DNA from: Maribacter sp. HTCC2170
GTDB lineage: Bacteria > Bacteroidota > Bacteroidia > Flavobacteriales > Flavobacteriaceae
Assembly (NCBI RefSeq): GCF_000153165.2
Contig: NC_014472.1
Coordinates: forward strand, 2,972,001 to 3,036,000
Direction of reading: 5' to 3'
DNA length: 64,000 nt
Shown here: in pieces, positions 1-64,000 of the stretch
Numbering within the stretch: position 1 is the first letter of the stretch
Layout of the letters: every line of letters begins with the position of its first letter
Made by a program: the position numbers and the translations under genes
Notes under the pieces: generated by a model
Database searches by the model: none
Told to the model about the DNA's origin: nothing
Seen by the model: the letters and a program-made list of their open reading frames with translations, nothing else

Positions 1-1102
1 CACCCACTAAATCAATACTACTGCCTTTATCTTCAGAAAGACACAATCCTGCACCGCCATTAGCCATGAGAATAACTTCATCATTCATTGCCACCGCATT
101 GGTTTCTCTACCTTCAGTGGAGGTTCCGGCCGGATCAATCAATATTGGCAAGTACTCAATTAATGAACCACTCGTCACATTATATATACCAGCTCCCTTT
201 GTCCCTTCAGAAACAATTACTTTGTCATTTTGGAACTCTAGGGTTCTTTTTGTTGCGACACCGAAATCAGTATTTATGGCAATTTCGTTGGTTATGTTTA
301 AATCTCCATCCAAAATACTAACACCTTTACTAGCATCTAGAACAGCGAATTGATTATTATAGATAGATACAGATCTTAGATCTTGGAATGGGGCTTCTTT
401 TAATATAGATAAATCTCTTTTATCATAAACTGTAATAAAACCGTCACCACCACTAGAAACAACCACAGTACTAGCAGTAACTTCAACATCTGTACTATTG
501 AACCCCTCTTGAAAACCATAAGTAATTCCAGCACCAATATTCATTTTACCACCAGATGTAGGTATTTTTGCTATAAATGAATTAGCAGTAGCCCTAACGG
601 ATTTTTCAGAATCGACACCTCCAACCGCATAAACATATCCATCATTATACTCAATTGAGTTTACATCGGCATTTGTATAATAAAGCCTTGAACTAACCTT
701 CGGTTCTATTGGATTACTGATATTAATAACGTCAATACCCCCAGCATAACCGTCCTCTACAGTATTATAGGAAACATATGCAAAATCACCATCTACATGT
801 ACATGGGATGCTGTTAAGTTCTGCCCTCCACTATAAGATGGTGGATCAATTTGGGCTACCAAGGTAAGTGGAAAATCACCAGCCTCTTCAGCTTTTGCAC
901 TGCCCGCATATTTACCAGAAATACTATCTTCCTCAGCGATATCAAGTACGCCAGAGTAGTCATAGCTAATACTATTTTCTAAAATTTGTTGGCTTTTTTC
1001 TAATTGAAGGTCATCTTGAGGTTCATTAAATACTGTTGTTTCATCACTACATGAAACTGTAAACAAGACGATTGACCAAAGTAGTAGGTATACTTTTTTC
1101 AT
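1..1102 (-). CDS. LVIVD-repeat surface lipoprotein, 3' end cut by window edge
   Basis: The reading frame opens at an ATG (complement of 1100-1102) and runs off the left edge, so about 367 N-terminal codons are visible. The first 18 residues form a lipoprotein signal with lipobox FTVSC, followed by an acidic, low-complexity linker. After that come repeated beta-rich units of the LVIVD type, for example GGIDVINISNPIEPKVSS near residue 125, with further blades such as GGDGFITVYDKRDL and KGVSILDGDL. LVIVD proteins are predicted beta-propellers of the outer membrane or cell surface in Bacteroidota and usually have no known ligand. Function here is therefore unknown beyond surface lipoprotein. Small plus-strand frames inside this region are shadows. 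Confidence 0.82.
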   Translation of the reverse strand, partial: MKKVYLLLWSIVLFTVSCSDETTVFNEPQDDLQLEKSQQILENSISYDYSGVLDIAEEDSISGKYAGSAKAEEAGDFPLTLVAQIDPPSYSGGQNLTASHVHVDGDFAYVSYNTVEDGYAGGIDVINISNPIEPKVSSRLYYTNADVNSIEYNDGYVYAVGGVDSEKSVRATANSFIAKIPTSGGKMNIGAGITYGFQEGFNSTDVEVTASTVVVSSGGDGFITVYDKRDLSILKEAPFQDLRSVSIYNNQFAVLDASKGVSILDGDLNITNEIAINTDFGVATKRTLEFQNDKVIVSEGTKGAGIYNVTSGSLIEYLPILIDPAGTSTEGRETNAVAMNDEVILMANGGAGLCLSEDKGSSIDLVG

Positions 1103-1146
1103 TACAAAATATGGATTTTATTAGATTTGGGTTTCTAACTTAACGT

Positions 1147-1154
1147 CAAAATTA
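1147..1154 (-). promoter_or_regulatory. possible -7 element upstream of the LVIVD lipoprotein gene
   Basis: On the minus strand this reads TAATTTTG, matching the Bacteroidota -7 consensus TAnnTTTG, and would give a leader of roughly 40 nt. I see no TTTG about 20 bp upstream, so support is limited to one box. Confidence 0.3.
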
Positions 1155-1262
1155 CTCAAAGTGTATGTCCCTACGAAAGAAAATCGATGAAATGCCATTA
1201 AAAGACAGGAATGGTAAAATAATTAGCTTCGTTTAAATCCTATTCTTCTGTAGTAATTGGGC

Positions 1263-1913
1263 CTATATTTTCCCTAGCTTTTCCATAATAAAAAGAATGA
1301 CAATTGGCACAGCCAACAGTATGACCATCGTGGTGTCTGTTATTAAGAGGTCTGGTTTGAATACTAATGCAGTAATGTAACCACCTATAGCACCTCCAAA
1401 ATGTGCAGTATGTCCAATATTGCCTAATCTTTTTTTCATTCCGTAGATTGAATATAAAAGATATCCAATTCCTAATACATATGCAGGTAACGGTATAGGT
1501 ATGAACATAATACCAAGGCGCATATCAGGTTGTAATAAAATGGCAGCATATAATATTCCCGTTACCGCCCCACTGGCCCCAACAGCGCTATAATAGGGTT
1601 CATCCTTATGAAAGAATAACGCCAACAAACTTCCCGCTAGTAGGCTGATAAAATATATGCCCACGAATTTGGTTGGACCAAACCATTTAATGACCACATC
1701 TGCAAAGAAGAATAAAGTAAACATGTTCATAAATAAATGGGACATGTCTACATGTAAAAACCCAGATGATAACATTCTATCTTTTTGACCAGACTTAATT
1801 GCTCCTATAGCGAACTTATATCGGTCAAAAAATGAATTGTCATTAAAGCCTTTCAATGAAACAAGTACATTGACAGCAATTATAGCGATAGTGGCTATAT
1901 GAAGATCATACAT
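1263..1913 (-). CDS. rhomboid-family intramembrane serine protease
   Basis: A 216-residue polytopic membrane protein with about six hydrophobic segments, the usual compact bacterial rhomboid size. The catalytic serine sits in VGASGAV (Ser114) and the catalytic histidine in HTAHFGG (His171). The HLFMNM motif near residue 59 supplies the conserved His/Asn region in TM2. It should cleave transmembrane helices within the inner membrane; the substrate cannot be inferred. The ATG at 1913 lies about 17 nt downstream of a minus-strand -7 box (1936-1943), which supports this start. It is divergent from the acyltransferase gene and shares its promoter region. Confidence 0.93.
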   Translation of the reverse strand: MYDLHIATIAIIAVNVLVSLKGFNDNSFFDRYKFAIGAIKSGQKDRMLSSGFLHVDMSHLFMNMFTLFFFADVVIKWFGPTKFVGIYFISLLAGSLLALFFHKDEPYYSAVGASGAVTGILYAAILLQPDMRLGIMFIPIPLPAYVLGIGYLLYSIYGMKKRLGNIGHTAHFGGAIGGYITALVFKPDLLITDTTMVILLAVPIVILFIMEKLGKI

Positions 1914-1935
1914 ATTGATACGTTATTTTTCGTGC

Positions 1936-1953
1936 CAAATATAGCTATATTTG
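1936..1953. promoter_or_regulatory. palindromic divergent promoter (two overlapping -7 boxes)
   Basis: CAAATATAGCTATATTTG is a perfect 18-bp palindrome. Read on plus, 1946-1953 is TATATTTG; read on minus, 1936-1943 is also TATATTTG. Both match TAnnTTTG. The boxes point at the acyltransferase (start 1972) and the rhomboid (start 1913), leaving short leaders of about 13-17 nt each. A minus-strand TTG at 1961-1963 could be the -33 element for the rhomboid. Confidence 0.6.
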
Positions 1954-1971
1954 CGCTTTACAACAGAAAGA

Positions 1972-2850
1972 ATGCAGTTACTTGCCTTTATTATCATATA
2001 TCCTTTATTGTGGGTTGTTTCAATCTTACCCCACTCACTATTTTATGGTTTTTCCGATATTATTTGTTTTGTTGTGTACCGAATTGTCGGTTATCGTAAA
2101 AAAGTGGTTCGGGCTAATTTAGAATTGGTGTTTCCTAACAAATCAGGTGAGGAAATCAATCGGATTGAGAAAGAATTCTATAAACATATGTGTGATATGT
2201 TTTTAGAAATGGTTAAAACCATGAGTCTTTCGAAAGAAGCGGTAAAAAAGAAATATCATGTTACTAATGTTGATCTACTAAGGGAAATAGAAAAAAAGAA
2301 GAGTATTTTGCTCGTCTGTTCGCATTATGCCAATTGGGAATGGAATGTGAGTATTAGCAATTATGTTGAATCAAAGGGTTATGCGGTTTACCAAAAAATA
2401 AGCAATCCATATTTCGATAATTGGGTGAAAAATGTTCGGGCAAGGTGGAATACGGCCTTGATCACACAGAAGGAAACTATTAAAACCGTGGTACAAAACC
2501 ATCGAGATAATGTTACCTCAATCTATGGTATGGTCAGTGACCAATCACCACAAGTACACCGGGCGAAATACTGGAAAGAATTCATGGGAATTAAAGTTCC
2601 TATCTTTACTGGGCCAGAATTTTTGGCACGAAAACTTGATATTGCTGTGGTCTTCCTCAAAGTGCGTAAAGTTAAACGTGGACATTATGAAGCCACTTTT
2701 ATTCCCATAACGCTTGAGGGTGGTAAAACAGGAGAAAACGAAATTACCGATAAATTCCTCGAACTCACTGAACAACAAATAAATGAACGGCCAGAACACT
2801 ATTTTTGGACGCATCGCCGTTGGAAACATCGTGAGAAGGCACCAAAATAA
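1972..2850 (+). CDS. LpxL/HtrB-type lysophospholipid/lipid A acyltransferase
   Basis: Predicted 292-residue inner-membrane-associated acyltransferase. An N-terminal hydrophobic segment (residues 1-20) precedes the catalytic motif H118-x4-E123 in SHYANWEWN, the hallmark of the LpxL/LpxM/HtrB family that moves acyl chains onto lipid A or related lipids. The later SDQSP stretch fits the family's substrate-binding block. A frame exists from TTG 1951, but that codon lies inside the -7 box, so ATG 1972 is chosen. Which lipid is acylated, and whether this is the only such enzyme in the cell, cannot be told from this window. Confidence 0.9.
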   Translation: MQLLAFIIIYPLLWVVSILPHSLFYGFSDIICFVVYRIVGYRKKVVRANLELVFPNKSGEEINRIEKEFYKHMCDMFLEMVKTMSLSKEAVKKKYHVTNVDLLREIEKKKSILLVCSHYANWEWNVSISNYVESKGYAVYQKISNPYFDNWVKNVRARWNTALITQKETIKTVVQNHRDNVTSIYGMVSDQSPQVHRAKYWKEFMGIKVPIFTGPEFLARKLDIAVVFLKVRKVKRGHYEATFIPITLEGGKTGENEITDKFLELTEQQINERPEHYFWTHRRWKHREKAPK

Positions 2851-2861
2851 AGCCGTATTAA

Positions 2862-3638
2862 TTACGGATTAAAAACAAGGGTCGCTACGACGATACAGTG
2901 ATCACTTGCATAATTTTCACAGATTACTTCATAATCAATTACTTTCCACTTCTTAGGGTTGGTCAACAATATGTGATCCAAACAAACCTTGGGTTCATCA
3001 GCCGGCCACGTTTTCTTTTTTGCAGCTTGTAATTGTGGCTTATGAAAATTTTCTGATAAGATTCGTATAGTCTCACTATTCGGCCCATCATTAAGATCAC
3101 CAACCAATAATGTGGGGTATTTTGTACTTCCCAAAGCTTCGTTTATTGCTTTAGCCTGCATTAAACGATCTGTGTCGTCTCTTAAATGATCCAAATGAGT
3201 GCCAACAAATTGAATGATATTTCCATTTCTGGTTTTCACTCTGGTCAAAAGAGCCGCGCGTGGTTCAGAAGTTGGTAAATGTGGTAAGGAAATATTCTCA
3301 GAACCTATAAAAGTTAGGTTTGACAATACAGCTTCACCATATTCCCCACCATCATAGTACATGGCTCTAGCAAAAAGCGAGGCCATTTTAGTTCGAAAGC
3401 CAATTTCTGTTGGAAGGTCGTACTTTTTTGCCCTATTGGTCTTAAAATCCACTTCCTGCAATGCGACCAAATCTGGATTGTACTTGTTGATGACCCCTGC
3501 TATGGTGTCAAGATTGAAGTCATTTTTTGTGGTGGCGCCATGTAGAATATTAAAGCTCATCACTCTTAAAGTATCAGCTTGCGAAAAACTTTTAAATCCA
3601 ATACATATAACAATAAAAAGAAAGAGCTTTAATTTCAT
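2862..3638 (-). CDS. secreted endonuclease/exonuclease/phosphatase-family protein
   Basis: 258 residues with a cleavable signal peptide (about 1-19, FKSFSQ|ADT). The EEP fold motifs are all visible: MSFNILHG near residue 27, the metal-binding LQEVD (Glu about 61), GTHLDH, LVGDLND, and the terminal SDHCIV with the catalytic histidine. Such enzymes cleave phosphodiesters or phosphomonoesters (DNA, sphingomyelin, inositol phosphates). With export and no DNA-binding additions, a periplasmic or extracellular phosphodiesterase is more likely than a repair nuclease. The start is 23 bp after the glmM stop, so the two are probably cotranscribed. Confidence 0.85.
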   Translation of the reverse strand: MKLKLFLFIVICIGFKSFSQADTLRVMSFNILHGATTKNDFNLDTIAGVINKYNPDLVALQEVDFKTNRAKKYDLPTEIGFRTKMASLFARAMYYDGGEYGEAVLSNLTFIGSENISLPHLPTSEPRAALLTRVKTRNGNIIQFVGTHLDHLRDDTDRLMQAKAINEALGSTKYPTLLVGDLNDGPNSETIRILSENFHKPQLQAAKKKTWPADEPKVCLDHILLTNPKKWKVIDYEVICENYASDHCIVVATLVFNP

Positions 3639-3660
3639 AAATGATTATTTAAAAGGTTAC

Positions 3661-5049
3661 TTATAGGCCTGCAATCTCTTTGATTTCCCCAATAATTCGC
3701 TCGGCTAAGCCGTCTGCCTCTGATTGGCTTTTTGCCTCAGTATATACTCTAATGATAGGTTCTGTATTCGATTTGCGTAAATGTACCCAGTTCTCGGCAA
3801 AATCAACTTTCACACCATCAATGGTAGATATTTCTTCATTTTTATATTTATCGGCCATTGCTTCCAAAATGGAATCAACATCCAAAGTGGGCGTTAACTG
3901 AATTTTGTTCTTGCTCATAAAATAGCTTGGGTAACTATCACGTAATTCTTTTACTGTACCTCCGTTTTCGGCCATAAGCATTAAAAACAAAGCGGTACCA
4001 ACTAAAGAATCGCGCCCATAATGACTTTCAGGATAAATGATGCCCCCATTACCTTCACCTCCAATAATGGCTTTATTGGCTTTCATTTTGGTCACAACAT
4101 TCACTTCTCCTACGGCAGAGGCTTCGTAAGTTCCACCATGCTTTTGGGTAATATCTCTCAAAGCTCTTGAAGATGATAAATTGGAAACCGTATTTCCTTT
4201 GGTTTTTCCCAGCACATAATCAGCACAGGCAACCAAAGTGTATTCCTCTCCGAACATTTCACCATCATTGCTGATAAAGGCCAAACGATCTACATCTGGA
4301 TCAACAACAATTCCAAAGTCCGCTTTTTCCTTAACCACTAATTCACAGATATCGCCTAAATGTTCTTTTAAGGGTTCTGGATTATGTGGAAAATGTCCGG
4401 TTGGGTCACAATACAATTCAACCACCTCTACACCTAATGTTTCCAATAGTTTGGGAATGGCAATTCCTCCTGTCGAATTAACGCCATCAACAACGACTTT
4501 GAATTTAGCTTTGCGAATAATTTCTGCATCAACCAAAGAAAGATCCAAAACTTCATCAATATGTATATCTATATAGGCATCGTTTTTAGTTATACTGCCC
4601 AAATCATCTACTTCAGAAAAATCGAATTCCTCTTTTTCTGCAATTGCCAAAATATTTGCCCCTTGTGCTGCATCTAAAAACTCTCCTTTTTCATTCAACA
4701 ATTTCAATGCATTCCATTGTTTGGGGTTATGGCTGGCAGTAAGAATAATACCTCCATCAGCTTTTTCAAGCGGTACTGCAATTTCAACTGTTGGTGTGGT
4801 TGATAAATCAAGATCAATAACATCAATGCCCAAGCCAACCAAGGTTGAAACAACTAGATTCTGAATCATTTCTCCAGACAACCGTGCATCGCGACCTATC
4901 ACAACCTTCAAATCGTCTTTTTTAGAATAATCCTTTAGCCAAATGCCATAGGCCGCAGCAAATTTGACCGCGTCTATGGGTGTAAGATTATCTCCTGGTT
5001 GACCACCAATGGTTCCCCGTATTCCTGAAATTGATTTTATTAGTGTCAT
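3661..5049 (-). CDS. glmM: phosphoglucosamine mutase (alpha-D-phosphohexomutase family)
   Basis: Interconverts glucosamine-6-phosphate and glucosamine-1-phosphate for UDP-GlcNAc, peptidoglycan and LPS. With start at 5049 the protein is 462 residues, the usual Bacteroidota length. Visible signatures: phosphoserine loop TASHNP with Ser106, metal loop DPDVDRLA, sugar loop GEGNGG, and the C-terminal phosphate-binding SNTEP followed by IR. The frame extends upstream to 5145, but a minus-strand -7 box at 5071-5078 and the conserved MTLIKSISGIRGT start place the ATG at 5049. A phosphomannomutase role is possible because family members are similar; glmM is the best call for a single-copy gene of this form. 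Confidence 0.85.
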   Translation of the reverse strand: MTLIKSISGIRGTIGGQPGDNLTPIDAVKFAAAYGIWLKDYSKKDDLKVVIGRDARLSGEMIQNLVVSTLVGLGIDVIDLDLSTTPTVEIAVPLEKADGGIILTASHNPKQWNALKLLNEKGEFLDAAQGANILAIAEKEEFDFSEVDDLGSITKNDAYIDIHIDEVLDLSLVDAEIIRKAKFKVVVDGVNSTGGIAIPKLLETLGVEVVELYCDPTGHFPHNPEPLKEHLGDICELVVKEKADFGIVVDPDVDRLAFISNDGEMFGEEYTLVACADYVLGKTKGNTVSNLSSSRALRDITQKHGGTYEASAVGEVNVVTKMKANKAIIGGEGNGGIIYPESHYGRDSLVGTALFLMLMAENGGTVKELRDSYPSYFMSKNKIQLTPTLDVDSILEAMADKYKNEEISTIDGVKVDFAENWVHLRKSNTEPIIRVYTEAKSQSEADGLAERIIGEIKEIAGL

Positions 5050-5070
5050 ATGCTGTTCAAAAAGTTTTTG

Positions 5071-5078
5071 CAAATATA
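5071..5078 (-). promoter_or_regulatory. -7 promoter box for glmM
   Basis: Minus strand reads TATATTTG, a perfect TAnnTTTG match, about 22 bp before ATG 5049. The nearest upstream TTTG (complement of 5104-5107) is 25 bp away, longer than usual, so only the -7 box is well supported. Confidence 0.45.
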
Positions 5079-5144
5079 CGTGTCTATCATTATTCCTAGC
5101 TCCCAAATTGGTAAATTCGACCTTATGAACTATTTTACAGCTCA

Positions 5145-5729
5145 ATGAATTTTTTAGCCCATATTTATCTCTCTTTTGGTGATGATGAAATAACCATTGG
5201 TAATTTTATTGCGGACAGCATTAGAGGTAATAAAATAGACCATTTCCCAAGCAGAATCCAAAAAGGAGTGCTCTTGCATCGTGAAATTGACACATACACT
5301 GATTCACATTCAATTCCTAAAATCAGCAGTAAAAGACTACATAAGAACTATAGCCATTATAGTCGGGTTATCGTCGATATATTTTATGATCACTTTTTGG
5401 CAAAGAACTGGAAAAGCTATTCTGAGATTCCACTTGATGTTTTTGTAGAGAACTTCTATGATCTATTGGAAGATAATTATTCGGTCCTTCCTACTGGTGT
5501 TCAACGGATGATGCCCTATATGATTTCTGATAATTGGATATACAACTACTCCAAAATGGAAGGAATTGGCAGGGTACTGAACGGAATGAATCGAAGAACC
5601 AAAAACAGATCTAAAATGAATTTTGCAATATTGGACCTTGAGGAGCATTATAATGATTTCGAAAAGGAATTCACATTGTTCTTTGAGGAGTTAATTACCT
5701 TTTCCAAACAAAAATTCATTTCACTTTAA
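5145..5729 (+). CDS. acyl carrier protein phosphodiesterase (AcpH-like)
   Basis: 194 residues matching the ACP phosphodiesterase (DUF479) family, which removes 4'-phosphopantetheine from holo-ACP. Conserved blocks are MNFLAHIYLS at the start, GNFIADSIRG (about 20-29), LHREIDTYTDSH (about 46-57, metal/HD-like) and FYDHFLAKNW. Length equals that of E. coli AcpH. It is divergent from glmM with a 95-bp gap and is followed 20 bp later by the ggt gene in the same direction. Predicted cytosolic. Whether it acts on ACP in this phylum is family-based inference. Confidence 0.88.
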   Translation: MNFLAHIYLSFGDDEITIGNFIADSIRGNKIDHFPSRIQKGVLLHREIDTYTDSHSIPKISSKRLHKNYSHYSRVIVDIFYDHFLAKNWKSYSEIPLDVFVENFYDLLEDNYSVLPTGVQRMMPYMISDNWIYNYSKMEGIGRVLNGMNRRTKNRSKMNFAILDLEEHYNDFEKEFTLFFEELITFSKQKFISL

Positions 5730-5748
5730 GCAATCAACCGTATTAAGA

Positions 5749-7443
5749 ATGAAAAAACTGATTAAAGCAATTCCCCTACTCTTACTATTTATTCTATTTA
5801 CCCAATGTAGAAAACAGCCTGCAAAGCCCACAGGACTGGTTACCGAAAAAGCAATGGTTGTATCTGCCCGGAAAGAAGCATCTGAAGTTGGCGTTTCTAT
5901 TTTGAAAAATGGAGGCAATGCTTTTGACGCCATGGTAGGTACAGAATTGGCGCTGGCCGTGGCTTATCCGTTTGCAGGAAACTTAGGAGGAGGCGGATTC
6001 ATGGTCTACCGTAAGAGTAATGGTGATATTGGATCAATCGACTATCGAGAAAAAGCCCCTTTATCTGCTCACAAGGATATGTATCTTGATTCGCTTGGAA
6101 ATGTGATTCCAGGCAAAAGTACAATCGGTGCCACGGCTGTTGGAGTACCAGGTACTATCGCAGGTATTTTCGAAGTGCATGATAAGTTTGGGAGTCTTCC
6201 AATTGCTGAAATTATTTCCCCAGTTATAGATTTAGTAGAACAAGGCGTTGTTGTTACCAAAAAACAAGCTGCACGGTTAGAGAAATACAGAGAACAAATA
6301 ATTGAAGTAAATGGTGATAACACCTTGTTTTTCAATAAATGTCAACAAGGGGATACTCTTAAATACCCTACACTTGCCAATACACTAAGGCGAATCGCAA
6401 AAAATGGACGGGAAGAGTTTTATACAGGTCAAACTGCTAAGAAGTTAGCATCCTTTATTCAAGACAATGGTGGTTATGTGACCGAAGAGGATTTAGCAAA
6501 ATATGAGGCAAAATGGAGGCAGCCTATTATTTTCAATTATAGGGATTTGAAAGTAATCTCAATGAGTCCGCCAAGTAGCGGTGGGGTAACTATGAACCAA
6601 ATTTTCAAGATGATAGAGCCTTATGAGGTTTCGGAGTTCGGACACAACTCTAGGGAAACTATTCAGGTTTTTACAGAAGCTAGCCGCAGGGCCTATGCTG
6701 ATCGTAATTACTTTCTTGGGGATCCAGATTTTGTTGAAATACCCTTAGATGTTCTTCTGAGCACCAGCTATATAGAGGGCCGCATGAAAGACTTTAGTTT
6801 TGATCAAGCCACTAAATCATCTGATATTGAAAGAGGTAAAATCCAAATCTCCGAAAGTTCTGAAACCACCCACTACTCCATCGTTGATAATGAGGGAAAT
6901 GCGGTTTCTGTTACTACAACCCTAAATGGAGCATATGGATCTAAACTGTATTGTGATGAACTGGGCTTCTTTTTGAACAATGAAATGGATGATTTTAGCG
7001 CCAAACCGGGCGTGCCAAATATGTTTGGACTTATTGGCGCAGATGCCAATAGCATTGCTCCAGAAAAACGTATGTTAAGCTCAATGACGCCAACAATAGT
7101 TGAGAAAGATGGGAAATTATGGATGGTTGTTGGAAGTCCAGGTGGTTCAACAATCATCACTGCAGTGGCGCAAACAATTCTAAATTGTTACGAGTTTAAT
7201 TTGAGTATGCAAGAAGCAGTGAATGCACCAAGATTTCACCACCAATGGCTACCAGATTTTGTTATTTTTGAACCTGTGGGGTTCTCAAATGTGGTAATGG
7301 ATGAACTTAAGAATAAGGGATACAACATTAACGAGGACAGAACACCAATTTTGGGGAAAGTTGATGCCATTCGAATATTACCAGATGGTCGTTTAGAAGG
7401 TGGAGCTGATAAACGAGGTGATGATACGGCTGTCGGATATTAA
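5749..7443 (+). CDS. ggt: gamma-glutamyltranspeptidase, lipoprotein form
   Basis: 564-residue Ntn-hydrolase precursor. The N-terminus is a lipoprotein signal with lipobox FTQC (Cys about 20), so the enzyme is probably membrane-anchored in the periplasm. Autoprocessing should occur before the threonine of TTHYS (Thr373, the nucleophile of the small subunit). Supporting motifs are GNLGGGGFM, DYREKAP, DDFSAKPG, SSMTPT and GSPGGSTI. It hydrolyses or transfers the gamma-glutamyl group of glutathione and related peptides. The next genes follow at 18 and 6 bp, so ggt appears to head a three-gene transcript. Confidence 0.94.
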   Translation: MKKLIKAIPLLLLFILFTQCRKQPAKPTGLVTEKAMVVSARKEASEVGVSILKNGGNAFDAMVGTELALAVAYPFAGNLGGGGFMVYRKSNGDIGSIDYREKAPLSAHKDMYLDSLGNVIPGKSTIGATAVGVPGTIAGIFEVHDKFGSLPIAEIISPVIDLVEQGVVVTKKQAARLEKYREQIIEVNGDNTLFFNKCQQGDTLKYPTLANTLRRIAKNGREEFYTGQTAKKLASFIQDNGGYVTEEDLAKYEAKWRQPIIFNYRDLKVISMSPPSSGGVTMNQIFKMIEPYEVSEFGHNSRETIQVFTEASRRAYADRNYFLGDPDFVEIPLDVLLSTSYIEGRMKDFSFDQATKSSDIERGKIQISESSETTHYSIVDNEGNAVSVTTTLNGAYGSKLYCDELGFFLNNEMDDFSAKPGVPNMFGLIGADANSIAPEKRMLSSMTPTIVEKDGKLWMVVGSPGGSTIITAVAQTILNCYEFNLSMQEAVNAPRFHHQWLPDFVIFEPVGFSNVVMDELKNKGYNINEDRTPILGKVDAIRILPDGRLEGGADKRGDDTAVGY

Positions 7444-7461
7444 TAAAAAGCAAACAGAACT

Positions 7462-9054
7462 ATGATTCAAACCTATAAAAGAAAACCGGTATTAGCAGAC
7501 AGTTATGATACTATAATTATTGGGTCTGGAATGGGAGGGTTAACAACTGCTGCAATTCTTTCAAAAGAAGGGCAAAAAGTGTTGGTTCTTGAACGCCATT
7601 ATACGGCCGGTGGATTTACCCATATTTTCAAGCGAAAAGGTTATGAGTGGGATGTAGGCATTCATTACATTGGAGAAGTTCAACGCCCCAATAGTATTAC
7701 CAAACGATGTTTTGACTACATAAGCGACTCAAATCTAAAATGGGCCGATATGGGTGAAGTTTACGACCGTATTTATATTGGGGACAAGGCCTATGATTTT
7801 GTAAAGGATGTAAAAAAATTCAAGCAGAAACTTTGTGAATATTTTCCTGAAGAAAAAGATGCGATTGATGGATATGTAAACCTTGTTTTTGCTAGTACCA
7901 AGGCTACAAGAAAATATTTTGCCGAAAAGGCATTGCCTCCACTACTTTCGAAAATTATCGGAAAAGGAATGCGTAAACCTTTTCTTGAGTTTTCCAATAG
8001 AACAACATATGAGGTATTGAGTTCCCTTACCAAAAACGAAGAATTAATAAAGGTTCTAACCGGACAATATGGCGACTATGGTCTACCCCCGAAAAAAAGT
8101 AGTTTTTCAATGCATGCATCATTGGTGCGCCATTATTTCAGTGGTGGTAGTTTCCCTATTGGTGGTTCATCCCAAATCGTTGAGACCATTGACCCCGTGA
8201 TAGAAGCTGCTGGTGGAACAATTCTCATAAATGCCGATGTTGACAAAATAATCATCGAAAACAATAAGGCAACAGGTGTACTAATGGTTGATGGAAAAAC
8301 CTTTCATGCCAAGAACATAATCAGTGCAGCTGGGCTCATGACTACTTATAAAAAGTTGATTCCAGATAATGTTAGGGCCAAACATAAATTTGATGAACAA
8401 ATGACCAAAGTACAGCGATCCGTTGCACATGCATGTCTTTACATTGGGTTAAAAGGTTCTCCAGAAGAATTAAAATTACCAAAGACAAATTTTTGGATAT
8501 ACCCTGAGGGTACTGATGACCATGATACAACAGTGGATAACTTTCTCAAGGACAATAACGCACCTTTGCCAGTGGTCTATGTCTCTTTCCCATCGGCCAA
8601 AGATCCAGATTGGTCCAATCGTTACCCAGGCAAAAGTACTATAGACATCATCACATTAGAGCCTTATGAAAACTATGAGAAATGGGATGGCACTAAATGG
8701 ATGAAACGAGGAAAGGAATATGAAGAACAAAAAGAAAAAACGGCCCAACGCTTATTGAATATTCTATATAAACACCTCCCTCATTTAAAAGGTAGTATTG
8801 ATTATTATGAACTTTCATCACCATTGACCACGCAACATTTTGTCAACTATGATGAAGGGGAAATATATGGTATTGACCATACACCAGAGCGATTTAGACA
8901 AAAATTTCTAAGGCCTAGAACCCCCATCAAAAACTTTTATCTTACCGGGCAGGATATTGTGACAGCCGGAGTTGCTGGAGCCTTGTTTGCTGGAGTATTG
9001 ACCGCTTCCGTTATTACAAAGAAAAATATTATAAAAAGTATCATGAGTAACTAG
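7462..9054 (+). CDS. FAD-dependent oxidoreductase of the phytoene desaturase/retinol saturase group
   Basis: 530 residues. An N-terminal Rossmann dinucleotide motif GSGMGG (residues 21-26) is followed by the FAD-ribose acid in VLVLERH and a TAGGFTHIF stretch. The C-terminus carries the second flavin motif in YLTGQDIVTAGVAGAL. The overall pattern, including GIHYIGE, resembles all-trans-retinol 13,14-reductase more than carotenoid-cluster CrtI, and no crtB or crtY gene is adjacent. Substrate is therefore open: a polyene, carotenoid or other isoprenoid is likely. It sits between ggt and a small membrane-anchored protein in a tight same-strand run. Confidence 0.82.
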   Translation: MIQTYKRKPVLADSYDTIIIGSGMGGLTTAAILSKEGQKVLVLERHYTAGGFTHIFKRKGYEWDVGIHYIGEVQRPNSITKRCFDYISDSNLKWADMGEVYDRIYIGDKAYDFVKDVKKFKQKLCEYFPEEKDAIDGYVNLVFASTKATRKYFAEKALPPLLSKIIGKGMRKPFLEFSNRTTYEVLSSLTKNEELIKVLTGQYGDYGLPPKKSSFSMHASLVRHYFSGGSFPIGGSSQIVETIDPVIEAAGGTILINADVDKIIIENNKATGVLMVDGKTFHAKNIISAAGLMTTYKKLIPDNVRAKHKFDEQMTKVQRSVAHACLYIGLKGSPEELKLPKTNFWIYPEGTDDHDTTVDNFLKDNNAPLPVVYVSFPSAKDPDWSNRYPGKSTIDIITLEPYENYEKWDGTKWMKRGKEYEEQKEKTAQRLLNILYKHLPHLKGSIDYYELSSPLTTQHFVNYDEGEIYGIDHTPERFRQKFLRPRTPIKNFYLTGQDIVTAGVAGALFAGVLTASVITKKNIIKSIMSN

Positions 9055-9060
9055 CAAGCA

Positions 9061-9768
9061 ATGATTCGAAAAGCAATTAAACTTTTAGCAGCCTTTGTTT
9101 TGGTTTTGATGGTTAGTGCAATAGCCGTCTATATGATTTATAATGAATCTGCACCAAAAGGGAGACAAGGTCCTGAAGCCAATGCTTTGGCTCACAAAAT
9201 GCTAAGGGCTGTAAACCAAGAAGCTTTTAACACTACCAGATTTATTGAATGGACATTTAGAAACGGTGACCATTCCTATAAATGGGATAAGACTATGGGC
9301 AAGGCTGATGTTTCTTGGAATGATATAAAGGTTGAATTAGACTTGGTCAATCCTGATAAAAGCAGGGTTTATGAAAACGAGGTTGAAGTTTCCAACAAAA
9401 CATCTCGTAAAAAAGCTATAGATAAATCGGTCAAATTATTCAATAACGACTCATTTTGGCTGGTAGCCCCTTTTAAGGTTTTCGACCAGGGTACTCGAAG
9501 AAGCATTGTGAAACTGGAAGATGGGTCTGAATCTCTTTTGGTCACTTATTCAAGTGGCGGTAGTACCCCTGGGGATTCTTACCTATGGAAATTACAACCC
9601 AATGGTTTTCCAGAAAGCTTTAAAATGTGGGTTGACATCATACCAGTCGGTGGTCTGGAAGCTTCTTGGGATGACTGGCAACTAACAGAGAGCGGCGCAT
9701 TTCTACCCAAATCCCATGTATTGGGACCTATGAAATTGGATATGGGTAATGTTAGGGCTTATAACTAA
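9061..9768 (+). CDS. membrane-anchored protein of unknown function
   Basis: 235 residues. One uncleaved N-terminal hydrophobic segment (about 8-28) is followed by a soluble domain rich in tryptophan and beta-type sequence (FIEWTFRNGDHSYKW, LWKLQPNGFPESFKMW). No catalytic motif is recognisable. The gene starts 6 bp after the oxidoreductase stop, so the two are almost certainly cotranscribed. A lipid-binding or accessory role for the upstream enzyme is possible but is only inference. It converges with the DUF1080 gene with a 4-bp gap and no clear terminator. Confidence 0.75.
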   Translation: MIRKAIKLLAAFVLVLMVSAIAVYMIYNESAPKGRQGPEANALAHKMLRAVNQEAFNTTRFIEWTFRNGDHSYKWDKTMGKADVSWNDIKVELDLVNPDKSRVYENEVEVSNKTSRKKAIDKSVKLFNNDSFWLVAPFKVFDQGTRRSIVKLEDGSESLLVTYSSGGSTPGDSYLWKLQPNGFPESFKMWVDIIPVGGLEASWDDWQLTESGAFLPKSHVLGPMKLDMGNVRAYN

Positions 9769-9772
9769 AAGA

Positions 9773-10528
9773 TCATTCACTTTGTATGAGTGCTGCCTTC
9801 TGCTCTTCGGAAGTCACACCTACAGGCAATTCAATAAGCTTGAAATTGCGGAAATGAATCTCAGCTCCTTCAGACTCTAAACACAGATACCCCTTTTTTA
9901 TGGTGGATTTGCTTATGCCATTCACAAATTTCCCATTCACCGAGAGTTTAATGGTTCCGTCAACACATACCACTGTATAGCTGTTCCATTCCCCTTTACC
10001 TAACGCTCTATTCTCTACGGATTTACTTCTTCGCCCCCTAGGGTTATCGGCAACTATTTCAACGCCGCCAACACCAAATAACTCACCATGAACATATGCG
10101 ATTGGCGGTACTTTGCCATCTCTTGTATTTAATCTCACCCATTCTAAATCAAGCATCTGCACTTCTACACCACCAGGCAGAGCAGATTTTGGGTCAGGTT
10201 TGGCATCACTCCATGCAAAGACTCCAGAATTGCCTCCGGCTTCCATATGCCGCCATTCTACTTGTAAAATGAAGTTCTCATATTGTTTTTCAGACCGCAT
10301 TACCCCTATAGGCATTCCTTTACAGATAAGCAGATCATTTTCAGTACGCCATGTATCGGGGTCGGTGTTCACATTCACCCATTTAATCGATTCTTCGGTA
10401 TTTTCAGAATCAAAAGTCATTGCCTTTAAGGTTGTTTCCGATCCAAAAACAATCGGCTGATCTTGGCTTTTCATCGTACAGGAAAACAGGACAAATACTA
10501 CTATTACAAGACTGATATAATTTTTCAT
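9773..10528 (-). CDS. DUF1080 (3-keto-disaccharide hydrolase-like) lipoprotein
   Basis: 251 residues with lipoprotein signal and lipobox LFSC near residue 18. The rest is a laminarinase/LamG-like beta-sandwich typical of DUF1080: [23 protein letters not shown] and [10 protein letters not shown], ending in [11 protein letters not shown]. Some family members are reported as 3-keto-glycoside hydrolases acting after oxidation of a sugar. It starts 13 bp after the stop of a Gfo/Idh/MocA oxidoreductase, a frequent pairing in Bacteroidota that fits sugar oxidation then cleavage. The open frame reaches to 10606, but the signal peptide fixes the start at 10528. Confidence 0.87.
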
Positions 10529-10541
10529 ATAAATTAATTGG

Positions 10542-11855
10542 TTAGATAAACTTTGTTTTACCCGGCACAGCGATTGGTGGCATCTCCCAAACATAATCCC
10601 AAGCATAATCCTTGTTTTGTGGTCCCAACGATTCTTTGGAATTTATTGCCTGCTCCCAGCTTATTGTTTGTCCTGTGTAGGCGGCCATTCTGGCCCAAAT
10701 GCCCAACATAGTACTATTCGCCATATATTCACCATCGTTTATGGGCTTACCGCTACGAATAGCAGCAAAAAGTTCGTCATGCTCTGTTTGATACATATTG
10801 TTTCGCTCTCCATCGAATTTCCAATTTTGCGGCCCATTTACCTCATACTGTCGTCCAATATTAATGATTGCATTCCCATCGGTACCAAAAATATCAACAC
10901 TGTTACGATGCGAGGTGTCTGCTTGCTGCCTGGTAAAGTGATATCCTTTTGCCCCATTCGCATAGTCAAATTCCACTGCAAAATGGTCATATATATTACC
11001 ATAGCGTTTATCCGTCCGAGCTTGTCTTCCGCCGGTACCCACTGCACTGATTGGCATGACATCGCCCATGGCCCATGACATCAAATCCAGACTATGCACG
11101 GCCATCTCCACTATGAAATCCCCTGAAAGCCAGTTATAGTAGTACCAATTTCGCATTTGATGGGTCATTTCGGACCAATCTGGCTGTCGCTCCTTATACC
11201 AAAGCTCTCCCCCACCACGAAATGTAGTAATTGTTTTGATATCCCCAATATCCCCGTTTAAAACCTTTCCAAACGTTGCCCTCTTGGCATTATCATATCT
11301 AAAGCAAAAACCTGAAACCACCGAAAGTTTCTTCTCTTTCGCCATTTTGGCCGCTGCAAGTACCTTACGTACACCAGGGGCATCGACTGCTACTGGTTTT
11401 TCACAAAAAGCATGTTTGCCAGCATTAATCGCAGCCATTAAATGATCTGGTCTAAATCCAGGAGGGGTTGTTAGCAATACAACATCGACCCCAGAATCAA
11501 TTACTTTTTGATATGCATCAAAACCAATGAACTTTTGAGCCTTTTCAACTTTTACCTGATCACCAGAAATCTTGATGATCTCGTTATAAGCTCCTTCCAA
11601 ACGATCTTCAAAAACATCTCCCATAGCCGTTAAAATGGTATTTGGGTCTGCTTGTAATGCTTGAACTGCTGCACCAGTGCCTCGACCACCACAGCCTATT
11701 AATCCGACTTTTAAGAGCGGTTCTTTGGAAAGTCCAGTTGCACTTAAAACGCCGGTTGGATACACAAGGGTACTACCAGCCAATGCCATTCCTGATTTCT
11801 TGATAAAGGTTCTACGACTCTCACCTGAAAGCGATTTTTTTAATTGATCGGTCAT
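10542..11855 (-). CDS. Tat-exported Gfo/Idh/MocA-family oxidoreductase
   Basis: 437 residues. The N-terminus holds a twin-arginine signal ([10 protein letters not shown], then a hydrophobic stretch to about residue 42), so the NAD(P)-loaded enzyme is exported folded. The Rossmann motif GLIGCGGRG follows at about residues 52-60, and the conserved EKPVA lies near residue 153. The C-terminal half is the sheet-rich substrate domain. These enzymes oxidise or reduce sugar and inositol derivatives. Together with the downstream DUF1080 lipoprotein it suggests a periplasmic sugar-processing pair. The sugar cannot be named. Confidence 0.88.
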
Positions 11856-12040
11856 ATTATAAATTATTGAATATTGTCTTCTAAGCTTTTAAAGATACTG
11901 AAATAAGACATATGTAAATATATTAAGAAGTTGTTTTATATAATACGTCAAAATAAACTTTGACAACACTCTTTTTGACATGAAAAGTTTATTTATCTTA
12001 CTTGTTTTTTGGTGAAAATACCAACTAAGTAACCTAACCA

Positions 12041-14236
12041 ATGGCAGAAAAAAAGAAGTTTGGCACATTTGCCGGTGTTTTTACACCATCTATACTGACT
12101 ATTCTTGGTGTCATCATGTACATGCGTCTAGGATGGGTGGTTGGTAATGCTGGCCTATTTGGGGCCATAGCCATAATCATCATTGCCCATATAATTGCCG
12201 TTACCACAGGTTTAAGCGTATCTTCAGTGGCAACCGACAAAAAAATTGGTGCCGGAGGAATTTATTATGTGCTATCTAGAAGTATGGGAATTCCCATAGG
12301 AGGGTCTATCGGAATTGCCCTCTACGTGGGTACTGCTTTTTCCGTCGCACTTTATTTAATAGGTTTCGCCGAAAGTTTCAATTCGTTTTTTGGATTTGGG
12401 ATGTCCGTCAATGATTTTCGTTTAACAGGAACCATTGCCCTATGTTCCTTGACCGTTTTGGCGTTGATAAGCACTTCGCTCGCTCTAAAAACCCAGTTCT
12501 TCATTCTTGCGGCTATAATTGTTTCACTTATTTCAATTTTTTTAGGTACTACTGAATTTGCCCCTCAATCGGTAGCAATGTTTTCTTCAGAGGGGTCGGT
12601 ATCTTTAGAAGTCGTATTCGCAGTCTTCTTTCCTGCCGTTACTGGTTTTACCGCAGGTATAGCCATGAGTGGGGACCTTGAGGATTCTAAACGTTCGATT
12701 CCTGTTGGGACCCTGGCGGCAATAGGTACTGGGCTAGTTGTCTACATTGTACTTGCGGTTTTTATGGCCTTCGCCATTGATTCCGAACAATTAATAACAG
12801 ATTATAACATCCTAATGAAAATCGCCCTATTTGCCCCAGCAGTTGTCGCAGGTATTTGGGGAGCAACGTTGTCCTCTGCTTTAGGCGGTATTCTTGGTGG
12901 CCCTAGAATTTTACAGGCAATGTCTAACGACAAAGTAACTCCAAAGATTTTTGGTAAAGGTAGAGGGGTGAACAATGAACCAATCAATGCACTTTTCTTG
13001 GTATTTCTAATTGCCGAAGCAGGTATATTAATTGGAGAATTGGATGTTATTGCCAGAGTAGTCTCTATGTTCTATTTAACTGCCTACGGATTTATAAATA
13101 TTTCATACTTCTTGGAAAGCTGGGCAAATCCCGATTTTCAGCCCTCGTTCAAAATCAAAAGCTGGATTGGCCTACTGGGTTTCATCGCATGTTTTGTGGT
13201 GATGTTCAAACTTGATATGATTGCAATGATGGCAGCGTTGGCTGTAATTACGGCGCTTTACTTTGGCCTACAGAGAAAAGAGGTTAAAATTCAATCTAAC
13301 GATGTCTGGCGTAGCGTTTGGGAGAATGTCGTGAACAAGGGACTTAAGAAGATTGATGAAAAAGATGACGAAAATTCGAACTGGAATCCCAATATTATTC
13401 TTTTCAGTGGAAAAAGTGACCACCAATCCTATTTATTGGAGTTGAGCAAAACCGTATCAGGAAGAACCGGTATAGTCACCAATTTTAAACTGATTCTAGA
13501 CAAGGATAATGATGTTCCTTTACGTAAGGCTGAGCAAACGGTCAGAGATGATAATTTTAAGGAACTTGGGATTTTTGGGCGTCAAATCAAGGTTGACAAT
13601 ATTTATACCGGCATCACGAATATCGCTTCAACATTTGGTTTTTCTGGAGTTGAGCCAAATACCATAATGATGGGATGGCCCAAAGGATTGGAAAGTTCAA
13701 CGGAGTACGCAAAAATGACTGAAACTCTCTTGTATCTGGACTATAACCTTTTGTACTTGGATTTTGATAGAAATGCCAAATTTGGTAACTATCAAACCGT
13801 AGATCTTTGGTGGCGAGAAACCGATAGTAAAAATGCTGAAATGATGCTTAATATTGCCCGTTTCATCATTGCATTCCCAAAATGGAACAATACCAGCATT
13901 CGTGTGCTGTTCGTGAACAATAACAATGTTGATATTGAATTGATACGAAATAAAATCGCCCGACTGGTTGATGACCTCAGGGTTAATGTAGAAATCAAAA
14001 TCATCAACAATGCGGTTGAGCAAAAACCTTTCTATGATATTATCTCAGAGGAATCCAGTAGTACCAACTTGACCTTAGTTGGTATCCCAAATTATAGGAT
14101 TGAAAAGCAGGCAGAGTTTGTCCTAAAAACAAACCACCTATTTGAAACTATTGGTTCTACCCTACTTGTCAAAGCAGCCAATAATTTTAATGAGTTGGAT
14201 TTGGACCTCATTCAGAATGAAACTGAACAAGAATAA
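12041..14236 (+). CDS. SLC12-like amino acid permease/cation-chloride cotransporter family transporter
   Basis: 731 residues. About twelve transmembrane helices occupy residues 10-425, opening with GVFTPSILTILGVIMYMRLG, which is highly characteristic of the SLC12/APC group, and containing IGAGGIYYVLSRSMG. Residues about 440-731 are a cytosolic domain resembling the C-terminal domain of eukaryotic cation-chloride cotransporters. Substrate (cations with chloride, or amino acids) cannot be decided from sequence. The stop codon overlaps the next ATG by one base (TAATG), so the lysoplasmalogenase gene is translationally coupled. Confidence 0.87.
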   Translation: MAEKKKFGTFAGVFTPSILTILGVIMYMRLGWVVGNAGLFGAIAIIIIAHIIAVTTGLSVSSVATDKKIGAGGIYYVLSRSMGIPIGGSIGIALYVGTAFSVALYLIGFAESFNSFFGFGMSVNDFRLTGTIALCSLTVLALISTSLALKTQFFILAAIIVSLISIFLGTTEFAPQSVAMFSSEGSVSLEVVFAVFFPAVTGFTAGIAMSGDLEDSKRSIPVGTLAAIGTGLVVYIVLAVFMAFAIDSEQLITDYNILMKIALFAPAVVAGIWGATLSSALGGILGGPRILQAMSNDKVTPKIFGKGRGVNNEPINALFLVFLIAEAGILIGELDVIARVVSMFYLTAYGFINISYFLESWANPDFQPSFKIKSWIGLLGFIACFVVMFKLDMIAMMAALAVITALYFGLQRKEVKIQSNDVWRSVWENVVNKGLKKIDEKDDENSNWNPNIILFSGKSDHQSYLLELSKTVSGRTGIVTNFKLILDKDNDVPLRKAEQTVRDDNFKELGIFGRQIKVDNIYTGITNIASTFGFSGVEPNTIMMGWPKGLESSTEYAKMTETLLYLDYNLLYLDFDRNAKFGNYQTVDLWWRETDSKNAEMMLNIARFIIAFPKWNNTSIRVLFVNNNNVDIELIRNKIARLVDDLRVNVEIKIINNAVEQKPFYDIISEESSSTNLTLVGIPNYRIEKQAEFVLKTNHLFETIGSTLLVKAANNFNELDLDLIQNETEQE

Positions 14237-14913
14237 TGAATGACAAACATCTAATAAAGCCTTGGTTTGCAATACTGCTGTTAATGCAATTGGTTGTAGC
14301 TGGTATTGCTATTGCAACCGATATTATTTATTTTAAAATCGGTGTGGCCGGTCTTGGTATCATAGCCCTAATGTATGCACACAAACATCACTTGAATAAG
14401 GTTTTAGACGTATGGGTAGTTGCAATAGCATTTGGGGCATCTATGGTGGGGGATTGTTTCCTTTCCAGTATGAACGGCAACAGCTCAATGTTCATGATCG
14501 GAATTGCCTTTTACTTATTGGCCCACATTGGATACTTATTGTTTTCGGTGCTTAACGGTATAATTAAACGGGGATTAACTGTGGGCATTCTAATTGCCTT
14601 TTTGATTTTCTATTTTTTAGCCTTATATCCTAGCATTCCAGATAAATTATTGGCGCTTATCGTCTTGTTCTATTTGGTTGTTTCCTGCGTGTCGGTAGGA
14701 GCTGCATTTGGTATTAAAGCTTGTCCAAAAGTTAAATGGCCCTTTGTTATTGGAATAGCATTGGTCTTGTTTTCAGACACTATTATATCCTTAAAGGAAT
14801 TTGTAAAGTACAATTCCCTTGATTTTATGATATTACCCACCTATTACCTTGCACAAATTGGTATTACTCTTGGGTTATATTATAAAAGTTTAAGGAAAGA
14901 GATGCATCTATAA
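14236..14913 (+). CDS. YhhN/TMEM86-family lysoplasmalogenase-like membrane protein
   Basis: 225 residues with about eight hydrophobic segments, matching the YhhN/TMEM86 family by length and by the conserved acidic region GASMVGDCFLS (about 72-82) and LVLFSDTIIS near the C-terminus. Animal TMEM86B hydrolyses the vinyl-ether bond of lysoplasmalogens; bacterial members are mostly untested. It is translationally coupled to the upstream transporter. A role in ether-lipid turnover is plausible but not shown. Confidence 0.8.
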   Translation: MNDKHLIKPWFAILLLMQLVVAGIAIATDIIYFKIGVAGLGIIALMYAHKHHLNKVLDVWVVAIAFGASMVGDCFLSSMNGNSSMFMIGIAFYLLAHIGYLLFSVLNGIIKRGLTVGILIAFLIFYFLALYPSIPDKLLALIVLFYLVVSCVSVGAAFGIKACPKVKWPFVIGIALVLFSDTIISLKEFVKYNSLDFMILPTYYLAQIGITLGLYYKSLRKEMHL

Positions 14914-15009
14914 CTCTTTCTAAAGGTTTGCAAACGAATAATATACCATTAGTGGTTTGATCGCTTAGAAACATAAGAATATTCCTAAATTGACTACAAC
15001 AATTGTAAA

Positions 15010-15858
15010 ATGAAGAAAATCGCATTGCCAGAAACCCCTCATTCCATTCAAAAGGGAGTCCCTTTGAAGCTGGTTCTTGACAGACTAGCGGTAACGCAGT
15101 TAGCTAATAACTTACAAGCAGTATATAGTCCTTTTATGAAAGATGACTTCATTGAAAATGTTATACAGAAAATCGAACCTCTTACGCTCAAAGAAAGAGG
15201 AAGTATGATTGCAGCTGCTATGAGAAATCATTTGCCCAACAACTATACAAAGGCAATTTCAATTCTTATTAAGTCATTAACACCACCTCTTGAACGTACT
15301 GATAAACTTGGATTATCCGGACTATTCTATATGCCTCATGTCTCATTTGTTGCATTGTATGGTCTCGATATAGACTATAACAAGAACATAGATCCTTTTG
15401 ACGTTTCTATGAAAGCCCAATATGAACTGACGAAAAGGTTTTCATCAGAATTTTCAATTCGTGAATTCCTTATTACTCGACCAGAAAGGACATTTGGAGT
15501 ATTGAATGAATGGATTTACAATTCCAATCCACATGTGCGCAGATTGTGTTCAGAGGGTACAAGGCCCAGGTTACCATGGGCAAAGAAAATACAGTCTTTA
15601 GTGATTGACCCAAGTCCCTCATTCAGAATACTCGAAGAATTGAAGAACGACCCTGATTTATATGTAAGAAGAAGTGTTGCAAATCACGTTGGCGACATTG
15701 CGAAAGACAACTTGGAAATAGCCCTAATCATGTGTGAGTCATGGCTAAGTGATTTATCAAACGAACTTAAGTGGGTAATTAGACACGCACTTAGGCATCC
15801 AGCTAAGAAGGGAAACAAGGATGCTTTAAAAATTAGAGCTTTAGCAAAGAAAAACTGA
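15010..15858 (+). CDS. AlkC-like DNA alkylation repair protein (HEAT-like repeats)
   Basis: 282 residues of alpha-helical repeats. The N-terminal block (VTQLANNLQAVYSPFMKD, then NVIQKIEPLTLKERGSMI) and the central DKLGLSGLFYMPHVSFVALYG resemble the AlkC branch of the AlkC/AlkD glycosylases, which excise N3- and N7-alkylated purines without base flipping. The C-terminal part shows the RRLCSEGTRPRLPW segment and paired HEAT-like repeats. There is no extra C-terminal Ig-like domain as found in some AlkC proteins. The gene stands alone, about 100 bp from its neighbours on each side. Confidence 0.82.
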   Translation: MKKIALPETPHSIQKGVPLKLVLDRLAVTQLANNLQAVYSPFMKDDFIENVIQKIEPLTLKERGSMIAAAMRNHLPNNYTKAISILIKSLTPPLERTDKLGLSGLFYMPHVSFVALYGLDIDYNKNIDPFDVSMKAQYELTKRFSSEFSIREFLITRPERTFGVLNEWIYNSNPHVRRLCSEGTRPRLPWAKKIQSLVIDPSPSFRILEELKNDPDLYVRRSVANHVGDIAKDNLEIALIMCESWLSDLSNELKWVIRHALRHPAKKGNKDALKIRALAKKN

Positions 15859-15996
15859 CTTCAACAAGAAGTACAGTGCATAGCCTTTGGAAAACACACC
15901 ATTCATTAATACTTGCCGGTAATTTAAAACTAAGTAGAAATATTTTCAAAAGAGTAACAATTAAACTTTCTGGTCGTCATAAATAAAACTAATAAA

Positions 15997-17787
15997 ATGA
16001 ATAAGCTACTTACATTACTTTTAGCCCTTCTACTTTCCTTTACGATCAGTGCTCAAAAAGAAAAAAAAGAAATTGATCAATTCGTAAACGAATTAGATCA
16101 AAAAATTCCTCAATTATTAAATGACTTCATTGTTCCTGGAACAGCAATTGCCATTATAGAAAATGGCGAGATCATCCTACAAAAAGGATATGGCTTTTCC
16201 AATATTGATAAAGGGACTCAAGTGACAAACACAACAGGTTTTAATATTGGGTCTATTTCTAAAACCATTGCTGCTTGGGGAGTAATGAAACTAGTGCAAG
16301 AAGGTAAAATTGACCTTGATGCTCCAGCTGAAAAATATCTTACTAGATGGCAATTGCCAAAATCTGAATTTGATTCAGATAAAGTCACGATTAGAAGACT
16401 TTTAAGTCATACAGCTGGTTTATCATTACATGGATACCCAGGTTGGTCTCCAAAAGATGATTTACCCACTATTGAAGAATCTTTAGATGGAAAAAACAAT
16501 GGTCCTGGACGTGTTGAGATAATTATGGAACCAGGAACGAAATGGAAATATTCAGGAGGTGGTTTTTCTATTCTACAATTAATTGTTGAAGAAGTTACCA
16601 AGCAAAAATTTGAAAATTATATGCAATCAGAAATATTAAATCCTCTAGGAATGACCAGTAGTAGTTATACCATAGATGAAAAAATATTGAATTCTTCATC
16701 TTTAGAGCACAACAGTTTTGGTGAAGTCATAGACTTTGAATTGTTTACAGCTCAAGCAGCAGCAGGATTGCATACCACAATTAACGATTTTACAAAATTT
16801 GCATTAGCAAGTCTTTATGCGAATAAAAGCAATAAGCAGCATCAACAAATTTTATCTGCGTCGAATCTACAACTAATGATGACAGCTGCTCCAAATTCAA
16901 ACGAAAGTTACGGTTTAGGGTATCAGGTTGAAACAATTAAAGGAACTTCAATGACTTTAGCCGGACATGGTGGAGCTAATTCAGGGTGGCATGCCTTTTT
17001 ACGTGTAAATCCGGTAACCAATGATGGTTTAATTATGATTACAAATGGAGGTGCAGGCTATAATATATACAGTCAAATATATTGCGATTGGATCTATTGG
17101 AAAACAGGGGAATCAATGGGTAATCGTTGTAATATAGTTCCTTCTATTGCCACTAGATTAAAAAGTATTATTGACACAGAAGGTATCGATAACATAGAAT
17201 CCCAGTATATAGACTTAAAGAAAAATGAAGCCAATGAGTACAATTTTTCAGAGGATCAATTGAATCAATTAGGCTATCATTATTTGGGTAAGGACAAAGT
17301 TGATTTTGCTGTTGCCATATTTAAAACAAATATTAATGCCTTTCCAAAATCTTCTAATGTATATGATAGCTATGGGGAAGCTCTTTTAAAGCGTGGTGAA
17401 AAAGAAAAGGCCATAGAGAATTATCTGAAATCAGTAGAACTCAATCCCGCTAATGAAGGAGGTATTAAAGTATTGAAGGACTTAGGGGTAAATACAGAAG
17501 GCCTATTCAAGGAGGTTATTATTGAAGAAAAAGTTTTACAGAGCTATGTTGGCAGCTATGAACTGGCTCCGGAATTTGTGATAGCTGTTTCGAGAGACGG
17601 AAGTCAGTTGAAAGCTCAAGCAACAGGTCAAGGTGAATTCGAAATTTACCCTAGATCTGAAAATGTCTTTTATTTGAAAGTTGTAGAAGCCCAAGTTACG
17701 TTCAATACAAACGAAGACGGAGAGGTCGTAAGCATGACCTTACTACAGGGTGGGCAGGAAACAATCGGACTAAAATTAAAGAACTAG
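15997..17787 (+). CDS. secreted beta-lactamase-fold serine hydrolase with TPR and C-terminal domain
   Basis: 596 residues. Signal peptide about 1-19 (TISAQ). A class C/DD-peptidase-like domain follows with the nucleophile motif S86-I-S-K89, the tyrosine motif Y185-S-G and a GHGG triad near residue 325. Residues about 440-490 hold a TPR unit (DSYGEALLKRGEKEKAIENY), and the end resembles a DUF3471-like beta domain. Similar proteins are esterases, D-aminopeptidases or of unknown specificity, so antibiotic resistance should not be inferred. It has no close operon partner. Confidence 0.85.
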   Translation: MNKLLTLLLALLLSFTISAQKEKKEIDQFVNELDQKIPQLLNDFIVPGTAIAIIENGEIILQKGYGFSNIDKGTQVTNTTGFNIGSISKTIAAWGVMKLVQEGKIDLDAPAEKYLTRWQLPKSEFDSDKVTIRRLLSHTAGLSLHGYPGWSPKDDLPTIEESLDGKNNGPGRVEIIMEPGTKWKYSGGGFSILQLIVEEVTKQKFENYMQSEILNPLGMTSSSYTIDEKILNSSSLEHNSFGEVIDFELFTAQAAAGLHTTINDFTKFALASLYANKSNKQHQQILSASNLQLMMTAAPNSNESYGLGYQVETIKGTSMTLAGHGGANSGWHAFLRVNPVTNDGLIMITNGGAGYNIYSQIYCDWIYWKTGESMGNRCNIVPSIATRLKSIIDTEGIDNIESQYIDLKKNEANEYNFSEDQLNQLGYHYLGKDKVDFAVAIFKTNINAFPKSSNVYDSYGEALLKRGEKEKAIENYLKSVELNPANEGGIKVLKDLGVNTEGLFKEVIIEEKVLQSYVGSYELAPEFVIAVSRDGSQLKAQATGQGEFEIYPRSENVFYLKVVEAQVTFNTNEDGEVVSMTLLQGGQETIGLKLKN

Positions 17788-17875
17788 TTCAAATAAAATA
17801 CGAAGGCACACTAATAACCCTATGAAAAACCCTAGTCCGGTTCTCTAAAGCCTGAATAGAAGGTAATCTTGGATT

Positions 17876-17900
17876 ATGGCCTAAATTTCACTTAGGCCAT
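17876..17900. other. hairpin covering the 3' end of the glutamate-receptor gene
   Basis: ATGGCCTAA and TTAGGCCAT form a perfect 9-bp stem around a 7-nt loop. The stem includes the last codons and stop of the minus-strand channel gene and lies 88 bp after the plus-strand hydrolase stop. No long T tract follows on either strand, so it is an atypical terminator at best; an RNA-stability hairpin is an alternative. Confidence 0.4.
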
Positions 17901-18954
17901 ATTCATTCAGAATTATTTGCCATTCCTGACTTTCAATAATCTCCAATATTTTTTGCGAAATACGTTGTTCAAGTTCAATGTTGTTCTTTGTTAAACCAAA
18001 GGCGTAAAATTGAACGTCAAATTTAATTGGTAAGACTGATAGTTTGTTCAAGGTGGAGTCTTGCTGAATTCGGTATTTTAAAATTGGTTCGTCATAAATA
18101 ACCGCATCAATCTTATTGTTATTCAATTCTTTCAAACTTGGTACTACCCCGTCGTAAACTTTTATTTCCTTAAAGAAATGATTTTTTAAAAACTCATTAC
18201 TACTAGAGTTTTTAATAGAACCCACCGTTTTATTCTTGAATTCATTAAAACTATCCGGGTTACTGTTCAACTGGTTTATAGTTAAACTTGATGCAATACT
18301 TGCCGTTAACCCACTAATAAACAACAATCCCCCAAACATCAACACTAACGATGTTACTTTTCCCAATTTACTTTTAGGTGCTTTATCACCATAACCTACA
18401 GTGGTAAGGGTTACTGCAGACCACCAGATACCATCCCATATACCATTGAAACCGGTTCTAAATTGCTCTTTGTTCTTATTACGTTCAAAAAACCACGCCA
18501 ACACACCAAAAAGAAGAATTATGAACAGCAAAAGAAAAAAACCTTTTAGGAAATTCACATTAAAAAAACCAAAAACGAAGCTCTTGAACTTTTGCAGAGT
18601 AGATGCTTCGGCAATTGCGATAGTAGAGTTCGAGGCATAGAAAGAATCTGTAAACTCCATTTTCTTACTTCGCTCACTTGTAATGGTAAGTGGGTTTATA
18701 CTCATATCAATTGCACCATTTTCAAGTGCATTGAGCATTCCTTTGAACTCCATTTTCTCATAGGTGAATTCCATATTAAGGTCATTGGCCACTTTTTCCC
18801 ATAACCAAATGTTTATTCCCTCTAAACGGTCTTCAAATTCAATAATGAACGGAGGTGCTGAGGTATAACCCACCTTAATCGTGTCTTGCGCTACCTGTCC
18901 CATTGTGAGACTTGTAGAAAAAATAAGCAGTAAGAAAAGTATAGTTCTGTTCAT
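17881..18954 (-). CDS. prokaryotic ionotropic glutamate receptor-type K+ channel
   Basis: 357 residues. Signal peptide 1-19. The ligand-binding domain is split in two lobes by a channel, as in GluR0. Lobe 1 (about 25-115) contains the iGluR ligand motif PLTIT at 88-92 and Arg95. Next come a transmembrane helix (about 135-155), a pore helix, the potassium selectivity filter TTVGYGD (184-190) and a third helix (about 200-222). Lobe 2 (about 235-345) has GSIKNSSSNEF and the acidic YDEP site. It should open a K+ pathway in the inner membrane on binding an amino acid in the periplasm. The exact ligand is unknown. Confidence 0.9.
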   Translation of the reverse strand: MNRTILFLLLIFSTSLTMGQVAQDTIKVGYTSAPPFIIEFEDRLEGINIWLWEKVANDLNMEFTYEKMEFKGMLNALENGAIDMSINPLTITSERSKKMEFTDSFYASNSTIAIAEASTLQKFKSFVFGFFNVNFLKGFFLLLFIILLFGVLAWFFERNKNKEQFRTGFNGIWDGIWWSAVTLTTVGYGDKAPKSKLGKVTSLVLMFGGLLFISGLTASIASSLTINQLNSNPDSFNEFKNKTVGSIKNSSSNEFLKNHFFKEIKVYDGVVPSLKELNNNKIDAVIYDEPILKYRIQQDSTLNKLSVLPIKFDVQFYAFGLTKNNIELEQRISQKILEIIESQEWQIILNEYGLSEI

Positions 18955-19056
18955 TAAGTCAAAAATACAATTAATAATGAATTGAAAATTCTGTATTCCA
19001 AAACCAAATCAAGCAAGGTAAATTCAATACTTTTACCATATCAAATACCATTTACC

Positions 19057-19482
19057 ATGAATTATAGAATTCTAACCAAAGAGGATATCAATGTATCTTT
19101 TGAAAAAGAAATCAAAAGTCTTTTCGAACAATTAAATTCAGATATCAAACAACAAAACATTAAAGATGTTCTTTCACAAGGCAACGATTTTATCTGCGCT
19201 TGCTGCTGGGAAAATGAAAAGTTGATTGGTATGGCTTCATTAGCAACTTACAAGGTCATTTCCGGTCATAAGGGCTTGGTAGAAGACGTGGTTGTCTCGA
19301 ACACAATGCGCGGAAAAGGAATTGGCAGAAAACTTATGGAAATACTAATTGATGAAAGTGAAAAAATAAGGTTATCGGAGATTCTTCTTTTTAGTGGTCA
19401 TCATAGAAAACCAGCAATTTCACTGTATAAAAGTCTTGGTTTTAACCAAAAAGAAAGTGGCATGTATATTTTAAAGCTTTAA
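19057..19482 (+). CDS. GNAT-family N-acetyltransferase
   Basis: 141 residues. The acetyl-CoA pyrophosphate loop is seen in RGKGIGRKLME (about 86-96), preceded by the beta-strand LVEDVVVSNTM and followed by PAISLYKSLGF typical of the GNAT C-terminus. A longer frame begins at TTG 18982, but ATG 19057 gives the normal GNAT N-terminus (MNYRILTKEDI). Substrate unknown. It ends four bases inside the repressor gene on the opposite strand (19479-19482), so the two are tail to tail. Confidence 0.87.
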   Translation: MNYRILTKEDINVSFEKEIKSLFEQLNSDIKQQNIKDVLSQGNDFICACCWENEKLIGMASLATYKVISGHKGLVEDVVVSNTMRGKGIGRKLMEILIDESEKIRLSEILLFSGHHRKPAISLYKSLGFNQKESGMYILKL

Positions 19483-20243
19483 TCCCCTTTGACCTGATTA
19501 AACTGGCTTTTTAATTCTTCCATTGATTCTTGCAATTGCCGTAACAAGCCTTTTTCTGTAGTTGCATCTACACCAAATGTAATCTTACTGTTCACCTGCC
19601 AAATTTCTTGTATCTGCTGTGGTTTAATTTCATAAGGTGGATAGGTTTCATTTAGTGATATTAAAGTGATATTGGCGGAGTTAGGTGTTTTTTCAATCTT
19701 CTTAACCAATACCGCGTCCTGCAAAACAACAACATACATTTTATTGGCACTTACATGTTCTATATCCTCAACAGCCTTTGCCAATACCCACTCCCCTGGC
19801 CTTAAATTGGGCAGCATACTATCTCCTTCTACTTGAAAGCCCCTATAGGTAGTATTTCTGAATTCAGGTAAGGGTATATCAAAAGCAGGTAATTGCTTAT
19901 ACCAGCTCGTATCCTGAATATTTTGCGGATAACCAGCAGCTGCTTTGGCATTCACCAAAACCATATTCTCATTATCTGTAGAATCGACGGTCACCACTTT
20001 TGGAATAACACTGGTTTTTGAAGTCTCTAAATATTGTGAATCACTTTCACCGAACAACCAGAGTGGATTTATTTTAAACTGCTTTAAAAGCTCAGCGACC
20101 ACCTTTCCAGATAATTTGGTGCGCCCCCTTTCAATATCTGCAGTAGTACTGGAGATACCCAAAATCTTGGCGAATTCAGCCTGGGTAAACCCCAAATCTC
20201 TTCGAACCTCGGTAAATCTTTTTAATGTTAGTTCATTTTCCAT
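19479..20243 (-). CDS. LexA-like repressor: XRE HTH plus S24 peptidase domain
   Basis: 254 residues. An N-terminal Cro/CI-type helix-turn-helix (about 5-60, GFTQAEFAKILGIS) is joined to a C-terminal S24/LexA domain with the serine motif VEGDSMLP near residue 144 and the lysine region VLVKKIEK near 183. The candidate autocleavage site is in the AKAAAGYP stretch near residue 101, where LexA and CI have an Ala/Cys-Gly bond. Family knowledge says RecA-stimulated self-cleavage relieves repression. ATG 20243 fits the -7 box at 20247-20254; the longer frame to 20315 runs through operators. Four operator-like sites separate it from a divergent small gene. Confidence 0.9.
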   Translation of the reverse strand: MENELTLKRFTEVRRDLGFTQAEFAKILGISSTTADIERGRTKLSGKVVAELLKQFKINPLWLFGESDSQYLETSKTSVIPKVVTVDSTDNENMVLVNAKAAAGYPQNIQDTSWYKQLPAFDIPLPEFRNTTYRGFQVEGDSMLPNLRPGEWVLAKAVEDIEHVSANKMYVVVLQDAVLVKKIEKTPNSANITLISLNETYPPYEIKPQQIQEIWQVNSKITFGVDATTEKGLLRQLQESMEELKSQFNQVKGD

Positions 20244-20246
20244 ATT

Positions 20247-20276
20247 CAAATATACGTAATTTGGATTATTTCCAAA
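20247..20276 (-). promoter_or_regulatory. promoter of the LexA-like repressor gene
   Basis: On minus, TTTG (complement of 20273-20276), an 18-bp spacer and TATATTTG (complement of 20247-20254) form a good Bacteroidota promoter. The -33 box and most of the spacer lie inside operator-like site 1, implying autorepression. The -7 box ends only about 4 bp before the start codon, so the mRNA may be leaderless or nearly so. Confidence 0.6.
20260..20276. promoter_or_regulatory. operator-like site 1
   Basis: TTTGGATTATTTCCAAA: perfect 6-bp inverted half-sites (TTTGGA/TCCAAA) around a 5-bp centre. First of four related 17-bp sites between the repressor and the divergent small gene; it covers the repressor's -33 region. 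Confidence 0.65.
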
Positions 20277-20281
20277 ATAAA

Positions 20282-20298
20282 TTAGGAATATTTCCATA
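20282..20298. promoter_or_regulatory. operator-like site 2
   Basis: TTAGGAATATTTCCATA: same GGA-n5-TCC core as site 1, centre 22 bp away. It would overlap the -33 position of the plus-strand promoter (TTTC at 20291-20294). Confidence 0.65.
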
Positions 20299-20299
20299 A

Positions 20300-20316
20300 T
20301 TAGGAATATATCCATA
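20300..20316. promoter_or_regulatory. operator-like site 3
   Basis: TTAGGAATATATCCATA: nearly identical to site 2, centre 18 bp further on. It reaches the first bases of the plus-strand -7 box. Confidence 0.65.
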
Positions 20317-20322
20317 TATTTG
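20315..20322 (+). promoter_or_regulatory. -7 box for the 61-aa gene and DUF4130 gene
   Basis: TATATTTG matches TAnnTTTG exactly and lies about 18 bp before ATG 20341. The -33 position, 20 bp upstream, reads TTTC, one mismatch from TTTG. The box is squeezed between operator-like sites 3 and 4, so repressor binding should block it. Confidence 0.55.
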
Positions 20323-20335
20323 GATTATATACTAA
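20319..20335. promoter_or_regulatory. operator-like site 4 (one half degenerate)
   Basis: TTTGGATTATATACTAA: left half equals site 1, right half (TACTAA) departs from TCCAAA. Centre is 19 bp from site 3, keeping the roughly helical-turn spacing. Probably a weak site if used. Confidence 0.4.
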
Positions 20336-20340
20336 ATAGG

Positions 20341-20526
20341 ATGACAAATAAAACAATACAGGATAGACTCAGTTTTTTTGCTTTGGCTGGAACCAGAGAT
20401 CGTATTCATGAAAATAGAATGTTTACCAATAGAAGGAGAAAGCAAAAATCATCCGCCCTATTGGATGCTCAAAGGGTTGAGAAAGATCTTAACGTTAGAC
20501 CAAGTGTACAATTAAGTTTATTCTAA
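20341..20526 (+). CDS. 61-aa basic protein ending in a beta-clamp-binding motif
   Basis: A very small, strongly basic protein with RDRIHENR and NRRRKQK patches. Its last five residues, QLSLF (57-61), match the canonical sliding-clamp-binding pentapeptide QL(S/D)LF found in bacterial polymerases and other clamp clients. ATG 20341 is chosen because the alternative TTG at 20320 lies inside the -7 box. It is the first gene behind the LexA-like operators and is followed 6 bp later by the DUF4130 gene. I do not recognise the family. A role at the replication clamp under DNA damage is inference from motif plus context; a chance C-terminus or a truncated relic remain possible. Confidence 0.7.
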   Translation: MTNKTIQDRLSFFALAGTRDRIHENRMFTNRRRKQKSSALLDAQRVEKDLNVRPSVQLSLF

Positions 20527-20532
20527 GTTATT

Positions 20533-21192
20533 ATGGAAAATTCAAAGGTTTTGATTTACGATGGAAGTTTTAATGGGTATTTAACTTCACTTTATGTTGC
20601 CTTAAAAGAAAATATGGTAGTTAGCGATTTTCAGAAATTAAATACTACCCAAAATGGACTGTTTGTTGAATCAAAAATGGTTGTTACCCAGATTTCAAAG
20701 GCAAAAGAGGTTTGGACCCAAATAGAAAAGAAAGGTAATACCATTATTAGGAATGTTTATTTTGCATTTTTAAGTGAAGCAGATGGCATAGAGTATATGC
20801 TATACAACTATGTTCAAGGGTTGTTTAGAACAATGTCTTCGGAAGGAGTTGAGCAATCAGTGAATTTGGAACATAAAATTGTTCAGCTCGCAAAAATGGT
20901 CAGTAAGGAAAAGCATCTGATGGAGGCGGAAATTGAATTTGAAAACAATAATGACCGTATTCATATAGTTGAAATTGAGCCGGGTTACAATGTTCTGCCA
21001 CTAATTTCAAGATTTTTTAGATTCAAACATTCAAAACACCAATGGATCATCTTTGATCGCAAGCGTAATTACGGATTGTATTATAATTTAAGTTCTGTGG
21101 AAATTATCAATTCGGAGACAAAAAGCTGGTATATGAAATCAAGTGCATTGTCAAACACTTTTTCACAAAATGAGTATAGATTCGCGGTGTAA
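20533..21192 (+). CDS. DUF4130 (TIGR03915-type) putative DNA repair protein
   Basis: 219 residues. The opening KVLIYDGSFNGYLTSLY and the C-terminal block DVLPL-like (NVLPLISRFFRFKHSKHQW, then IIFDRKRNYGLYYN) are characteristic of DUF4130. Members are usually encoded next to a radical-SAM/helix-hairpin-helix protein (TIGR03916 type) and are predicted to act in DNA modification or repair. No such partner is present here; the neighbours are the 61-aa clamp-motif protein and the LexA-like repressor. It starts 6 bp after the small gene, so both share the repressed promoter. Biochemical activity is unknown for the family. Confidence 0.78.
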   Translation: MENSKVLIYDGSFNGYLTSLYVALKENMVVSDFQKLNTTQNGLFVESKMVVTQISKAKEVWTQIEKKGNTIIRNVYFAFLSEADGIEYMLYNYVQGLFRTMSSEGVEQSVNLEHKIVQLAKMVSKEKHLMEAEIEFENNNDRIHIVEIEPGYNVLPLISRFFRFKHSKHQWIIFDRKRNYGLYYNLSSVEIINSETKSWYMKSSALSNTFSQNEYRFAV

Positions 21193-21196
21193 GGAT

Positions 21197-21724
21197 TTAT
21201 TTTGATTTATCACCTATAAAGTGGTCGCTCTTGTTTTGAAAGAGTACATTAAAGGTGGTAAGACTACCATAGATTCGGGTAATATACTGTTGCAAATCAA
21301 TTTTTTCCTGATCGTTCAGGTTTTTGCTAGCGTTTATTTTTTGTTCCATAACACGAATTCGATCACGAACCATGACTATTTTATGGAAAAAAGTATCTAT
21401 GGGTATTTCCTTATCAGAAAGATTGGCTTCTCCAGGAGACATGGTCAATGTACCGCCTTTCCATTTACTGGCAATGGCAGTTGCATTATTGGTATCGCTC
21501 CACCTCTTTAATATAGAAATCAGAGACATCTCTACATCAGAAAAACTTACGGTGTCAACTTCATCCTCCACCGCTTCTATGACTTCAAATTCTGTATCAA
21601 TAGCTATAGTTTCTAATCCTCCATCTATGAAAGTTACCCAATATTGCTTTGAGGTTAAATTGGTCACAACTCCTTTTCCCAATTCAGGATGTGCTATGCG
21701 TGAACCTATACCAAGTAATTTCAT
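21197..21724 (-). CDS. unknown protein with UvrD-Tudor-like N-terminal domain
   Basis: 175 residues. Residues about 5-50 (GSRIAHPELGKGVVTNL, then YWVTFIDGGLETI) resemble the small SH3/Tudor-like domain at the C-terminus of UvrD/PcrA, which the helicase in this same window also has (VNHTRFGRGVVIKI). The remaining part is helical with a coiled-coil-like stretch (about 105-150) and no known motif. It is divergent from uvrA and converges on the DUF4130 gene with a 4-bp gap. A nucleic-acid or RNA-polymerase-binding accessory role is inference. It appears to be a conserved flavobacterial protein rather than an accidental frame. Confidence 0.75.
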   Translation of the reverse strand: MKLLGIGSRIAHPELGKGVVTNLTSKQYWVTFIDGGLETIAIDTEFEVIEAVEDEVDTVSFSDVEMSLISILKRWSDTNNATAIASKWKGGTLTMSPGEANLSDKEIPIDTFFHKIVMVRDRIRVMEQKINASKNLNDQEKIDLQQYITRIYGSLTTFNVLFQNKSDHFIGDKSK

Positions 21725-21746
21725 ATGACTGCTTTTAATTTGTTTT

Positions 21747-21777
21747 CAAAATTAGCTTTCAACAATGATAAATCAAA
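21747..21777 (-). promoter_or_regulatory. promoter of the Tudor-like protein gene
   Basis: Minus strand TTTG (complement of 21774-21777), 19-bp spacer and TAATTTTG (complement of 21747-21754): both consensus boxes with ideal spacing, giving a leader of about 20 nt to ATG 21724. Confidence 0.65.
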
Positions 21778-21811
21778 ACTCAGGCAGCTTCCTTTTTACA
21801 TGCCAAAAACG

Positions 21812-21819
21812 TAACTTTG
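21812..21819 (+). promoter_or_regulatory. -7 box for uvrA
   Basis: TAACTTTG matches TAnnTTTG and sits about 19 bp before ATG 21838. The alternative TTG start at 21817 lies inside this box, which supports the ATG. No clear -33 box is seen and no LexA-like site of the 20.3-kb type is present. Confidence 0.5.
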
Positions 21820-21837
21820 CAACTTTGCTTTGAAAAA

Positions 21838-24675
21838 ATGATCAATTACGAAGAAAATATTGAGGTTAAAGGCGCACGCGTTCATAATCTCAAAAATATT
21901 GATGTTACCATTCCTAGGGAAAAATTGGTGGTTATCACCGGTTTATCTGGAAGCGGTAAGTCATCACTCGCATTTGATACTATTTACGCCGAAGGCCAAC
22001 GCAGATATATAGAGACTTTTTCGGCATATGCTCGACAATTTTTGGGCGGACTTGAACGTCCTGATGTTGATAAAATTGATGGGCTTTCCCCAGTTATTGC
22101 AATAGAGCAGAAGACCACTTCAAAATCACCACGATCCACTGTAGGAACGATTACTGAGATTTATGATTTTTTAAGGTTATTGTTTGCGCGTGCTGGTGAT
22201 GCCTACAGCTACAATACGGGTGAAAAAATGGTCAGTTATAGTGATGAGCAAATAAAGCTACTCATCAAGACTGACTATATTGACAAGAAGATAAGTATCC
22301 TCTCACCTATTATTAAATCCAGAAAGGGCCATTATCGTGAACTTTTTGAGCAAATTGCCAAACAAGGGTTTGTGAAAGTCCGTGTTGATGGTGAGGTCAA
22401 GGATATCGTAAAAGGGATGAAAGTCGATAGATATAAGACCCACGATATTGAAATTGTTATTGATCGTTTAAAAGTCACGCATTCCGCAGATCATGATAAA
22501 AGACTAACTGAAACCATAAATACCGCTATGTATAGTGGTAATAATGTACTCATGGTTTTGGAAGAGGGTAATAACGAACCTCGATATTTTAGTCGAGATC
22601 TTATGTGCCCTACGACAGGAATCTCTTATCCTACTCCTGAACCAAACACGTTTTCTTTTAATTCACCCAAGGGCATGTGTAAAAGCTGTAATGGCTTGGG
22701 TCATGTATACGAGGTTAATGAGTTGAAGATTTTTCCTAACAAAAAACTTTCAATTCAGGCGGGAGGTATTGCACCGTTAGGGGAGTATAAAAAGTCCTGG
22801 GCTTTCAAACAGATTGAAAACATAGCACAACGGTATGAATTTCAACTTACCGATCCTATAAACAAAATTCCTGTAGAAGCGATTGAAGTATTGCTTAAGG
22901 GAGGAAAAGATAGTTTTGAAATAGAATCAAAAACCCTTGGGGTCAAACGTAATTATAAGATTGATTATGAAGGAATATCCAACTTCATTAAAAGCCAGTT
23001 TGAGGAAGCAGCCTCTACCTCTATTAAAAGATGGGCCAAGGAATATATGGATAGAATAACTTGCCCAACATGCAATGGTTCGCGATTGCGACAGGAATCA
23101 CTTAACTTCAAAATAGATGAAAAGAATATTGCCGATTTATCCCATATGGATATCGCCGAAGTGGCTGATTTCTTTGAGGGATTAGAGAACAAGTTAGATG
23201 GCAATCAACTAAAGATAGCAGAGGAAATAATTAAGGAAATCAAGACCAGGATTCGATTCTTGTTGGATGTTGGATTAGACTACCTCTCATTAAACCGTAG
23301 TTCAAAATCACTTTCTGGTGGCGAGGCCCAGCGTATACGTTTAGCTACACAGATTGGAACACAACTGGTTGGGGTATTGTACATATTGGATGAGCCAAGC
23401 ATTGGGCTTCACCAACGAGACAACAATCGCCTTATTGGTTCTTTGGAAGCTTTGCGTGACATTGGCAACTCTATCATTGTGGTTGAGCATGATCGTGATA
23501 TGATTGAACGGGCGGATCATGTAATAGATATTGGACCCAAAGCAGGTCACCATGGTGGTGAAATTATTTCCGAAGGCACTCCAGATGAGTTAAAATCCCA
23601 TCATACCTTGACCGCAGATTATATAACTGGGGTTAAAGAAATAGCCGTTCCCAAAAAGCGAAGGAAAGGTAACGGAAAAAAAATTACACTAACCGGGTGC
23701 ACAGGAAACAATTTGAAAAATGTTTCAATAGATATACCGTTGGGTAAAATGATAGGAGTAACTGGTGTGTCGGGGAGTGGAAAATCCACATTAATCAATG
23801 AAACCCTCTACCCTATTATGAATGCACATTACTTTAATGGTGTTCGTAAACCCATGCCTTATAAATCTATAAAAGGACTTGAACATATTGACAAGGTTAT
23901 TGATATTAACCAATCTCCAATAGGTAGAACACCAAGATCCAATCCCGCAACTTATACTGGTGTTTTTAGTGAAATACGTTCATTGTTCACAAAGACCCCA
24001 GAGGCGGCTATTCGAGGATACAAACCTGGCCGTTTTAGTTTTAATGTGAAAGGAGGAAGATGTGAAACCTGTCAGGGTGGTGGGCTCCGAGTAATTGAAA
24101 TGAATTTTCTTCCAGACGTTTATGTGGAATGTGAAACATGTAACGGTAAACGTTTTAATAGAGAGACACTGGAAATTAGATATAAAGGAAAGTCAATTTC
24201 AGATGTTTTGGAAATGACCATTGATGATGCGGTTTCGTTTTTTGAATTGATACCTAAAATCCACAGAAAATTAAAAACCATACAAGATGTTGGCTTGGGT
24301 TATATTTCTCTAGGCCAGCAATCTACCACCCTTTCGGGCGGTGAAGCCCAACGTATAAAATTGGCCACCGAGCTTTCTAAACGGGATACCGGAAATACTT
24401 TTTATATCTTGGACGAACCTACCACTGGGTTGCACTTCGAGGACATAAGGGTACTCATGGAGGTTTTGAATAAATTAGTCGTTAAAGGAAACACGGTCTT
24501 GGTTATTGAGCATAATTTGGATGTGATTAAATTGGTAGACTATATAATAGATATCGGCTACGAAGGTGGTCGTGGCGGTGGCATGGTTGTGGCAAAGGGA
24601 TCACCTGAACAAGTATGTAAAGACAAAAAGAGCTATACAGCACAATTTTTAAGAAAAGAACTGGGTTTAATCTAA
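21838..24675 (+). CDS. uvrA: excinuclease ABC subunit A
   Basis: 945 residues, the damage-recognition ATPase of nucleotide excision repair. Two ABC modules are visible: Walker A GLSGSGKS at 35-42 and GVSGSGKS near 643, with signatures [12 protein letters not shown] and [12 protein letters not shown] and Walker [10 protein letters not shown] and ILDEPTTGL. Zinc sites: the insertion-domain CPTC pair near 414, and the essential C-terminal module CETC plus CETC (near 743 and 767). The first module is incomplete: C257-PT-T260 replaces CxxC, while C281 and C284 remain. The gene is monocistronic or followed at 75 bp by a LOG-family gene. Confidence 0.97.
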
Positions 24676-24749
24676 GGATTAGATTAGTAACTAGAAATAA
24701 CAATAATTCATTGGGAAGTATGATCAGTCCCAATCTAAGAAAATAAAAC

Positions 24750-25436
24750 ATGAGAAAAGAACAGCATCATAAGGGATGGAACGAGATAAAAACCAATGAT
24801 TCTTGGGCACTTTTCAAGATTATGGGCGAATTCGTTAACGGCTTCGAAAAGATGAGTGCTATTGGGCCATGCGTTTCCATATTTGGTTCGGCTAGAACAA
24901 AAGAGAATATGGAATATTACGAAATGGCTGTATCTATTGCCAAGAGCATCTCTGAAGCAGGTTATGGTATCATCACTGGTGGAGGCCCTGGTATTATGGA
25001 AGCTGGTAATCGTGGAGCCCATTTGGCAGGTGGTACTTCAGTTGGTTTGAATATTGACCTCCCTTTTGAGCAACATGACAATCCTTATATTGACGGTGAC
25101 AAAAGTCTTGATTTTGATTATTTTTTCGTTCGTAAAGTAATGTTCGTAAAATATTCCCAAGGGTTTGTAGTAATGCCCGGTGGGTTTGGAACTTTGGATG
25201 AGCTTTTTGAGGCAATCACCTTAATACAGACAAACAAAATTGAAAAATTCCCTATTATCCTTGTTGGGTCAAGGTTCTGGGCTGGGCTAATTGATTGGGT
25301 TAAGGACATTATGCTTAAAGAAGGTAATATAAGCCCAGAAGATCTAGATTTAATCAAAATGGCAGATACGGAAGGTGAAGTTGTTGACATATTGGATTCA
25401 TTCTATAAAGGCCGATCTTTAAGTCCAAATTTCTAA
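24750..25436 (+). CDS. LOG-family (TIGR00730) Rossmann-fold protein
   Basis: 228 residues. Contains GGGPGIMEAGNRGA (about 77-90) and the signature PGGFGTLDE (about 145-153), whose glutamate and arginine act in nucleoside-monophosphate phosphoribohydrolases (LONELY GUY) that release bases such as cytokinins. The SIFGSART beginning is also typical. Bacterial members cleave AMP or related nucleotides, and many are annotated as lysine decarboxylase by error. The gene is followed 9 bp later by the pseudo-M1/barrel gene, so the two may be cotranscribed, though no functional link is evident. Confidence 0.9.
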   Translation: MRKEQHHKGWNEIKTNDSWALFKIMGEFVNGFEKMSAIGPCVSIFGSARTKENMEYYEMAVSIAKSISEAGYGIITGGGPGIMEAGNRGAHLAGGTSVGLNIDLPFEQHDNPYIDGDKSLDFDYFFVRKVMFVKYSQGFVVMPGGFGTLDELFEAITLIQTNKIEKFPIILVGSRFWAGLIDWVKDIMLKEGNISPEDLDLIKMADTEGEVVDILDSFYKGRSLSPNF

Positions 25437-25445
25437 AATCATTCT

Positions 25446-28286
25446 TTGAAAAAGAAACTATATTGTTATGTTATTATCGGGGTATTTGCCTTTTTATTGG
25501 GCGGACATCTTTGTCATTCCCAACATAAAAATACGCTTACAGTTACCTTAAATGATGATTCTAAGGAATTAAACATACAGCAAGAATTCATTTATAAGAA
25601 CACTTCTAGATACCATCTAGATATTTTGTATTTCAACGATTGGGCCCATGCCTATTCAACTAAAAATACAGGATTAGCGCAACGATTTGCCGAAGAGTTT
25701 AAAAAAAGTCTACATCTTGCCAAAGATGAAGAACGGGGCAAAACAAACATTCTAAGTGCTGTTGATGACGAATATAGAGGGCTTAATTGGGAACGAACAT
25801 CAGAGCGGGATCTTATTAAAATTGAACTCAATAAATCTCTTGCTCCAGGCAAAAGTGTACAGTTATTTATTACCTATACCGTAAAACTCCCTCCTAATAA
25901 ATATACTCCATTCGGCTACAACAATAAAAACGAATATTATTTAAAAGATTGGTATTTAACACCCGCCGTTTTTGATGGTAAGTGGCATTTATATTCCAAC
26001 AAAAACCTAGAGGATCAATACACAGATATCACTCGAACCACTGTGAACTTCATGTATCCTGAACATTTGTTTTTAACTACAAACTTTAGAAATTTAGGTA
26101 GCTCCAGTTTTCCTGGTGGTCAGCAAGCCCAATTGGAGGCCGTGCAACAAAAGAATTGTGAAATTCTTCTTAGTCCTTTTAAGAAATTCATGACCCATGT
26201 TACACCGCATATGACCATGGTCACTGATATTAACGCCACAAAATATGACCAAATTGCCCAAGGTATTTCAATCAATAAAATATCGAAGTTCATATTTGAG
26301 AAACTTGGTGAATATCCTCACTCTCAGTTATTGGTCAGTAAAAAAGATTATGATAAAAGCCCATTGTATGGATTAAATCAACTCCCTTCTTTTATTCGAC
26401 CTTATGAGGAGCAGTTTCAATTTGAAATGAAATTCCTAAAAACAGCCCTGAACAAATTCCTTGAAGAGACATTGTATCTGGATCCTAGAAAGGAACAATG
26501 GCTCAAGGATGCCATCGCGAACTATTTGATGATTGCCTATGTGGATGAATTTTATCCGGATCAAAAGTTATTGGGAAAACTATCCAAAATTTGGGGGATC
26601 CGCGGATTCAACATTGCCAAGATGGACTTCAACGAGCAATACCCATTCCTCTATATGCTCACGGCACGAAAAAACTTGGATCAAGCGCTTAGAACTCCAA
26701 ACGATTCATTGATTAAGTTCAACCAAAAAATAGCAAATAAATACAAGGCTGGTATGGGGCTATCCTATTTGGCCAGTTATATTGGAAAAGATAAGATTGA
26801 CACAAGTATAAAGACATATTATAAACACTACTCTTTGAACTCAGCCAAGGTTTTGGACTTTGAGTCAATTCTAAAGCGATCCACTGATATTGATATCGAT
26901 TGGTTTTTCAATGAATATTTATCTACAGCACGGAAAATAGATTTTAAGATTAAAAAAATTAAGAAATCTGAAGATTCTTTACAGATAACCATAAAAAATA
27001 AAGAAGGCACCAATGTCCCTATTTCTATTTTTGGTCTTAAGAAAGATTCTGTTGTTTCAAAGTATTGGTTTTCTAATATCCCCAGGGAAAAGACATTTAC
27101 TATTCCAAGAGGACAAGAGGATAGAATGGTACTTAACTATGATCACAAAATACCGGAGTTTAATCAGCGTGATAATTGGAAATCCTTGAAAGGCTTCTTT
27201 TCAGGTAACAAAAAATTGCAGTTACGTTTTTTCAAAGATGCCGAAAACCCATATTACAATCAGGTTTTTTATGTTCCGGTTCTAAATTTCAATATTTATG
27301 ATGGTTGGTCACCAGGAATGCGGATCTACAATAAAACCTTTCTTGAAAAACCCTTCGTTTATGATTTTGCGCCGTCCTATGCCATAAAAGAAAAATCGTT
27401 CGTTGGTTACGGCAAATTAAACTATCGTAAATATTTAAGCAAAAGTGGACTTTATGTGGCCAATTACGGCCTAAGAGGCTCAACAGCCCACTATCAGAAA
27501 AATTCAAGATATTCCACTATAACCCCTTCTATCGGTTTTGGGTGGAGACCAGAAAACCTAAGATCAAATAAGCGAGACTTCGTAAGTCTTCGGTACGTCA
27601 ATGTAATTAGAGATCAAGATCCAACGCTAGGAGCCATAGAGACGGATCCAGATTACAGCGTATTGAACGCAAGATTCACGCATAGAAACAATGGAATCAT
27701 CGATTATGTATCTTGGTTTGCAGACGCCCAATATAGTGGAGACTTTAGTAAGTTGACTTTTGAATTGGAATACCGAAAGCTCTTTGAAAACAATCGTCAA
27801 TTTAATTTTAGATTCTTCGCGGGTAAGTTCTTGAGTAATAAAATTGACCCAAATATCAATTTTTTTGACTTCGCTTTGGATAGACCCAATGATTATCTTT
27901 TTGACTACAATTATCTGGGAAGATCTGAGGAATCGGGTTTATATAGTCAGCAAATTATAATAGCCGAAGGTGGCTTTAAATCAAAATTGGACAATCCATT
28001 TTCCAACAATTGGATGGCCACCGTGAACACCAGCCTAAATGTTTGGCGCTGGGTTGAGTTTTATGGTGACTTTGGTTTTATGAAAAGAAAAGGAGAAAAA
28101 GAACGCCTTGTCTATGATTCAGGGGTGCGACTAAACCTGGTTACCGATTACTTTGAATTGTATTTCCCCTTATACTCCAATAATGGATGGGAAGTCTCAC
28201 AGCCTAATTACGAGGAAAAGATTAGGTTCATAGTTACACTTAGCCCTAAGACATTAACAGGACTGTTCACACGAAAGTGGTTCTAG
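25446..28286 (+). CDS. outer-membrane protein: degenerate M1-peptidase-like domain plus C-terminal beta-barrel
   Basis: 946 residues with TTG start and signal peptide (about 1-25). Residues about 30-520 follow the gluzincin M1 layout (beta domain, then helical domain, with WFFNEYLST near 480). Zinc ligands are absent: where HExxH should lie, about 20 residues before W352-LKD, the sequence is KTALN (332-336), and the third ligand position is Asp355. Residues about 600-946 are alternating amphipathic strands ending in a terminal phenylalanine (LFTRKWF), typical of an outer-membrane barrel. Thus a non-catalytic, probably binding, surface protein is inferred. No ATG is available near the signal peptide, so TTG is accepted. 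Confidence 0.78.
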   Translation: MKKKLYCYVIIGVFAFLLGGHLCHSQHKNTLTVTLNDDSKELNIQQEFIYKNTSRYHLDILYFNDWAHAYSTKNTGLAQRFAEEFKKSLHLAKDEERGKTNILSAVDDEYRGLNWERTSERDLIKIELNKSLAPGKSVQLFITYTVKLPPNKYTPFGYNNKNEYYLKDWYLTPAVFDGKWHLYSNKNLEDQYTDITRTTVNFMYPEHLFLTTNFRNLGSSSFPGGQQAQLEAVQQKNCEILLSPFKKFMTHVTPHMTMVTDINATKYDQIAQGISINKISKFIFEKLGEYPHSQLLVSKKDYDKSPLYGLNQLPSFIRPYEEQFQFEMKFLKTALNKFLEETLYLDPRKEQWLKDAIANYLMIAYVDEFYPDQKLLGKLSKIWGIRGFNIAKMDFNEQYPFLYMLTARKNLDQALRTPNDSLIKFNQKIANKYKAGMGLSYLASYIGKDKIDTSIKTYYKHYSLNSAKVLDFESILKRSTDIDIDWFFNEYLSTARKIDFKIKKIKKSEDSLQITIKNKEGTNVPISIFGLKKDSVVSKYWFSNIPREKTFTIPRGQEDRMVLNYDHKIPEFNQRDNWKSLKGFFSGNKKLQLRFFKDAENPYYNQVFYVPVLNFNIYDGWSPGMRIYNKTFLEKPFVYDFAPSYAIKEKSFVGYGKLNYRKYLSKSGLYVANYGLRGSTAHYQKNSRYSTITPSIGFGWRPENLRSNKRDFVSLRYVNVIRDQDPTLGAIETDPDYSVLNARFTHRNNGIIDYVSWFADAQYSGDFSKLTFELEYRKLFENNRQFNFRFFAGKFLSNKIDPNINFFDFALDRPNDYLFDYNYLGRSEESGLYSQQIIIAEGGFKSKLDNPFSNNWMATVNTSLNVWRWVEFYGDFGFMKRKGEKERLVYDSGVRLNLVTDYFELYFPLYSNNGWEVSQPNYEEKIRFIVTLSPKTLTGLFTRKWF

Positions 28287-28292
28287 CGCATT

Positions 28293-28330
28293 GAAATATT
28301 CTCAACAAAAAGGGTGATATTTCTTTTTTT
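28293..28330 (+). terminator. weak terminator-like hairpin
   Basis: GAAATAT and ATATTTC (28293-28299, 28317-28323) can pair around a 17-nt loop and are followed by seven T. The stem is AT-only, so the call is weak, but the place is right, just after the barrel gene stop at 28286. Confidence 0.3.
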
Positions 28331-28397
28331 AATGAAATATTATAGCCTTATTAACGAAATATTTAACAATAATTAAATATTTTAACCATTTTCTGCA

Positions 28398-28428
28398 TTG
28401 TAAAATCCACTACTGTTTGGTACTTTTG
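28398..28428 (+). promoter_or_regulatory. promoter of the 2-oxoacid dehydrogenase E1 gene
   Basis: TTG at 28398-28400, a 20-bp spacer and TACTTTTG at 28421-28428 form a strong Bacteroidota promoter about 20 bp before ATG 28449. Confidence 0.65.
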
Positions 28429-28448
28429 TAAAAACCAAACGACACTCA

Positions 28449-30860
28449 ATGGACATATCCCCAAGAACCAGTACAGACATTTCTTTTGAGGATTTTAGGA
28501 AACAGATTCTACATGACTATGAGATTGCAATACTAAGTAGAACTTGCAGCCTAATGGGCCGAAAAGAAGTGCTTACAGGGAAGGCCAAATTTGGTATTTT
28601 CGGTGATGGTAAAGAACTTCCTCAGTTGGCTATGGCCAAGTCCTTTAGAGATGGAGATTTCAGAAGTGGATATTATAGGGATCAAACCTTCATGATGGCC
28701 CTAGGTTTTTTAAGTCCAAAGGAATTTTTTCATGGATTATATGCGACCGCTGATTTGGAAAAAGAGCCAATGAGCGGTGGTAGACAAATGGGCGGGCATT
28801 TTATAACGTATAGCCTTAACGAAGATGGCTCATGGAAAGATCTAACAAAACAAAAGAACAGTAGTGCCGATATTTCATGTACAGCTGGTCAAATGCCGCG
28901 ATTATTGGGTTTGGCACAAGCATCAAAAGTATATAGAAACTTACCAGACTTAAGTTCTGATAAATTCTCAAATAAAGGTAATGAAGTTGCTTGGGGTACG
29001 ATTGGTAATGCGAGCACAAGTGAAGGACTGTTTTTAGAAACCATAAACGCTGGAGGTGTTCTTCAAGTACCAATGGTAGTTAGTGTCTGGGATGATGAAT
29101 ATGGCATTTCTGTACCTGCAAAATATCACACGACGAAAGAAGATATCTCAAAAATGCTCAGCGGTTTTCAGCGAGATGAGAACCATGATGGGTATGAAAT
29201 CTTGAAAGTTAAAGGCTGGGATTATACAGCGCTGATGCATGTATATGAAAATGCTTCTGATATTGCAAGGGACAAACATATTCCCGTGTTAATTCACGTA
29301 ACAGAACTTACCCAACCCCAAGGTCATTCATCATCTGGTTCTCATGAACGATACAAAAGTCAAGAACGTTTACAGTGGGAACGTGAAAATGATTGTAATG
29401 TGCGCTTCAGGGAATGGATATTGGATTCTGGTATTTCAACTGAAGATGAGCTCATACAGTTAGAACGTGATGTAAGAATAAAGGTTAGAACCGCTAAAAA
29501 AGAAGCGTGGGCAGAGTTTTTAAGAGAGCATAAAGTCATGAAAAAAACTTTAATTGGCCTCTTGAACAACGTTGCCACTAAAAGTGCCAACAAGCGGTTT
29601 ATCGCCAAGCTTAAAAATGACCTTATTGCAATAGAAGAACCGGTCAAGAAGGATTTGGCGGTTATTTCCCGTAAGGCCTTGAGATACGTTATAGGGGAAG
29701 ATTCAAACGAAAAAACTGCGTTAATAAATTGGGTGAACCAATTTTTGGATAATATGAAACCTAAGTTCAGCCGGCATTTATATAGTGAAAATCCGACGAA
29801 GGCAACTAATATTCAAGAGGTAAAACCAACATTCAATAAAGAGACTGAAGAGGTTGACGGTCGTATTATTCTAAGGGACAATTTCGATAAACTATTTGAA
29901 GCTTATCCTGAAGCATTGGTCTTTGGAGAGGATAGCGGTAATATTGGTGACGTTAACCAAGGTCTTGAAGGACTTCAAAGTAAGTATGGAGAAATACGTG
30001 TTGCAGATACCGGTATTCGGGAAGCTACTATTATTGGTCAAGGTATAGGGATGGCTCTTCGAGGTTTACGCCCTATAGCCGAGATTCAATATCTTGATTA
30101 TATTTTCTACGCAATGGCCCCGTTGACCGATGATTTAGCCACTATGCGCTATAGAACTTTTGGTAAACAAAAGGCACCTTTGATAGTTAGAACAAGGGGG
30201 CATAGACTTGAAGGTATTTGGCATTCAGGCTCTCAAATGGGAGGACTTATTCATCTTTTGAGGGGTATGTATATTTTAGCCCCTAGAAACATGACGCAAG
30301 CCGCTGGTTTTTACAATACTTTAATGAAAAGTGATGAACCGGCCTTGGTCATAGAAAGTTTAAACGGCTATCGTCTTAAAGAAAAAAAACCTGAAAACCT
30401 AGGTGAATTCTGTACACCTATAGGGGTAGTTGAAACCTTAAAAAAAGGCTCTGATATTACGTTAGTTTCATATGGCTCTACTTTGAGAATTGTCTTACGT
30501 GTGGCTAAAGAGTTGATAGAAGTTGGTATTGATGCTGAAGTCATCGATGCACAGACCCTCCTGCCTTTTGATATTAATAATGACACTTTAAAAAGTATAG
30601 AAAAAACAAATAGATTGTTGGTGATTGATGAAGATGTTCCAGGTGGATGTTCAGCTTACTTGATAAATGAAATTGTAGAAAACCAAGGCGCTTATAAATA
30701 TTTGGACAGTGCTCCTTATACACTTACAGGCAAAGCCCATAGACCTGCCTATGGCACTGATGGTGATTATTTTTCTAAACCCAATGCGGAGGACATTTTT
30801 GAGAAAGTCTATGAAATTATGAATGAGGTCAACCCAATTGATTATCCAAAACTACGATAA
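28449..30860 (+). CDS. 2-oxoacid dehydrogenase E1, alpha and beta subunits fused
   Basis: 803 residues. The first 450 form the alpha part: thiamine diphosphate site in GNASTSEGLFLE (about 184), active-site region GGRQMGGHF, and SVWDDEYGISVPAKYHT. From about 475 the beta part follows, with FGEDSGNIGDVNQG, ADTGIREATIIGQG and RTRGHRLEGIWHSG. The fused form is common in Bacteroidota and is usually assigned to the branched-chain 2-oxoacid dehydrogenase complex, decarboxylating 2-oxoisovalerate-type substrates before E2. No E2 or E3 gene is adjacent. Pyruvate as substrate cannot be excluded from sequence alone. Confidence 0.9.
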   Translation: MDISPRTSTDISFEDFRKQILHDYEIAILSRTCSLMGRKEVLTGKAKFGIFGDGKELPQLAMAKSFRDGDFRSGYYRDQTFMMALGFLSPKEFFHGLYATADLEKEPMSGGRQMGGHFITYSLNEDGSWKDLTKQKNSSADISCTAGQMPRLLGLAQASKVYRNLPDLSSDKFSNKGNEVAWGTIGNASTSEGLFLETINAGGVLQVPMVVSVWDDEYGISVPAKYHTTKEDISKMLSGFQRDENHDGYEILKVKGWDYTALMHVYENASDIARDKHIPVLIHVTELTQPQGHSSSGSHERYKSQERLQWERENDCNVRFREWILDSGISTEDELIQLERDVRIKVRTAKKEAWAEFLREHKVMKKTLIGLLNNVATKSANKRFIAKLKNDLIAIEEPVKKDLAVISRKALRYVIGEDSNEKTALINWVNQFLDNMKPKFSRHLYSENPTKATNIQEVKPTFNKETEEVDGRIILRDNFDKLFEAYPEALVFGEDSGNIGDVNQGLEGLQSKYGEIRVADTGIREATIIGQGIGMALRGLRPIAEIQYLDYIFYAMAPLTDDLATMRYRTFGKQKAPLIVRTRGHRLEGIWHSGSQMGGLIHLLRGMYILAPRNMTQAAGFYNTLMKSDEPALVIESLNGYRLKEKKPENLGEFCTPIGVVETLKKGSDITLVSYGSTLRIVLRVAKELIEVGIDAEVIDAQTLLPFDINNDTLKSIEKTNRLLVIDEDVPGGCSAYLINEIVENQGAYKYLDSAPYTLTGKAHRPAYGTDGDYFSKPNAEDIFEKVYEIMNEVNPIDYPKLR

Positions 30861-30883
30861 CCGGAATATCCTCGTAAGCATAA

Positions 30884-30917
30884 AAAAGCCTCGCTAATTA
30901 GCGAGGCTTTTCTTTTT
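30884..30917. terminator. bidirectional intrinsic terminator
   Basis: GCCTCGCTAATTAGCGAGGC is a perfect palindrome flanked by A-rich and T-rich runs on both sides. It lies between the convergent E1 and M16 genes and can stop transcription from both. Confidence 0.9.
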
Positions 30918-33698
30918 TTAATTCTTTATTTCCTTTTTCGGTTCTTCAATTGCCGGTTCAAGCGGATTTCCATCGGCATCTATTTCAATAATATTATCAA
31001 AACCAAGCTCATCCAATTTGCTAGCGATTTTGGCCCTATCCCCTACCATAAACCAATTAACAGCATCAGGTTTAACCACAGTTTTACTAACTTTCTTAAT
31101 ATCACTGATTGATAGGTTGCGGACATTCTCATCATATTTTTGATAATAATCATCTGGAAGATTAAAACGCACAAGATTTGAAACAGAACTATTTACTGCG
31201 CTGTTTGTTTCCCATTGTCCTGGCAGTTTTAATACTTGATTGGTCTTTACCTTATCCAATTCTTCTTTCGTGGCGGGGTTGCTTGAAACAAACTCTGCTA
31301 TTTCTTTTCGTATCTCTGTTACCGATTCAGATGATTTATCTGTTTGGACAGGAGCGTATACGATAAACGGACGTTCTTCCTTAGCTCCCAAAACTAAACC
31401 TCCAGCTCCATAAGACCAATGCTTGTCTTCCCTCAAATTCATATTTATTCTTGAAGTAAACTCTCCTCCAAGAATATTTACCATTTGTTCTAAGGCAATT
31501 TCGGGCAAATCACCATATTTAGCCGTTAAATGTCCAGCTATTATCACAGATTGTAAAGATTCTGGTCTATCAATTAAATACAGGGTGTTTTTAGCATTTG
31601 TTTTAGGGGCAGAGAAGGCAATTTCAGGAACATTACCTTTTTTCCATTTCCCTAATTTCTTTTGGAGCTTTGATTTTAATTCGGACATTTCTACATCACC
31701 GGTAACGACGATAGTCGCATTATTGGGTTTCATCCAAGAATCATAAAACTTAACCACATCCTCTCTTGAAAGTTCTTGCACCGTGTTCTCATAACCGCTG
31801 CCGGTATAGGGATTACTGTACGGGTGTCCTTCACCATATAAAAACTTGTTCATTACTCGAAGGCCCATAGAGAATGGTTGTGACTTTTCTTTCTTGATGG
31901 TATTTATTTGTTCTGTTTTAAGCCTGTCAAATTCTTTCTGTGGAAAGGCTGGATTAAGAATAACTTCCGCAAATAAATCCATACTGGCATCCAAGCTTGG
32001 CTTCAAGGTATTCATATAAACAGTAGAATTATCTGGATTGGAAAAGGTGCTTATACTGGCTCCTAAAAGTTGTAATTGTTCATTAATTTCCAAGGAGGTC
32101 AAATCCTTTGTGCCTTCATCAAGAAGATTCATTGACAAAGCGGCTGTACCTGGACTGGCCAAATGGTCAGTTTTGTAACCTGCATCAACCATTAAACGCA
32201 TTACCACAGTAGACACGCCTTTTCTTTTGGCTAAAACAATGTTTAATCCGTTTTTTAACTTTTCTCTTTCTATGTCCGGAAATTTGGACGTTTTGGGCGT
32301 TCCAAGTTCTGGTAATTTGGAACGGTCAACTGTAGACTTCTCAACACTATACTCTGGAAAAGGGTTACATACCAATGTGTGCTTTCCACCTGTCAACCAT
32401 TTTTGGGCCGTAGCCTTTAAATCATCAATCGTAGCATCTTCTACGTATTTTAATTGTGTTTTAAAATATGATGCATTTTCATGATACGTTTCATTTGAAG
32501 CCAAAATATCAGAAACACCGCCAAAACCTCCAATGCGCTCCAAACCTTTTATAAAACTTGAAAAATAAGCCGCTTTCACCCTTTTTAACTCTGCTTCAGT
32601 AGGTCCCTCACTGATAAGTTTATCAATCTCTGACTGAAGTTGCATTTTAACTTTTTCTGCGTCAACACCTGGCTTTACATTAGCCCAAGTAACAAAGTTA
32701 CTTGCTATCTCACTAGAAGCTTGGAAAGAAACCACTGAGCTGGCGGTTTGATCCTCATAAACCAATTTTTTGTATAACCTAGAATTCTTACCACTTGTCA
32801 AGATCGAAGAAATCAAATCAAAATGAATGTCTTCCTTATGACCAAATTGCGGTGTGTTCCAAGCAAATAATATTCTAGTCTCTGGCACTCTATCCTGATA
32901 TACCTGATAAGTGTCACCGTTGTGCACGGGGATGTTCACCTCTTGCCTTTCAATCGTTGGCCCTGCAGGTATATCACCAAAGTAGTTCAAAACTTTCTTA
33001 TAAACTTCTTGTGGATCAATATCACCTGCAACAGCAACAACGGCATTTGCTGCCCCGTAATAGGCTTTAAACCACTCATGAACATCCTCTAAAGAAGCGG
33101 CGTTCAAATCTTCCATCTCGCCAATAACAGTCCATGAATATGGATGTCCTTTTGGATACATAGCTTTTGTCAATAAATCCCATTGTTTACCGTATGGCTG
33201 ATTTTCACCTTGACGCTTTTCATTTTGTACTACACCTCGCTGTTCATCCAGCAATTCTTGATCAACTGCTCCCAACAAATGACCCATTCGATCAGATTCT
33301 AAAAATAGCACCTGATCCAGTGCGGAAATAGGCACGTTTTGAAAATAATTTGTTCTATCAGTATTGGTTGTTCCATTTAAATCGGTGCCCCCGATTCGTT
33401 CTAAAGCCTGAAAATAATCGTCATTGAAATTCTCGCTCCCGTTGAACATCAAATGTTCAAATAAGTGAGCGAAACCGCTTTTTCCCAGCTTCTCGTTCTT
33501 TGATCCAACATGATACCAGACGTTTACAGCTGCAATTGGTGCCTTATGATCTTCATGAACCAACAACGTCAGTCCGTTTGGTAAGACAAATCGTTCGTAC
33601 GGAATGTCTATTTGGTCTGCCTTAAACTCAAAGCTTTGAGCTATCTGGCTTTGGGTGATAAAAAGAAATCCTAGTAAGAGAAATACAATTTTTTTCAT
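30918..33698 (-). CDS. M16-family (pitrilysin/insulinase-like) zinc peptidase, two-domain
   Basis: 926 residues, signal peptide about 1-21. The inverted zinc motif H78-LF-E81-H82 in AHLFEHLMF is intact, with the third ligand expected in the EQRGVVQNEKR region about 75 residues later. The second half (from about 480) repeats the M16 fold without the motif, as usual for the structural half. Exported to the periplasm or surface. These enzymes degrade small peptides in a closed chamber. A glutamate/lysine-rich tail ends the protein. It converges on the E1 gene at a shared terminator. Confidence 0.92.
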   Translation of the reverse strand: MKKIVFLLLGFLFITQSQIAQSFEFKADQIDIPYERFVLPNGLTLLVHEDHKAPIAAVNVWYHVGSKNEKLGKSGFAHLFEHLMFNGSENFNDDYFQALERIGGTDLNGTTNTDRTNYFQNVPISALDQVLFLESDRMGHLLGAVDQELLDEQRGVVQNEKRQGENQPYGKQWDLLTKAMYPKGHPYSWTVIGEMEDLNAASLEDVHEWFKAYYGAANAVVAVAGDIDPQEVYKKVLNYFGDIPAGPTIERQEVNIPVHNGDTYQVYQDRVPETRILFAWNTPQFGHKEDIHFDLISSILTSGKNSRLYKKLVYEDQTASSVVSFQASSEIASNFVTWANVKPGVDAEKVKMQLQSEIDKLISEGPTEAELKRVKAAYFSSFIKGLERIGGFGGVSDILASNETYHENASYFKTQLKYVEDATIDDLKATAQKWLTGGKHTLVCNPFPEYSVEKSTVDRSKLPELGTPKTSKFPDIEREKLKNGLNIVLAKRKGVSTVVMRLMVDAGYKTDHLASPGTAALSMNLLDEGTKDLTSLEINEQLQLLGASISTFSNPDNSTVYMNTLKPSLDASMDLFAEVILNPAFPQKEFDRLKTEQINTIKKEKSQPFSMGLRVMNKFLYGEGHPYSNPYTGSGYENTVQELSREDVVKFYDSWMKPNNATIVVTGDVEMSELKSKLQKKLGKWKKGNVPEIAFSAPKTNAKNTLYLIDRPESLQSVIIAGHLTAKYGDLPEIALEQMVNILGGEFTSRINMNLREDKHWSYGAGGLVLGAKEERPFIVYAPVQTDKSSESVTEIRKEIAEFVSSNPATKEELDKVKTNQVLKLPGQWETNSAVNSSVSNLVRFNLPDDYYQKYDENVRNLSISDIKKVSKTVVKPDAVNWFMVGDRAKIASKLDELGFDNIIEIDADGNPLEPAIEEPKKEIKN

Positions 33699-33831
33699 GA
33701 TTGATGATTTATTTAGATTAATGAAAATTAAGATATTAAATATAGTACTTACTAGAATTTATATCAACTTTCAGCCAATTTTTTGGTTAATTAAAAATTT
33801 GGTATTTTTAGTTGCTTCAAATTTTACTAGA

Positions 33832-34209
33832 ATGAAAAATAACCTACAAACTAATATTGGTTTGGCACTATTGAGAATTGTGCCATCGGCAATGCTATTA
33901 ACACATGGCCTTCCAAAATTTCAAAAATTAATAAGTGGTAATATAGAATTTGGTGACCCTATTGGTTTAGGGCCCGCGCCATCTTTATTTTTAGCTGTGC
34001 TCGGCGAATTTGTCTGTCCAATATTAATAATTATTGGATTTAAAACGAGATGGATGGCTGTTCCACCTGCCATTACAATGCTAGTGGCTGGTTTCATAGT
34101 CCACTCTGCGGATCCTTTTGGCACTAAAGAAAAAGCCTTAATGTTTTTGGCCATTTTTGTTGTGATAATTTTATTGGGTCCCGGAAAATTCAGTATTGAT
34201 AAGAAATAA
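33832..34209 (+). CDS. DoxX-family membrane protein
   Basis: 125 residues with four hydrophobic helices. The N-terminal LLRIVPSAMLLTHGLPKF and central LAVLGEFVCPILIIIGFKTR are typical of DoxX. A longer frame from 33655 has no family-like N-terminus and runs back over the M16 promoter region, so ATG 33832 is used. DoxX proteins occur in respiratory and redox complexes, but no partner is visible here. The stop codon abuts the stop of holA on the other strand with no gap. Confidence 0.87.
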   Translation: MKNNLQTNIGLALLRIVPSAMLLTHGLPKFQKLISGNIEFGDPIGLGPAPSLFLAVLGEFVCPILIIIGFKTRWMAVPPAITMLVAGFIVHSADPFGTKEKALMFLAIFVVIILLGPGKFSIDKK

Positions 34210-35211
34210 TTAGAAAATCTTCGCTAGCAGCTCCTTTAAAAGATCTGATTGCGGAACACCCGCAGCTCCTACCCCTTTGCCTTTCAAATCCATTTCTCTT
34301 AAATGGGAAACAATGGTACTTACTTTCTTCATTGGATAGTTTTTTGCAGCGACTTGGTACTCACCCACGAAATAAGGGTTTATCCTTAAAGCACTAGCTA
34401 CATTTTTTGGTGAGTGGTCATTTAAACCATGATACTGCAACAACTGTGAAAAAAAACTATGAAGCAGGGTAATTGTAAGTACAAACGGATTGTCTTTTGG
34501 GTTTTGAGCGAAGTAGTTGATTATTTTAGTGGCCTTTAATATATTTCTTTCCCCGATCGCCTTCTTAAGTTCAAAATTATTGTAATCCTTACTTATGCCA
34601 ATATGTTCCTCAATATCTGCTGGAGTTATTTGACTACCTTTTTGCAATACCAAGGTCAGTTTATCCAATTCTTTACTGATTCGACTTAAATCAGTTCCCA
34701 AATACTCTACTAAAAGAGTGGCAGCCTTATGTGAAATACTATAATCCTTACCATGAAGAACTTTTCTCAACCATTCAGACACTTGATTCTCATAGAGCTT
34801 TTTGCTCTCGAACAGAACTCCGGATTTGTTGATTGTTTTATATAATTTTTTTCGTTTATCAAGCTTTTTATACTTGTAGCAAAACACTAATACGGTAGTA
34901 GGTTGAGGCTTTTCAGCATAGCTCACCAATTGTTCTATTGTTCGCGAGAGCTCTTGTGCTTCCTTAATAATGACCACTTGTCGTTCGGCCATCATGGGGT
35001 AACGCTTGGCGTTACTAACAATATCATCAATGGTAGCTTCTTTACCATAAAGCACCATTTGGTTAAACCCTCTCTCTTCCTCGGTTAGCACATTCTTTTC
35101 AATAAACTCGGCAATTCGATCAATATAATATGGCTCTTCTCCATGTAAGAAATATATCGGTTTTATATTTCCTTTTTTAATATTGGCGACTATTTGTTTT
35201 ACTTCATCCAT
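34210..35211 (-). CDS. holA: DNA polymerase III delta subunit
   Basis: 333 residues, the usual length for HolA, the clamp-loader subunit that opens the sliding clamp. The start (IKPIYFLHGEEPYYIDRIAEFIE) is the typical degenerate AAA+ N-terminus without a Walker A lysine. The ERQVVIIKEAQEL block, YLGTDLSRISKELDKL and the C-terminal DLLKELLAKIF helix are also characteristic. It is divergent from a HsdR_N-type gene with 26 bp between start codons; CAAATTTG at 35226-35233 is a small palindrome in that gap. Confidence 0.93.
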   Translation of the reverse strand: MDEVKQIVANIKKGNIKPIYFLHGEEPYYIDRIAEFIEKNVLTEEERGFNQMVLYGKEATIDDIVSNAKRYPMMAERQVVIIKEAQELSRTIEQLVSYAEKPQPTTVLVFCYKYKKLDKRKKLYKTINKSGVLFESKKLYENQVSEWLRKVLHGKDYSISHKAATLLVEYLGTDLSRISKELDKLTLVLQKGSQITPADIEEHIGISKDYNNFELKKAIGERNILKATKIINYFAQNPKDNPFVLTITLLHSFFSQLLQYHGLNDHSPKNVASALRINPYFVGEYQVAAKNYPMKKVSTIVSHLREMDLKGKGVGAAGVPQSDLLKELLAKIF

Positions 35212-35237
35212 CCAAAAAAAATCATCAAATTTGCAGT

Positions 35238-35684
35238 ATGCAAGATCTTAATTTTCCAGCATATGATTTTCGTCTCAAAAATAGCGAAAATAAAGTCTGG
35301 ATATTTGATGAAATCCGCAAAAAATTTGTGGTACTCCAACCTGAGGAATGGGTAAGACAACATGCCATTAAGTTTTTAATCCATGAAAAAAAATATCCCA
35401 AAAGTCATATTAACGTGGAGAAACAACTCAAAGTAAACAAAGTGGTCAAACGCTATGATATCGTAGTCTTTGATGTTGATGGAGGTATAAGGGTCTTGGT
35501 AGAATGCAAAGCACCAAATATAAAAATCAACCAAAAGACTTTTGATCAGATTGCACAATATAATATGCGATTGGGAGCAGAATATCTAATGGTAACCAAT
35601 GGTCTTGATCACTATTTTTGTAAAATGGACTATAGCGAAGAAAAATATCATTTTTTAGAACAAGTTCCTGATTTTAGCCGTTAA
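35238..35684 (+). CDS. solitary HsdR_N-type PD-(D/E)xK nuclease-fold protein
   Basis: 148 residues consisting only of the type I restriction enzyme R-subunit N-terminal domain. The nuclease-fold core is visible as RYDIVVFD (Asp about 75) followed by VLVECKAP (ECK near 93-95) and a downstream QIAQYN with conserved Gln. No helicase part, HsdM or HsdS is present. Such short proteins occur beside holA in many Bacteroidota by my recollection and are probably housekeeping. DNA cleavage or binding is possible from the fold but unproven. Confidence 0.85.
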   Translation: MQDLNFPAYDFRLKNSENKVWIFDEIRKKFVVLQPEEWVRQHAIKFLIHEKKYPKSHINVEKQLKVNKVVKRYDIVVFDVDGGIRVLVECKAPNIKINQKTFDQIAQYNMRLGAEYLMVTNGLDHYFCKMDYSEEKYHFLEQVPDFSR

Positions 35685-35696
35685 TTTGCAAGCGTT

Positions 35697-36698
35697 TTGA
35701 AAATAGCAGTTGTTATACTTAATTGGAATGGAGAGGTTCTTTTGGAAAGATACCTGCCCTCTGTGATGAAGTACTCCAAAGACGCTGATATCTATTTGGC
35801 AGATAATGCTTCAACCGATGGCTCCATTGCTTTTGTCAAAAAAAACCACCCTTCGATAAAGATTATTGAAAACGAACAAAATGGCGGCTTCGCCAAAGGT
35901 TACAATGACGCCTTAAAGCATGTTGAAGCAGACATTTATTGTCTCTTGAATTCCGATGTAAAGGTCACTGAAAATTGGTTGACCCCAATCAAAGAAACCT
36001 TTGCCGAGAACAGCACTATATCTATAGTACAACCAAAAATACTGGACCTTTTACGTAAGGATCATTTTGAATACGCGGGAGCAGCTGGTGGTTTTATTGA
36101 TGAATTAGGCTACCCTTTTTGCAGGGGTCGTATTTTTCAGGAACTGGAAAAAGATTCAGGTCAGTATGATGATATCAGGGAGATTTTTTGGGCAACCGGG
36201 GCCTGCATGTTCATAAAAAGTGAGGTTTACTGGAACCTGAATGGGTTTGATGAAGATTATTTTGCCCACCAGGAAGAAATTGATCTTTGCTGGAGAGCAA
36301 AAAATGCAGGACATAAAGTCTACTACGTAGGCCTGTCCAAGGTTTATCATTTAGGAGGCTCTACCCTAAGTAATATGAATCCTAAAAAAACATATTTAAA
36401 TTTTAGAAATTCACTATTTTCAATTACAAAGAACCTACCTAGACGAAAAGCATTTTTAATAATTTTTCTAAGGTTGGTCCTTGACGGTATTGCCGGGATT
36501 CGATTTATTTTCCAGTTTAGGGCTAAGCATTGTTTTGCTATAATAAAAGCCCATTTGAACTTTTATGCCCAATTTGGAAAAATGTACAAAAAACGAGAAA
36601 AGAGTAACTTTATAAAAAAATACGGCTTAATAAAATCCATTGTTTGGTCTCATTACGTAGATGGAATAAAGAATTTTAACATTTTAGTAAAAGATTAA
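35697..36698 (+). CDS. family 2 glycosyltransferase
   Basis: 333 residues. The GT-A fold begins IAVVILNWNGEVLLERYL, with the nucleotide-binding ADNASTDGS and the metal motif in LLNSDVKV (near 83). Substrate loop GFDEDYFAHQEEIDLCWRA is typical of rhamnosyl-like GT2 enzymes, and a hydrophobic C-terminal segment (about 255-275) suggests membrane association. The start is TTG at 35697 because the conserved N-terminus begins there and no ATG precedes it. It lies 12 bp after the HsdR_N-type gene, probably cotranscribed. Sugar and acceptor unknown. Confidence 0.9.
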   Translation: MKIAVVILNWNGEVLLERYLPSVMKYSKDADIYLADNASTDGSIAFVKKNHPSIKIIENEQNGGFAKGYNDALKHVEADIYCLLNSDVKVTENWLTPIKETFAENSTISIVQPKILDLLRKDHFEYAGAAGGFIDELGYPFCRGRIFQELEKDSGQYDDIREIFWATGACMFIKSEVYWNLNGFDEDYFAHQEEIDLCWRAKNAGHKVYYVGLSKVYHLGGSTLSNMNPKKTYLNFRNSLFSITKNLPRRKAFLIIFLRLVLDGIAGIRFIFQFRAKHCFAIIKAHLNFYAQFGKMYKKREKSNFIKKYGLIKSIVWSHYVDGIKNFNILVKD

Positions 36699-36699
36699 C

Positions 36700-36707
36700 T
36701 AATTTTG
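36700..36707 (+). promoter_or_regulatory. possible -7 box for the OmpA-family lipoprotein gene
   Basis: TAATTTTG lies right after the glycosyltransferase stop, giving a leader near 95 nt. The -33 region reads TTTT instead of TTTG. The same arrangement occurs before the paralogous gene at 44.35 kb. Confidence 0.35.
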
Positions 36708-36805
36708 CAGAATACCAAGGATTCTAATTGTATAATTTTACAGATTGATTAGAGTTAATTACTGGTTTTTATTATTATCACAAGTTATATATACATCACA
36801 TTATT

Positions 36806-37657
36806 ATGAAAAAAATTATTTTAGGTTGTTTGGGAGTGACAATGTTATTGTCCTCATGCGTATCACAAAAGAAATATGCTGATTTAGAGGCCCAACATAA
36901 AGAGGCTCAAGATTTATTGAATTCTGCAACAGTTAAATTGAACAGTTGTTTGGAAGACAAAGCAACCGCAACTTCGAGATTACAGACTTTAGAAGATCAA
37001 AATGCATTTTTAAAGGCCAATAACCAAGAGTTGATCAACAACATGGGTAATTTGACTACACTTACTACTAAGGGTGCTGAGAACCTTGAAAAATCTTTAG
37101 AGAGTCTACAAGAAAAAGACCTTACAATAAGAAAGTTGCAAAACGCAATAACCCGCCGAGATTCTGTTAACCTTTCATTGGTTCAGAGCTTAAAAGGTGT
37201 TCTTGGCAATTTAGATGATGAGGATATCGAAATCAGTGTTGAAAAAGGTGTTGTTTTTGTTTCTATCTCGGATAAGTTATTGTTTAGTAGTGGAAGCTAC
37301 AATATAACAAGTAGAGCCAAAGAAATTTTAGGTAAAGTTGCCAAAGTAGTTAACAACAAGCCTGATTTTGAATTTATGGTTGAAGGACACACTGATGATG
37401 TTCCTTACAGAAAAGGAGTTTTATTGGATAACTGGGATTTAAGTGCTAAAAGAGCTACTGCTGTTGTTCGAATTTTACAGAATGATTATGGTGTAGACCC
37501 TAAGCGTATGACTGCGGCAGGTAGAGCCGAGTTCGTTCCAGTATCACAAACTCAAAAATCCAAGAATAGAAGAACTAGAATCGTTGTATTACCGAAAATA
37601 GATCAGTTCTATAGTATGATTGAAGAGGGCATGAAAGATCCTGCTATCAATAACTAA
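36806..37657 (+). CDS. OmpA-family peptidoglycan-binding lipoprotein
   Basis: 283 residues. Lipoprotein signal with lipobox LSSC (Cys about 18). Residues 25-125 are a coiled-coil-like helical spacer. The OmpA domain (about 145-270) has the peptidoglycan-binding signature: GHTDDVPY near 195, then NWDLSAKRATAVVRIL and RTRIVVLP. It should tether the outer membrane to the cell wall. A clear terminator follows. A second, degenerate copy of the same architecture lies at 44353-45129. Confidence 0.92.
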   Translation: MKKIILGCLGVTMLLSSCVSQKKYADLEAQHKEAQDLLNSATVKLNSCLEDKATATSRLQTLEDQNAFLKANNQELINNMGNLTTLTTKGAENLEKSLESLQEKDLTIRKLQNAITRRDSVNLSLVQSLKGVLGNLDDEDIEISVEKGVVFVSISDKLLFSSGSYNITSRAKEILGKVAKVVNNKPDFEFMVEGHTDDVPYRKGVLLDNWDLSAKRATAVVRILQNDYGVDPKRMTAAGRAEFVPVSQTQKSKNRRTRIVVLPKIDQFYSMIEEGMKDPAINN

Positions 37658-37677
37658 TAAGAAATATTAGAAATTTG

Positions 37678-37708
37678 AAACCGCACTTTTTTAAGTGCGG
37701 TTTTTTTT
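37678..37708 (+). terminator. intrinsic terminator after the OmpA-family gene
   Basis: AAACCGCACTT (37678-37688) pairs perfectly with AAGTGCGGTTT (37693-37703) around TTTT, followed by further T. It may also serve the convergent minus-strand YrdC-family gene ending at 37717. Confidence 0.88.
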
Positions 37709-37716
37709 ATCCTTTT

Positions 37717-38337
37717 TTAGAAGATATCTATTGCCCCCTTGCCTTCACGTACAACCTCTACTTCGTCTTGTGAAAGATCAATTACTGTTGAGGCAATATT
37801 GCCACCATAACCTCCATCAATAACTACATCAACAATATTACCCCATTTTTCATGAATAAGCTCTGGGTCGGTAGTATATTCCAACACTTCATCTTCATCA
37901 TGTATAGACGTAGATACAATAGGGTTTCCAAGCTCTTGAACCAATGTTTTAGGAATTGAATTATTTGGCACCCTAATACCAATAGTCTTTTTCTTTTTAA
38001 AAACCTTAGGTAAACTATTACTGCCTGGAAGAATAAAGGTATAAGGTCCAGGAAGTGCCCTTTTTAATATTTTGAATACAGAGGTATCAATCTGACGAAC
38101 ATAGTCTGAAAGATTACTTAAATCCGCACAAACAAAGGACCAATTTGCCTTTTCAAGTTTGATTCCTTTGATTCGCGCCAATTTTTCCAATGCACGGGTA
38201 TTGGTAATATCACAGCCCAAACTATATACCGTATCTGTAGGGTATATTATTAAACCTCCTTTTCTAAGCGATTGTACCACTCTTGAAATCGCTTTTGGAT
38301 TAGGGTTCTCTTGATATATTTTTATAAACTCGGCCAA
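37717..38337 (-). CDS. YrdC/Sua5/YciO-family threonylcarbamoyl-AMP synthase-like protein
   Basis: 206 residues of a single YrdC domain. The N-terminal GGLIIYPTDTVYSLGCD (about 27-43) forms the nucleotide pocket, and LPGPYTFIL plus IGIRVPN are conserved. TsaC/Sua5 makes threonylcarbamoyl-AMP for the t6A modification of tRNAs decoding ANN. The sequence leans toward the YciO branch, in which that activity is weak or uncertain, so a gene symbol is withheld. It starts 10 bp after the upstream helicase stop, so the two form a transcript. Confidence 0.85.
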   Translation of the reverse strand: MAEFIKIYQENPNPKAISRVVQSLRKGGLIIYPTDTVYSLGCDITNTRALEKLARIKGIKLEKANWSFVCADLSNLSDYVRQIDTSVFKILKRALPGPYTFILPGSNSLPKVFKKKKTIGIRVPNNSIPKTLVQELGNPIVSTSIHDEDEVLEYTTDPELIHEKWGNIVDVVIDGGYGGNIASTVIDLSQDEVEVVREGKGAIDIF

Positions 38338-38347
38338 ATTTTCTTTT

Positions 38348-40678
38348 TTAGGAAGAAATTATTTCCAATTTAGCAAAACGTAATAACAATTTCTTAATAT
38401 CACCTTTATCAAATTGGATTTCAGCTTTTTTATCATTTCCCAAACCTTCTATTTTTATAACCACTCCCCTACCAAATCTGGTATGGTTTACAAGACTACC
38501 CTCCGCAAGGTTGGGATCAATGGTATTTGTATTTCCGATAGGCTTTGACAACTCTGGTTTCAATTTTCTTAGTTTTCGCAGTTGAGACTCACTAGGCCTG
38601 CCAGCCACTGGAGGAGTGCCTTTTTTTGGCTTTATTTGTCGCAGCTTGCTTTTATCCACGTCACCAAAAATATCAGTATCAATCAAAGATTTATACCGGT
38701 AAGAATTGTCTATAGGGGTTAGATTTTCAATATATTTTTTATCTATTTCCTCTATAAAACGACTTGGTTCTGCATCTATTAATTTACCCCATCGATATCT
38801 ATTCTGGGTATAAGTAAGATAAGCTTGTTTCTCTGCTCGTGTTAAAGCAACATAAAACAATCTGCGTTCCTCTTCCAATTCACTACGTGTGTTCATGCTC
38901 ATTGCCGACGGAAAAAGATCCTCTTCCATACCCACGATGTATACATATGGAAACTCTAATCCTTTTGCCAAATGAATGGTCATTAACGCCACTCGGTCAT
39001 CATCCCCCATATCCTTGTCCATATCTGTTGCCAGAGCCACATCTTCAAGAAATTCTGAAATATTACCAGTGGCATCTGCCAATTCTTTTTGTCCTTCAAC
39101 AAAATCCTTAATACCATTGAGCAATTCTTCAACGTTCTCCATTCGTCCAATACCTTCAGGAGTACCATCTTTTTTGAATTCAAGTAAAATTCCAGATTTT
39201 TTCGCAACATGTTCGGCCAAAGTAAAAGCATCATTACTTTCACCCATGATTTGAAAACTCTTTATCATTGTCACAAAATCTTCCAGTTTCCGCTTTGTGC
39301 CAGAGTTGATTTTAAGATTAATACGATCTAGGTTTTCGATTACCTCGAATATAGATCTACCGTAATGATTTGCGGCCACAACAAGTTTATCTACCGTTGT
39401 TTGACCTATACCCCTTGCAGGAAAATTAATAACCCGTTTTAACGCTTCTTCATCCTTGGTATTAATCACCAAACGTAAATAAGAAAGTACATCTTTTATT
39501 TCCTTGCGCTGGTAAAAAGATAATCCACCATAAATACGATAAGGAATATCACGCTTTCGTAAGGCGTCTTCCATTGCCCTGGACTGGGAATTGGTTCTAT
39601 ACAAAATCGCAAATTCACCATTGAGTAACTGGTTTTGCATTTTGTTCTCAAAAATTGAACCTGCCACGAACCTACCCTCTTCGGCATCAGTAATACTTCT
39701 ATGTACTTTGATCGCTGGCCCATCGTCATTTTCAGTCCATACCACCTTCTCCAATTGGTTCTTGTTCTTCGCTATTATAGAGTTAGCGGCATTTACAATA
39801 TTCTTAGTTGAGCGATAATTTTGCTCCAGCCTATACATGCCCACATTTTCATAATCACGTTGAAAATTAAGAATGTTACTAATGTTCGCTCCTCTGAAAG
39901 AATAAATACTCTGCGCATCATCGCCAACAACACAAATGTTATGATAACGATCTGCAAGAGCCTTGACAATCAAATATTGGGAATGGTTGGTATCTTGGTA
40001 CTCATCTACTAGTATATATCTAAACCTATCCTGATATTTCATTAATACTTCAGGGTGGCGGTTCAATAATTCATTCGTGCGCAATAATAGGTCGTCAAAA
40101 TCCATTGCACCTGCTTTAAAGCAGCGATCTACATAGTGCTGGTAAATTTCCCCTAACCTAGGTCTTTTAGCCATGGCATCCGCTTCAACCAATTCTGGAT
40201 TTTGCATATATGCCTTAACGGTAATCAAACTGTTTTTATAGGACGATATACGATTCTGTACTTGCTTGTATTTATAAATATCCTTGTCAAGACCCATTTC
40301 CTTGATAATAGACGCTATCAAGCGTTGAGAGTCCTGGGTATCATAAATTGTAAAATTGCTTGGATAACCCAATTTATCACCATCAAACCTCAAGAGTTTT
40401 GCAAAAACTGAATGGAAAGTACCCATCCAAAGGTTTTTCGCTTCTGAAGAACCCACAATCTCTGCAATTCGCTTTTTCATTTCACGGGCTGCCTTATTAG
40501 TGAAGGTCAGCGCAAGAATATTGAATGAATCAACCCCCTGTGCCATCAAATGGGCAATACGATAGGTCAACACCCTGGTTTTTCCTGAACCAGCGCCAGC
40601 AATTACCATTAATGGTCCGTCTTTGTGTAGGACCGGTGCTTTTTGAGCATCATTTAATTCATCAAGAAAATTCTTCAA
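38348..40678 (-). CDS. UvrD/PcrA-type superfamily 1 DNA helicase
   Basis: 776 residues when started at TTG 40678 (an upstream TTG at 40711 is in frame; the conserved N-terminus FLDELNDAQKAPV favours the later one). Motifs: Q-motif LNDAQ, Walker A AGAGSGKT, motif Ia TFTNKAA, Walker B VDEYQDTN, QNYRS, and motif VI VALTRAEKQAYLTY. The C-terminal 45 residues form the Tudor-like domain (HTRFGRGVVIKIEGLG). It should unwind DNA 3'-5' in excision and mismatch repair and in clearing RNA polymerase or recombinase. Cotranscribed with the YrdC-family gene. Confidence 0.92.
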   Translation of the reverse strand: MKNFLDELNDAQKAPVLHKDGPLMVIAGAGSGKTRVLTYRIAHLMAQGVDSFNILALTFTNKAAREMKKRIAEIVGSSEAKNLWMGTFHSVFAKLLRFDGDKLGYPSNFTIYDTQDSQRLIASIIKEMGLDKDIYKYKQVQNRISSYKNSLITVKAYMQNPELVEADAMAKRPRLGEIYQHYVDRCFKAGAMDFDDLLLRTNELLNRHPEVLMKYQDRFRYILVDEYQDTNHSQYLIVKALADRYHNICVVGDDAQSIYSFRGANISNILNFQRDYENVGMYRLEQNYRSTKNIVNAANSIIAKNKNQLEKVVWTENDDGPAIKVHRSITDAEEGRFVAGSIFENKMQNQLLNGEFAILYRTNSQSRAMEDALRKRDIPYRIYGGLSFYQRKEIKDVLSYLRLVINTKDEEALKRVINFPARGIGQTTVDKLVVAANHYGRSIFEVIENLDRINLKINSGTKRKLEDFVTMIKSFQIMGESNDAFTLAEHVAKKSGILLEFKKDGTPEGIGRMENVEELLNGIKDFVEGQKELADATGNISEFLEDVALATDMDKDMGDDDRVALMTIHLAKGLEFPYVYIVGMEEDLFPSAMSMNTRSELEEERRLFYVALTRAEKQAYLTYTQNRYRWGKLIDAEPSRFIEEIDKKYIENLTPIDNSYRYKSLIDTDIFGDVDKSKLRQIKPKKGTPPVAGRPSESQLRKLRKLKPELSKPIGNTNTIDPNLAEGSLVNHTRFGRGVVIKIEGLGNDKKAEIQFDKGDIKKLLLRFAKLEIISS

Positions 40679-40807
40679 TACAATTATTTTTTGGACCGTG
40701 AATTTAGCCAATATTCAGCGCATCCTAAAATCATCACTTAATAATTATGAACAATGTGAATCGATAATAAGGGGAATTTGAATATATTTAAAGGATAATA
40801 TTCAAGA

Positions 40808-41350
40808 ATGTCTCTATCCATTAAGTCTACACTGTTAATTACCATTGTTTTTTGTTTGACAATATCCGCCCAAGAAAAAAAAGCAGGGCCTATAATTACT
40901 GATTTTGGTCAGGTGTGGGAAATAACAAATCCTGAATTCAAAGTAGACCCTTCCAAAGAATATAAGGCAGTCTTTGACATTATGAACTCGCCTACTGACA
41001 CTTCTAAAATAAATTCATCTATAGAAACGGCCGCTCGTTTTTTGAATATGCATGCGCAGAGTGGAGTGCCGTTAAGTAATTTGAAATTTGTTCTGGTTGT
41101 TCATAATAAAGCTTCAAAGGACATTATTAGCAATGAGGCATATAACAAAAGATTTGGAGTCCAGAATCCAAATTATGATTTAATAAACGCTTTAATGAAT
41201 GCTGGTGGACAGGTTATTTTTTGTGGACAATCATCTATATCAAGGGGTTTTCCAAAAGAAGAATTAATTGACGGAGTTCAAATGTCACTATCTGCCATGA
41301 CCGCATTGATTCACTTTCAAGATAAAGATTACAGACTGATTAAATTTTAA
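40808..41350 (+). CDS. secreted DsrE-family protein
   Basis: 180 residues with a signal peptide (about 1-21, TISAQ). The body has the DsrE/YchN alpha-beta fold: KAVFDIM, then ETAARFLNMHAQSGV, LKFVLVVHN and a terminal MSLSAMTALIHFQDKDYRLI. The cysteine near residue 139 (VIFCGQS) is where sulfur-handling relatives carry reactive cysteines. Family members take part in sulfur transfer or trimeric complexes; this exported type is uncharacterised. It is followed 11 bp later by an M20D hydrolase, probably in one transcript. Confidence 0.85.
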   Translation: MSLSIKSTLLITIVFCLTISAQEKKAGPIITDFGQVWEITNPEFKVDPSKEYKAVFDIMNSPTDTSKINSSIETAARFLNMHAQSGVPLSNLKFVLVVHNKASKDIISNEAYNKRFGVQNPNYDLINALMNAGGQVIFCGQSSISRGFPKEELIDGVQMSLSAMTALIHFQDKDYRLIKF

Positions 41351-41361
41351 ATTAAATACTT

Positions 41362-42636
41362 ATGAGTAAATATGTTAGCATGGTCCTGCTCCTTTTTGGA
41401 AGCTTTGCCATGGCGCAGGGTTATGGCCTTGACAAGGATTTTTCTGCTATCGAAAGCAATGTTGTTGAATGGAGAAGATATTTTCATCAAAACCCAGAAT
41501 TGTCCAATCGAGAATTCAAAACTGCGGAAAAGATTGCCGAACATCTGAAATCTTTGGGAATTGAAGTACAAACAGGGGTTGCCCATACAGGGGTTGTTGG
41601 TATCTTAAAAGGAAAGCAATCTGGCAAAGTAGTTGCCCTAAGGGCAGATATTGATGCCCTTCCTGTATATGAACGAAATGATTTACCATATAAATCAACT
41701 GTAACCTCCGAATTTTTAGGAGAAAAAGTTGGAGTTATGCACGCCTGCGGACATGATACCCATATTGCCATTTTAATGGGTGTTGCAGAAGTGCTTTCAA
41801 AAAACAAGGATAAAATTAAAGGAACCGTGAAATTCATATTTCAACCTGCAGAGGAAGGTGCACCTCCTGGAGAAGAAGGTGGCGCTGAACTAATGGTTAA
41901 AGAAGGAGTGTTGGAGAACCCAAAAGTCGATGCCATTTTTGGTTTACATATAAACTCGGCAACTCCCGTGGGCTATATTGGTTATAAACCTGGCGGAACT
42001 ATGGCGGCAGTTAATAGTTTTGATATCAAGGTAAAAGGGAAACAAACCCATGGTTCACAGCCATGGTCGGGTGTTGACCCTATTTTAATAAGTGCAAAGA
42101 TTATTGATGGACTACAGACTATTATCAGTAGAGAAGCCAAACTAACAAATGAAGCGGCCGTTATTTCCATTGGGAAAATTTCAGGTGGTGTGCGTTCCAA
42201 TATTATTCCTGAATCTGTAGATATGATAGGAACCCTTCGCACTTTGGATAACGGAATGAAAGAAATGATTCAAAGACGAATGAAGGAGATGGTAGCCACT
42301 ATTGCTAAAGCCTATGGTGGGGAAGCCAATTTATCTTTTAGGCTGGGTTATCCCATTACTTACAATGATGAGAGATTAGTAGAACAAATGTTGCCAAGTA
42401 TCCAAAGAGTGGCCGGGCCCGATAAAGTAAAGCTTATAAAAGCAACTACGGGAGCCGAGGATTTCTCATTCTTTCAGGAGAAAATACCTGGCTTCTATTT
42501 CTTTCTAGGAGGAATGACGCCCGGTAACACTACTCCGTTTCCACATCACACTCCAGATTTCTTAATTGATGACAGCGGACTATTACTAGGAGTAAAAACA
42601 CTTACAGAATTAAGTTTAGACTATTTGAATCAATAA
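41362..42636 (+). CDS. exported M20D amidohydrolase/peptidase
   Basis: 424 residues, signal peptide about 1-19. Metal-binding motifs: HACGHDTH (about 129-136), the PAEEGAPPG glutamate pair near 166, and GAEDFSFF near 370. A dimerisation domain lies between about 210 and 320. The family includes hippurate hydrolase, N-acyl-amino-acid deacylase and IAA-conjugate hydrolases; export suggests peptide or N-acyl amide scavenging. Cotranscription with the upstream DsrE-like gene is likely. Confidence 0.9.
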   Translation: MSKYVSMVLLLFGSFAMAQGYGLDKDFSAIESNVVEWRRYFHQNPELSNREFKTAEKIAEHLKSLGIEVQTGVAHTGVVGILKGKQSGKVVALRADIDALPVYERNDLPYKSTVTSEFLGEKVGVMHACGHDTHIAILMGVAEVLSKNKDKIKGTVKFIFQPAEEGAPPGEEGGAELMVKEGVLENPKVDAIFGLHINSATPVGYIGYKPGGTMAAVNSFDIKVKGKQTHGSQPWSGVDPILISAKIIDGLQTIISREAKLTNEAAVISIGKISGGVRSNIIPESVDMIGTLRTLDNGMKEMIQRRMKEMVATIAKAYGGEANLSFRLGYPITYNDERLVEQMLPSIQRVAGPDKVKLIKATTGAEDFSFFQEKIPGFYFFLGGMTPGNTTPFPHHTPDFLIDDSGLLLGVKTLTELSLDYLNQ

Positions 42637-42724
42637 ATTATTGATAATATTCATTTGAAAGTTGAAGGTGAATTGTAATTTGCCTTCAACTTTTTACTTT
42701 TATAAGAATAATTAAAATTTTTAC

Positions 42725-44299
42725 ATGAATGCTTTTCTTGACATTTTAGGAAGTATAGCTTGGTGGGGATGGATATTAATATTTCTTATTATCATAGCAA
42801 TCAGAGATATCTTTTTTCAAAAATCCCATACGATTTCGCATAATTTCCCGATTGTTGGTCATTTACGATATTGGCTTGAAAGCATAGGGCCTGAAATGAG
42901 ACAATATTTTGTTGCCAATAACAGAGAGGAATTGCCTTTCAATCGAATTGAGAGGGGATGGATTTATGCTTCTGCCAAAAAAGAAAACAATTATGAGGGC
43001 TTTGGTACAGATCGCGATATTTACGCCCATCAGCATATTTTTGTAAAGAACCAGATGATGGCATTCAAAATCGGTGCTAATCACCCTAATATCAAAGACA
43101 AAACGTTTGTTCCCTGTGCAAAAGTTATTGGAAGTTATAATAAACGTGAAAAACCGTATAGGCCAGCTTCTGCAATAAATGTGTCTGCGATGAGTTTTGG
43201 TTCTCTTTCCGCTGCCGCTGTGGAAGCCTTGAACAAAGGTGTGGAAAAAGCGGGTGCTTATCATAATACCGGTGAAGGTGGCCTCTCACCTTACCACCAA
43301 AAAGGAGGTGATGTTATTTTTCATTTTGGGACAGGGTATTTCGGTGTTCGTTCTAAAGACGGAAATTTTTCAATGGAAAAAATGAAAATCCTTGTTGATG
43401 AGAATCCTTGTATCAAGGCTATCGAGATTAAATTGTCCCAGGGTGCCAAGCCTGGTAAAGGAGGTGTTTTACCTGGAGCAAAAATAACCAAACAAATAGC
43501 TGAAATAAGAGGTGTTGAAATAGGTAAGGATGTCCTCTCCCCTGCTACCCATAAAGCCTTTGACACCATTCCTGAATTGATGCAGCTCATTGAGGATATT
43601 GCCGAACAAACTGGATTACCTGTAGGTATCAAAGGAGCTATTGGTAAATTGGACCAATGGGAAGAACTAGCTGAATTAATGCTTAAAACCGGAAAAGGTC
43701 CGGATTTTATAACTGTTGATGGCGGTGAAGGTGGCACAGGTGCTGCACCACCAAGTTTTGCCGACCATGTTTCCTTGCCTTGGGTATATGGTTTTTCTTG
43801 TCTATATAAATTATTTCAGGATAAAAAGCTTACAAATAGGGTTGTTTTCATAGGAAGTGGTAAACTGGGGTTTCCTGCCAAAGCGGCAATGGCATTTGCT
43901 ATGGGTATTGATTGCATAAATGTTGCCCGTGAAGCAATGATGAGCATAGGATGTATTCAAGCACAGATATGTCATACAAACCGCTGTCCAACCGGAATAG
44001 CCACCCAAAGCAAATGGCTACAAAAAGGAATTGATATTCCTCTAAAATCTGACCGTTTGGCCCAATATTTTAAAACCTTTAGAAAGGAATTATTGGAAAT
44101 AACACATGCTGCCGGATACGAACATCCGTGCCAGTTCACAATGAACGATATTCAAGTTAATGTTGATGATGATTACCTTCACGGAGATTTACAGACAACT
44201 TATGGTTATGAAAAGCGAAAAGTTCCATTTACCAACATGCAAAAACTTTATGATTGTAGGTATTTAGGCGGAAAGGATTTTAAACAAATACATGAATAG
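42725..44299 (+). CDS. membrane-anchored FMN-binding glutamate synthase-like protein
   Basis: 524 residues. One N-terminal transmembrane helix (about 10-32) precedes the FMN-binding TIM barrel of the glutamate synthase large subunit: ASAINVSAMSFGSLS, NTGEGGLSPYH, IEIKLSQGAKPGKGG, DGGEGGTGAAP and VFIGSGKLGFPAKA. Cysteines C410, C416 and C421 (pattern CxxxxxCxxxxCP) can hold a 3Fe-4S cluster. No glutaminase domain exists, so this is a stand-alone synthase domain of unknown donor. Family members are widespread and mostly uncharacterised. Confidence 0.9.
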   Translation: MNAFLDILGSIAWWGWILIFLIIIAIRDIFFQKSHTISHNFPIVGHLRYWLESIGPEMRQYFVANNREELPFNRIERGWIYASAKKENNYEGFGTDRDIYAHQHIFVKNQMMAFKIGANHPNIKDKTFVPCAKVIGSYNKREKPYRPASAINVSAMSFGSLSAAAVEALNKGVEKAGAYHNTGEGGLSPYHQKGGDVIFHFGTGYFGVRSKDGNFSMEKMKILVDENPCIKAIEIKLSQGAKPGKGGVLPGAKITKQIAEIRGVEIGKDVLSPATHKAFDTIPELMQLIEDIAEQTGLPVGIKGAIGKLDQWEELAELMLKTGKGPDFITVDGGEGGTGAAPPSFADHVSLPWVYGFSCLYKLFQDKKLTNRVVFIGSGKLGFPAKAAMAFAMGIDCINVAREAMMSIGCIQAQICHTNRCPTGIATQSKWLQKGIDIPLKSDRLAQYFKTFRKELLEITHAAGYEHPCQFTMNDIQVNVDDDYLHGDLQTTYGYEKRKVPFTNMQKLYDCRYLGGKDFKQIHE

Positions 44300-44301
44300 G
44301 T

Positions 44302-44309
44302 TAATTTTG
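44302..44309 (+). promoter_or_regulatory. possible -7 box for the degenerate OmpA paralogue
   Basis: TAATTTTG, 3 bp after the preceding stop, about 43 bp before ATG 44353. A TTTT run 20 bp upstream replaces the -33 TTTG, as at 36.7 kb. Confidence 0.35.
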
Positions 44310-44352
44310 TCAAAATACAGTTTACAATAAAAACAGAAAACGAATAATATTT

Positions 44353-45129
44353 ATGAAGCGAATTTTACTCTCTATACTTTTTCTTACAATAACTTCCACC
44401 GTTTTACATGCTCAACGAAAGAGTGACCTACTAGCAGAAATTGATGCCCTAAAGATGGAATTGGATTCAACCAAGGCTGTTGTGACAGAGGCAAAAAAGA
44501 ATGAAAAAATCGGAATGGCACGGGCTGAATCTTTTGAAAAGCAAGTGCAAGAATTGCAAGATGCCAATTCTACTTTGTTAAAGAACCTAAATAGTTTTGC
44601 TTCAATTTCAAATACAAATTCCGAGAATTTGAACAAAGCCTTGGCCAAAATCGCAGAAAAAGAAAATCAATTAAAAACAATAAACGATGCTCTGGCCTCA
44701 AATGATTCAACGGCTCTAGTTGTGTTGACCAATGCGAAACAAACCTTAGGTGAAAATACCAAAATTGGAGTTAGTAACGGTTCTGTGATTGTTGCAGCTA
44801 AATTAGAGTCTCTTTTTGGAAACACTACGGGTACTGATGTCACAACTGAAGGTTCAGCATGGCTCGAAAAAATCGCAGGAATTCTTAATGCTAATCCTAA
44901 AGTTTCTTTAACCATAAAAGGTTTAAGTATGACCGGAGAATTGGTCTTGGCTGCCAATCAAGCTTCAGCAATTGGTGATATCTTGCAAGGTCAATTCTCG
45001 ATTGACCCAAGTCGAATTGATTCATTAGGAAAAGATGGTGATTTTAAAGAGGGAATTACGCTAGTTCTTCATCCTAATTACAGTCAATTTTACGATATGG
45101 CAAAGGAGAGTATTAAAGCTTCAAATTAA
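44353..45129 (+). CDS. exported degenerate OmpA-family paralogue
   Basis: 258 residues. The layout parallels the OmpA lipoprotein at 36806: exported N-terminus, helical spacer (LLKNLNSFASISNTNSENL against NMGNLTTLTTKGAENL), beta-alpha domain, and the same tail type (HPNYSQFYDMAKESIKA against PKIDQFYSMIEEGMKD). However, the signal peptide ends in LHAQ with no lipobox cysteine. The GHTDD and LSxxRA peptidoglycan residues are replaced (IKGLSMTGELVLAANQASA). It is therefore predicted to be soluble in the periplasm and unable to bind peptidoglycan in the usual way. Function unknown. Confidence 0.82.
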   Translation: MKRILLSILFLTITSTVLHAQRKSDLLAEIDALKMELDSTKAVVTEAKKNEKIGMARAESFEKQVQELQDANSTLLKNLNSFASISNTNSENLNKALAKIAEKENQLKTINDALASNDSTALVVLTNAKQTLGENTKIGVSNGSVIVAAKLESLFGNTTGTDVTTEGSAWLEKIAGILNANPKVSLTIKGLSMTGELVLAANQASAIGDILQGQFSIDPSRIDSLGKDGDFKEGITLVLHPNYSQFYDMAKESIKASN

Positions 45130-45212
45130 AATCAGAGCTAATTGAATTAACAAATACTTTTTCAAAAAAACATGCGTTCTAATTGCGTAAACCAAACTAA
45201 ATACCAATTAAA

Positions 45213-45731
45213 ATGTCAGGAGATCAAATCTTTCAATTATTCGCTTACTTATTACCATCAGTAGTAACAGGTGCTATTGCTTTTTATTTTTTCAGAATGC
45301 ATACAAACAATGAAGAAGGTAGAAGGCGTTTTCTTTTACATAAAGACTCCCAACAAAATACGCTCCCAATACGTTTACAGGCATATGAGCGAATGGCACT
45401 TTTCTTGGAACGTATTGCAATTCCCAGTTTAGTGGTTCGTGTTGCTCCAAAATCTGCAAATAAAAGCGATTATGAAAATCTGTTGATAAAAACCATTGAA
45501 AACGAGTTTGAGCACAACCTATCGCAGCAAATCTACTTATCCGACGATTGTTGGAACATTATTAAAGCAGCCAAAAGTGCAACTATTCAAATGATTCGAA
45601 AAGTAGCCATGAGCGAAACTGATTCTGCTGATAAACTTCGGGAGGATGTTCTAAGTGAGACAATGGACAAACAATCACCCTCGGCTACTGCATTGGCCTT
45701 TGTAAAAAAGGAAATCGGAAGTCTTTGGTAG
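45213..45731 (+). CDS. conserved membrane-anchored protein of unknown function
   Basis: 172 residues. One hydrophobic N-terminal segment (about 8-26, LFAYLLPSVVTGAIAFYFF) is followed by a cytosolic helical domain (RRRFLLHKDSQQNTLPIRLQ, AYERMALFLERI, HNLSQQIYLSDDCW). The pattern is one I associate with a conserved uncharacterised Bacteroidota family. No catalytic motif. It follows the OmpA paralogue at 83 bp and is convergent with the patatin gene. Confidence 0.75.
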   Translation: MSGDQIFQLFAYLLPSVVTGAIAFYFFRMHTNNEEGRRRFLLHKDSQQNTLPIRLQAYERMALFLERIAIPSLVVRVAPKSANKSDYENLLIKTIENEFEHNLSQQIYLSDDCWNIIKAAKSATIQMIRKVAMSETDSADKLREDVLSETMDKQSPSATALAFVKKEIGSLW

Positions 45732-45766
45732 ATAAATTGAAACAATGCTTAGCTGAAAAAATAGGC

Positions 45767-46681
45767 CTATTCCTGTAATTGTGGTTCTATTGGCATACTT
45801 TCCTTATCCTTATTCTTCGCATACAAATAGCCTTTTTTCCACCACAGGGTCATTTTTTCTTTATTGAAAATCAAAGAATTGGTAGTTAGTACCGTTGGGG
45901 TATAATAGAGGTTTATTATTGCATCATTCTGCGTTGCTGCTAGCTTTCCTATCCTAATGTTTTGATTTTCAATTCGGTCCAAAATAAATGCCATCATGTT
46001 GGTAATCAATTCAAAAGGATTTTTGGACGGCATTCTGTTATAATGGCTTACCTCAGTTCTTAGTACAACCACATCCACTTCAGTAGCACCTCTTTGTATC
46101 GCCTCTTCAATTGGGACCAGGCTCCCTAATCCCCCGTCGGCATATTCGCATCCATTTTTACGCACAAGACTCATAAAAGGAGTATAGTTTGATGATATCC
46201 AAATCCAATCACAGAATTCTTCATATGTACAGTCGTTAATGGACTTGTATTCAACTTGATTCAATGATAAGTTAGAAACGGTAACTACAACATCTATTGG
46301 TCCGTTCTTTAGTTTAACGAACTCTTCTCTGGTAATACTATCATAAATCAACTCGCGAAGATTCTCACTTTCCCCAAAAGTTTTTTTACCATTAAACAAG
46401 TTCTTCATTATATTCCAGTGGTTCATGGAAATAATATCGATACCGTACTTTTTCTTGACCGTAAATGGGCAATTGCTAAAAATACTATCTTGATTTACTG
46501 AGGAATATATATTTTTGATTTTATCGATTTTCCCTAAGGCAAGATGGGAAATCAATAAGCTACCTGTTGATGTGCCAATGAAAATATCGTACTTGTGCCC
46601 TACTTCTTGCATAAGATATTGGGCAACCCCTCCTGCAAAAGCTCCTTTACTTCCACCTCCCGAAATGACCAATGCCCTCAT
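45767..46681 (-). CDS. patatin-like phospholipase
   Basis: 304 residues. Oxyanion loop GGGSKG (8-13), nucleophile Ser38 in GTSTG (36-40) and catalytic Asp182 in DGG (182-184) are all present, so an active Ser-Asp lipid acyl hydrolase is expected. There is no signal peptide, so it is probably cytosolic and acts on membrane phospholipids. Its ATG overlaps the last four bases of the upstream M1 aminopeptidase gene (ATGA), indicating translational coupling. Confidence 0.92.
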   Translation of the reverse strand: MRALVISGGGSKGAFAGGVAQYLMQEVGHKYDIFIGTSTGSLLISHLALGKIDKIKNIYSSVNQDSIFSNCPFTVKKKYGIDIISMNHWNIMKNLFNGKKTFGESENLRELIYDSITREEFVKLKNGPIDVVVTVSNLSLNQVEYKSINDCTYEEFCDWIWISSNYTPFMSLVRKNGCEYADGGLGSLVPIEEAIQRGATEVDVVVLRTEVSHYNRMPSKNPFELITNMMAFILDRIENQNIRIGKLAATQNDAIINLYYTPTVLTTNSLIFNKEKMTLWWKKGYLYAKNKDKESMPIEPQLQE

Positions 46682-48768
46682 TCTATTTTTATTTTAGTTC
46701 TAAGATAACGAAGTTCAACTTCATTGAGTTCTTTTGAAATTTTCCTGATTTGCACCAAATAATCAGAATCTTTTAAAAGTTCGTCTAACAAAGATCGGGC
46801 ATACTTTTTAAATTGCCAACTATGATGGGTTGTTGCTTCAAAAAGATTTTTCAAACCAGTATGATTAAGGCCTAGTGCTTCAAATAAATACTGAAAAGCA
46901 CCCATTCGTATTTCCCAAGAATGAATTGAAGAAGTATAACCCATGAGTTCATCTATGTAATTCCTAGTAGTGTTTTGCTCATAATCAGTTGTGAGTATGG
47001 CCAGGGTTAACCATAACAATCTTATGTTTTTATTTGGTAGGCCAATGGCACCCTTCGTTTCATCTAAATATTTTGATCGTTCCTCAGGGAAAGAAGACCA
47101 TAATTTCAACAATGCATATTCTTTGTTTATATAGCTTTGATCTTTTAATAGCGTTTCAAAATCCGATTTCAAACCAACTGGGACTTGCTTTAGGTTGATG
47201 GCTACGGCCTGTCTAACTCTGATTAATGAATCATTCAAGGCTTCTATCATTGTTTCTTGATCCAATTTATCAAAGTACTTGTGAATCAATCTACTTCTAT
47301 AAGATTCAGATTTATGTTTATTCCAAAACAACCTCAAAATACTGTCCTGCTCTTCAGGCAACTTGCTTAATCTAACTTCGAGATCAATTATATCTTTTAT
47401 TCTCTTTGAACTAGCGGATAAATACTTATTTACTTCCTTGGTTCTAAAAGAAGTTTTTTCAAGCCAATTATCCCTAAAATCTGTAAGATCCTGCCCACTT
47501 GACTTCCCAATTTCATTTAAAAAATCAGCAATAGTTACATTCTTGAATTGAAAATTATCTAAATAACCCTGTATTCCCTTTTTAAATGCCACACCCCCCA
47601 CCTGTTCTCTCAACATAACGAGTGCCCAAGCGCCTTTTTCGTAAAAAGTTAGGCTACTTGCCTTTGGGTTGGTCAGGGCTTCTCCTTTTCCACCTTCTGA
47701 CAGTTCATTCAATTGATTTGCTGTATCATACAGCTTCCAATAATAATGTTCATCACCAAATAGTTCTCGTTCAGCTAAATAGGCGTAGTAAGTTGCAAAA
47801 CCCTCATGAAGCCAATGGTGGTTCCCATCTTTTTCAGTCACCAAATTCCCGAACCACTGGTGTGCCATTTCATGGGCATTCACGTTCACATAATTCTTAT
47901 CAATAAAAGCTGTTGAATCAATAACGTACCCACCCGAAAAAATGGTTGTTCCTGTATTCTCCATTCCGGCATATAGGAAATCGTGCACAGGGACCTGTTT
48001 GTAATTCTGCCAAGGATAGGGAATACCAATCTCCTTCTCTAGAAAATCAAAAATTTCCTTTGTAAAACGATAAGTCGGTTCCACTCGCGAACTGTCCTTT
48101 GGGTAATAATAGTTTTCAATGGGAATCCCACTAGTTGAGGTCAATTCTTGCTTTCTATATTCACCAATGACAAAGGCCAATAAGTAACTGCTCATGGGCT
48201 TTTGCATGTCATAACTCCACATTAGGGCTTGAGGCTCTTGATCTTCAATACCTTTTAGGCTGCCATTAGCTATGACCGGATATTCTTTATCAAATGTAAT
48301 ACTTAGATCAAACGCTACTTTTTCAATCATATCGTCGAAACTTGGTAACCAATGACTCGTATATTTTCCTTGACCTTGGGTCCAGATTTGTTCATTTCCA
48401 GAAACTTCATCATCCCAACCTAAAAAATAAACAGTTTGTTTTGGTTTTGCTATATACTCAAGAGTAATCGTATAATACTTTCCTTTTTTAAACCTTTTAT
48501 TGATTGTAACCCTATTTTTATTAATTGAATGAGGCACATTTTTATGGTTAATTAATACTGAAAAGAACTCCATATTTCTAGCATCTAAAAAAACAGAATC
48601 TACCTTCTCCAGTACCTCAAATTCATAAGTGACATTTCCCCAAATTTGATTCTTTTCTGCATCCGGTACAATCAGAACTTTGGCACTTAAAAAATCTACC
48701 TTATCCTGATGCTGAGCGAAAATCTGCAGGGACACAAACAGGAAAATAAAAAGTAAAACTCTTTTCAT
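46678..48768 (-). CDS. M1-family zinc aminopeptidase
   Basis: 696 residues, signal peptide about 1-18. The zinc site is intact: H299-EMA-H303 in AHEMAHQWFGNLVT and E322 in WLHEGFATYYAY. The exopeptidase motif GMENTG lies just before it (near residue 268). The C-terminal helical domain is complete. It should remove N-terminal residues from peptides in the periplasm. A -7 box at 48794-48801 supports the start. It makes a useful contrast with the zinc-less M1-like protein at 25.4 kb. Confidence 0.94.
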   Translation of the reverse strand: MKRVLLFIFLFVSLQIFAQHQDKVDFLSAKVLIVPDAEKNQIWGNVTYEFEVLEKVDSVFLDARNMEFFSVLINHKNVPHSINKNRVTINKRFKKGKYYTITLEYIAKPKQTVYFLGWDDEVSGNEQIWTQGQGKYTSHWLPSFDDMIEKVAFDLSITFDKEYPVIANGSLKGIEDQEPQALMWSYDMQKPMSSYLLAFVIGEYRKQELTSTSGIPIENYYYPKDSSRVEPTYRFTKEIFDFLEKEIGIPYPWQNYKQVPVHDFLYAGMENTGTTIFSGGYVIDSTAFIDKNYVNVNAHEMAHQWFGNLVTEKDGNHHWLHEGFATYYAYLAERELFGDEHYYWKLYDTANQLNELSEGGKGEALTNPKASSLTFYEKGAWALVMLREQVGGVAFKKGIQGYLDNFQFKNVTIADFLNEIGKSSGQDLTDFRDNWLEKTSFRTKEVNKYLSASSKRIKDIIDLEVRLSKLPEEQDSILRLFWNKHKSESYRSRLIHKYFDKLDQETMIEALNDSLIRVRQAVAINLKQVPVGLKSDFETLLKDQSYINKEYALLKLWSSFPEERSKYLDETKGAIGLPNKNIRLLWLTLAILTTDYEQNTTRNYIDELMGYTSSIHSWEIRMGAFQYLFEALGLNHTGLKNLFEATTHHSWQFKKYARSLLDELLKDSDYLVQIRKISKELNEVELRYLRTKIKIE

Positions 48769-48793
48769 AGGTATAAGACATCAAAGTCCACAC

Positions 48794-48801
48794 CAAATTT
48801 A
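48794..48801 (-). promoter_or_regulatory. -7 box for the M1 aminopeptidase-patatin operon
   Basis: Minus strand TAAATTTG matches TAnnTTTG and lies about 26 bp before ATG 48768. No convincing -33 box. Confidence 0.4.
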
Positions 48802-48823
48802 GCATTTTAGTTTGTTGCACTTG

Positions 48824-48841
48824 AATAGGGTATCCCCTATT
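48824..48841. other. inverted repeat just upstream of recG
   Basis: AATAGGG and CCCTATT form a perfect 7-bp stem around TATC, then TTTT, ending 8 bp before the recG ATG. It could be a leader hairpin, an operator, or a terminator-like structure for upstream readthrough. Confidence 0.4.
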
Positions 48842-48849
48842 TTTATCGA

Positions 48850-50955
48850 ATGAATGCCAATTACCTTCAAACTCCCATTACATACCTCAAAGGTGTTGGC
48901 CCAAATCGGGCACAAACATTACAAGGTGAGCTTGGCATATCTACCTATCAAGACTTACTGAATCTTTTCCCAAATAGATATATCGATAAAACCCAATACT
49001 ATAAAATTGGTCAATTACAACGTAGTAATGCCGATGTTCAGATAAAAGGCAAAATCATTCGTATAAAAACCGTTGAGCAAAAAAAAGGAAAGCGTTTGGT
49101 GGCCACATTTATAGACGAAACAGGAGAAATGGAATTGGTATGGTTTCGTGGTCAAAAATGGATTCGGGAAAATCTAAAACTGAACACACCCTATGTGATT
49201 TTCGGAAAATGTAATTGGTACAGTGGCAAATTTTCAATGCCACACCCCGAAATGGAATTGCTGACAGAGCATGAACAAGGACTCAAGGTATTGATGCAAC
49301 CTGTTTATCCGTCTACTGAGAAATTGGGTAATAGTGGAATCACCAATCGTGTTATCAATAAACTCTTACAACAACTATTTGTTGAAACTAAAGGAAAGTT
49401 TATGGAGACACTTTCCGATGGGCTTTTACATGATTTAAAATTGATATCAAAAAGCGAAGCCCTTTTCAATATTCATTTTCCAAAAAATCAAGAGTTCTTA
49501 GCCAAAGCGCAGTTTAGATTAAAGTTCGAGGAATTGTTCTATATACAGCTACAATTGATTTCCAAAAATATGCTGCGCAAACAAAAAATCAAAGGCTTCA
49601 ACTTTGATCAAGTGGGAGAGCTTTTCAATGAATTCTTTAAAAATCATTTGCCTTTTGAATTGACCACGGCCCAAAAAAGAGTAATAAAGGAAATAAGGGC
49701 CGATATGGGCAGCAACGCACAAATGAATAGGCTACTGCAAGGAGATGTGGGCTCCGGTAAAACCATTGTTGCCTTAATGACCATGCTACTGGCCATCGAT
49801 AATGGTTACCAAGCCTGTTTGATGGCGCCTACAGAAATTCTTGCTAACCAGCATTTTAATGGCATTAAAGAACAATTGCAAGATATCGGAGTAAACATAG
49901 CTCTACTTACAGGTTCAATAAAAAAATCTGCTAGAACCATAATCCATGAGCAACTTGAAAATGGGGAGCTTCATATTCTTATTGGCACCCATGCTCTATT
50001 GGAAGATAAGGTGAAATATAAAAACCTTGGTCTAGCTATTGTTGATGAACAACATCGGTTTGGAGTTGCCCAACGTTCCAAACTTTGGCATAAAAATGAA
50101 GTGCCACCACACATTCTGGTAATGACGGCGACACCAATTCCTAGAACCTTGGCCATGAGTCTATATGGTGATTTGGATATTTCAGTAATTGATGAGTTAC
50201 CGCCAGGCAGAAAGGCTATAAAAACAGTACATAGATATGATTCCAATAGATTGAAGGTTTTTGGGTTCATCAAGGATGAAATAAAAAAAGGGCGCCAGAT
50301 ATATGTGGTATATCCATTAATACAAGAATCAGAGGCATTGGATTACAAAGATTTAATGGATGGTTATGAAAGTATTGCGAGGGATTTCCCGCTACCCGAT
50401 TACCAGATTTCCATTGTTCATGGCAAAATGAAACCCGCCGATAAGGACTATGAGATGGAACGTTTTGTAAAAGGTGAAACCCAAATAATGGTTGCCACTA
50501 CCGTTATTGAAGTTGGTGTTAACGTTCCCAATGCTTCGGTAATGATCATTGAAAGTGCGGAACGTTTTGGGTTGTCCCAATTGCATCAATTGCGTGGGCG
50601 CGTTGGTCGTGGCGCAGATCAAAGTTATTGTATTTTGATGACCAGTTTTAAACTGTCATCAGAAGCCAAAACCCGTTTAGAAACCATGGTCAGGACCAAT
50701 GACGGTTTTGAGATTGCAGAGGTAGACTTAAAACTTCGTGGGCCTGGAGATATTATGGGAACACAACAAAGCGGCGTTTTAAACCTTAAAATCGCTGACA
50801 TAGTCAAGGACAATGATATTCTTAAGACAGCACGTTGGTATGCTATGAAAATTTTAAAAGAAGACCCGAGTTTGGAAAAACAAGAACATTTGGTAATTCG
50901 ACATTCCTACGCTCAACTCATTAAGCATAAAAACATCTGGAATTACATAAGTTGA
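48850..50955 (+). CDS. recG: ATP-dependent DNA helicase RecG
   Basis: 701 residues. The N-terminal wedge/OB domain (about 1-230, with DLLNLFPNRYIDKT) is followed by SF2 motifs: TTAQKRVI, Walker A GDVGSGKT, DEQHRFG, MTATPIPRTLA, and motif VI QLRGRVGRG. RecG remodels stalled forks and Holliday junctions. Length and order agree with bacterial RecG. It is followed by a hairpin that probably ends both this transcript and the convergent DUF2911 gene. Confidence 0.96.
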   Translation: MNANYLQTPITYLKGVGPNRAQTLQGELGISTYQDLLNLFPNRYIDKTQYYKIGQLQRSNADVQIKGKIIRIKTVEQKKGKRLVATFIDETGEMELVWFRGQKWIRENLKLNTPYVIFGKCNWYSGKFSMPHPEMELLTEHEQGLKVLMQPVYPSTEKLGNSGITNRVINKLLQQLFVETKGKFMETLSDGLLHDLKLISKSEALFNIHFPKNQEFLAKAQFRLKFEELFYIQLQLISKNMLRKQKIKGFNFDQVGELFNEFFKNHLPFELTTAQKRVIKEIRADMGSNAQMNRLLQGDVGSGKTIVALMTMLLAIDNGYQACLMAPTEILANQHFNGIKEQLQDIGVNIALLTGSIKKSARTIIHEQLENGELHILIGTHALLEDKVKYKNLGLAIVDEQHRFGVAQRSKLWHKNEVPPHILVMTATPIPRTLAMSLYGDLDISVIDELPPGRKAIKTVHRYDSNRLKVFGFIKDEIKKGRQIYVVYPLIQESEALDYKDLMDGYESIARDFPLPDYQISIVHGKMKPADKDYEMERFVKGETQIMVATTVIEVGVNVPNASVMIIESAERFGLSQLHQLRGRVGRGADQSYCILMTSFKLSSEAKTRLETMVRTNDGFEIAEVDLKLRGPGDIMGTQQSGVLNLKIADIVKDNDILKTARWYAMKILKEDPSLEKQEHLVIRHSYAQLIKHKNIWNYIS

Positions 50956-50962
50956 AATTAAA

Positions 50963-50987
50963 AACCCTGACGATTACCATCAGGGTT
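50963..50987. terminator. probable terminator hairpin between recG and the DUF2911 gene
   Basis: AACCCTGA and TCAGGGTT make an 8-bp stem with a 9-nt loop between the convergent stops. The flanking T run is short, so efficiency is uncertain. Confidence 0.55.
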
Positions 50988-51010
50988 CAACTTTTCATGC
51001 AATTCGCTTT

Positions 51011-52120
51011 TTAATTGATGTCTTCACCTTTTTTAAGTTTCTCCAAAAAACCTGCTATAGCATCTTTGTTTGGCTGGTCCGGTGCTCTTTTGGCTGCAAT
51101 TTGTAAATGTTTTAGTGCTGTTTTATAATTACCAAGGGCAGAATAACCTCTTGCCAATCCGAAGTCCACAGGCCATTGACCTTTGTTCTTTTTGGCATTC
51201 ATTTTAAAGATCTTCATGGCTTTTTCTTTATTTCCTTGACCAATCAACTGACGCCCGTATCCATGAGTTTCAAAAATGGTAGCATATTCCATGGCTTCAT
51301 CCATAACGGTAGATGCTTCACCGGTTTTCCCTTGCTTTGCTAAAATCCTTGATTTGATTCCCAGATTATTAAAGGTTTTCTGGCTAAAAAACTGTCCAGC
51401 AATAGTGGCATCAATCCAGCGAAGAGCCTCATCCAAATCACCACCATTATTCAAAGAGAAATTTGCCGCTTGTTCCCACGTTTGTCTAGTAAAACCTGGC
51501 GAATTTTCAAGTTTGGTACGAATATCAGCCAATACAACATTGGCCACATCTACTTCAATTTTAAAAGGGATCTTCTTTTCCCCCCAGCTTAAACTGGCTA
51601 TGGCCGAATTGGCCGAAACATCGTAGAAATCAAAAGTTAATTGCTCTGTATGCGGTGCATTGGTCATATTCACATCAACTTGCAAAGCATCCGCCGAAGG
51701 CTCATAGAAATAACTGCCCCACGCCTTGTAATTCTTGGAGAAAATAATCGTTGCTTTATTATCTTCATGAATGACCATATGCAATCCATATTTTCCTGCT
51801 GCCAAATCTTTTCCTTCTACCTTCACATCATCATCAAATTTGATGATCGTATTCTCATTTGCCCCTGCTCTCCAAGGAGATTCTTTGGCCGTTCCAAATC
51901 CAAGGTTGTTCATTCCATAAGGCACTAACTTTCCCCAAACTTCCCGATCATTAACACTAGGGCGTGAATATTCGATTGAAATATCGGTTATTCCGACTCT
52001 TTGCGAAACCTTTGCCATTTGGCTTCCTCTTGGTAAATCCAATTGAGCGGAAACATTAACAAAACAAAATAGCATCATGAATGACATGCCTAATGCATAT
52101 TTTAAGTACATTTTTTTCAT
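51011..52120 (-). CDS. exported DUF2911 protein with TPR repeats
   Basis: 369 residues, signal peptide about 1-23 (NVSAQ). DUF2911 occupies about 25-190: DISIEYSRPSVNDREVWGKL, GAGANENT-like ending in FDDDVKVEG, and IIFSKNYKAWGSYFY. The rest is helical repeats of TPR type (WPVDFGLARGYSALGNYKTA). DUF2911 is largely confined to Bacteroidota and has no known activity. The frame extends to 52171, but the signal peptide fixes the ATG at 52120. Confidence 0.86.
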   Translation of the reverse strand: MKKMYLKYALGMSFMMLFCFVNVSAQLDLPRGSQMAKVSQRVGITDISIEYSRPSVNDREVWGKLVPYGMNNLGFGTAKESPWRAGANENTIIKFDDDVKVEGKDLAAGKYGLHMVIHEDNKATIIFSKNYKAWGSYFYEPSADALQVDVNMTNAPHTEQLTFDFYDVSANSAIASLSWGEKKIPFKIEVDVANVVLADIRTKLENSPGFTRQTWEQAANFSLNNGGDLDEALRWIDATIAGQFFSQKTFNNLGIKSRILAKQGKTGEASTVMDEAMEYATIFETHGYGRQLIGQGNKEKAMKIFKMNAKKNKGQWPVDFGLARGYSALGNYKTALKHLQIAAKRAPDQPNKDAIAGFLEKLKKGEDIN

Positions 52121-52290
52121 TTGATTGATTTTAGTTGTTCCGTTACAAGGTATATATAGATAAAGCCCCATAAAGTTACAATTGTGTTAAAGTGCTAACA
52201 GCACATGTTAAACTAACATTTAAATAAGTGTGACAATTTCAAAAAAAAGTTGTCTTTGTTTTTATAATTTAATACCATAAACAAAACCAA

Positions 52291-53877
52291 ATGAAAAATA
52301 CGTCGGTAATTCTTTTGTTATCTAGCATTGTACTTCTGATATCTTGTAGAAATACAAATCAAACTGCTGCTATAAAGCATCCAGAGGGAAAGTTAGTGTC
52401 AAGCACTTATAAAGAGCCTGTTTTCTTGAATGACCAAAGAATCTCAAAAATAAAAGGAATCGAATCTGAATTGGAGCAAATATTTATTGAACACTCAAAA
52501 ACAAAAAAAATACCAGGAATTGCCTATGGTATTGTTGTTGATGATTCTCTCGTAATAGCCTCGGCAACAGGATTGTCCCAAATAAAAAACAATATTGCAG
52601 CGTCAACTAGTACATCTTTTCGGATAGCCTCTATGTCAAAGAGTTTTACGGCCATGGCTATTTTGAAATTAAGGGATGAACAGAAATTATCTTTAAATGA
52701 CCCAGTATCAAAATATATTCCGGAGTTAGGAAAGTTAGAATATCTTACCGAGGATTCTCCATTGATTGATATTGAAAATTTATTGACAATGACAGCTGGA
52801 TTTCCAGAGGACAATCCCTGGGGAGACCGCCAGCTTGCACTTTCAGATGAAGCTTTTATAGATTTGATTTCCAAAGGGCTATCGATTTCCAAGGTTTCCT
52901 CCTCCCAATTTGAATACAGCAATACAGGATATGCCATGCTCGGGAAAATCATTACATCAATTTCTGGAATTCCATATCAAGAATATATAAAGAAGCATAT
53001 TTTTCTTCCCTTAGGGATGAACAATACATTTTGGGAATATTCAAATGTTCCGCAAGAACAATTGGCGATTGGATATAGATGGGAAGATGAAACTTGGAAA
53101 AAGGAACCAATGCTTCACGATGGTGCATACGGTGCAATGGGAGGATTAATCACATCCATCGAAGATTTTAACAAATATGTTAGTTTTCATTTATCTGCTT
53201 GGCCAGCAAGAAGCGATGACGACACGGGTCCTATCAAGCGTAGTTCTTTAAGGGAAATGCATACTCCTCAATTTAATTTTTTAAATTCTTGGAACAAGGA
53301 TTGGGATAATAAGTCTTGTGCAAGTATGATAGGCTATGGATTTGGGCTTGGAATTTCAATGGATTGTAAACGAAGAAAACGTATTTCACATGGCGGGGCA
53401 TTACCTGGTTTTGGGAGTAATTATGCTTTCTTTCCTGAATATGGTATTGGAATCATGGCATTTGGCAATTTAACATATACAACACCTATTCCCTACGATA
53501 CCATAGAAAAAATGTTGTTTGAGAAATTGGATTTACAGTCCCGCAAACTTCCTGCATCTGATATCTTGGAAAAAAGAAAGGGAGAAATCGCTAACCTCTT
53601 CCAAACAGGAAAAGCCAATCTAGATGGGAAAATATTTGCCGAGAATTTTTTCCTAGATACTTCTAAAGAAATGCGTATCAAAGAAATCCAAGATGTTTTG
53701 GATTCTGCAGGAGGCTTTATAAATGTTTTGAAGATTTCTCCTCGAAATCAATTACGAGGAGATTTTAAAATAAGCTGCGAAAATGGTGATATAAATGTGT
53801 TCTTTACACTGACTCCAGAAAAAACACCTATGGTTCAAAGATTGGATGTTTCTTTTAAATCCCGTAAAAGCGAATAG
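52291..53877 (+). CDS. beta-lactamase-fold serine hydrolase lipoprotein
   Basis: 528 residues. Lipoprotein signal with lipobox LISC (near 20). The serine motif SMSK (about 114-117), YSNTGY tyrosine motif and HGGALPG (near 368) give an intact catalytic set. The C-terminal 100 residues are an added beta-rich domain. It probably acts on peptidoglycan peptides, D-amino-acid peptides or esters in the periplasm. Only weakly similar in visible motifs to the protein at 16.0 kb; the two are separate family members rather than recent duplicates. Confidence 0.86.
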   Translation: MKNTSVILLLSSIVLLISCRNTNQTAAIKHPEGKLVSSTYKEPVFLNDQRISKIKGIESELEQIFIEHSKTKKIPGIAYGIVVDDSLVIASATGLSQIKNNIAASTSTSFRIASMSKSFTAMAILKLRDEQKLSLNDPVSKYIPELGKLEYLTEDSPLIDIENLLTMTAGFPEDNPWGDRQLALSDEAFIDLISKGLSISKVSSSQFEYSNTGYAMLGKIITSISGIPYQEYIKKHIFLPLGMNNTFWEYSNVPQEQLAIGYRWEDETWKKEPMLHDGAYGAMGGLITSIEDFNKYVSFHLSAWPARSDDDTGPIKRSSLREMHTPQFNFLNSWNKDWDNKSCASMIGYGFGLGISMDCKRRKRISHGGALPGFGSNYAFFPEYGIGIMAFGNLTYTTPIPYDTIEKMLFEKLDLQSRKLPASDILEKRKGEIANLFQTGKANLDGKIFAENFFLDTSKEMRIKEIQDVLDSAGGFINVLKISPRNQLRGDFKISCENGDINVFFTLTPEKTPMVQRLDVSFKSRKSE

Positions 53878-53987
53878 CTAAAGGACATCTGACTTATTCC
53901 TTTTCGTGTAAATGGATTTTGTCTCCTTCTGTTGTTGAAAAAATAATTGCGTTTGAACATCGTAATTTTTAAGTGCATTAATTTCCT

Positions 53988-54012
53988 AAAACCATTGGTT
54001 TTAATAGTTTTG
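53988..54012 (+). promoter_or_regulatory. leuC promoter region with small inverted repeat
   Basis: TAGTTTTG at 54005-54012 matches TAnnTTTG, about 22 bp before ATG 54035. AAAACCATTGGTTTT at 53988-54002 is a 6-bp inverted repeat directly abutting it where no -33 box is seen; it could be an operator. I see no leucine-rich leader peptide in the 157-bp gap. Confidence 0.4.
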
Positions 54013-54034
54013 TTAGCTTAGAATAAAAAGAATT

Positions 54035-55438
54035 ATGAGTTCAAAGAAGACACTATTTGATAAGGTTTGGGATTCGCATGTTGTGCAACAAATTGAAAAC
54101 GGCCCAGATGTATTGTTCATAGACCGTCATATGGTACATGAAGTAACAAGTCCCGTGGCATTTTTAGGATTGAAAAGTAGAGGGATTAAAGTACTGCATC
54201 CTGAAAAAACATTCGCGACCGCAGACCATAATACCCCGACTATAAATCAACATTTGCCAGTTGAGGATCCGCTTTCTGCAAACCAGCTTAAAGCTTTGGA
54301 AGAAAACTCCAAAGAATACGGAATCTCCTATTGGGGATTGGGGCATGAGAAAAATGGTATTGTTCATGTTGTAGGTCCGGAATACGGAATCACACAGCCA
54401 GGTGCTACCATAGTATGTGGTGATTCACATACTTCTACCCATGGCGCTTTTGGGGCTATTGCCTTTGGAATTGGAACCTCTGAGGTTGAAATGGTTTTGG
54501 CCACGCAATGTATAATGCAGGCAAAACCTAAGAGTATGCGTATTAATGTTGAGGGCGCATTGGGTAAAGGGGTTACCCCTAAAGATGTTGCCTTGTATAT
54601 TATCTCACAATTAACAACTTCAGGAGCTACGGGTTATTTCGTTGAGTATGCTGGTCAGGTGTTTAGGGATATGACCATGGAAGGAAGAATGACGGTCTGC
54701 AACCTTAGTATTGAAATGGGCGCACGTGGTGGAATGATAGCCCCTGATGAAAAGACATTTGATTATGTACAAGGGCGTGAGTTTTCACCAAAAGGTGTCG
54801 CTCTTGATAAGGCCAAGGCATATTGGGAAACACTATACACCGATGAAGGAGCTCAATTTGACAAGGAAATAACCTTTGACGCTGCCGACATTGAACCTAT
54901 GATCACTTACGGTACAAATCCGGGCATGGGTATCGGTATTTCAAATGATATTCCTCTAGCTGATGCCGTAGAAGGTGGCCAAGCCACTTATAAAAAATCT
55001 TTGCAGTATATGGATTTCAATGAAGGTGAAAGTATGATGGGCAAGGATATTGATTTTGTTTTCCTTGGAAGTTGCACTAATGGCCGCATAGAGGATTTTA
55101 GGGCTTTTACTTCATTAATAAAAGGAAGAAAAAAGGCACAAAATGTTACAGCCTGGTTGGTTCCGGGATCTCATCAGGTTGAAGCAGCAATAAAGGAAGA
55201 AGGCTTGTTGGATGTTTTGAACGAAGCTGGTTTTGAACTAAGAGAACCTGGTTGCTCTGCATGTTTGGCCATGAACGATGATAAGGTGCCTGCTGGAAAA
55301 TATGCAGTAAGTACTTCTAACAGAAACTTTGAAGGCAGACAAGGTCCAGGGTCTAGAACTCTTTTGGCCAGTCCGTTAGTTGCAGCAGCAGCAGCCGTTA
55401 CCGGAAAGGTTACCGACCCAAGGGAATTAATGAATTAA
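54035..55438 (+). CDS. leuC: 3-isopropylmalate dehydratase large subunit
   Basis: 467 residues. The aconitase-type 4Fe-4S ligands are present: C347 in GSCTNGR and C407/C410 in [19 protein letters not shown]-type motif ([14 protein letters not shown]) lies near 127. With LeuD it isomerises 2- to 3-isopropylmalate in leucine synthesis. First gene of the leuC-leuD-leuA-leuB run; a 96-bp gap separates it from leuD. Confidence 0.97.
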
Positions 55439-55534
55439 ATAGTTGATGGTTAATTGGTTAGAATTGATAAATTATCAATATCTAAGAGTAAAAATCCATC
55501 AAAGAACAACTAAGAACGAACAACAAATAATAAA

Positions 55535-56131
55535 ATGGCATACGATAAATTCAACATACTAACTTCTTCGGCAGTACCACTTCCCATAGAAAATGTGGAT
55601 ACAGACCAAATTATTCCAGCTCGCTTTTTAAAAGCAACAGAAAGAAAAGGATTTGGTGATAATCTTTTTAGGGATTGGCGTTACAATGGTGATGACACAC
55701 CAAAGAAAGACTTTGTTCTAAATAACCCTATCTACAGTGGTAAAATATTAGTAGGTGGCAAGAACTTCGGTTCTGGATCTTCTAGGGAACATGCCGCATG
55801 GGCCGTTTATGATTACGGATTCCGCTGTGTGGTTTCCAGTTTCTTTGCCGATATATTTAGAAACAACTGTCTGAATATTGGTGTTTTACCTGTTCAGGTC
55901 AGTGCAGATTTTCTACATAAAATTTTTACTGCTATTGAAGCTGACCCAGAAGCCCAATTAGAAGTTAATCTTAAGGATCAATCCGTAACTATATTGGCTA
56001 CTGGTGAAAAGGAAAGTTTTGATATCAATGATTATAAGAAAGCCAACATGACCAACGGCTTTGATGATATAGATTACCTTTTGAACATCAAGGGTAAAAT
56101 AAGCGAATACGCCCAAGACACACCATTATAA
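55535..56131 (+). CDS. leuD: 3-isopropylmalate dehydratase small subunit
   Basis: 198 residues, the normal LeuD length. Signatures: VDTDQIIPARFLK (about 19-31), KNFGSGSSREHAAWA (about 75-90) and FADIFRNNCLNIGVLP. Forms the swivelling domain that closes the active site of LeuC. The 96-bp gap before it contains an AT-rich stretch without obvious structure. Confidence 0.97.
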   Translation: MAYDKFNILTSSAVPLPIENVDTDQIIPARFLKATERKGFGDNLFRDWRYNGDDTPKKDFVLNNPIYSGKILVGGKNFGSGSSREHAAWAVYDYGFRCVVSSFFADIFRNNCLNIGVLPVQVSADFLHKIFTAIEADPEAQLEVNLKDQSVTILATGEKESFDINDYKKANMTNGFDDIDYLLNIKGKISEYAQDTPL

Positions 56132-56152
56132 TAGTTTAAGTCAAGAATACCT

Positions 56153-57667
56153 ATGGATAAGAGACGGATTGAAATAATGGACACTACACTCCGCGATGGT
56201 GAACAGACCTCGGGAGTTTCTTTCTCTGTATCCGAAAAACTTACGCTTGCCAAACTATTATTGGATGAGCTCAAAGTTGACCGTATTGAAATTGCTTCAG
56301 CCAGAGTTTCAGAAGGTGAATTGAAAGCTGTACAGGAAATTACCCAATGGGCAACTGAACAAAGGTATTTGGACCGCGTGGAGATATTGACCTTTGTTGA
56401 TGGCGGAGTTTCCTTGGAATGGATGAAAAAGGCAGGCGCCAAGGTTCAAAATTTACTCACCAAAGGATCATTGAACCACTTAACACATCAACTTAAGAAA
56501 ACTCCTGAGCAGCATTTTAATGAGATAGCCAAAACCATTGAACTAGCACAAGCACAAGGCATTAAGACCAATGTATATCTTGAAGATTGGAGTAACGGTA
56601 TGCGTAATTCCAAGGAATACGTTTTTCAGTATTTGGACTTTCTCACAAAACAACCCGTAGAGCGAATCTTGTTACCGGATACACTAGGGGTACTCACCTA
56701 TTCAGAGACTTTTGACTTTCTTTCAGAAATAGTCCAGCGTTATCCAGATTCACATTTTGACTTTCACGGACATAATGATTACGATCTTGGAGTGGCAAAT
56801 GTTATGGAAGCTGTTAGAGCAGGTGTACACGGTTTACATCTTACTGTAAATGGAATGGGTGAACGTGCCGGTAACGCACCTATGGCGAGCGCAGTCGCTG
56901 TGATAAATGATTTTTTACCAGAAGTTGATATAGCAGTAAACGAATCATCACTGCATAAGGTGAGTAAATTGGTGTCTGCCTTTACAGGATTTGGCATCCC
57001 CGCAAACAAGCCTATTGTTGGTGACAATGTTTTTACACAAACAGCTGGCATACATGCAGATGGAGATAGTAAAAATAACCTTTACTTTAGCGATTTAATG
57101 CCAGAACGTTTTGGTAGAAAACGTAAATATGCACTTGGTAAATTATCCGGAAAAGCCAATATTCAAAAGAATTTACAGGAGCTGGGATTGACGCTCAATG
57201 ATGACGAGTTAAAGAAAGTAACTGCGAGGATAATTGAACTTGGTGATAAGAAAGAACAGGTGACAAAAGATGACCTTCCTTATATTATTTCGGATGTTCT
57301 GGATTCTGATTTCCAACAAAAAGTATTTGTTAAATCCTATGTATTGACCCATGCAAAAGGCTTGCAGCCTTCCACCACCCTATCATTGGAAATAAATGGG
57401 GAGATTTTTGAAGAAAACGCTTCAGGGGATGGGCAGTACGATGCCTTTATGAATGCCTTACGTAAAATTTACAACTCAAGAAAAATTGAATTGCCCGTTT
57501 TAACCGATTATGCCGTTCGCATACCACCCGGAAGTAGCTCCGATGCCCTCTGTGAAACAATAATCACTTGGAAGTTGGAAGAAAAAGAGTTTACCTCTAG
57601 AGGATTGGACTCTGACCAAACAGTATCGGCTATCAAGGCGACAGAAAAAATGTTGAACATTATTTAA
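56153..57667 (+). CDS. 2-isopropylmalate synthase-family enzyme (LeuA-like)
   Basis: 504 residues of a DRE-TIM metallolyase plus LeuA-type C-terminal regulatory domain (about 370-504). Catalytic DTTLRDGEQ at 10-18 and metal ligands H205/H207 in FHGHNDYD, with NGMGERAGNAPM near 233. The text after the first motif (TSGVSFSVSEK, then DRIEIASARVSEGE) differs from classical LeuA (usually PG...EAGFP). So it belongs to a distinct branch. The position between leuD and leuB argues for isopropylmalate synthesis. A citramalate or related Claisen condensation cannot be excluded, so no symbol is given. Confidence 0.85.
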   Translation: MDKRRIEIMDTTLRDGEQTSGVSFSVSEKLTLAKLLLDELKVDRIEIASARVSEGELKAVQEITQWATEQRYLDRVEILTFVDGGVSLEWMKKAGAKVQNLLTKGSLNHLTHQLKKTPEQHFNEIAKTIELAQAQGIKTNVYLEDWSNGMRNSKEYVFQYLDFLTKQPVERILLPDTLGVLTYSETFDFLSEIVQRYPDSHFDFHGHNDYDLGVANVMEAVRAGVHGLHLTVNGMGERAGNAPMASAVAVINDFLPEVDIAVNESSLHKVSKLVSAFTGFGIPANKPIVGDNVFTQTAGIHADGDSKNNLYFSDLMPERFGRKRKYALGKLSGKANIQKNLQELGLTLNDDELKKVTARIIELGDKKEQVTKDDLPYIISDVLDSDFQQKVFVKSYVLTHAKGLQPSTTLSLEINGEIFEENASGDGQYDAFMNALRKIYNSRKIELPVLTDYAVRIPPGSSSDALCETIITWKLEEKEFTSRGLDSDQTVSAIKATEKMLNII

Positions 57668-57688
57668 TAATTAATAGAATACAGTTAA

Positions 57689-58744
57689 ATGAAATTGAAT
57701 ATAGCCCTTTTGGCAGGAGACGGAATTGGTCCTGAGGTAATAGATCAAGCAGTAAAAGTATCTAATGCAGTTGCAAAAAAATTCGATCATGAAATAAATT
57801 GGACACCCGCTTTGACTGGTGCTGCGGCCATTGATGCTGTTGGTGAGCCTTATCCTGATGAAACACACGAAATATGTGCAAATGCTGATGCTGTATTATT
57901 CGGTGCAATTGGTCATCCACGTTTTGATAATGATCCATCGGCCAAAGTAAGACCTGAACAAGGTTTATTGAAAATGAGACAGAAATTGGGATTGTTCGCC
58001 AATGTACGACCAACATTTACTTTTCCTTCATTGATTGACAAATCACCGTTAAAGCGTGAACGTATTGAAGGTACTGATCTAATCATTCTTAGGGAATTGA
58101 CCGGTGGCGTTTATTTTGGTGAGCGTGGAAGAAAAGATAATGGCGATACAGCATACGACACCATGACCTACCAACGGTTTGAAATACAACGTTTAGCAAA
58201 AAAAGGTTTTGAGATGGCCATGAAGCGCTCTAAAAGACTTTGCTGTGTTGACAAGGCCAATGTATTGGAAGCCTCCCGTTTGTGGAGAGAAACAGTCCAA
58301 GCCATGGAAAAAGACTATCCTGAAGTTGAGGTGTCCTATGAATTTGTTGATGCCGTTGCAATGCGTTTGGTTCAATGGCCTAGTGATTATGACGTTATGA
58401 TTACCGCAAACCTTTTTGGGGACATATTAACTGATGAGGCTTCTGTAATATCAGGTTCAATGGGATTAATGCCCTCTTCATCAATAGGTAGTAAAGTAGG
58501 CTTATACGAACCCATTCACGGCTCATATCCGCAAGCTGCAGGAAAGGACATTGCAAACCCCTTAGCGACCGTACTTTCCGTTGCTATGCTATTTGAGGAT
58601 TTTGATCTAGCTGATGAAGCTCAGGCCATTCGCGATGTTGTAAACAAATCATTGGCGGAGGGTATTGTTACCGAAGACTTGTCCGAAGATGGTATAGCAC
58701 ACAAAACCAGTGAGGTTGGTGATTGGCTGGCTGCGAATGTTTAA
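57689..58744 (+). CDS. leuB: 3-isopropylmalate dehydrogenase
   Basis: 351 residues, a beta-decarboxylating NAD dehydrogenase. LLAGDGIGPEV at the start, substrate arginines in RPEQGLLKMRQKL and LRELTGGVYFG, catalytic lysine in CVDKANVLEASRLW, and metal aspartates in NLFGDILTDEAS. It oxidises 3-isopropylmalate to 2-oxoisocaproate, the last committed step to leucine. Ends the operon, with an intrinsic terminator about 40 bp downstream. Confidence 0.96.
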   Translation: MKLNIALLAGDGIGPEVIDQAVKVSNAVAKKFDHEINWTPALTGAAAIDAVGEPYPDETHEICANADAVLFGAIGHPRFDNDPSAKVRPEQGLLKMRQKLGLFANVRPTFTFPSLIDKSPLKRERIEGTDLIILRELTGGVYFGERGRKDNGDTAYDTMTYQRFEIQRLAKKGFEMAMKRSKRLCCVDKANVLEASRLWRETVQAMEKDYPEVEVSYEFVDAVAMRLVQWPSDYDVMITANLFGDILTDEASVISGSMGLMPSSSIGSKVGLYEPIHGSYPQAAGKDIANPLATVLSVAMLFEDFDLADEAQAIRDVVNKSLAEGIVTEDLSEDGIAHKTSEVGDWLAANV

Positions 58745-58782
58745 AACATAAAAGATTCTACTCAATATTTTAGATAATAACC

Positions 58783-58816
58783 AAAAGCCCTGACAAATCC
58801 GTCAGGGCTTTTTGCA
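58783..58816 (+). terminator. intrinsic terminator of the leu operon
   Basis: AAAAGCCCTGAC and GTCAGGGCTTTT pair perfectly over 12 bp around a 6-nt loop and continue into T residues. Confidence 0.92.
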
Positions 58817-58947
58817 CAGTATTGTTTTAGAATCTAGGATAAATCCACAATTATATTTCAAAACCTAGTAGTTATACAAATTCCCTAACCTGATCATATA
58901 CAGATATAAACAACTTTTATATTATCTTACTAGCCAATTACAAAACT

Positions 58948-60161
58948 ATGCGTCAATTATTTAGGCAACCAACTTTTATTTATTTCTTTTTAATGATCTG
59001 TGTTGTTATCACAGAAAGTTGCTCTAAAGATGATACCGTTCTAACGCAAGAACCAAAGGCAGAAGAAGATGTAAACTTTCCTCAGATTGAGTTTAACACA
59101 AACGGAAGCGTTCCCATTGTTTCTAAAAGTGTTTATGTTGATGGGGTTCTGAAAGTAAATGCGCAATCAACAAATAATGATTTAACAATCGATGCCCAAA
59201 TAAGAGGCAGGGGCAATTCGACTTGGGGCTACCCAAAAAAACCGTACAAAATAAAATTGAGCAGTGAAGAGTCCATTTTAGGGTTGGCACCTGAAAAAGA
59301 TTGGGTGCTATTGTCCAACTATCTCGATGGCACTCATTTATTGAATGCCGTGGGCATGAAAATTGGACAATTGCTTGAAATGCCTTTTACGAATACTATT
59401 ACACCTGTTGAAGTAACCATAAACAATGAATACCAAGGGTTATACATGCTAACGGAGCAAATAGAAGTAAAACCCAATCGTGTTGATGTTGGTGAAGATG
59501 GTCTATTGCTGAATTTAGACACCAATTATGATGAAGAATGGCAGTTCAGATCAAGTGCTTACGATTTACCAGTGACTGTAAAATATCCGAAAATGATCGA
59601 TGCCGTTAAATTGACATCTATTCAAAGTGAATTTGAAACATTGGAAACATTGGTTGCTCAAGCGGATTTTCCAAATAATGAATATCTTGATTATATAGAT
59701 GATGTTTCTATTGCCAAATATTTGATTGTGTATATGCTTACCGGTAATGAAGAAATCAATCACCCTAAAAGTACCTACCTGTATAAAACAAGTATGGGAA
59801 AATTTACCATGGGGCCAATATGGGATTTTGATTGGGGCTTTGCTTTTGAAGGCACATTTCAACATTTTAGTGTTTTTGACAGGCCTTTATTTTGGTCATC
59901 TTCGTCCAGTGGCACCCAGTTCTTTTCAAGATTGATGTCCGACCCCAGAATTGAATTATTGATGAAGGAACATTGGACGGCTTTTAAAGACAATCACCTT
60001 ACAGAGTTGCTAGCCTATATAGATGAATATGCCCTTACATTCAAGAAGCAAAAGTTAGGGATTTTGGTGTATGGGAGGCAAACGATGCGGGTGCAAATGA
60101 ACTGAAACGCTGGATTGAGAATAGAGCAACATATATAGATGACTTTGTTAATGGCTTTTAA
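58948..60161 (+). pseudogene. CotH kinase-family lipoprotein gene with a 3' frameshift
   Basis: Lipoprotein signal with TESC, then a CotH-kinase-like domain: RGRGNSTWGYPKKPYKIKL (about 90-108), WVLLSNYLD, EYQGLYMLTEQIEVKPNRVD and the metal site GPIWDFDWGF (near 292). In the first frame the protein ends at 60105 with an atypical tail (GILVYGRQTMRVQMN). From about 60039 the next frame encodes IQEAKVRDFGVWEAND and ELKRWIENRATYIDDF, the expected CotH C-terminus, with stop at 60159-60161. One missing base near 60037-60039 explains this; restored length would be 404 residues. It is either a recent mutation or a sequencing error. CotH homologues phosphorylate surface proteins. Confidence 0.85.
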
Positions 60162-60240
60162 AGGCCATTATCTAGTTTTTAGAATTTGACAGTAGCTACC
60201 CAGGTAAAATCGTTGACTTTTTTTGTAGTAATTTGTTTAC

Positions 60241-60270
60241 AGCTTGTAGCAATAGTATAGGCAACAAGCT
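60241..60270. repeat. short hairpin in the cotH-DUF2806 gap
   Basis: AGCTTGT and ACAAGCT pair across about 16 nt. The 208-bp gap also holds one copy of the flanking inverted repeat (60343-60356) and is otherwise AT-rich without an open frame. Confidence 0.4.
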
Positions 60271-60342
60271 TGATTATAAATTAAAAATCCCCGAACTTCG
60301 TTATCAACCGTTAAAAGGAATTAAAACTCATTTTAACTAAGC

Positions 60343-60356
60343 GTTGGCGTTAATTA
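60343..60356 (+). repeat. left inverted repeat flanking the DUF2806 gene
   Basis: GTTGGCGTTAATTA pairs with the reverse complement of 61377-61390 at 13 of 14 positions. The pair encloses just one gene, with 13 bp between this copy and the start codon. Confidence 0.7.
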
Positions 60357-60369
60357 AAAAAAACATACT

Positions 60370-61383
60370 ATGCCTGAATTTAATTTAATAAAATTAGAAG
60401 GGAAACCGATAGAAAAACTTATTGATGTAATAAGTAAAGGAATCGGTACATTATATAAACCAAGGTCGATACGAAAAGAAGCTGATGCAAAAGCTTACGA
60501 AATCGGAATGATTGAAAATGCGAAATCCAAAGCTTTAGCAGAAGGAAAAGAAAATGAAGCCGAAACATATTTGAGGATTCAAGAAAGAATACTTTTCAAA
60601 GAACTTGAGAGACAAAATAACATAGACCAAATTGCTGAAATTGCCGCTAAACAATTACAGCAAGAATCCAATGTGTCTGAAGAACCTGTAAGCAAAGATT
60701 GGTCTAAAAGATTTTTTAATATTGCCGAAGATGTTTCCGATGAAGAAATGCAGGAAATTTGGGGTAGAATTTTAGCTGGAGAAATTAAAAATCCTAATTC
60801 ATATTCATTAAGAACTTTAGAATTACTAAAAAACCTCTCTAAAAAAGAAGCAGATACTTTTATAAAATTTGCGAATTTATCCGTTAGTTCTAATGGTGTT
60901 TCTTTTATGCTTAATTTCAAAAATGAGCCTTTATTAGAAGATACATACAAAGTTAATTTTCACGAAAGGCTTCTTTTAGAAGAATTGGGACTTTTAACTG
61001 CGAACGATTTGCAATTTAAAGTTCACGCTACAAAGGGAAATACTGATTTGCAATATTTTGTAATCAGTAAAACAATTATAGCTGTAGAAAAATCACCTAA
61101 CATACCTGAACAGCAATTACAAATATTAGTATTCACCAAAATCGGACAAGAATTACTCAAATTGGTAGAATCAAATTCGGATTTAGAATATGTTAAGTTA
61201 CTTGCTTCAAAATTACGGAGAGAAGGAGTATCTATAAAGTATGCTGCGATTATTGAACAACAGGCTGACGGAAGAGTTAAACATACACCGATGATGGAAG
61301 TTCCATTAACAGACAAGGAATTGGAAGCGAAAAAAGCAAAAGAAGAACAGGAAAGAAAAAAGAATGAACAAAAAAATAACTAA
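60370..61383 (+). CDS. DUF2806-type protein in a cassette-like unit
   Basis: 337 residues, soluble. The N-terminal half is highly charged and helical (about 40-110, repeated Glu/Lys/Ala). A central stretch, DWSKRFFNIAEDVSDEEMQEIWGRILAGEI near 115-145 (key residues W116, D125, W134), is the hallmark of DUF2806. The C-terminal part is alpha/beta and ends in a run of Lys/Glu/Gln. DUF2806 genes tend to occur singly in accessory DNA; no function is established. The stop codon lies within the right inverted repeat. Adjacent hairpin element and broken cotH suggest a recent insertion. Confidence 0.78.
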   Translation: MPEFNLIKLEGKPIEKLIDVISKGIGTLYKPRSIRKEADAKAYEIGMIENAKSKALAEGKENEAETYLRIQERILFKELERQNNIDQIAEIAAKQLQQESNVSEEPVSKDWSKRFFNIAEDVSDEEMQEIWGRILAGEIKNPNSYSLRTLELLKNLSKKEADTFIKFANLSVSSNGVSFMLNFKNEPLLEDTYKVNFHERLLLEELGLLTANDLQFKVHATKGNTDLQYFVISKTIIAVEKSPNIPEQQLQILVFTKIGQELLKLVESNSDLEYVKLLASKLRREGVSIKYAAIIEQQADGRVKHTPMMEVPLTDKELEAKKAKEEQERKKNEQKNN

Positions 61384-61390
61384 CGCCAAC
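61377..61390 (-). repeat. right inverted repeat flanking the DUF2806 gene
   Basis: TAACTAACGCCAAC, complementary to 60343-60356 with one mismatch. It contains the gene's stop codon and leads directly into the hairpin element. Confidence 0.7.
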
Positions 61391-61393
61391 ACC

Positions 61394-61501
61394 GTGTAAA
61401 AATAATTGCTTGTTCTCGCCTTTTTGGAAAATCCTTGCGGATTTTCAAGTTGGTTTTGTACTCGCGAAAGCTCGTGCTAACACACGCAACTATTCTTACA
61501 C
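61394..61501. repeat. about 108-bp imperfect hairpin element downstream of the DUF2806 gene
   Basis: Outer arms GTGTAAAAATAATTGC (61394-61409) and GCAACTATTCTTACAC (61486-61501) pair at 14 of 16 positions. Inside, GAAAATCC-TTGC-GGATTTTC (61427-61446) is a perfect 8-bp stem, and the remaining arms are imperfectly complementary with bulges. Size, bulged arms and position right after a lone gene resemble an integron attC site or another dispersed flavobacterial repeat. The core triplets GTTRRRY/RYYYAAC are not matched. No second copy exists in this window. Confidence 0.65.
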
Positions 61502-61577
61502 AAACACGATAACGAAAGCATCGAACTTAACCCAAATATCAAAAATCAGAAAATTTACTTCTTTTAAAGTTTTGTAA

Positions 61578-63155
61578 CTACAATATATAGTCAGTACTCA
61601 CAAAATTGGAAAGCTTGGTTTCTAAGAGTTTTTCAATGGTCTCATTATTCAATTCATTGTCTTTAAAAGCAACAAAGGTCCGTATAGAAAATGAGCGCAA
61701 GGCGTCATGCACGCTCAGGGTTGATTGGGCAGAATCTTTTCTTCCCGTGAATGGATAGACGTCTGGACCACGTTGACAGGAACTGTTCAAATTAACCCGG
61801 CACACCAAGTTCACCAAAGAATCAATCAACGGAGCCAAGGCATACACATCTTTCCCAAAGAGACTCACCTGTTGCCCGTAATTACTATCCGCCATATCAT
61901 CCAAAGGCTCCTCAATATCCTTAAACGGTACAATGGGTATTACAGGGCCAAATTGTTCTTCTTGATATACCCGCATATCTTTTGTAACAGGATATAATAC
62001 TGCTGGCCAAATGAAATTATCAAAGCGTTTTCCTCCTTTTTTATTCAAAATCTTCGCCCCTTTAGAAACTGCATCATCAATAAGTTCTTGAATGTAATCT
62101 GATTTTCCTGGTTCTGGTAATGGGGTGAGCTTTGCTCCTTTATCCCAGGGATTTCCAAATTTTAGGGTATCTACCTGTTCTGCAAATTGACTATTGAAAC
62201 CATCCACAATATTCTCATGGGCATAAATTACTTTTAAAGCTGTACAACGTTGCCCGTTAAAAGACAAAGTACCTGCCAAACACTCCTGAACGGTCAAACC
62301 TAAATCAGCATCTGGCAAAATTATTGCCGGGTTCTTGGCCTCAAGCCCAAGTACCAATCGCAATCGGTTACTTTTTGGATGCTGCTCTTGCAATGCATTG
62401 GCCGATTTACTGTTCCCTATCAGTGCCAATGCATCAATCTTTCCTGTTTGCATAATCGGGGCCGCTACAGCCCTACCACGACCAAACAAAATATTAACCA
62501 CTCCCTTGGGAAAACTACTCTGAAATGCATCCAACAGTGGTGTAATCAATAACACCCCATGTTTTGCTGGCTTAAATACCGTAGTATTCCCCATGATAAT
62601 CGCAGGAATCAACAAAGCAAATGTCTCATTCAAAGGATAGTTATAAGGCCCTAAACACAAAACAACACCTAAAGGCCCCCTTTTTATATGGGCATAAACA
62701 CCATCGTTTTTTTCAAACTTGGCCGCATCACGGTCCAATTGTTTGCAATCTTCAATGGTATCGTAGATATATTCGATTGTACGATCAAATTCCTTTTGTG
62801 AATCAGGTAATGATTTTCCAATCTCCCACATCAACAGCTTAACTACTTCGTCCCGTTTGGTCTTCATTTTCTCAACAAAGATCTCCATGCATTCAATACG
62901 GTCTTTTACTTGCATGGTAGGCCAAGCTCCTTGACCCTTGTTATAGGCATCTGTTGCACCTTTCAATGCCTCTAAAGCCTCTTTTTCGCCCATATCTGGG
63001 ATACTTCCCAATAAAGTAGGTTTATAATCCTTTGTGGACGAAATAGTGGAATACACTTCGGTGGACTTTCCTTTCCAAGTTTTTAATTCCCCATCAATAA
63101 GATATGCTGTCTGATCTATGGTATTTGTGATTTTATATATCTCTGGTATTGTCAT
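61578..63155 (-). CDS. gapN: NADP-dependent non-phosphorylating glyceraldehyde-3-phosphate dehydrogenase-like aldehyde dehydrogenase
   Basis: 525 residues of the aldehyde dehydrogenase superfamily. Catalytic Cys304 in [11 protein letters not shown], general base Glu272 in LGLEAKNP and Asn172 in GPYNYPLNE. The extended N-terminus and GLEAKNP form are those of Bacteroidota/plant GapN-like enzymes, which oxidise glyceraldehyde-3-phosphate directly to 3-phosphoglycerate with NADP. Another aldehyde substrate is possible. A good promoter precedes it. It lies between the DUF2806 unit and ilvA. Confidence 0.88.
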
Positions 63156-63182
63156 GATTGACCTTATTTTAGAATGTTAGAA

Positions 63183-63211
63183 CAAAATTAGGCCTTATAA
63201 TTCATTTTCAA
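63183..63211 (-). promoter_or_regulatory. promoter of gapN
   Basis: Minus strand TTG (complement of 63209-63211), 18-bp spacer, TAATTTTG (complement of 63183-63190), about 27 bp before ATG 63155. Confidence 0.55.
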
Positions 63212-63280
63212 TAACACTGCTAACTATGAAAACGTTAGAGTTAACAAATTATACGTAATGTGTTTGAAAATGCGTAAATA

Positions 63281-64000
63281 CTAAACCAAATACTGGAATA
63301 GATCTGGTTTATCATTTAAATAGTCGCCATAAAAGTTATTGGCTTTCATTCGCTGAATCAGAGGTTGAAGGTCTGTAGCACTTTTTAATTCTATTCCCAC
63401 TATTGCAGGAGCATTTTCCCTGCTTGATTTTTTGGAATACTCGAAATGGGTAATATCATCATTTGGACCCAATATCTCTGCCACGAACTGTTTTAATGCA
63501 CCAGGACGCTGTGGAAAACGAACAATAAAATAGTGTTTTAATTGACCATACAACAATGCCCGTTCCTTAATCTCAGCTGTACGGGTTATATCATTGTTAC
63601 CTCCACTTACAATACAAACAATATTCTTGTCTTTGATTTCATCTGTAAAACCATCCAAGCAGGCAACGGTCAAAGCACCTGCAGGCTCAACGACTATTGC
63701 ATCTCTATTATAGAGGTCTAAAATAGATTGACAAACCTTGCCCTCGGGAACAGTTTTCATTTGGTCTAAATGCTCTTGACAAATGGTAAATGGCAAATCT
63801 CCTACCCTTTGAACTGCAGCACCGTCAATAAACTTGTCAATTTGTTCCAATCGGGTATTTTTGCCTTTTTCGATTGAAACTTTCATTGATGGAGCACCTT
63901 CTGGCTCTACACCAATAATTTTGGTATTGGATGACAACTTTTCGAAAACCGCGCAGAGTCCTGAAGCGAGTCCACCACCACCAATAGCAACAAATATGTA
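63281..64000 (-). CDS. ilvA: threonine ammonia-lyase, 5' part beyond the window
   Basis: The frame is open to the right edge, giving 240 C-terminal residues. It starts in the PLP-enzyme core YIFVAIGGGGLASGL, continues with TKIIGVEPEGAPSM, and has the PLP-phosphate loop IVSGGNND. From about 150 residues into the visible part an ACT-like regulatory domain follows (HYFIVRFPQRPGALKQF). It deaminates threonine to 2-oxobutyrate for isoleucine. An internal ATG at 63937 is not the start, because the homologous sequence continues upstream. Probably the last gene of an ilv operon lying to the right. Confidence 0.93.
   Translation of the reverse strand, partial: YIFVAIGGGGLASGLCAVFEKLSSNTKIIGVEPEGAPSMKVSIEKGKNTRLEQIDKFIDGAAVQRVGDLPFTICQEHLDQMKTVPEGKVCQSILDLYNRDAIVVEPAGALTVACLDGFTDEIKDKNIVCIVSGGNNDITRTAEIKERALLYGQLKHYFIVRFPQRPGALKQFVAEILGPNDDITHFEYSKKSSRENAPAIVGIELKSATDLQPLIQRMKANNFYGDYLNDKPDLFQYLV

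Follow-up and report, generated by a model that had tools for sequence, protein, structure and literature searches.

A locus of Maribacter sp. HTCC2170, which recurs in a group of marine bacteria, raises the question of what becomes of a two-protein system when one partner, a radical-SAM enzyme, is missing. A short DUF4130 gene lies there opposite a LexA-type repressor, and the frame in front of it encodes only 61 residues, instead of the radical-SAM protein of the known TIGR03916 + TIGR03915 pair. The DNA analysed (GCF_000153165.2, NC_014472.1 positions 2,972,001-3,036,000) is a stretch of 64,000 nt, here called the window, and all coordinates are those of the window. Its genome is one contig, which is the scope of the genome-wide searches. 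The locus is made up as follows.

19479..20243, minus strand: 254-aa repressor with S24 and HTH domains (Pfam), of the non-canonical LexA type found in Bacteroidetes
20247..20254, minus strand: TATATTTG, possible -7 element for the repressor
20263..20273: operator 1, GGATTATTTCC, exact GGA-N5-TCC, spacing conserved among relatives
20285..20295: operator 2, GGAATATTTCC, exact GGA-N5-TCC, spacing conserved among relatives
20303..20313: operator 3, GGAATATATCC, exact GGA-N5-TCC, spacing conserved among relatives
20315..20322, plus strand: TATATTTG, candidate -7 element (fits the consensus TAnnTTTG)
20322..20332: degenerate fourth operator, GGATTATATAC (GGA-N5-TAC), one mismatch from GGA-N5-TCC
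20341..20526, plus strand: 61-aa basic microprotein, MTNKT...QLSLF, whose ends correspond to both TIGR03916 ends
20533..21192, plus strand: short DUF4130/TIGR03915 protein, 219 aa, without the C-terminal tail

Repressor and operators

The repressor matches Peptidase_S24 (PF00717; 4e-13) and HTH_3 (PF01381; 3.7e-7), and is the single match of its kind in the genome. An intergenic gap of 97 bp separates it from the microprotein gene, and on either strand of this gap TATATTTG matches TAnnTTTG, the consensus of the Bacteroidetes -7 element. Across the whole window, 8 GGA-N5-TCC sites are observed against 11.5 expected, so there is no overall enrichment; the unusual part is the cluster, since three of the 8 sites fall within 51 bp, where the expectation is about 0.02 per 100 bp. 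The original prediction of a LexA-type repressor opposite a two-gene unit, with clustered operators between them, is borne out by the Pfam matches and these three exact sites. It had counted four GGA-N5-TCC sites; the fourth is one mismatch off, though the degenerate form GGA-N5-TAC recurs at the same place in 22/26 loci with a small gene (the window's locus counted).

A LexA-type homologue is present in 79/79 loci of the LexA tree, 47 of which have no radical-SAM enzyme, and in a second set of loci the repressor lies opposite to DUF4130 in all 80. The genome encodes two Y-family polymerases; the gene of one is preceded by two GGA-N5-TCC sites, and the stretch surrounding the other contains none. 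The regulatory part of the locus is already known, as it fits the non-canonical LexA of Bacteroidetes, for which the published account gives GGA-N5-TCC as the site and the COG1573-COG4277 operon as part of the regulon, with binding to the site demonstrated for the regulator of another species (PMC8565304). The likeness extends to an S24 repressor with an HTH domain in Flavobacteriaceae, and to GGA-N5-TCC sites both in the repressor's promoter and ahead of a Y-family polymerase gene; as judged by domains and sites, no difference from that description is seen (PMC8565304).

The microprotein and the ends of TIGR03916

The 61-aa ORF has no Pfam or NCBIfam match at E up to 1. Its product contains no cysteine, and both the radical-SAM cysteine motif and the HhH core are absent. 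A small basic protein ending in QLSLF had been predicted, and the ORF at 20341-20526 encodes one, with a pI of 11.5. This C-terminus fits the QL[SD]LF-type pentapeptide known from beta-clamp-binding proteins. Across relatives the small-gene frames run to 53-75 aa, and the linker between the two ends of the protein is poorly conserved and mostly basic.

Both ends have counterparts in the enzyme. TIGR03916 C-termini consist of QLxLF plus a few residues in 38/38 loci of a first set and 63/63 of a second, the two sets overlapping in some records. Among 3996 control short ORFs, a C-terminus of this type occurs once, in the L132 fossil described below. The N-terminal segment reads KLxILADAAKYD in TIGR03916 and is of the KLxxLA type in the small proteins. 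In a profile-profile comparison of the small N-termini (26 sequences) with TIGR03916 N-termini (36), the match was ungapped from residue 2, with a probability of 88.8% and a score of 23.2 that none of 400 column shuffles equalled (maximum 15.3). Of 58 segments taken from the TIGR03916 alignment, that at the N-terminus scored 24.2, its overlapping neighbour 14.3, and the next best 8.6. A plain HMM built from 36 residues of the TIGR03916 N-termini and run against 1999 ORFs enriched the small proteins near the top, at E 0.16 or worse and amid noise; the reverse HMM placed TIGR03916 N-termini among the top rows, at E 7.5 and worse and below an unrelated ORF. As both directions are weak, the N-terminal case depends on the profile-profile test. 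Furthermore, the operators lie at about -80/-58/-40 relative to the start codon of the small gene and at -80/-57/-39 relative to that of TIGR03916.

The small protein looks like a TIGR03916 radical-SAM protein after an internal deletion. Sequence comparison supports the view that the small frame retains the enzyme's start-codon position, N-terminal segment and C-terminal QLxLF, with the catalytic middle wholly gone. Within the genus, purifying selection on the frame, strongest at both ends, is likewise supported: over 8 genus members, pN/pS is 0.35 for residues 1-22, 0.73 for the middle and 0.10 for residues 56-61, ratios that are rough because pS, at about 0.66, is close to saturation. In the close pair L002/L003, dN/dS is 0.17, and in a second close pair it is 0.28, from 4 changes. 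An origin of the microprotein by internal deletion of TIGR03916 plus selection is considered very probable. An objection raised at the outset was that a TIGR03916 gene is normally present at this place and was deleted here; this stands as history and falls as an objection: what remains of the deleted gene appears to be the small gene itself, and the deletion thus makes the finding more interesting.

The DUF4130 partner and loss of the enzyme

DUF4130 had been predicted to stand without TIGR03916, and the whole one-contig genome indeed yields zero TIGR03916 matches. The trio of LexA-type repressor, ~60-aa QLxLF gene and short DUF4130 gene occurs in 10/10 DUF4130-bearing genomes of the genus and in 12 Flavobacteriaceae genera sampled, the window's genus counted. 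The small gene keeps its frame, its length and both ends in all 10 genus genomes, at DUF4130 identities to the window of 46-57%. The search of flavobacterial genomes that had been suggested thus finds the trio conserved, and the concern that the small gene might not be conserved next to DUF4130 does not apply. Small genes were sought only beside DUF4130, hence all were found there. In 17 of the 37 genomes that have DUF4130 and lack the radical-SAM enzyme, no small gene was found, which indicates that it is not always needed.

Loss of the enzyme is recurrent. The LexA tree has 11 changes of enzyme presence, at least 8 of them forced by starred branches. In the L132 fossil, QLSLFN alone remains behind the promoter and the DUF4130 tail is still there; in L155 nothing of the enzyme gene is left. 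The small gene may have had one origin or several. On the DUF4130 tree, an unstarred branch (78/54) sets apart 39 rows, made up of the small-bearing loci and 13 loci with neither enzyme nor small gene, and placing all enzyme-less loci in a single clade is not rejected (p-AU 0.208). On the LexA tree a single clade, in the comparison of small with full loci, is weakly rejected (p-AU 0.035), and LexA may travel with the locus by transfer.

The 219-aa DUF4130 protein is recognised by Pfam (4.4e-17) and by TIGR03915 (121.6 bits, cut-off 112.25), the latter match covering only profile positions 1-195 of 243. In the alignment its C-terminal tail columns are gapped, and most of the basic/His motif REKHRMEAFVRF is missing as well. 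TIGR03915 scores are bimodal and track TIGR03916 presence. The alignments support loss of the tail and of most of this motif along with the radical-SAM enzyme; the DUF4130 of L110 has the tail. A QxxLF inside DUF4130 (window residues 40-44) was considered as a second clamp motif and set aside, as it may be structural; it occurs in 28/36 full loci, 22/26 with a small gene and 10/18 others. No protein in this alignment of 36 + 26 + 18 carries a C-terminal clamp motif, so DUF4130 did not take the motif over.

AlphaFold was run on the window pair and on one full pair, the two proteins being joined via stop-codon readthrough, and two mixed alignments with misaligned single-gene rows were left out of folding. 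In the window pair DUF4130 is well predicted except for its last residues, and the small protein, whose part is covered by only two alignment rows, lies mostly below pLDDT 50 and undocked. The full pair of TIGR03916 and DUF4130 is poor (mean pLDDT 63.7), and neither this model nor the undocked small protein lends structural support to an interaction with DUF4130. The alignment of the DUF4130 model to RecJ and Cdc45 covers most of the model, with Z about 7-9 and 9.6 at best, where best Z values of 7-8 are common; Foldseek gives 1e-4 but a TM-score of 0.35. A RecJ/Cdc45-like fold (DHH superfamily) is accordingly a prediction, with identity of about 5-10% and borderline Z. By inspection, the usual DHH catalytic motifs are not seen among the invariant columns of DUF4130, which include one N-terminal YDG and no DHH. 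A PDB search up to E 10 found no sequence relative of DUF4130.

Compared with the TIGR03916 + TIGR03915 pair (the COG4277 operon, under SOS control), the locus is of like kind, its DUF4130 is homologous, both ends of the radical-SAM protein recur in the small protein, and the repressor and operators are alike in LexA-linked relatives. It differs in that the radical-SAM core and HhH are absent, and DUF4130 is tailless with its basic/His motif altered. To our knowledge, the function of the pair has not been established by experiment, and a literature search found no report of a C-terminal clamp-like motif on TIGR03916.

Possible role of the microprotein

DNA damage would inactivate the non-canonical LexA, so that the microprotein and the short DUF4130 would both be made. 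QLSLF would bind the beta clamp, and the N-terminal segment, with which the enzyme may once have held its partner, would grip the short DUF4130. The microprotein would thereby serve, without enzymatic activity, as a clamp adaptor or scaffold, bringing a protein predicted to be RecJ/Cdc45-like, without the usual DHH motifs, to stalled forks. Proteins of the ImuB/ImuA' type are SOS clamp adaptors, non-catalytic clamp-binding partners; the microprotein may be likened to them by role rather than by sequence, as an SOS-controlled non-catalytic clamp partner, with the difference that here the adaptor role would fall to 61 residues left over from an enzyme. As a whole, the explanation in which an enzyme was reduced to its ends, and these now serve as a clamp adaptor or scaffold without catalysis, is favoured with moderate confidence. 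That the microprotein is an SOS-induced adaptor tying the short DUF4130 to the sliding clamp is put forward tentatively, as its most likely function. Rather doubtful is the full statement, in which a radical-SAM DNA-repair enzyme was cut, probably repeatedly, to its SOS-induced partner- and clamp-binding ends, which ferry DUF4130, as a RecJ/Cdc45-like pseudo-nuclease, to the replisome.

It is unlikely, though worth weighing, that the free microprotein is instead an SOS-induced clamp competitor, whose QLSLF fills the DnaN groove, so that polymerases are slowed or redirected once damage has occurred, with DUF4130 a separate product of the operon. The C-terminal motif is the part most strongly selected (pN/pS 0.10) and fits the known clamp pentapeptide, the protein is small and basic (pI 11.5), and DUF4130 persists without the small gene in 17/37 enzyme-less genomes; however, such competition leaves unexplained why the N-terminus is conserved (0.35) and matches that of the enzyme. 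The recurrent loss of the enzyme (11 changes on the LexA tree, at least 8 forced), the varied leftovers in L132 and L155, and the almost unconstrained middle (0.73) would all suit a decaying relic, translated in frame after deletion of the core and functionless. This is improbable given that frame, length and both ends are intact in 10/10 genus genomes at 46-57% DUF4130 identity, and that dN/dS is 0.17 and 0.28 in the two close pairs (the second from 4 changes). Replacement of the enzyme by an unrelated small gene, with the clamp motif arising by convergence, draws on the shortness of the similarity and the weakness of the standard HMM searches; it is nonetheless highly improbable, as both ends match in the correct order, the start codon is identically placed relative to the operators, and the profile-profile test (0/400 shuffles) speaks against convergence.

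The full statement, if true, would imply that the TIGR03916/TIGR03915 pair also serves as a scaffold, in a role that persists once its chemistry is gone. Repeated natural deletion appears to have spared both ends of the first protein, the core of its partner and the SOS-type operators, and the retained parts hint at which components work without radical-SAM chemistry. The analysis also points to a clamp-like C-terminal motif on TIGR03916 and to a fold for DUF4130, and offers a bacterial microprotein whose probable derivation from enzyme ends is readable in relatives. The TIGR03916/DUF4130 pair itself is found in several phyla.

The locus and its distribution

The three genes and the operators lie where the original prediction had placed them, and the features of the locus are as follows.

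20243-19479, minus strand: LexA-type repressor with S24 and HTH domains, matching only itself genome-wide
20341-20526, plus strand: small gene, a 61-aa ORF ending in QLSLF, with no match to a family among Pfam and NCBIfam profiles
20533-21192, plus strand: DUF4130 (TIGR03915) gene
20650-20664, plus strand: codons for DUF4130 residues 40-44, an internal QxxLF (QNGLF) kept in most DUF4130 proteins, which may serve as a clamp motif or have a structural role
21197-21724, minus strand: 175-aa protein of no family between DUF4130 and uvrA, found in the same place in several genus members

Four operator sites had been claimed; three are exact GGA-N5-TCC sites in the 97-bp gap between repressor and small gene, and the fourth reads GGA-N5-TAC, a form seen in 22 of 26 small-gene loci, the window counted. 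The exact sites are flanked by two TATATTTG elements, one on each strand, which we take to be putative promoter elements from their consensus. The DUF4130 protein passes the TIGR03915 cut-off, yet its match spans only profile positions 1-195 of 243. The radical-SAM/HhH enzyme TIGR03916 is indeed missing, with no match in the one-contig 3.87 Mb genome.

Where close relatives of this locus carry a name, they belong to Maribacter species. Of the 12 genomes searched within the genus, 10 have DUF4130 (G000 is one of these 10), and the two that lack it are 68% complete. The proposed trio is conserved in these relatives: all 10 carry the repressor and the small gene, which encodes 61-62 aa, and none carries TIGR03916. 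Across 397 genomes sampled from the family, TIGR03915 occurs in 138 and TIGR03916 in 101; many of the genomes analysed are drafts. TIGR03915 is near full length in all 101 (at least 249 bits), and in the other 37 it scores at most 218 bits, with the match stopping at position 188-201 in 26 of them. The small gene, reached in every case via DUF4130, is found in 19 of these 37 genomes (12 genera); 17 have DUF4130 with no small gene found, as judged by pattern and, for 11 of the 17, by reading upstream frames as well; and one (G165) has a DUF4130 fragment only. In genome G034, the full TIGR03916 and TIGR03915 genes lie about 6 kb from each other. The repressor is visible within the 1.5 kb flank of 10 of 30 full loci (L021-L050), and stands opposite in 80 of 80 loci of a second set, which was picked by similarity to short DUF4130 (lacking the C-terminal tail) and is biased to the LexA-linked lineage.

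Origin of the small gene

Sequence comparison gives good support to a derivation of the small protein's two ends from the ends of TIGR03916. In relatives, the enzyme typically begins like MSFERIKEKLNILADAAKYDVS and ends in QLxLF plus a few residues, the latter in 38 of 38 loci of the first set (one gene counted twice) and in all 63 full loci of the second set of 80 genome loci, the two sets having some records in common. At the N-terminus the small proteins (n = 26, 53-75 aa) show patterns such as MTNTTIQDKLGFFAQAGTRDV; their C-terminus is QLSLF or a close variant of it, for example QPSLFD at L070, spotted by eye. Profile-profile comparison of the two groups of N-termini gave 88.8%, a value reached by none of 400 column shuffles, and found no match between the small-protein N-terminus and other parts of TIGR03916; plain HMM searches between these N-termini were weak. 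The C-terminal motif occurs in 1 of 3996 control short ORFs, that one being a fossil at L132 (2978-2998), where a deletion has spared only the QLSLFN codons and a stop codon of the enzyme, directly behind the promoter, and DUF4130 is full length, tail included. Relative to the small-gene start, operators lie at about -80, -58, and -40; relative to the TIGR03916 start, they lie at about -80, -57, and -39 (positions from eight loci). Since these distances agree, the two genes have a common start place. Three sites are found in 24 of 26 small-gene loci and two in the other 2 (window counted); the 62 TIGR03916 loci have three (34), four (27), or two (1).

That the small gene is under selection is well supported. 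In eight genus members with 61 codons, residues 1-22 have a pN/pS of 0.35, residues 23-55 one of 0.73, and residues 56-61 one of 0.10, compared with 0.34 for DUF4130; these figures are rough because synonymous sites are almost saturated (pS about 0.66). One close pair gives a dN/dS of 0.17 (10 synonymous and 8 other changes) and another 0.28 (2 + 2 changes, too few to weigh). What selection has kept corresponds to the two ends of the enzyme.

In TIGR03916 the C-terminal motif seems to extend beyond these relatives, to sequences from several phyla (L171-L202). A QLxLF-type end is found in 20 of the 29 best-scoring sequences of a phylum search, some already in the first set; eight of the nine misses come from one Bacteroidota family (f30) with ends like QLVLPGLF, and the ninth has QLTLW. 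In three plasmid copies from other phyla the terminal residues are QLSLFDSA (Clostridia), QLSLGF (Acinetobacter), and QLALI (Paracoccus). No report of a clamp-like motif at this terminus was found in the literature searched.

Loss of the enzyme and change in DUF4130

Loss of the enzyme and loss of the DUF4130 tail are coupled, as is well supported by the second set: every one of its 63 enzyme-bearing loci has the tail (62 recognised by pattern and L110 by eye), as against 2 of the 17 without the enzyme. These two are L132 and L155; in L155 the enzyme is gone and most of the tail remains. The pattern suggests that loss of the enzyme comes first and decay of the tail follows. In 36 full proteins, 59 columns reach at least 95% identity; among 39 short proteins (five very divergent ones, L079-L083, set aside), 18 of these columns are kept in at least 80% and 25 in fewer than 30%. 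Short proteins have lost most of REKHRMEAFVRF and nearly the whole tail with HVPKRYWKYL, and have kept Y9, D10, G15, S81, E82, W171, D175, and R178. The window protein has H128, M130, and A132, and lacks R129, F133, R135, and the tail.

On a LexA tree of 79 hand-picked loci, whose bootstrap was not settled and in which several branches are long, the full pair requires 11 changes in presence, at least eight forced by starred branches, and the small gene six, at least three forced. Loci L132, L120, and L155, each nested among full loci, and a weak rejection (p 0.035) of one small-bearing clade against full loci come from the same tree; the DUF4130 tree is less clear. The changes forced on the LexA tree imply many losses of the enzyme, barring transfer of loci across species.

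Genome G289 carries a full pair and, elsewhere, a LexA-linked short DUF4130 without a small gene (L064, L029). Genome G405 carries the short form and, elsewhere, a detached C-terminal DUF4130 fragment (L085, positions 201-241), perhaps the remnant of a lost second copy.

Pfam still assigns no function to the DUF4130 domain. For the window's protein, AlphaFold gave a model that is good except at its end. Among 50 listed structural neighbours, with borderline Z values, are PAP phosphatase (Z 9.6), RecJ (about 8.6-9.0), and Cdc45 (5dgo, 7.8), and most of the 50 belong by name to what we take to be the DHH superfamily. Foldseek also placed the phosphatase first (1e-4, but TM-score 0.35), with RecJ next. 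Because the Z values are borderline, the modeled resemblance to RecJ/Cdc45 is a lead only; should it hold, DUF4130 would belong with RecJ/Cdc45-like proteins but lack the usual catalytic motifs.

Regulation and proposed working

QLSLF is a good clamp-binding pentapeptide, and the operon structure of the unit is well supported. DNA damage would induce the operon, the small protein would bind the clamp through QLSLF, and its N-terminal segment would hold DUF4130.

This type of regulation is already known; COG4277 is presumably TIGR03916. According to a study of Bacteroidetes non-canonical LexA repressors, the GGA-N5-TCC group is found chiefly in Flavobacteriaceae, operator binding was shown for one of its members, and a COG1573-COG4277 operon is listed in the regulon of a non-canonical LexA (PMC8565304). 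DUF4130 receives a single mention, in another paper, as a predicted mutagenesis-related enzyme occurring with SplB-like radical-SAM proteins and uracil glycosylases (PMC3765255). No mention of a small partner or of enzyme loss was found in the portions covered of the two papers (PMC8565304; PMC3765255).

Elsewhere in the window's genome (L206, 2025-2054), a Y-family polymerase gene is preceded by two GGA-N5-TCC sites, at distances of 66 and 85 bp; no such site was found in the stretch examined around this genome's other Y-family gene. Judging from these sites, the polymerase gene at L206 is likely a second target of the repressor.
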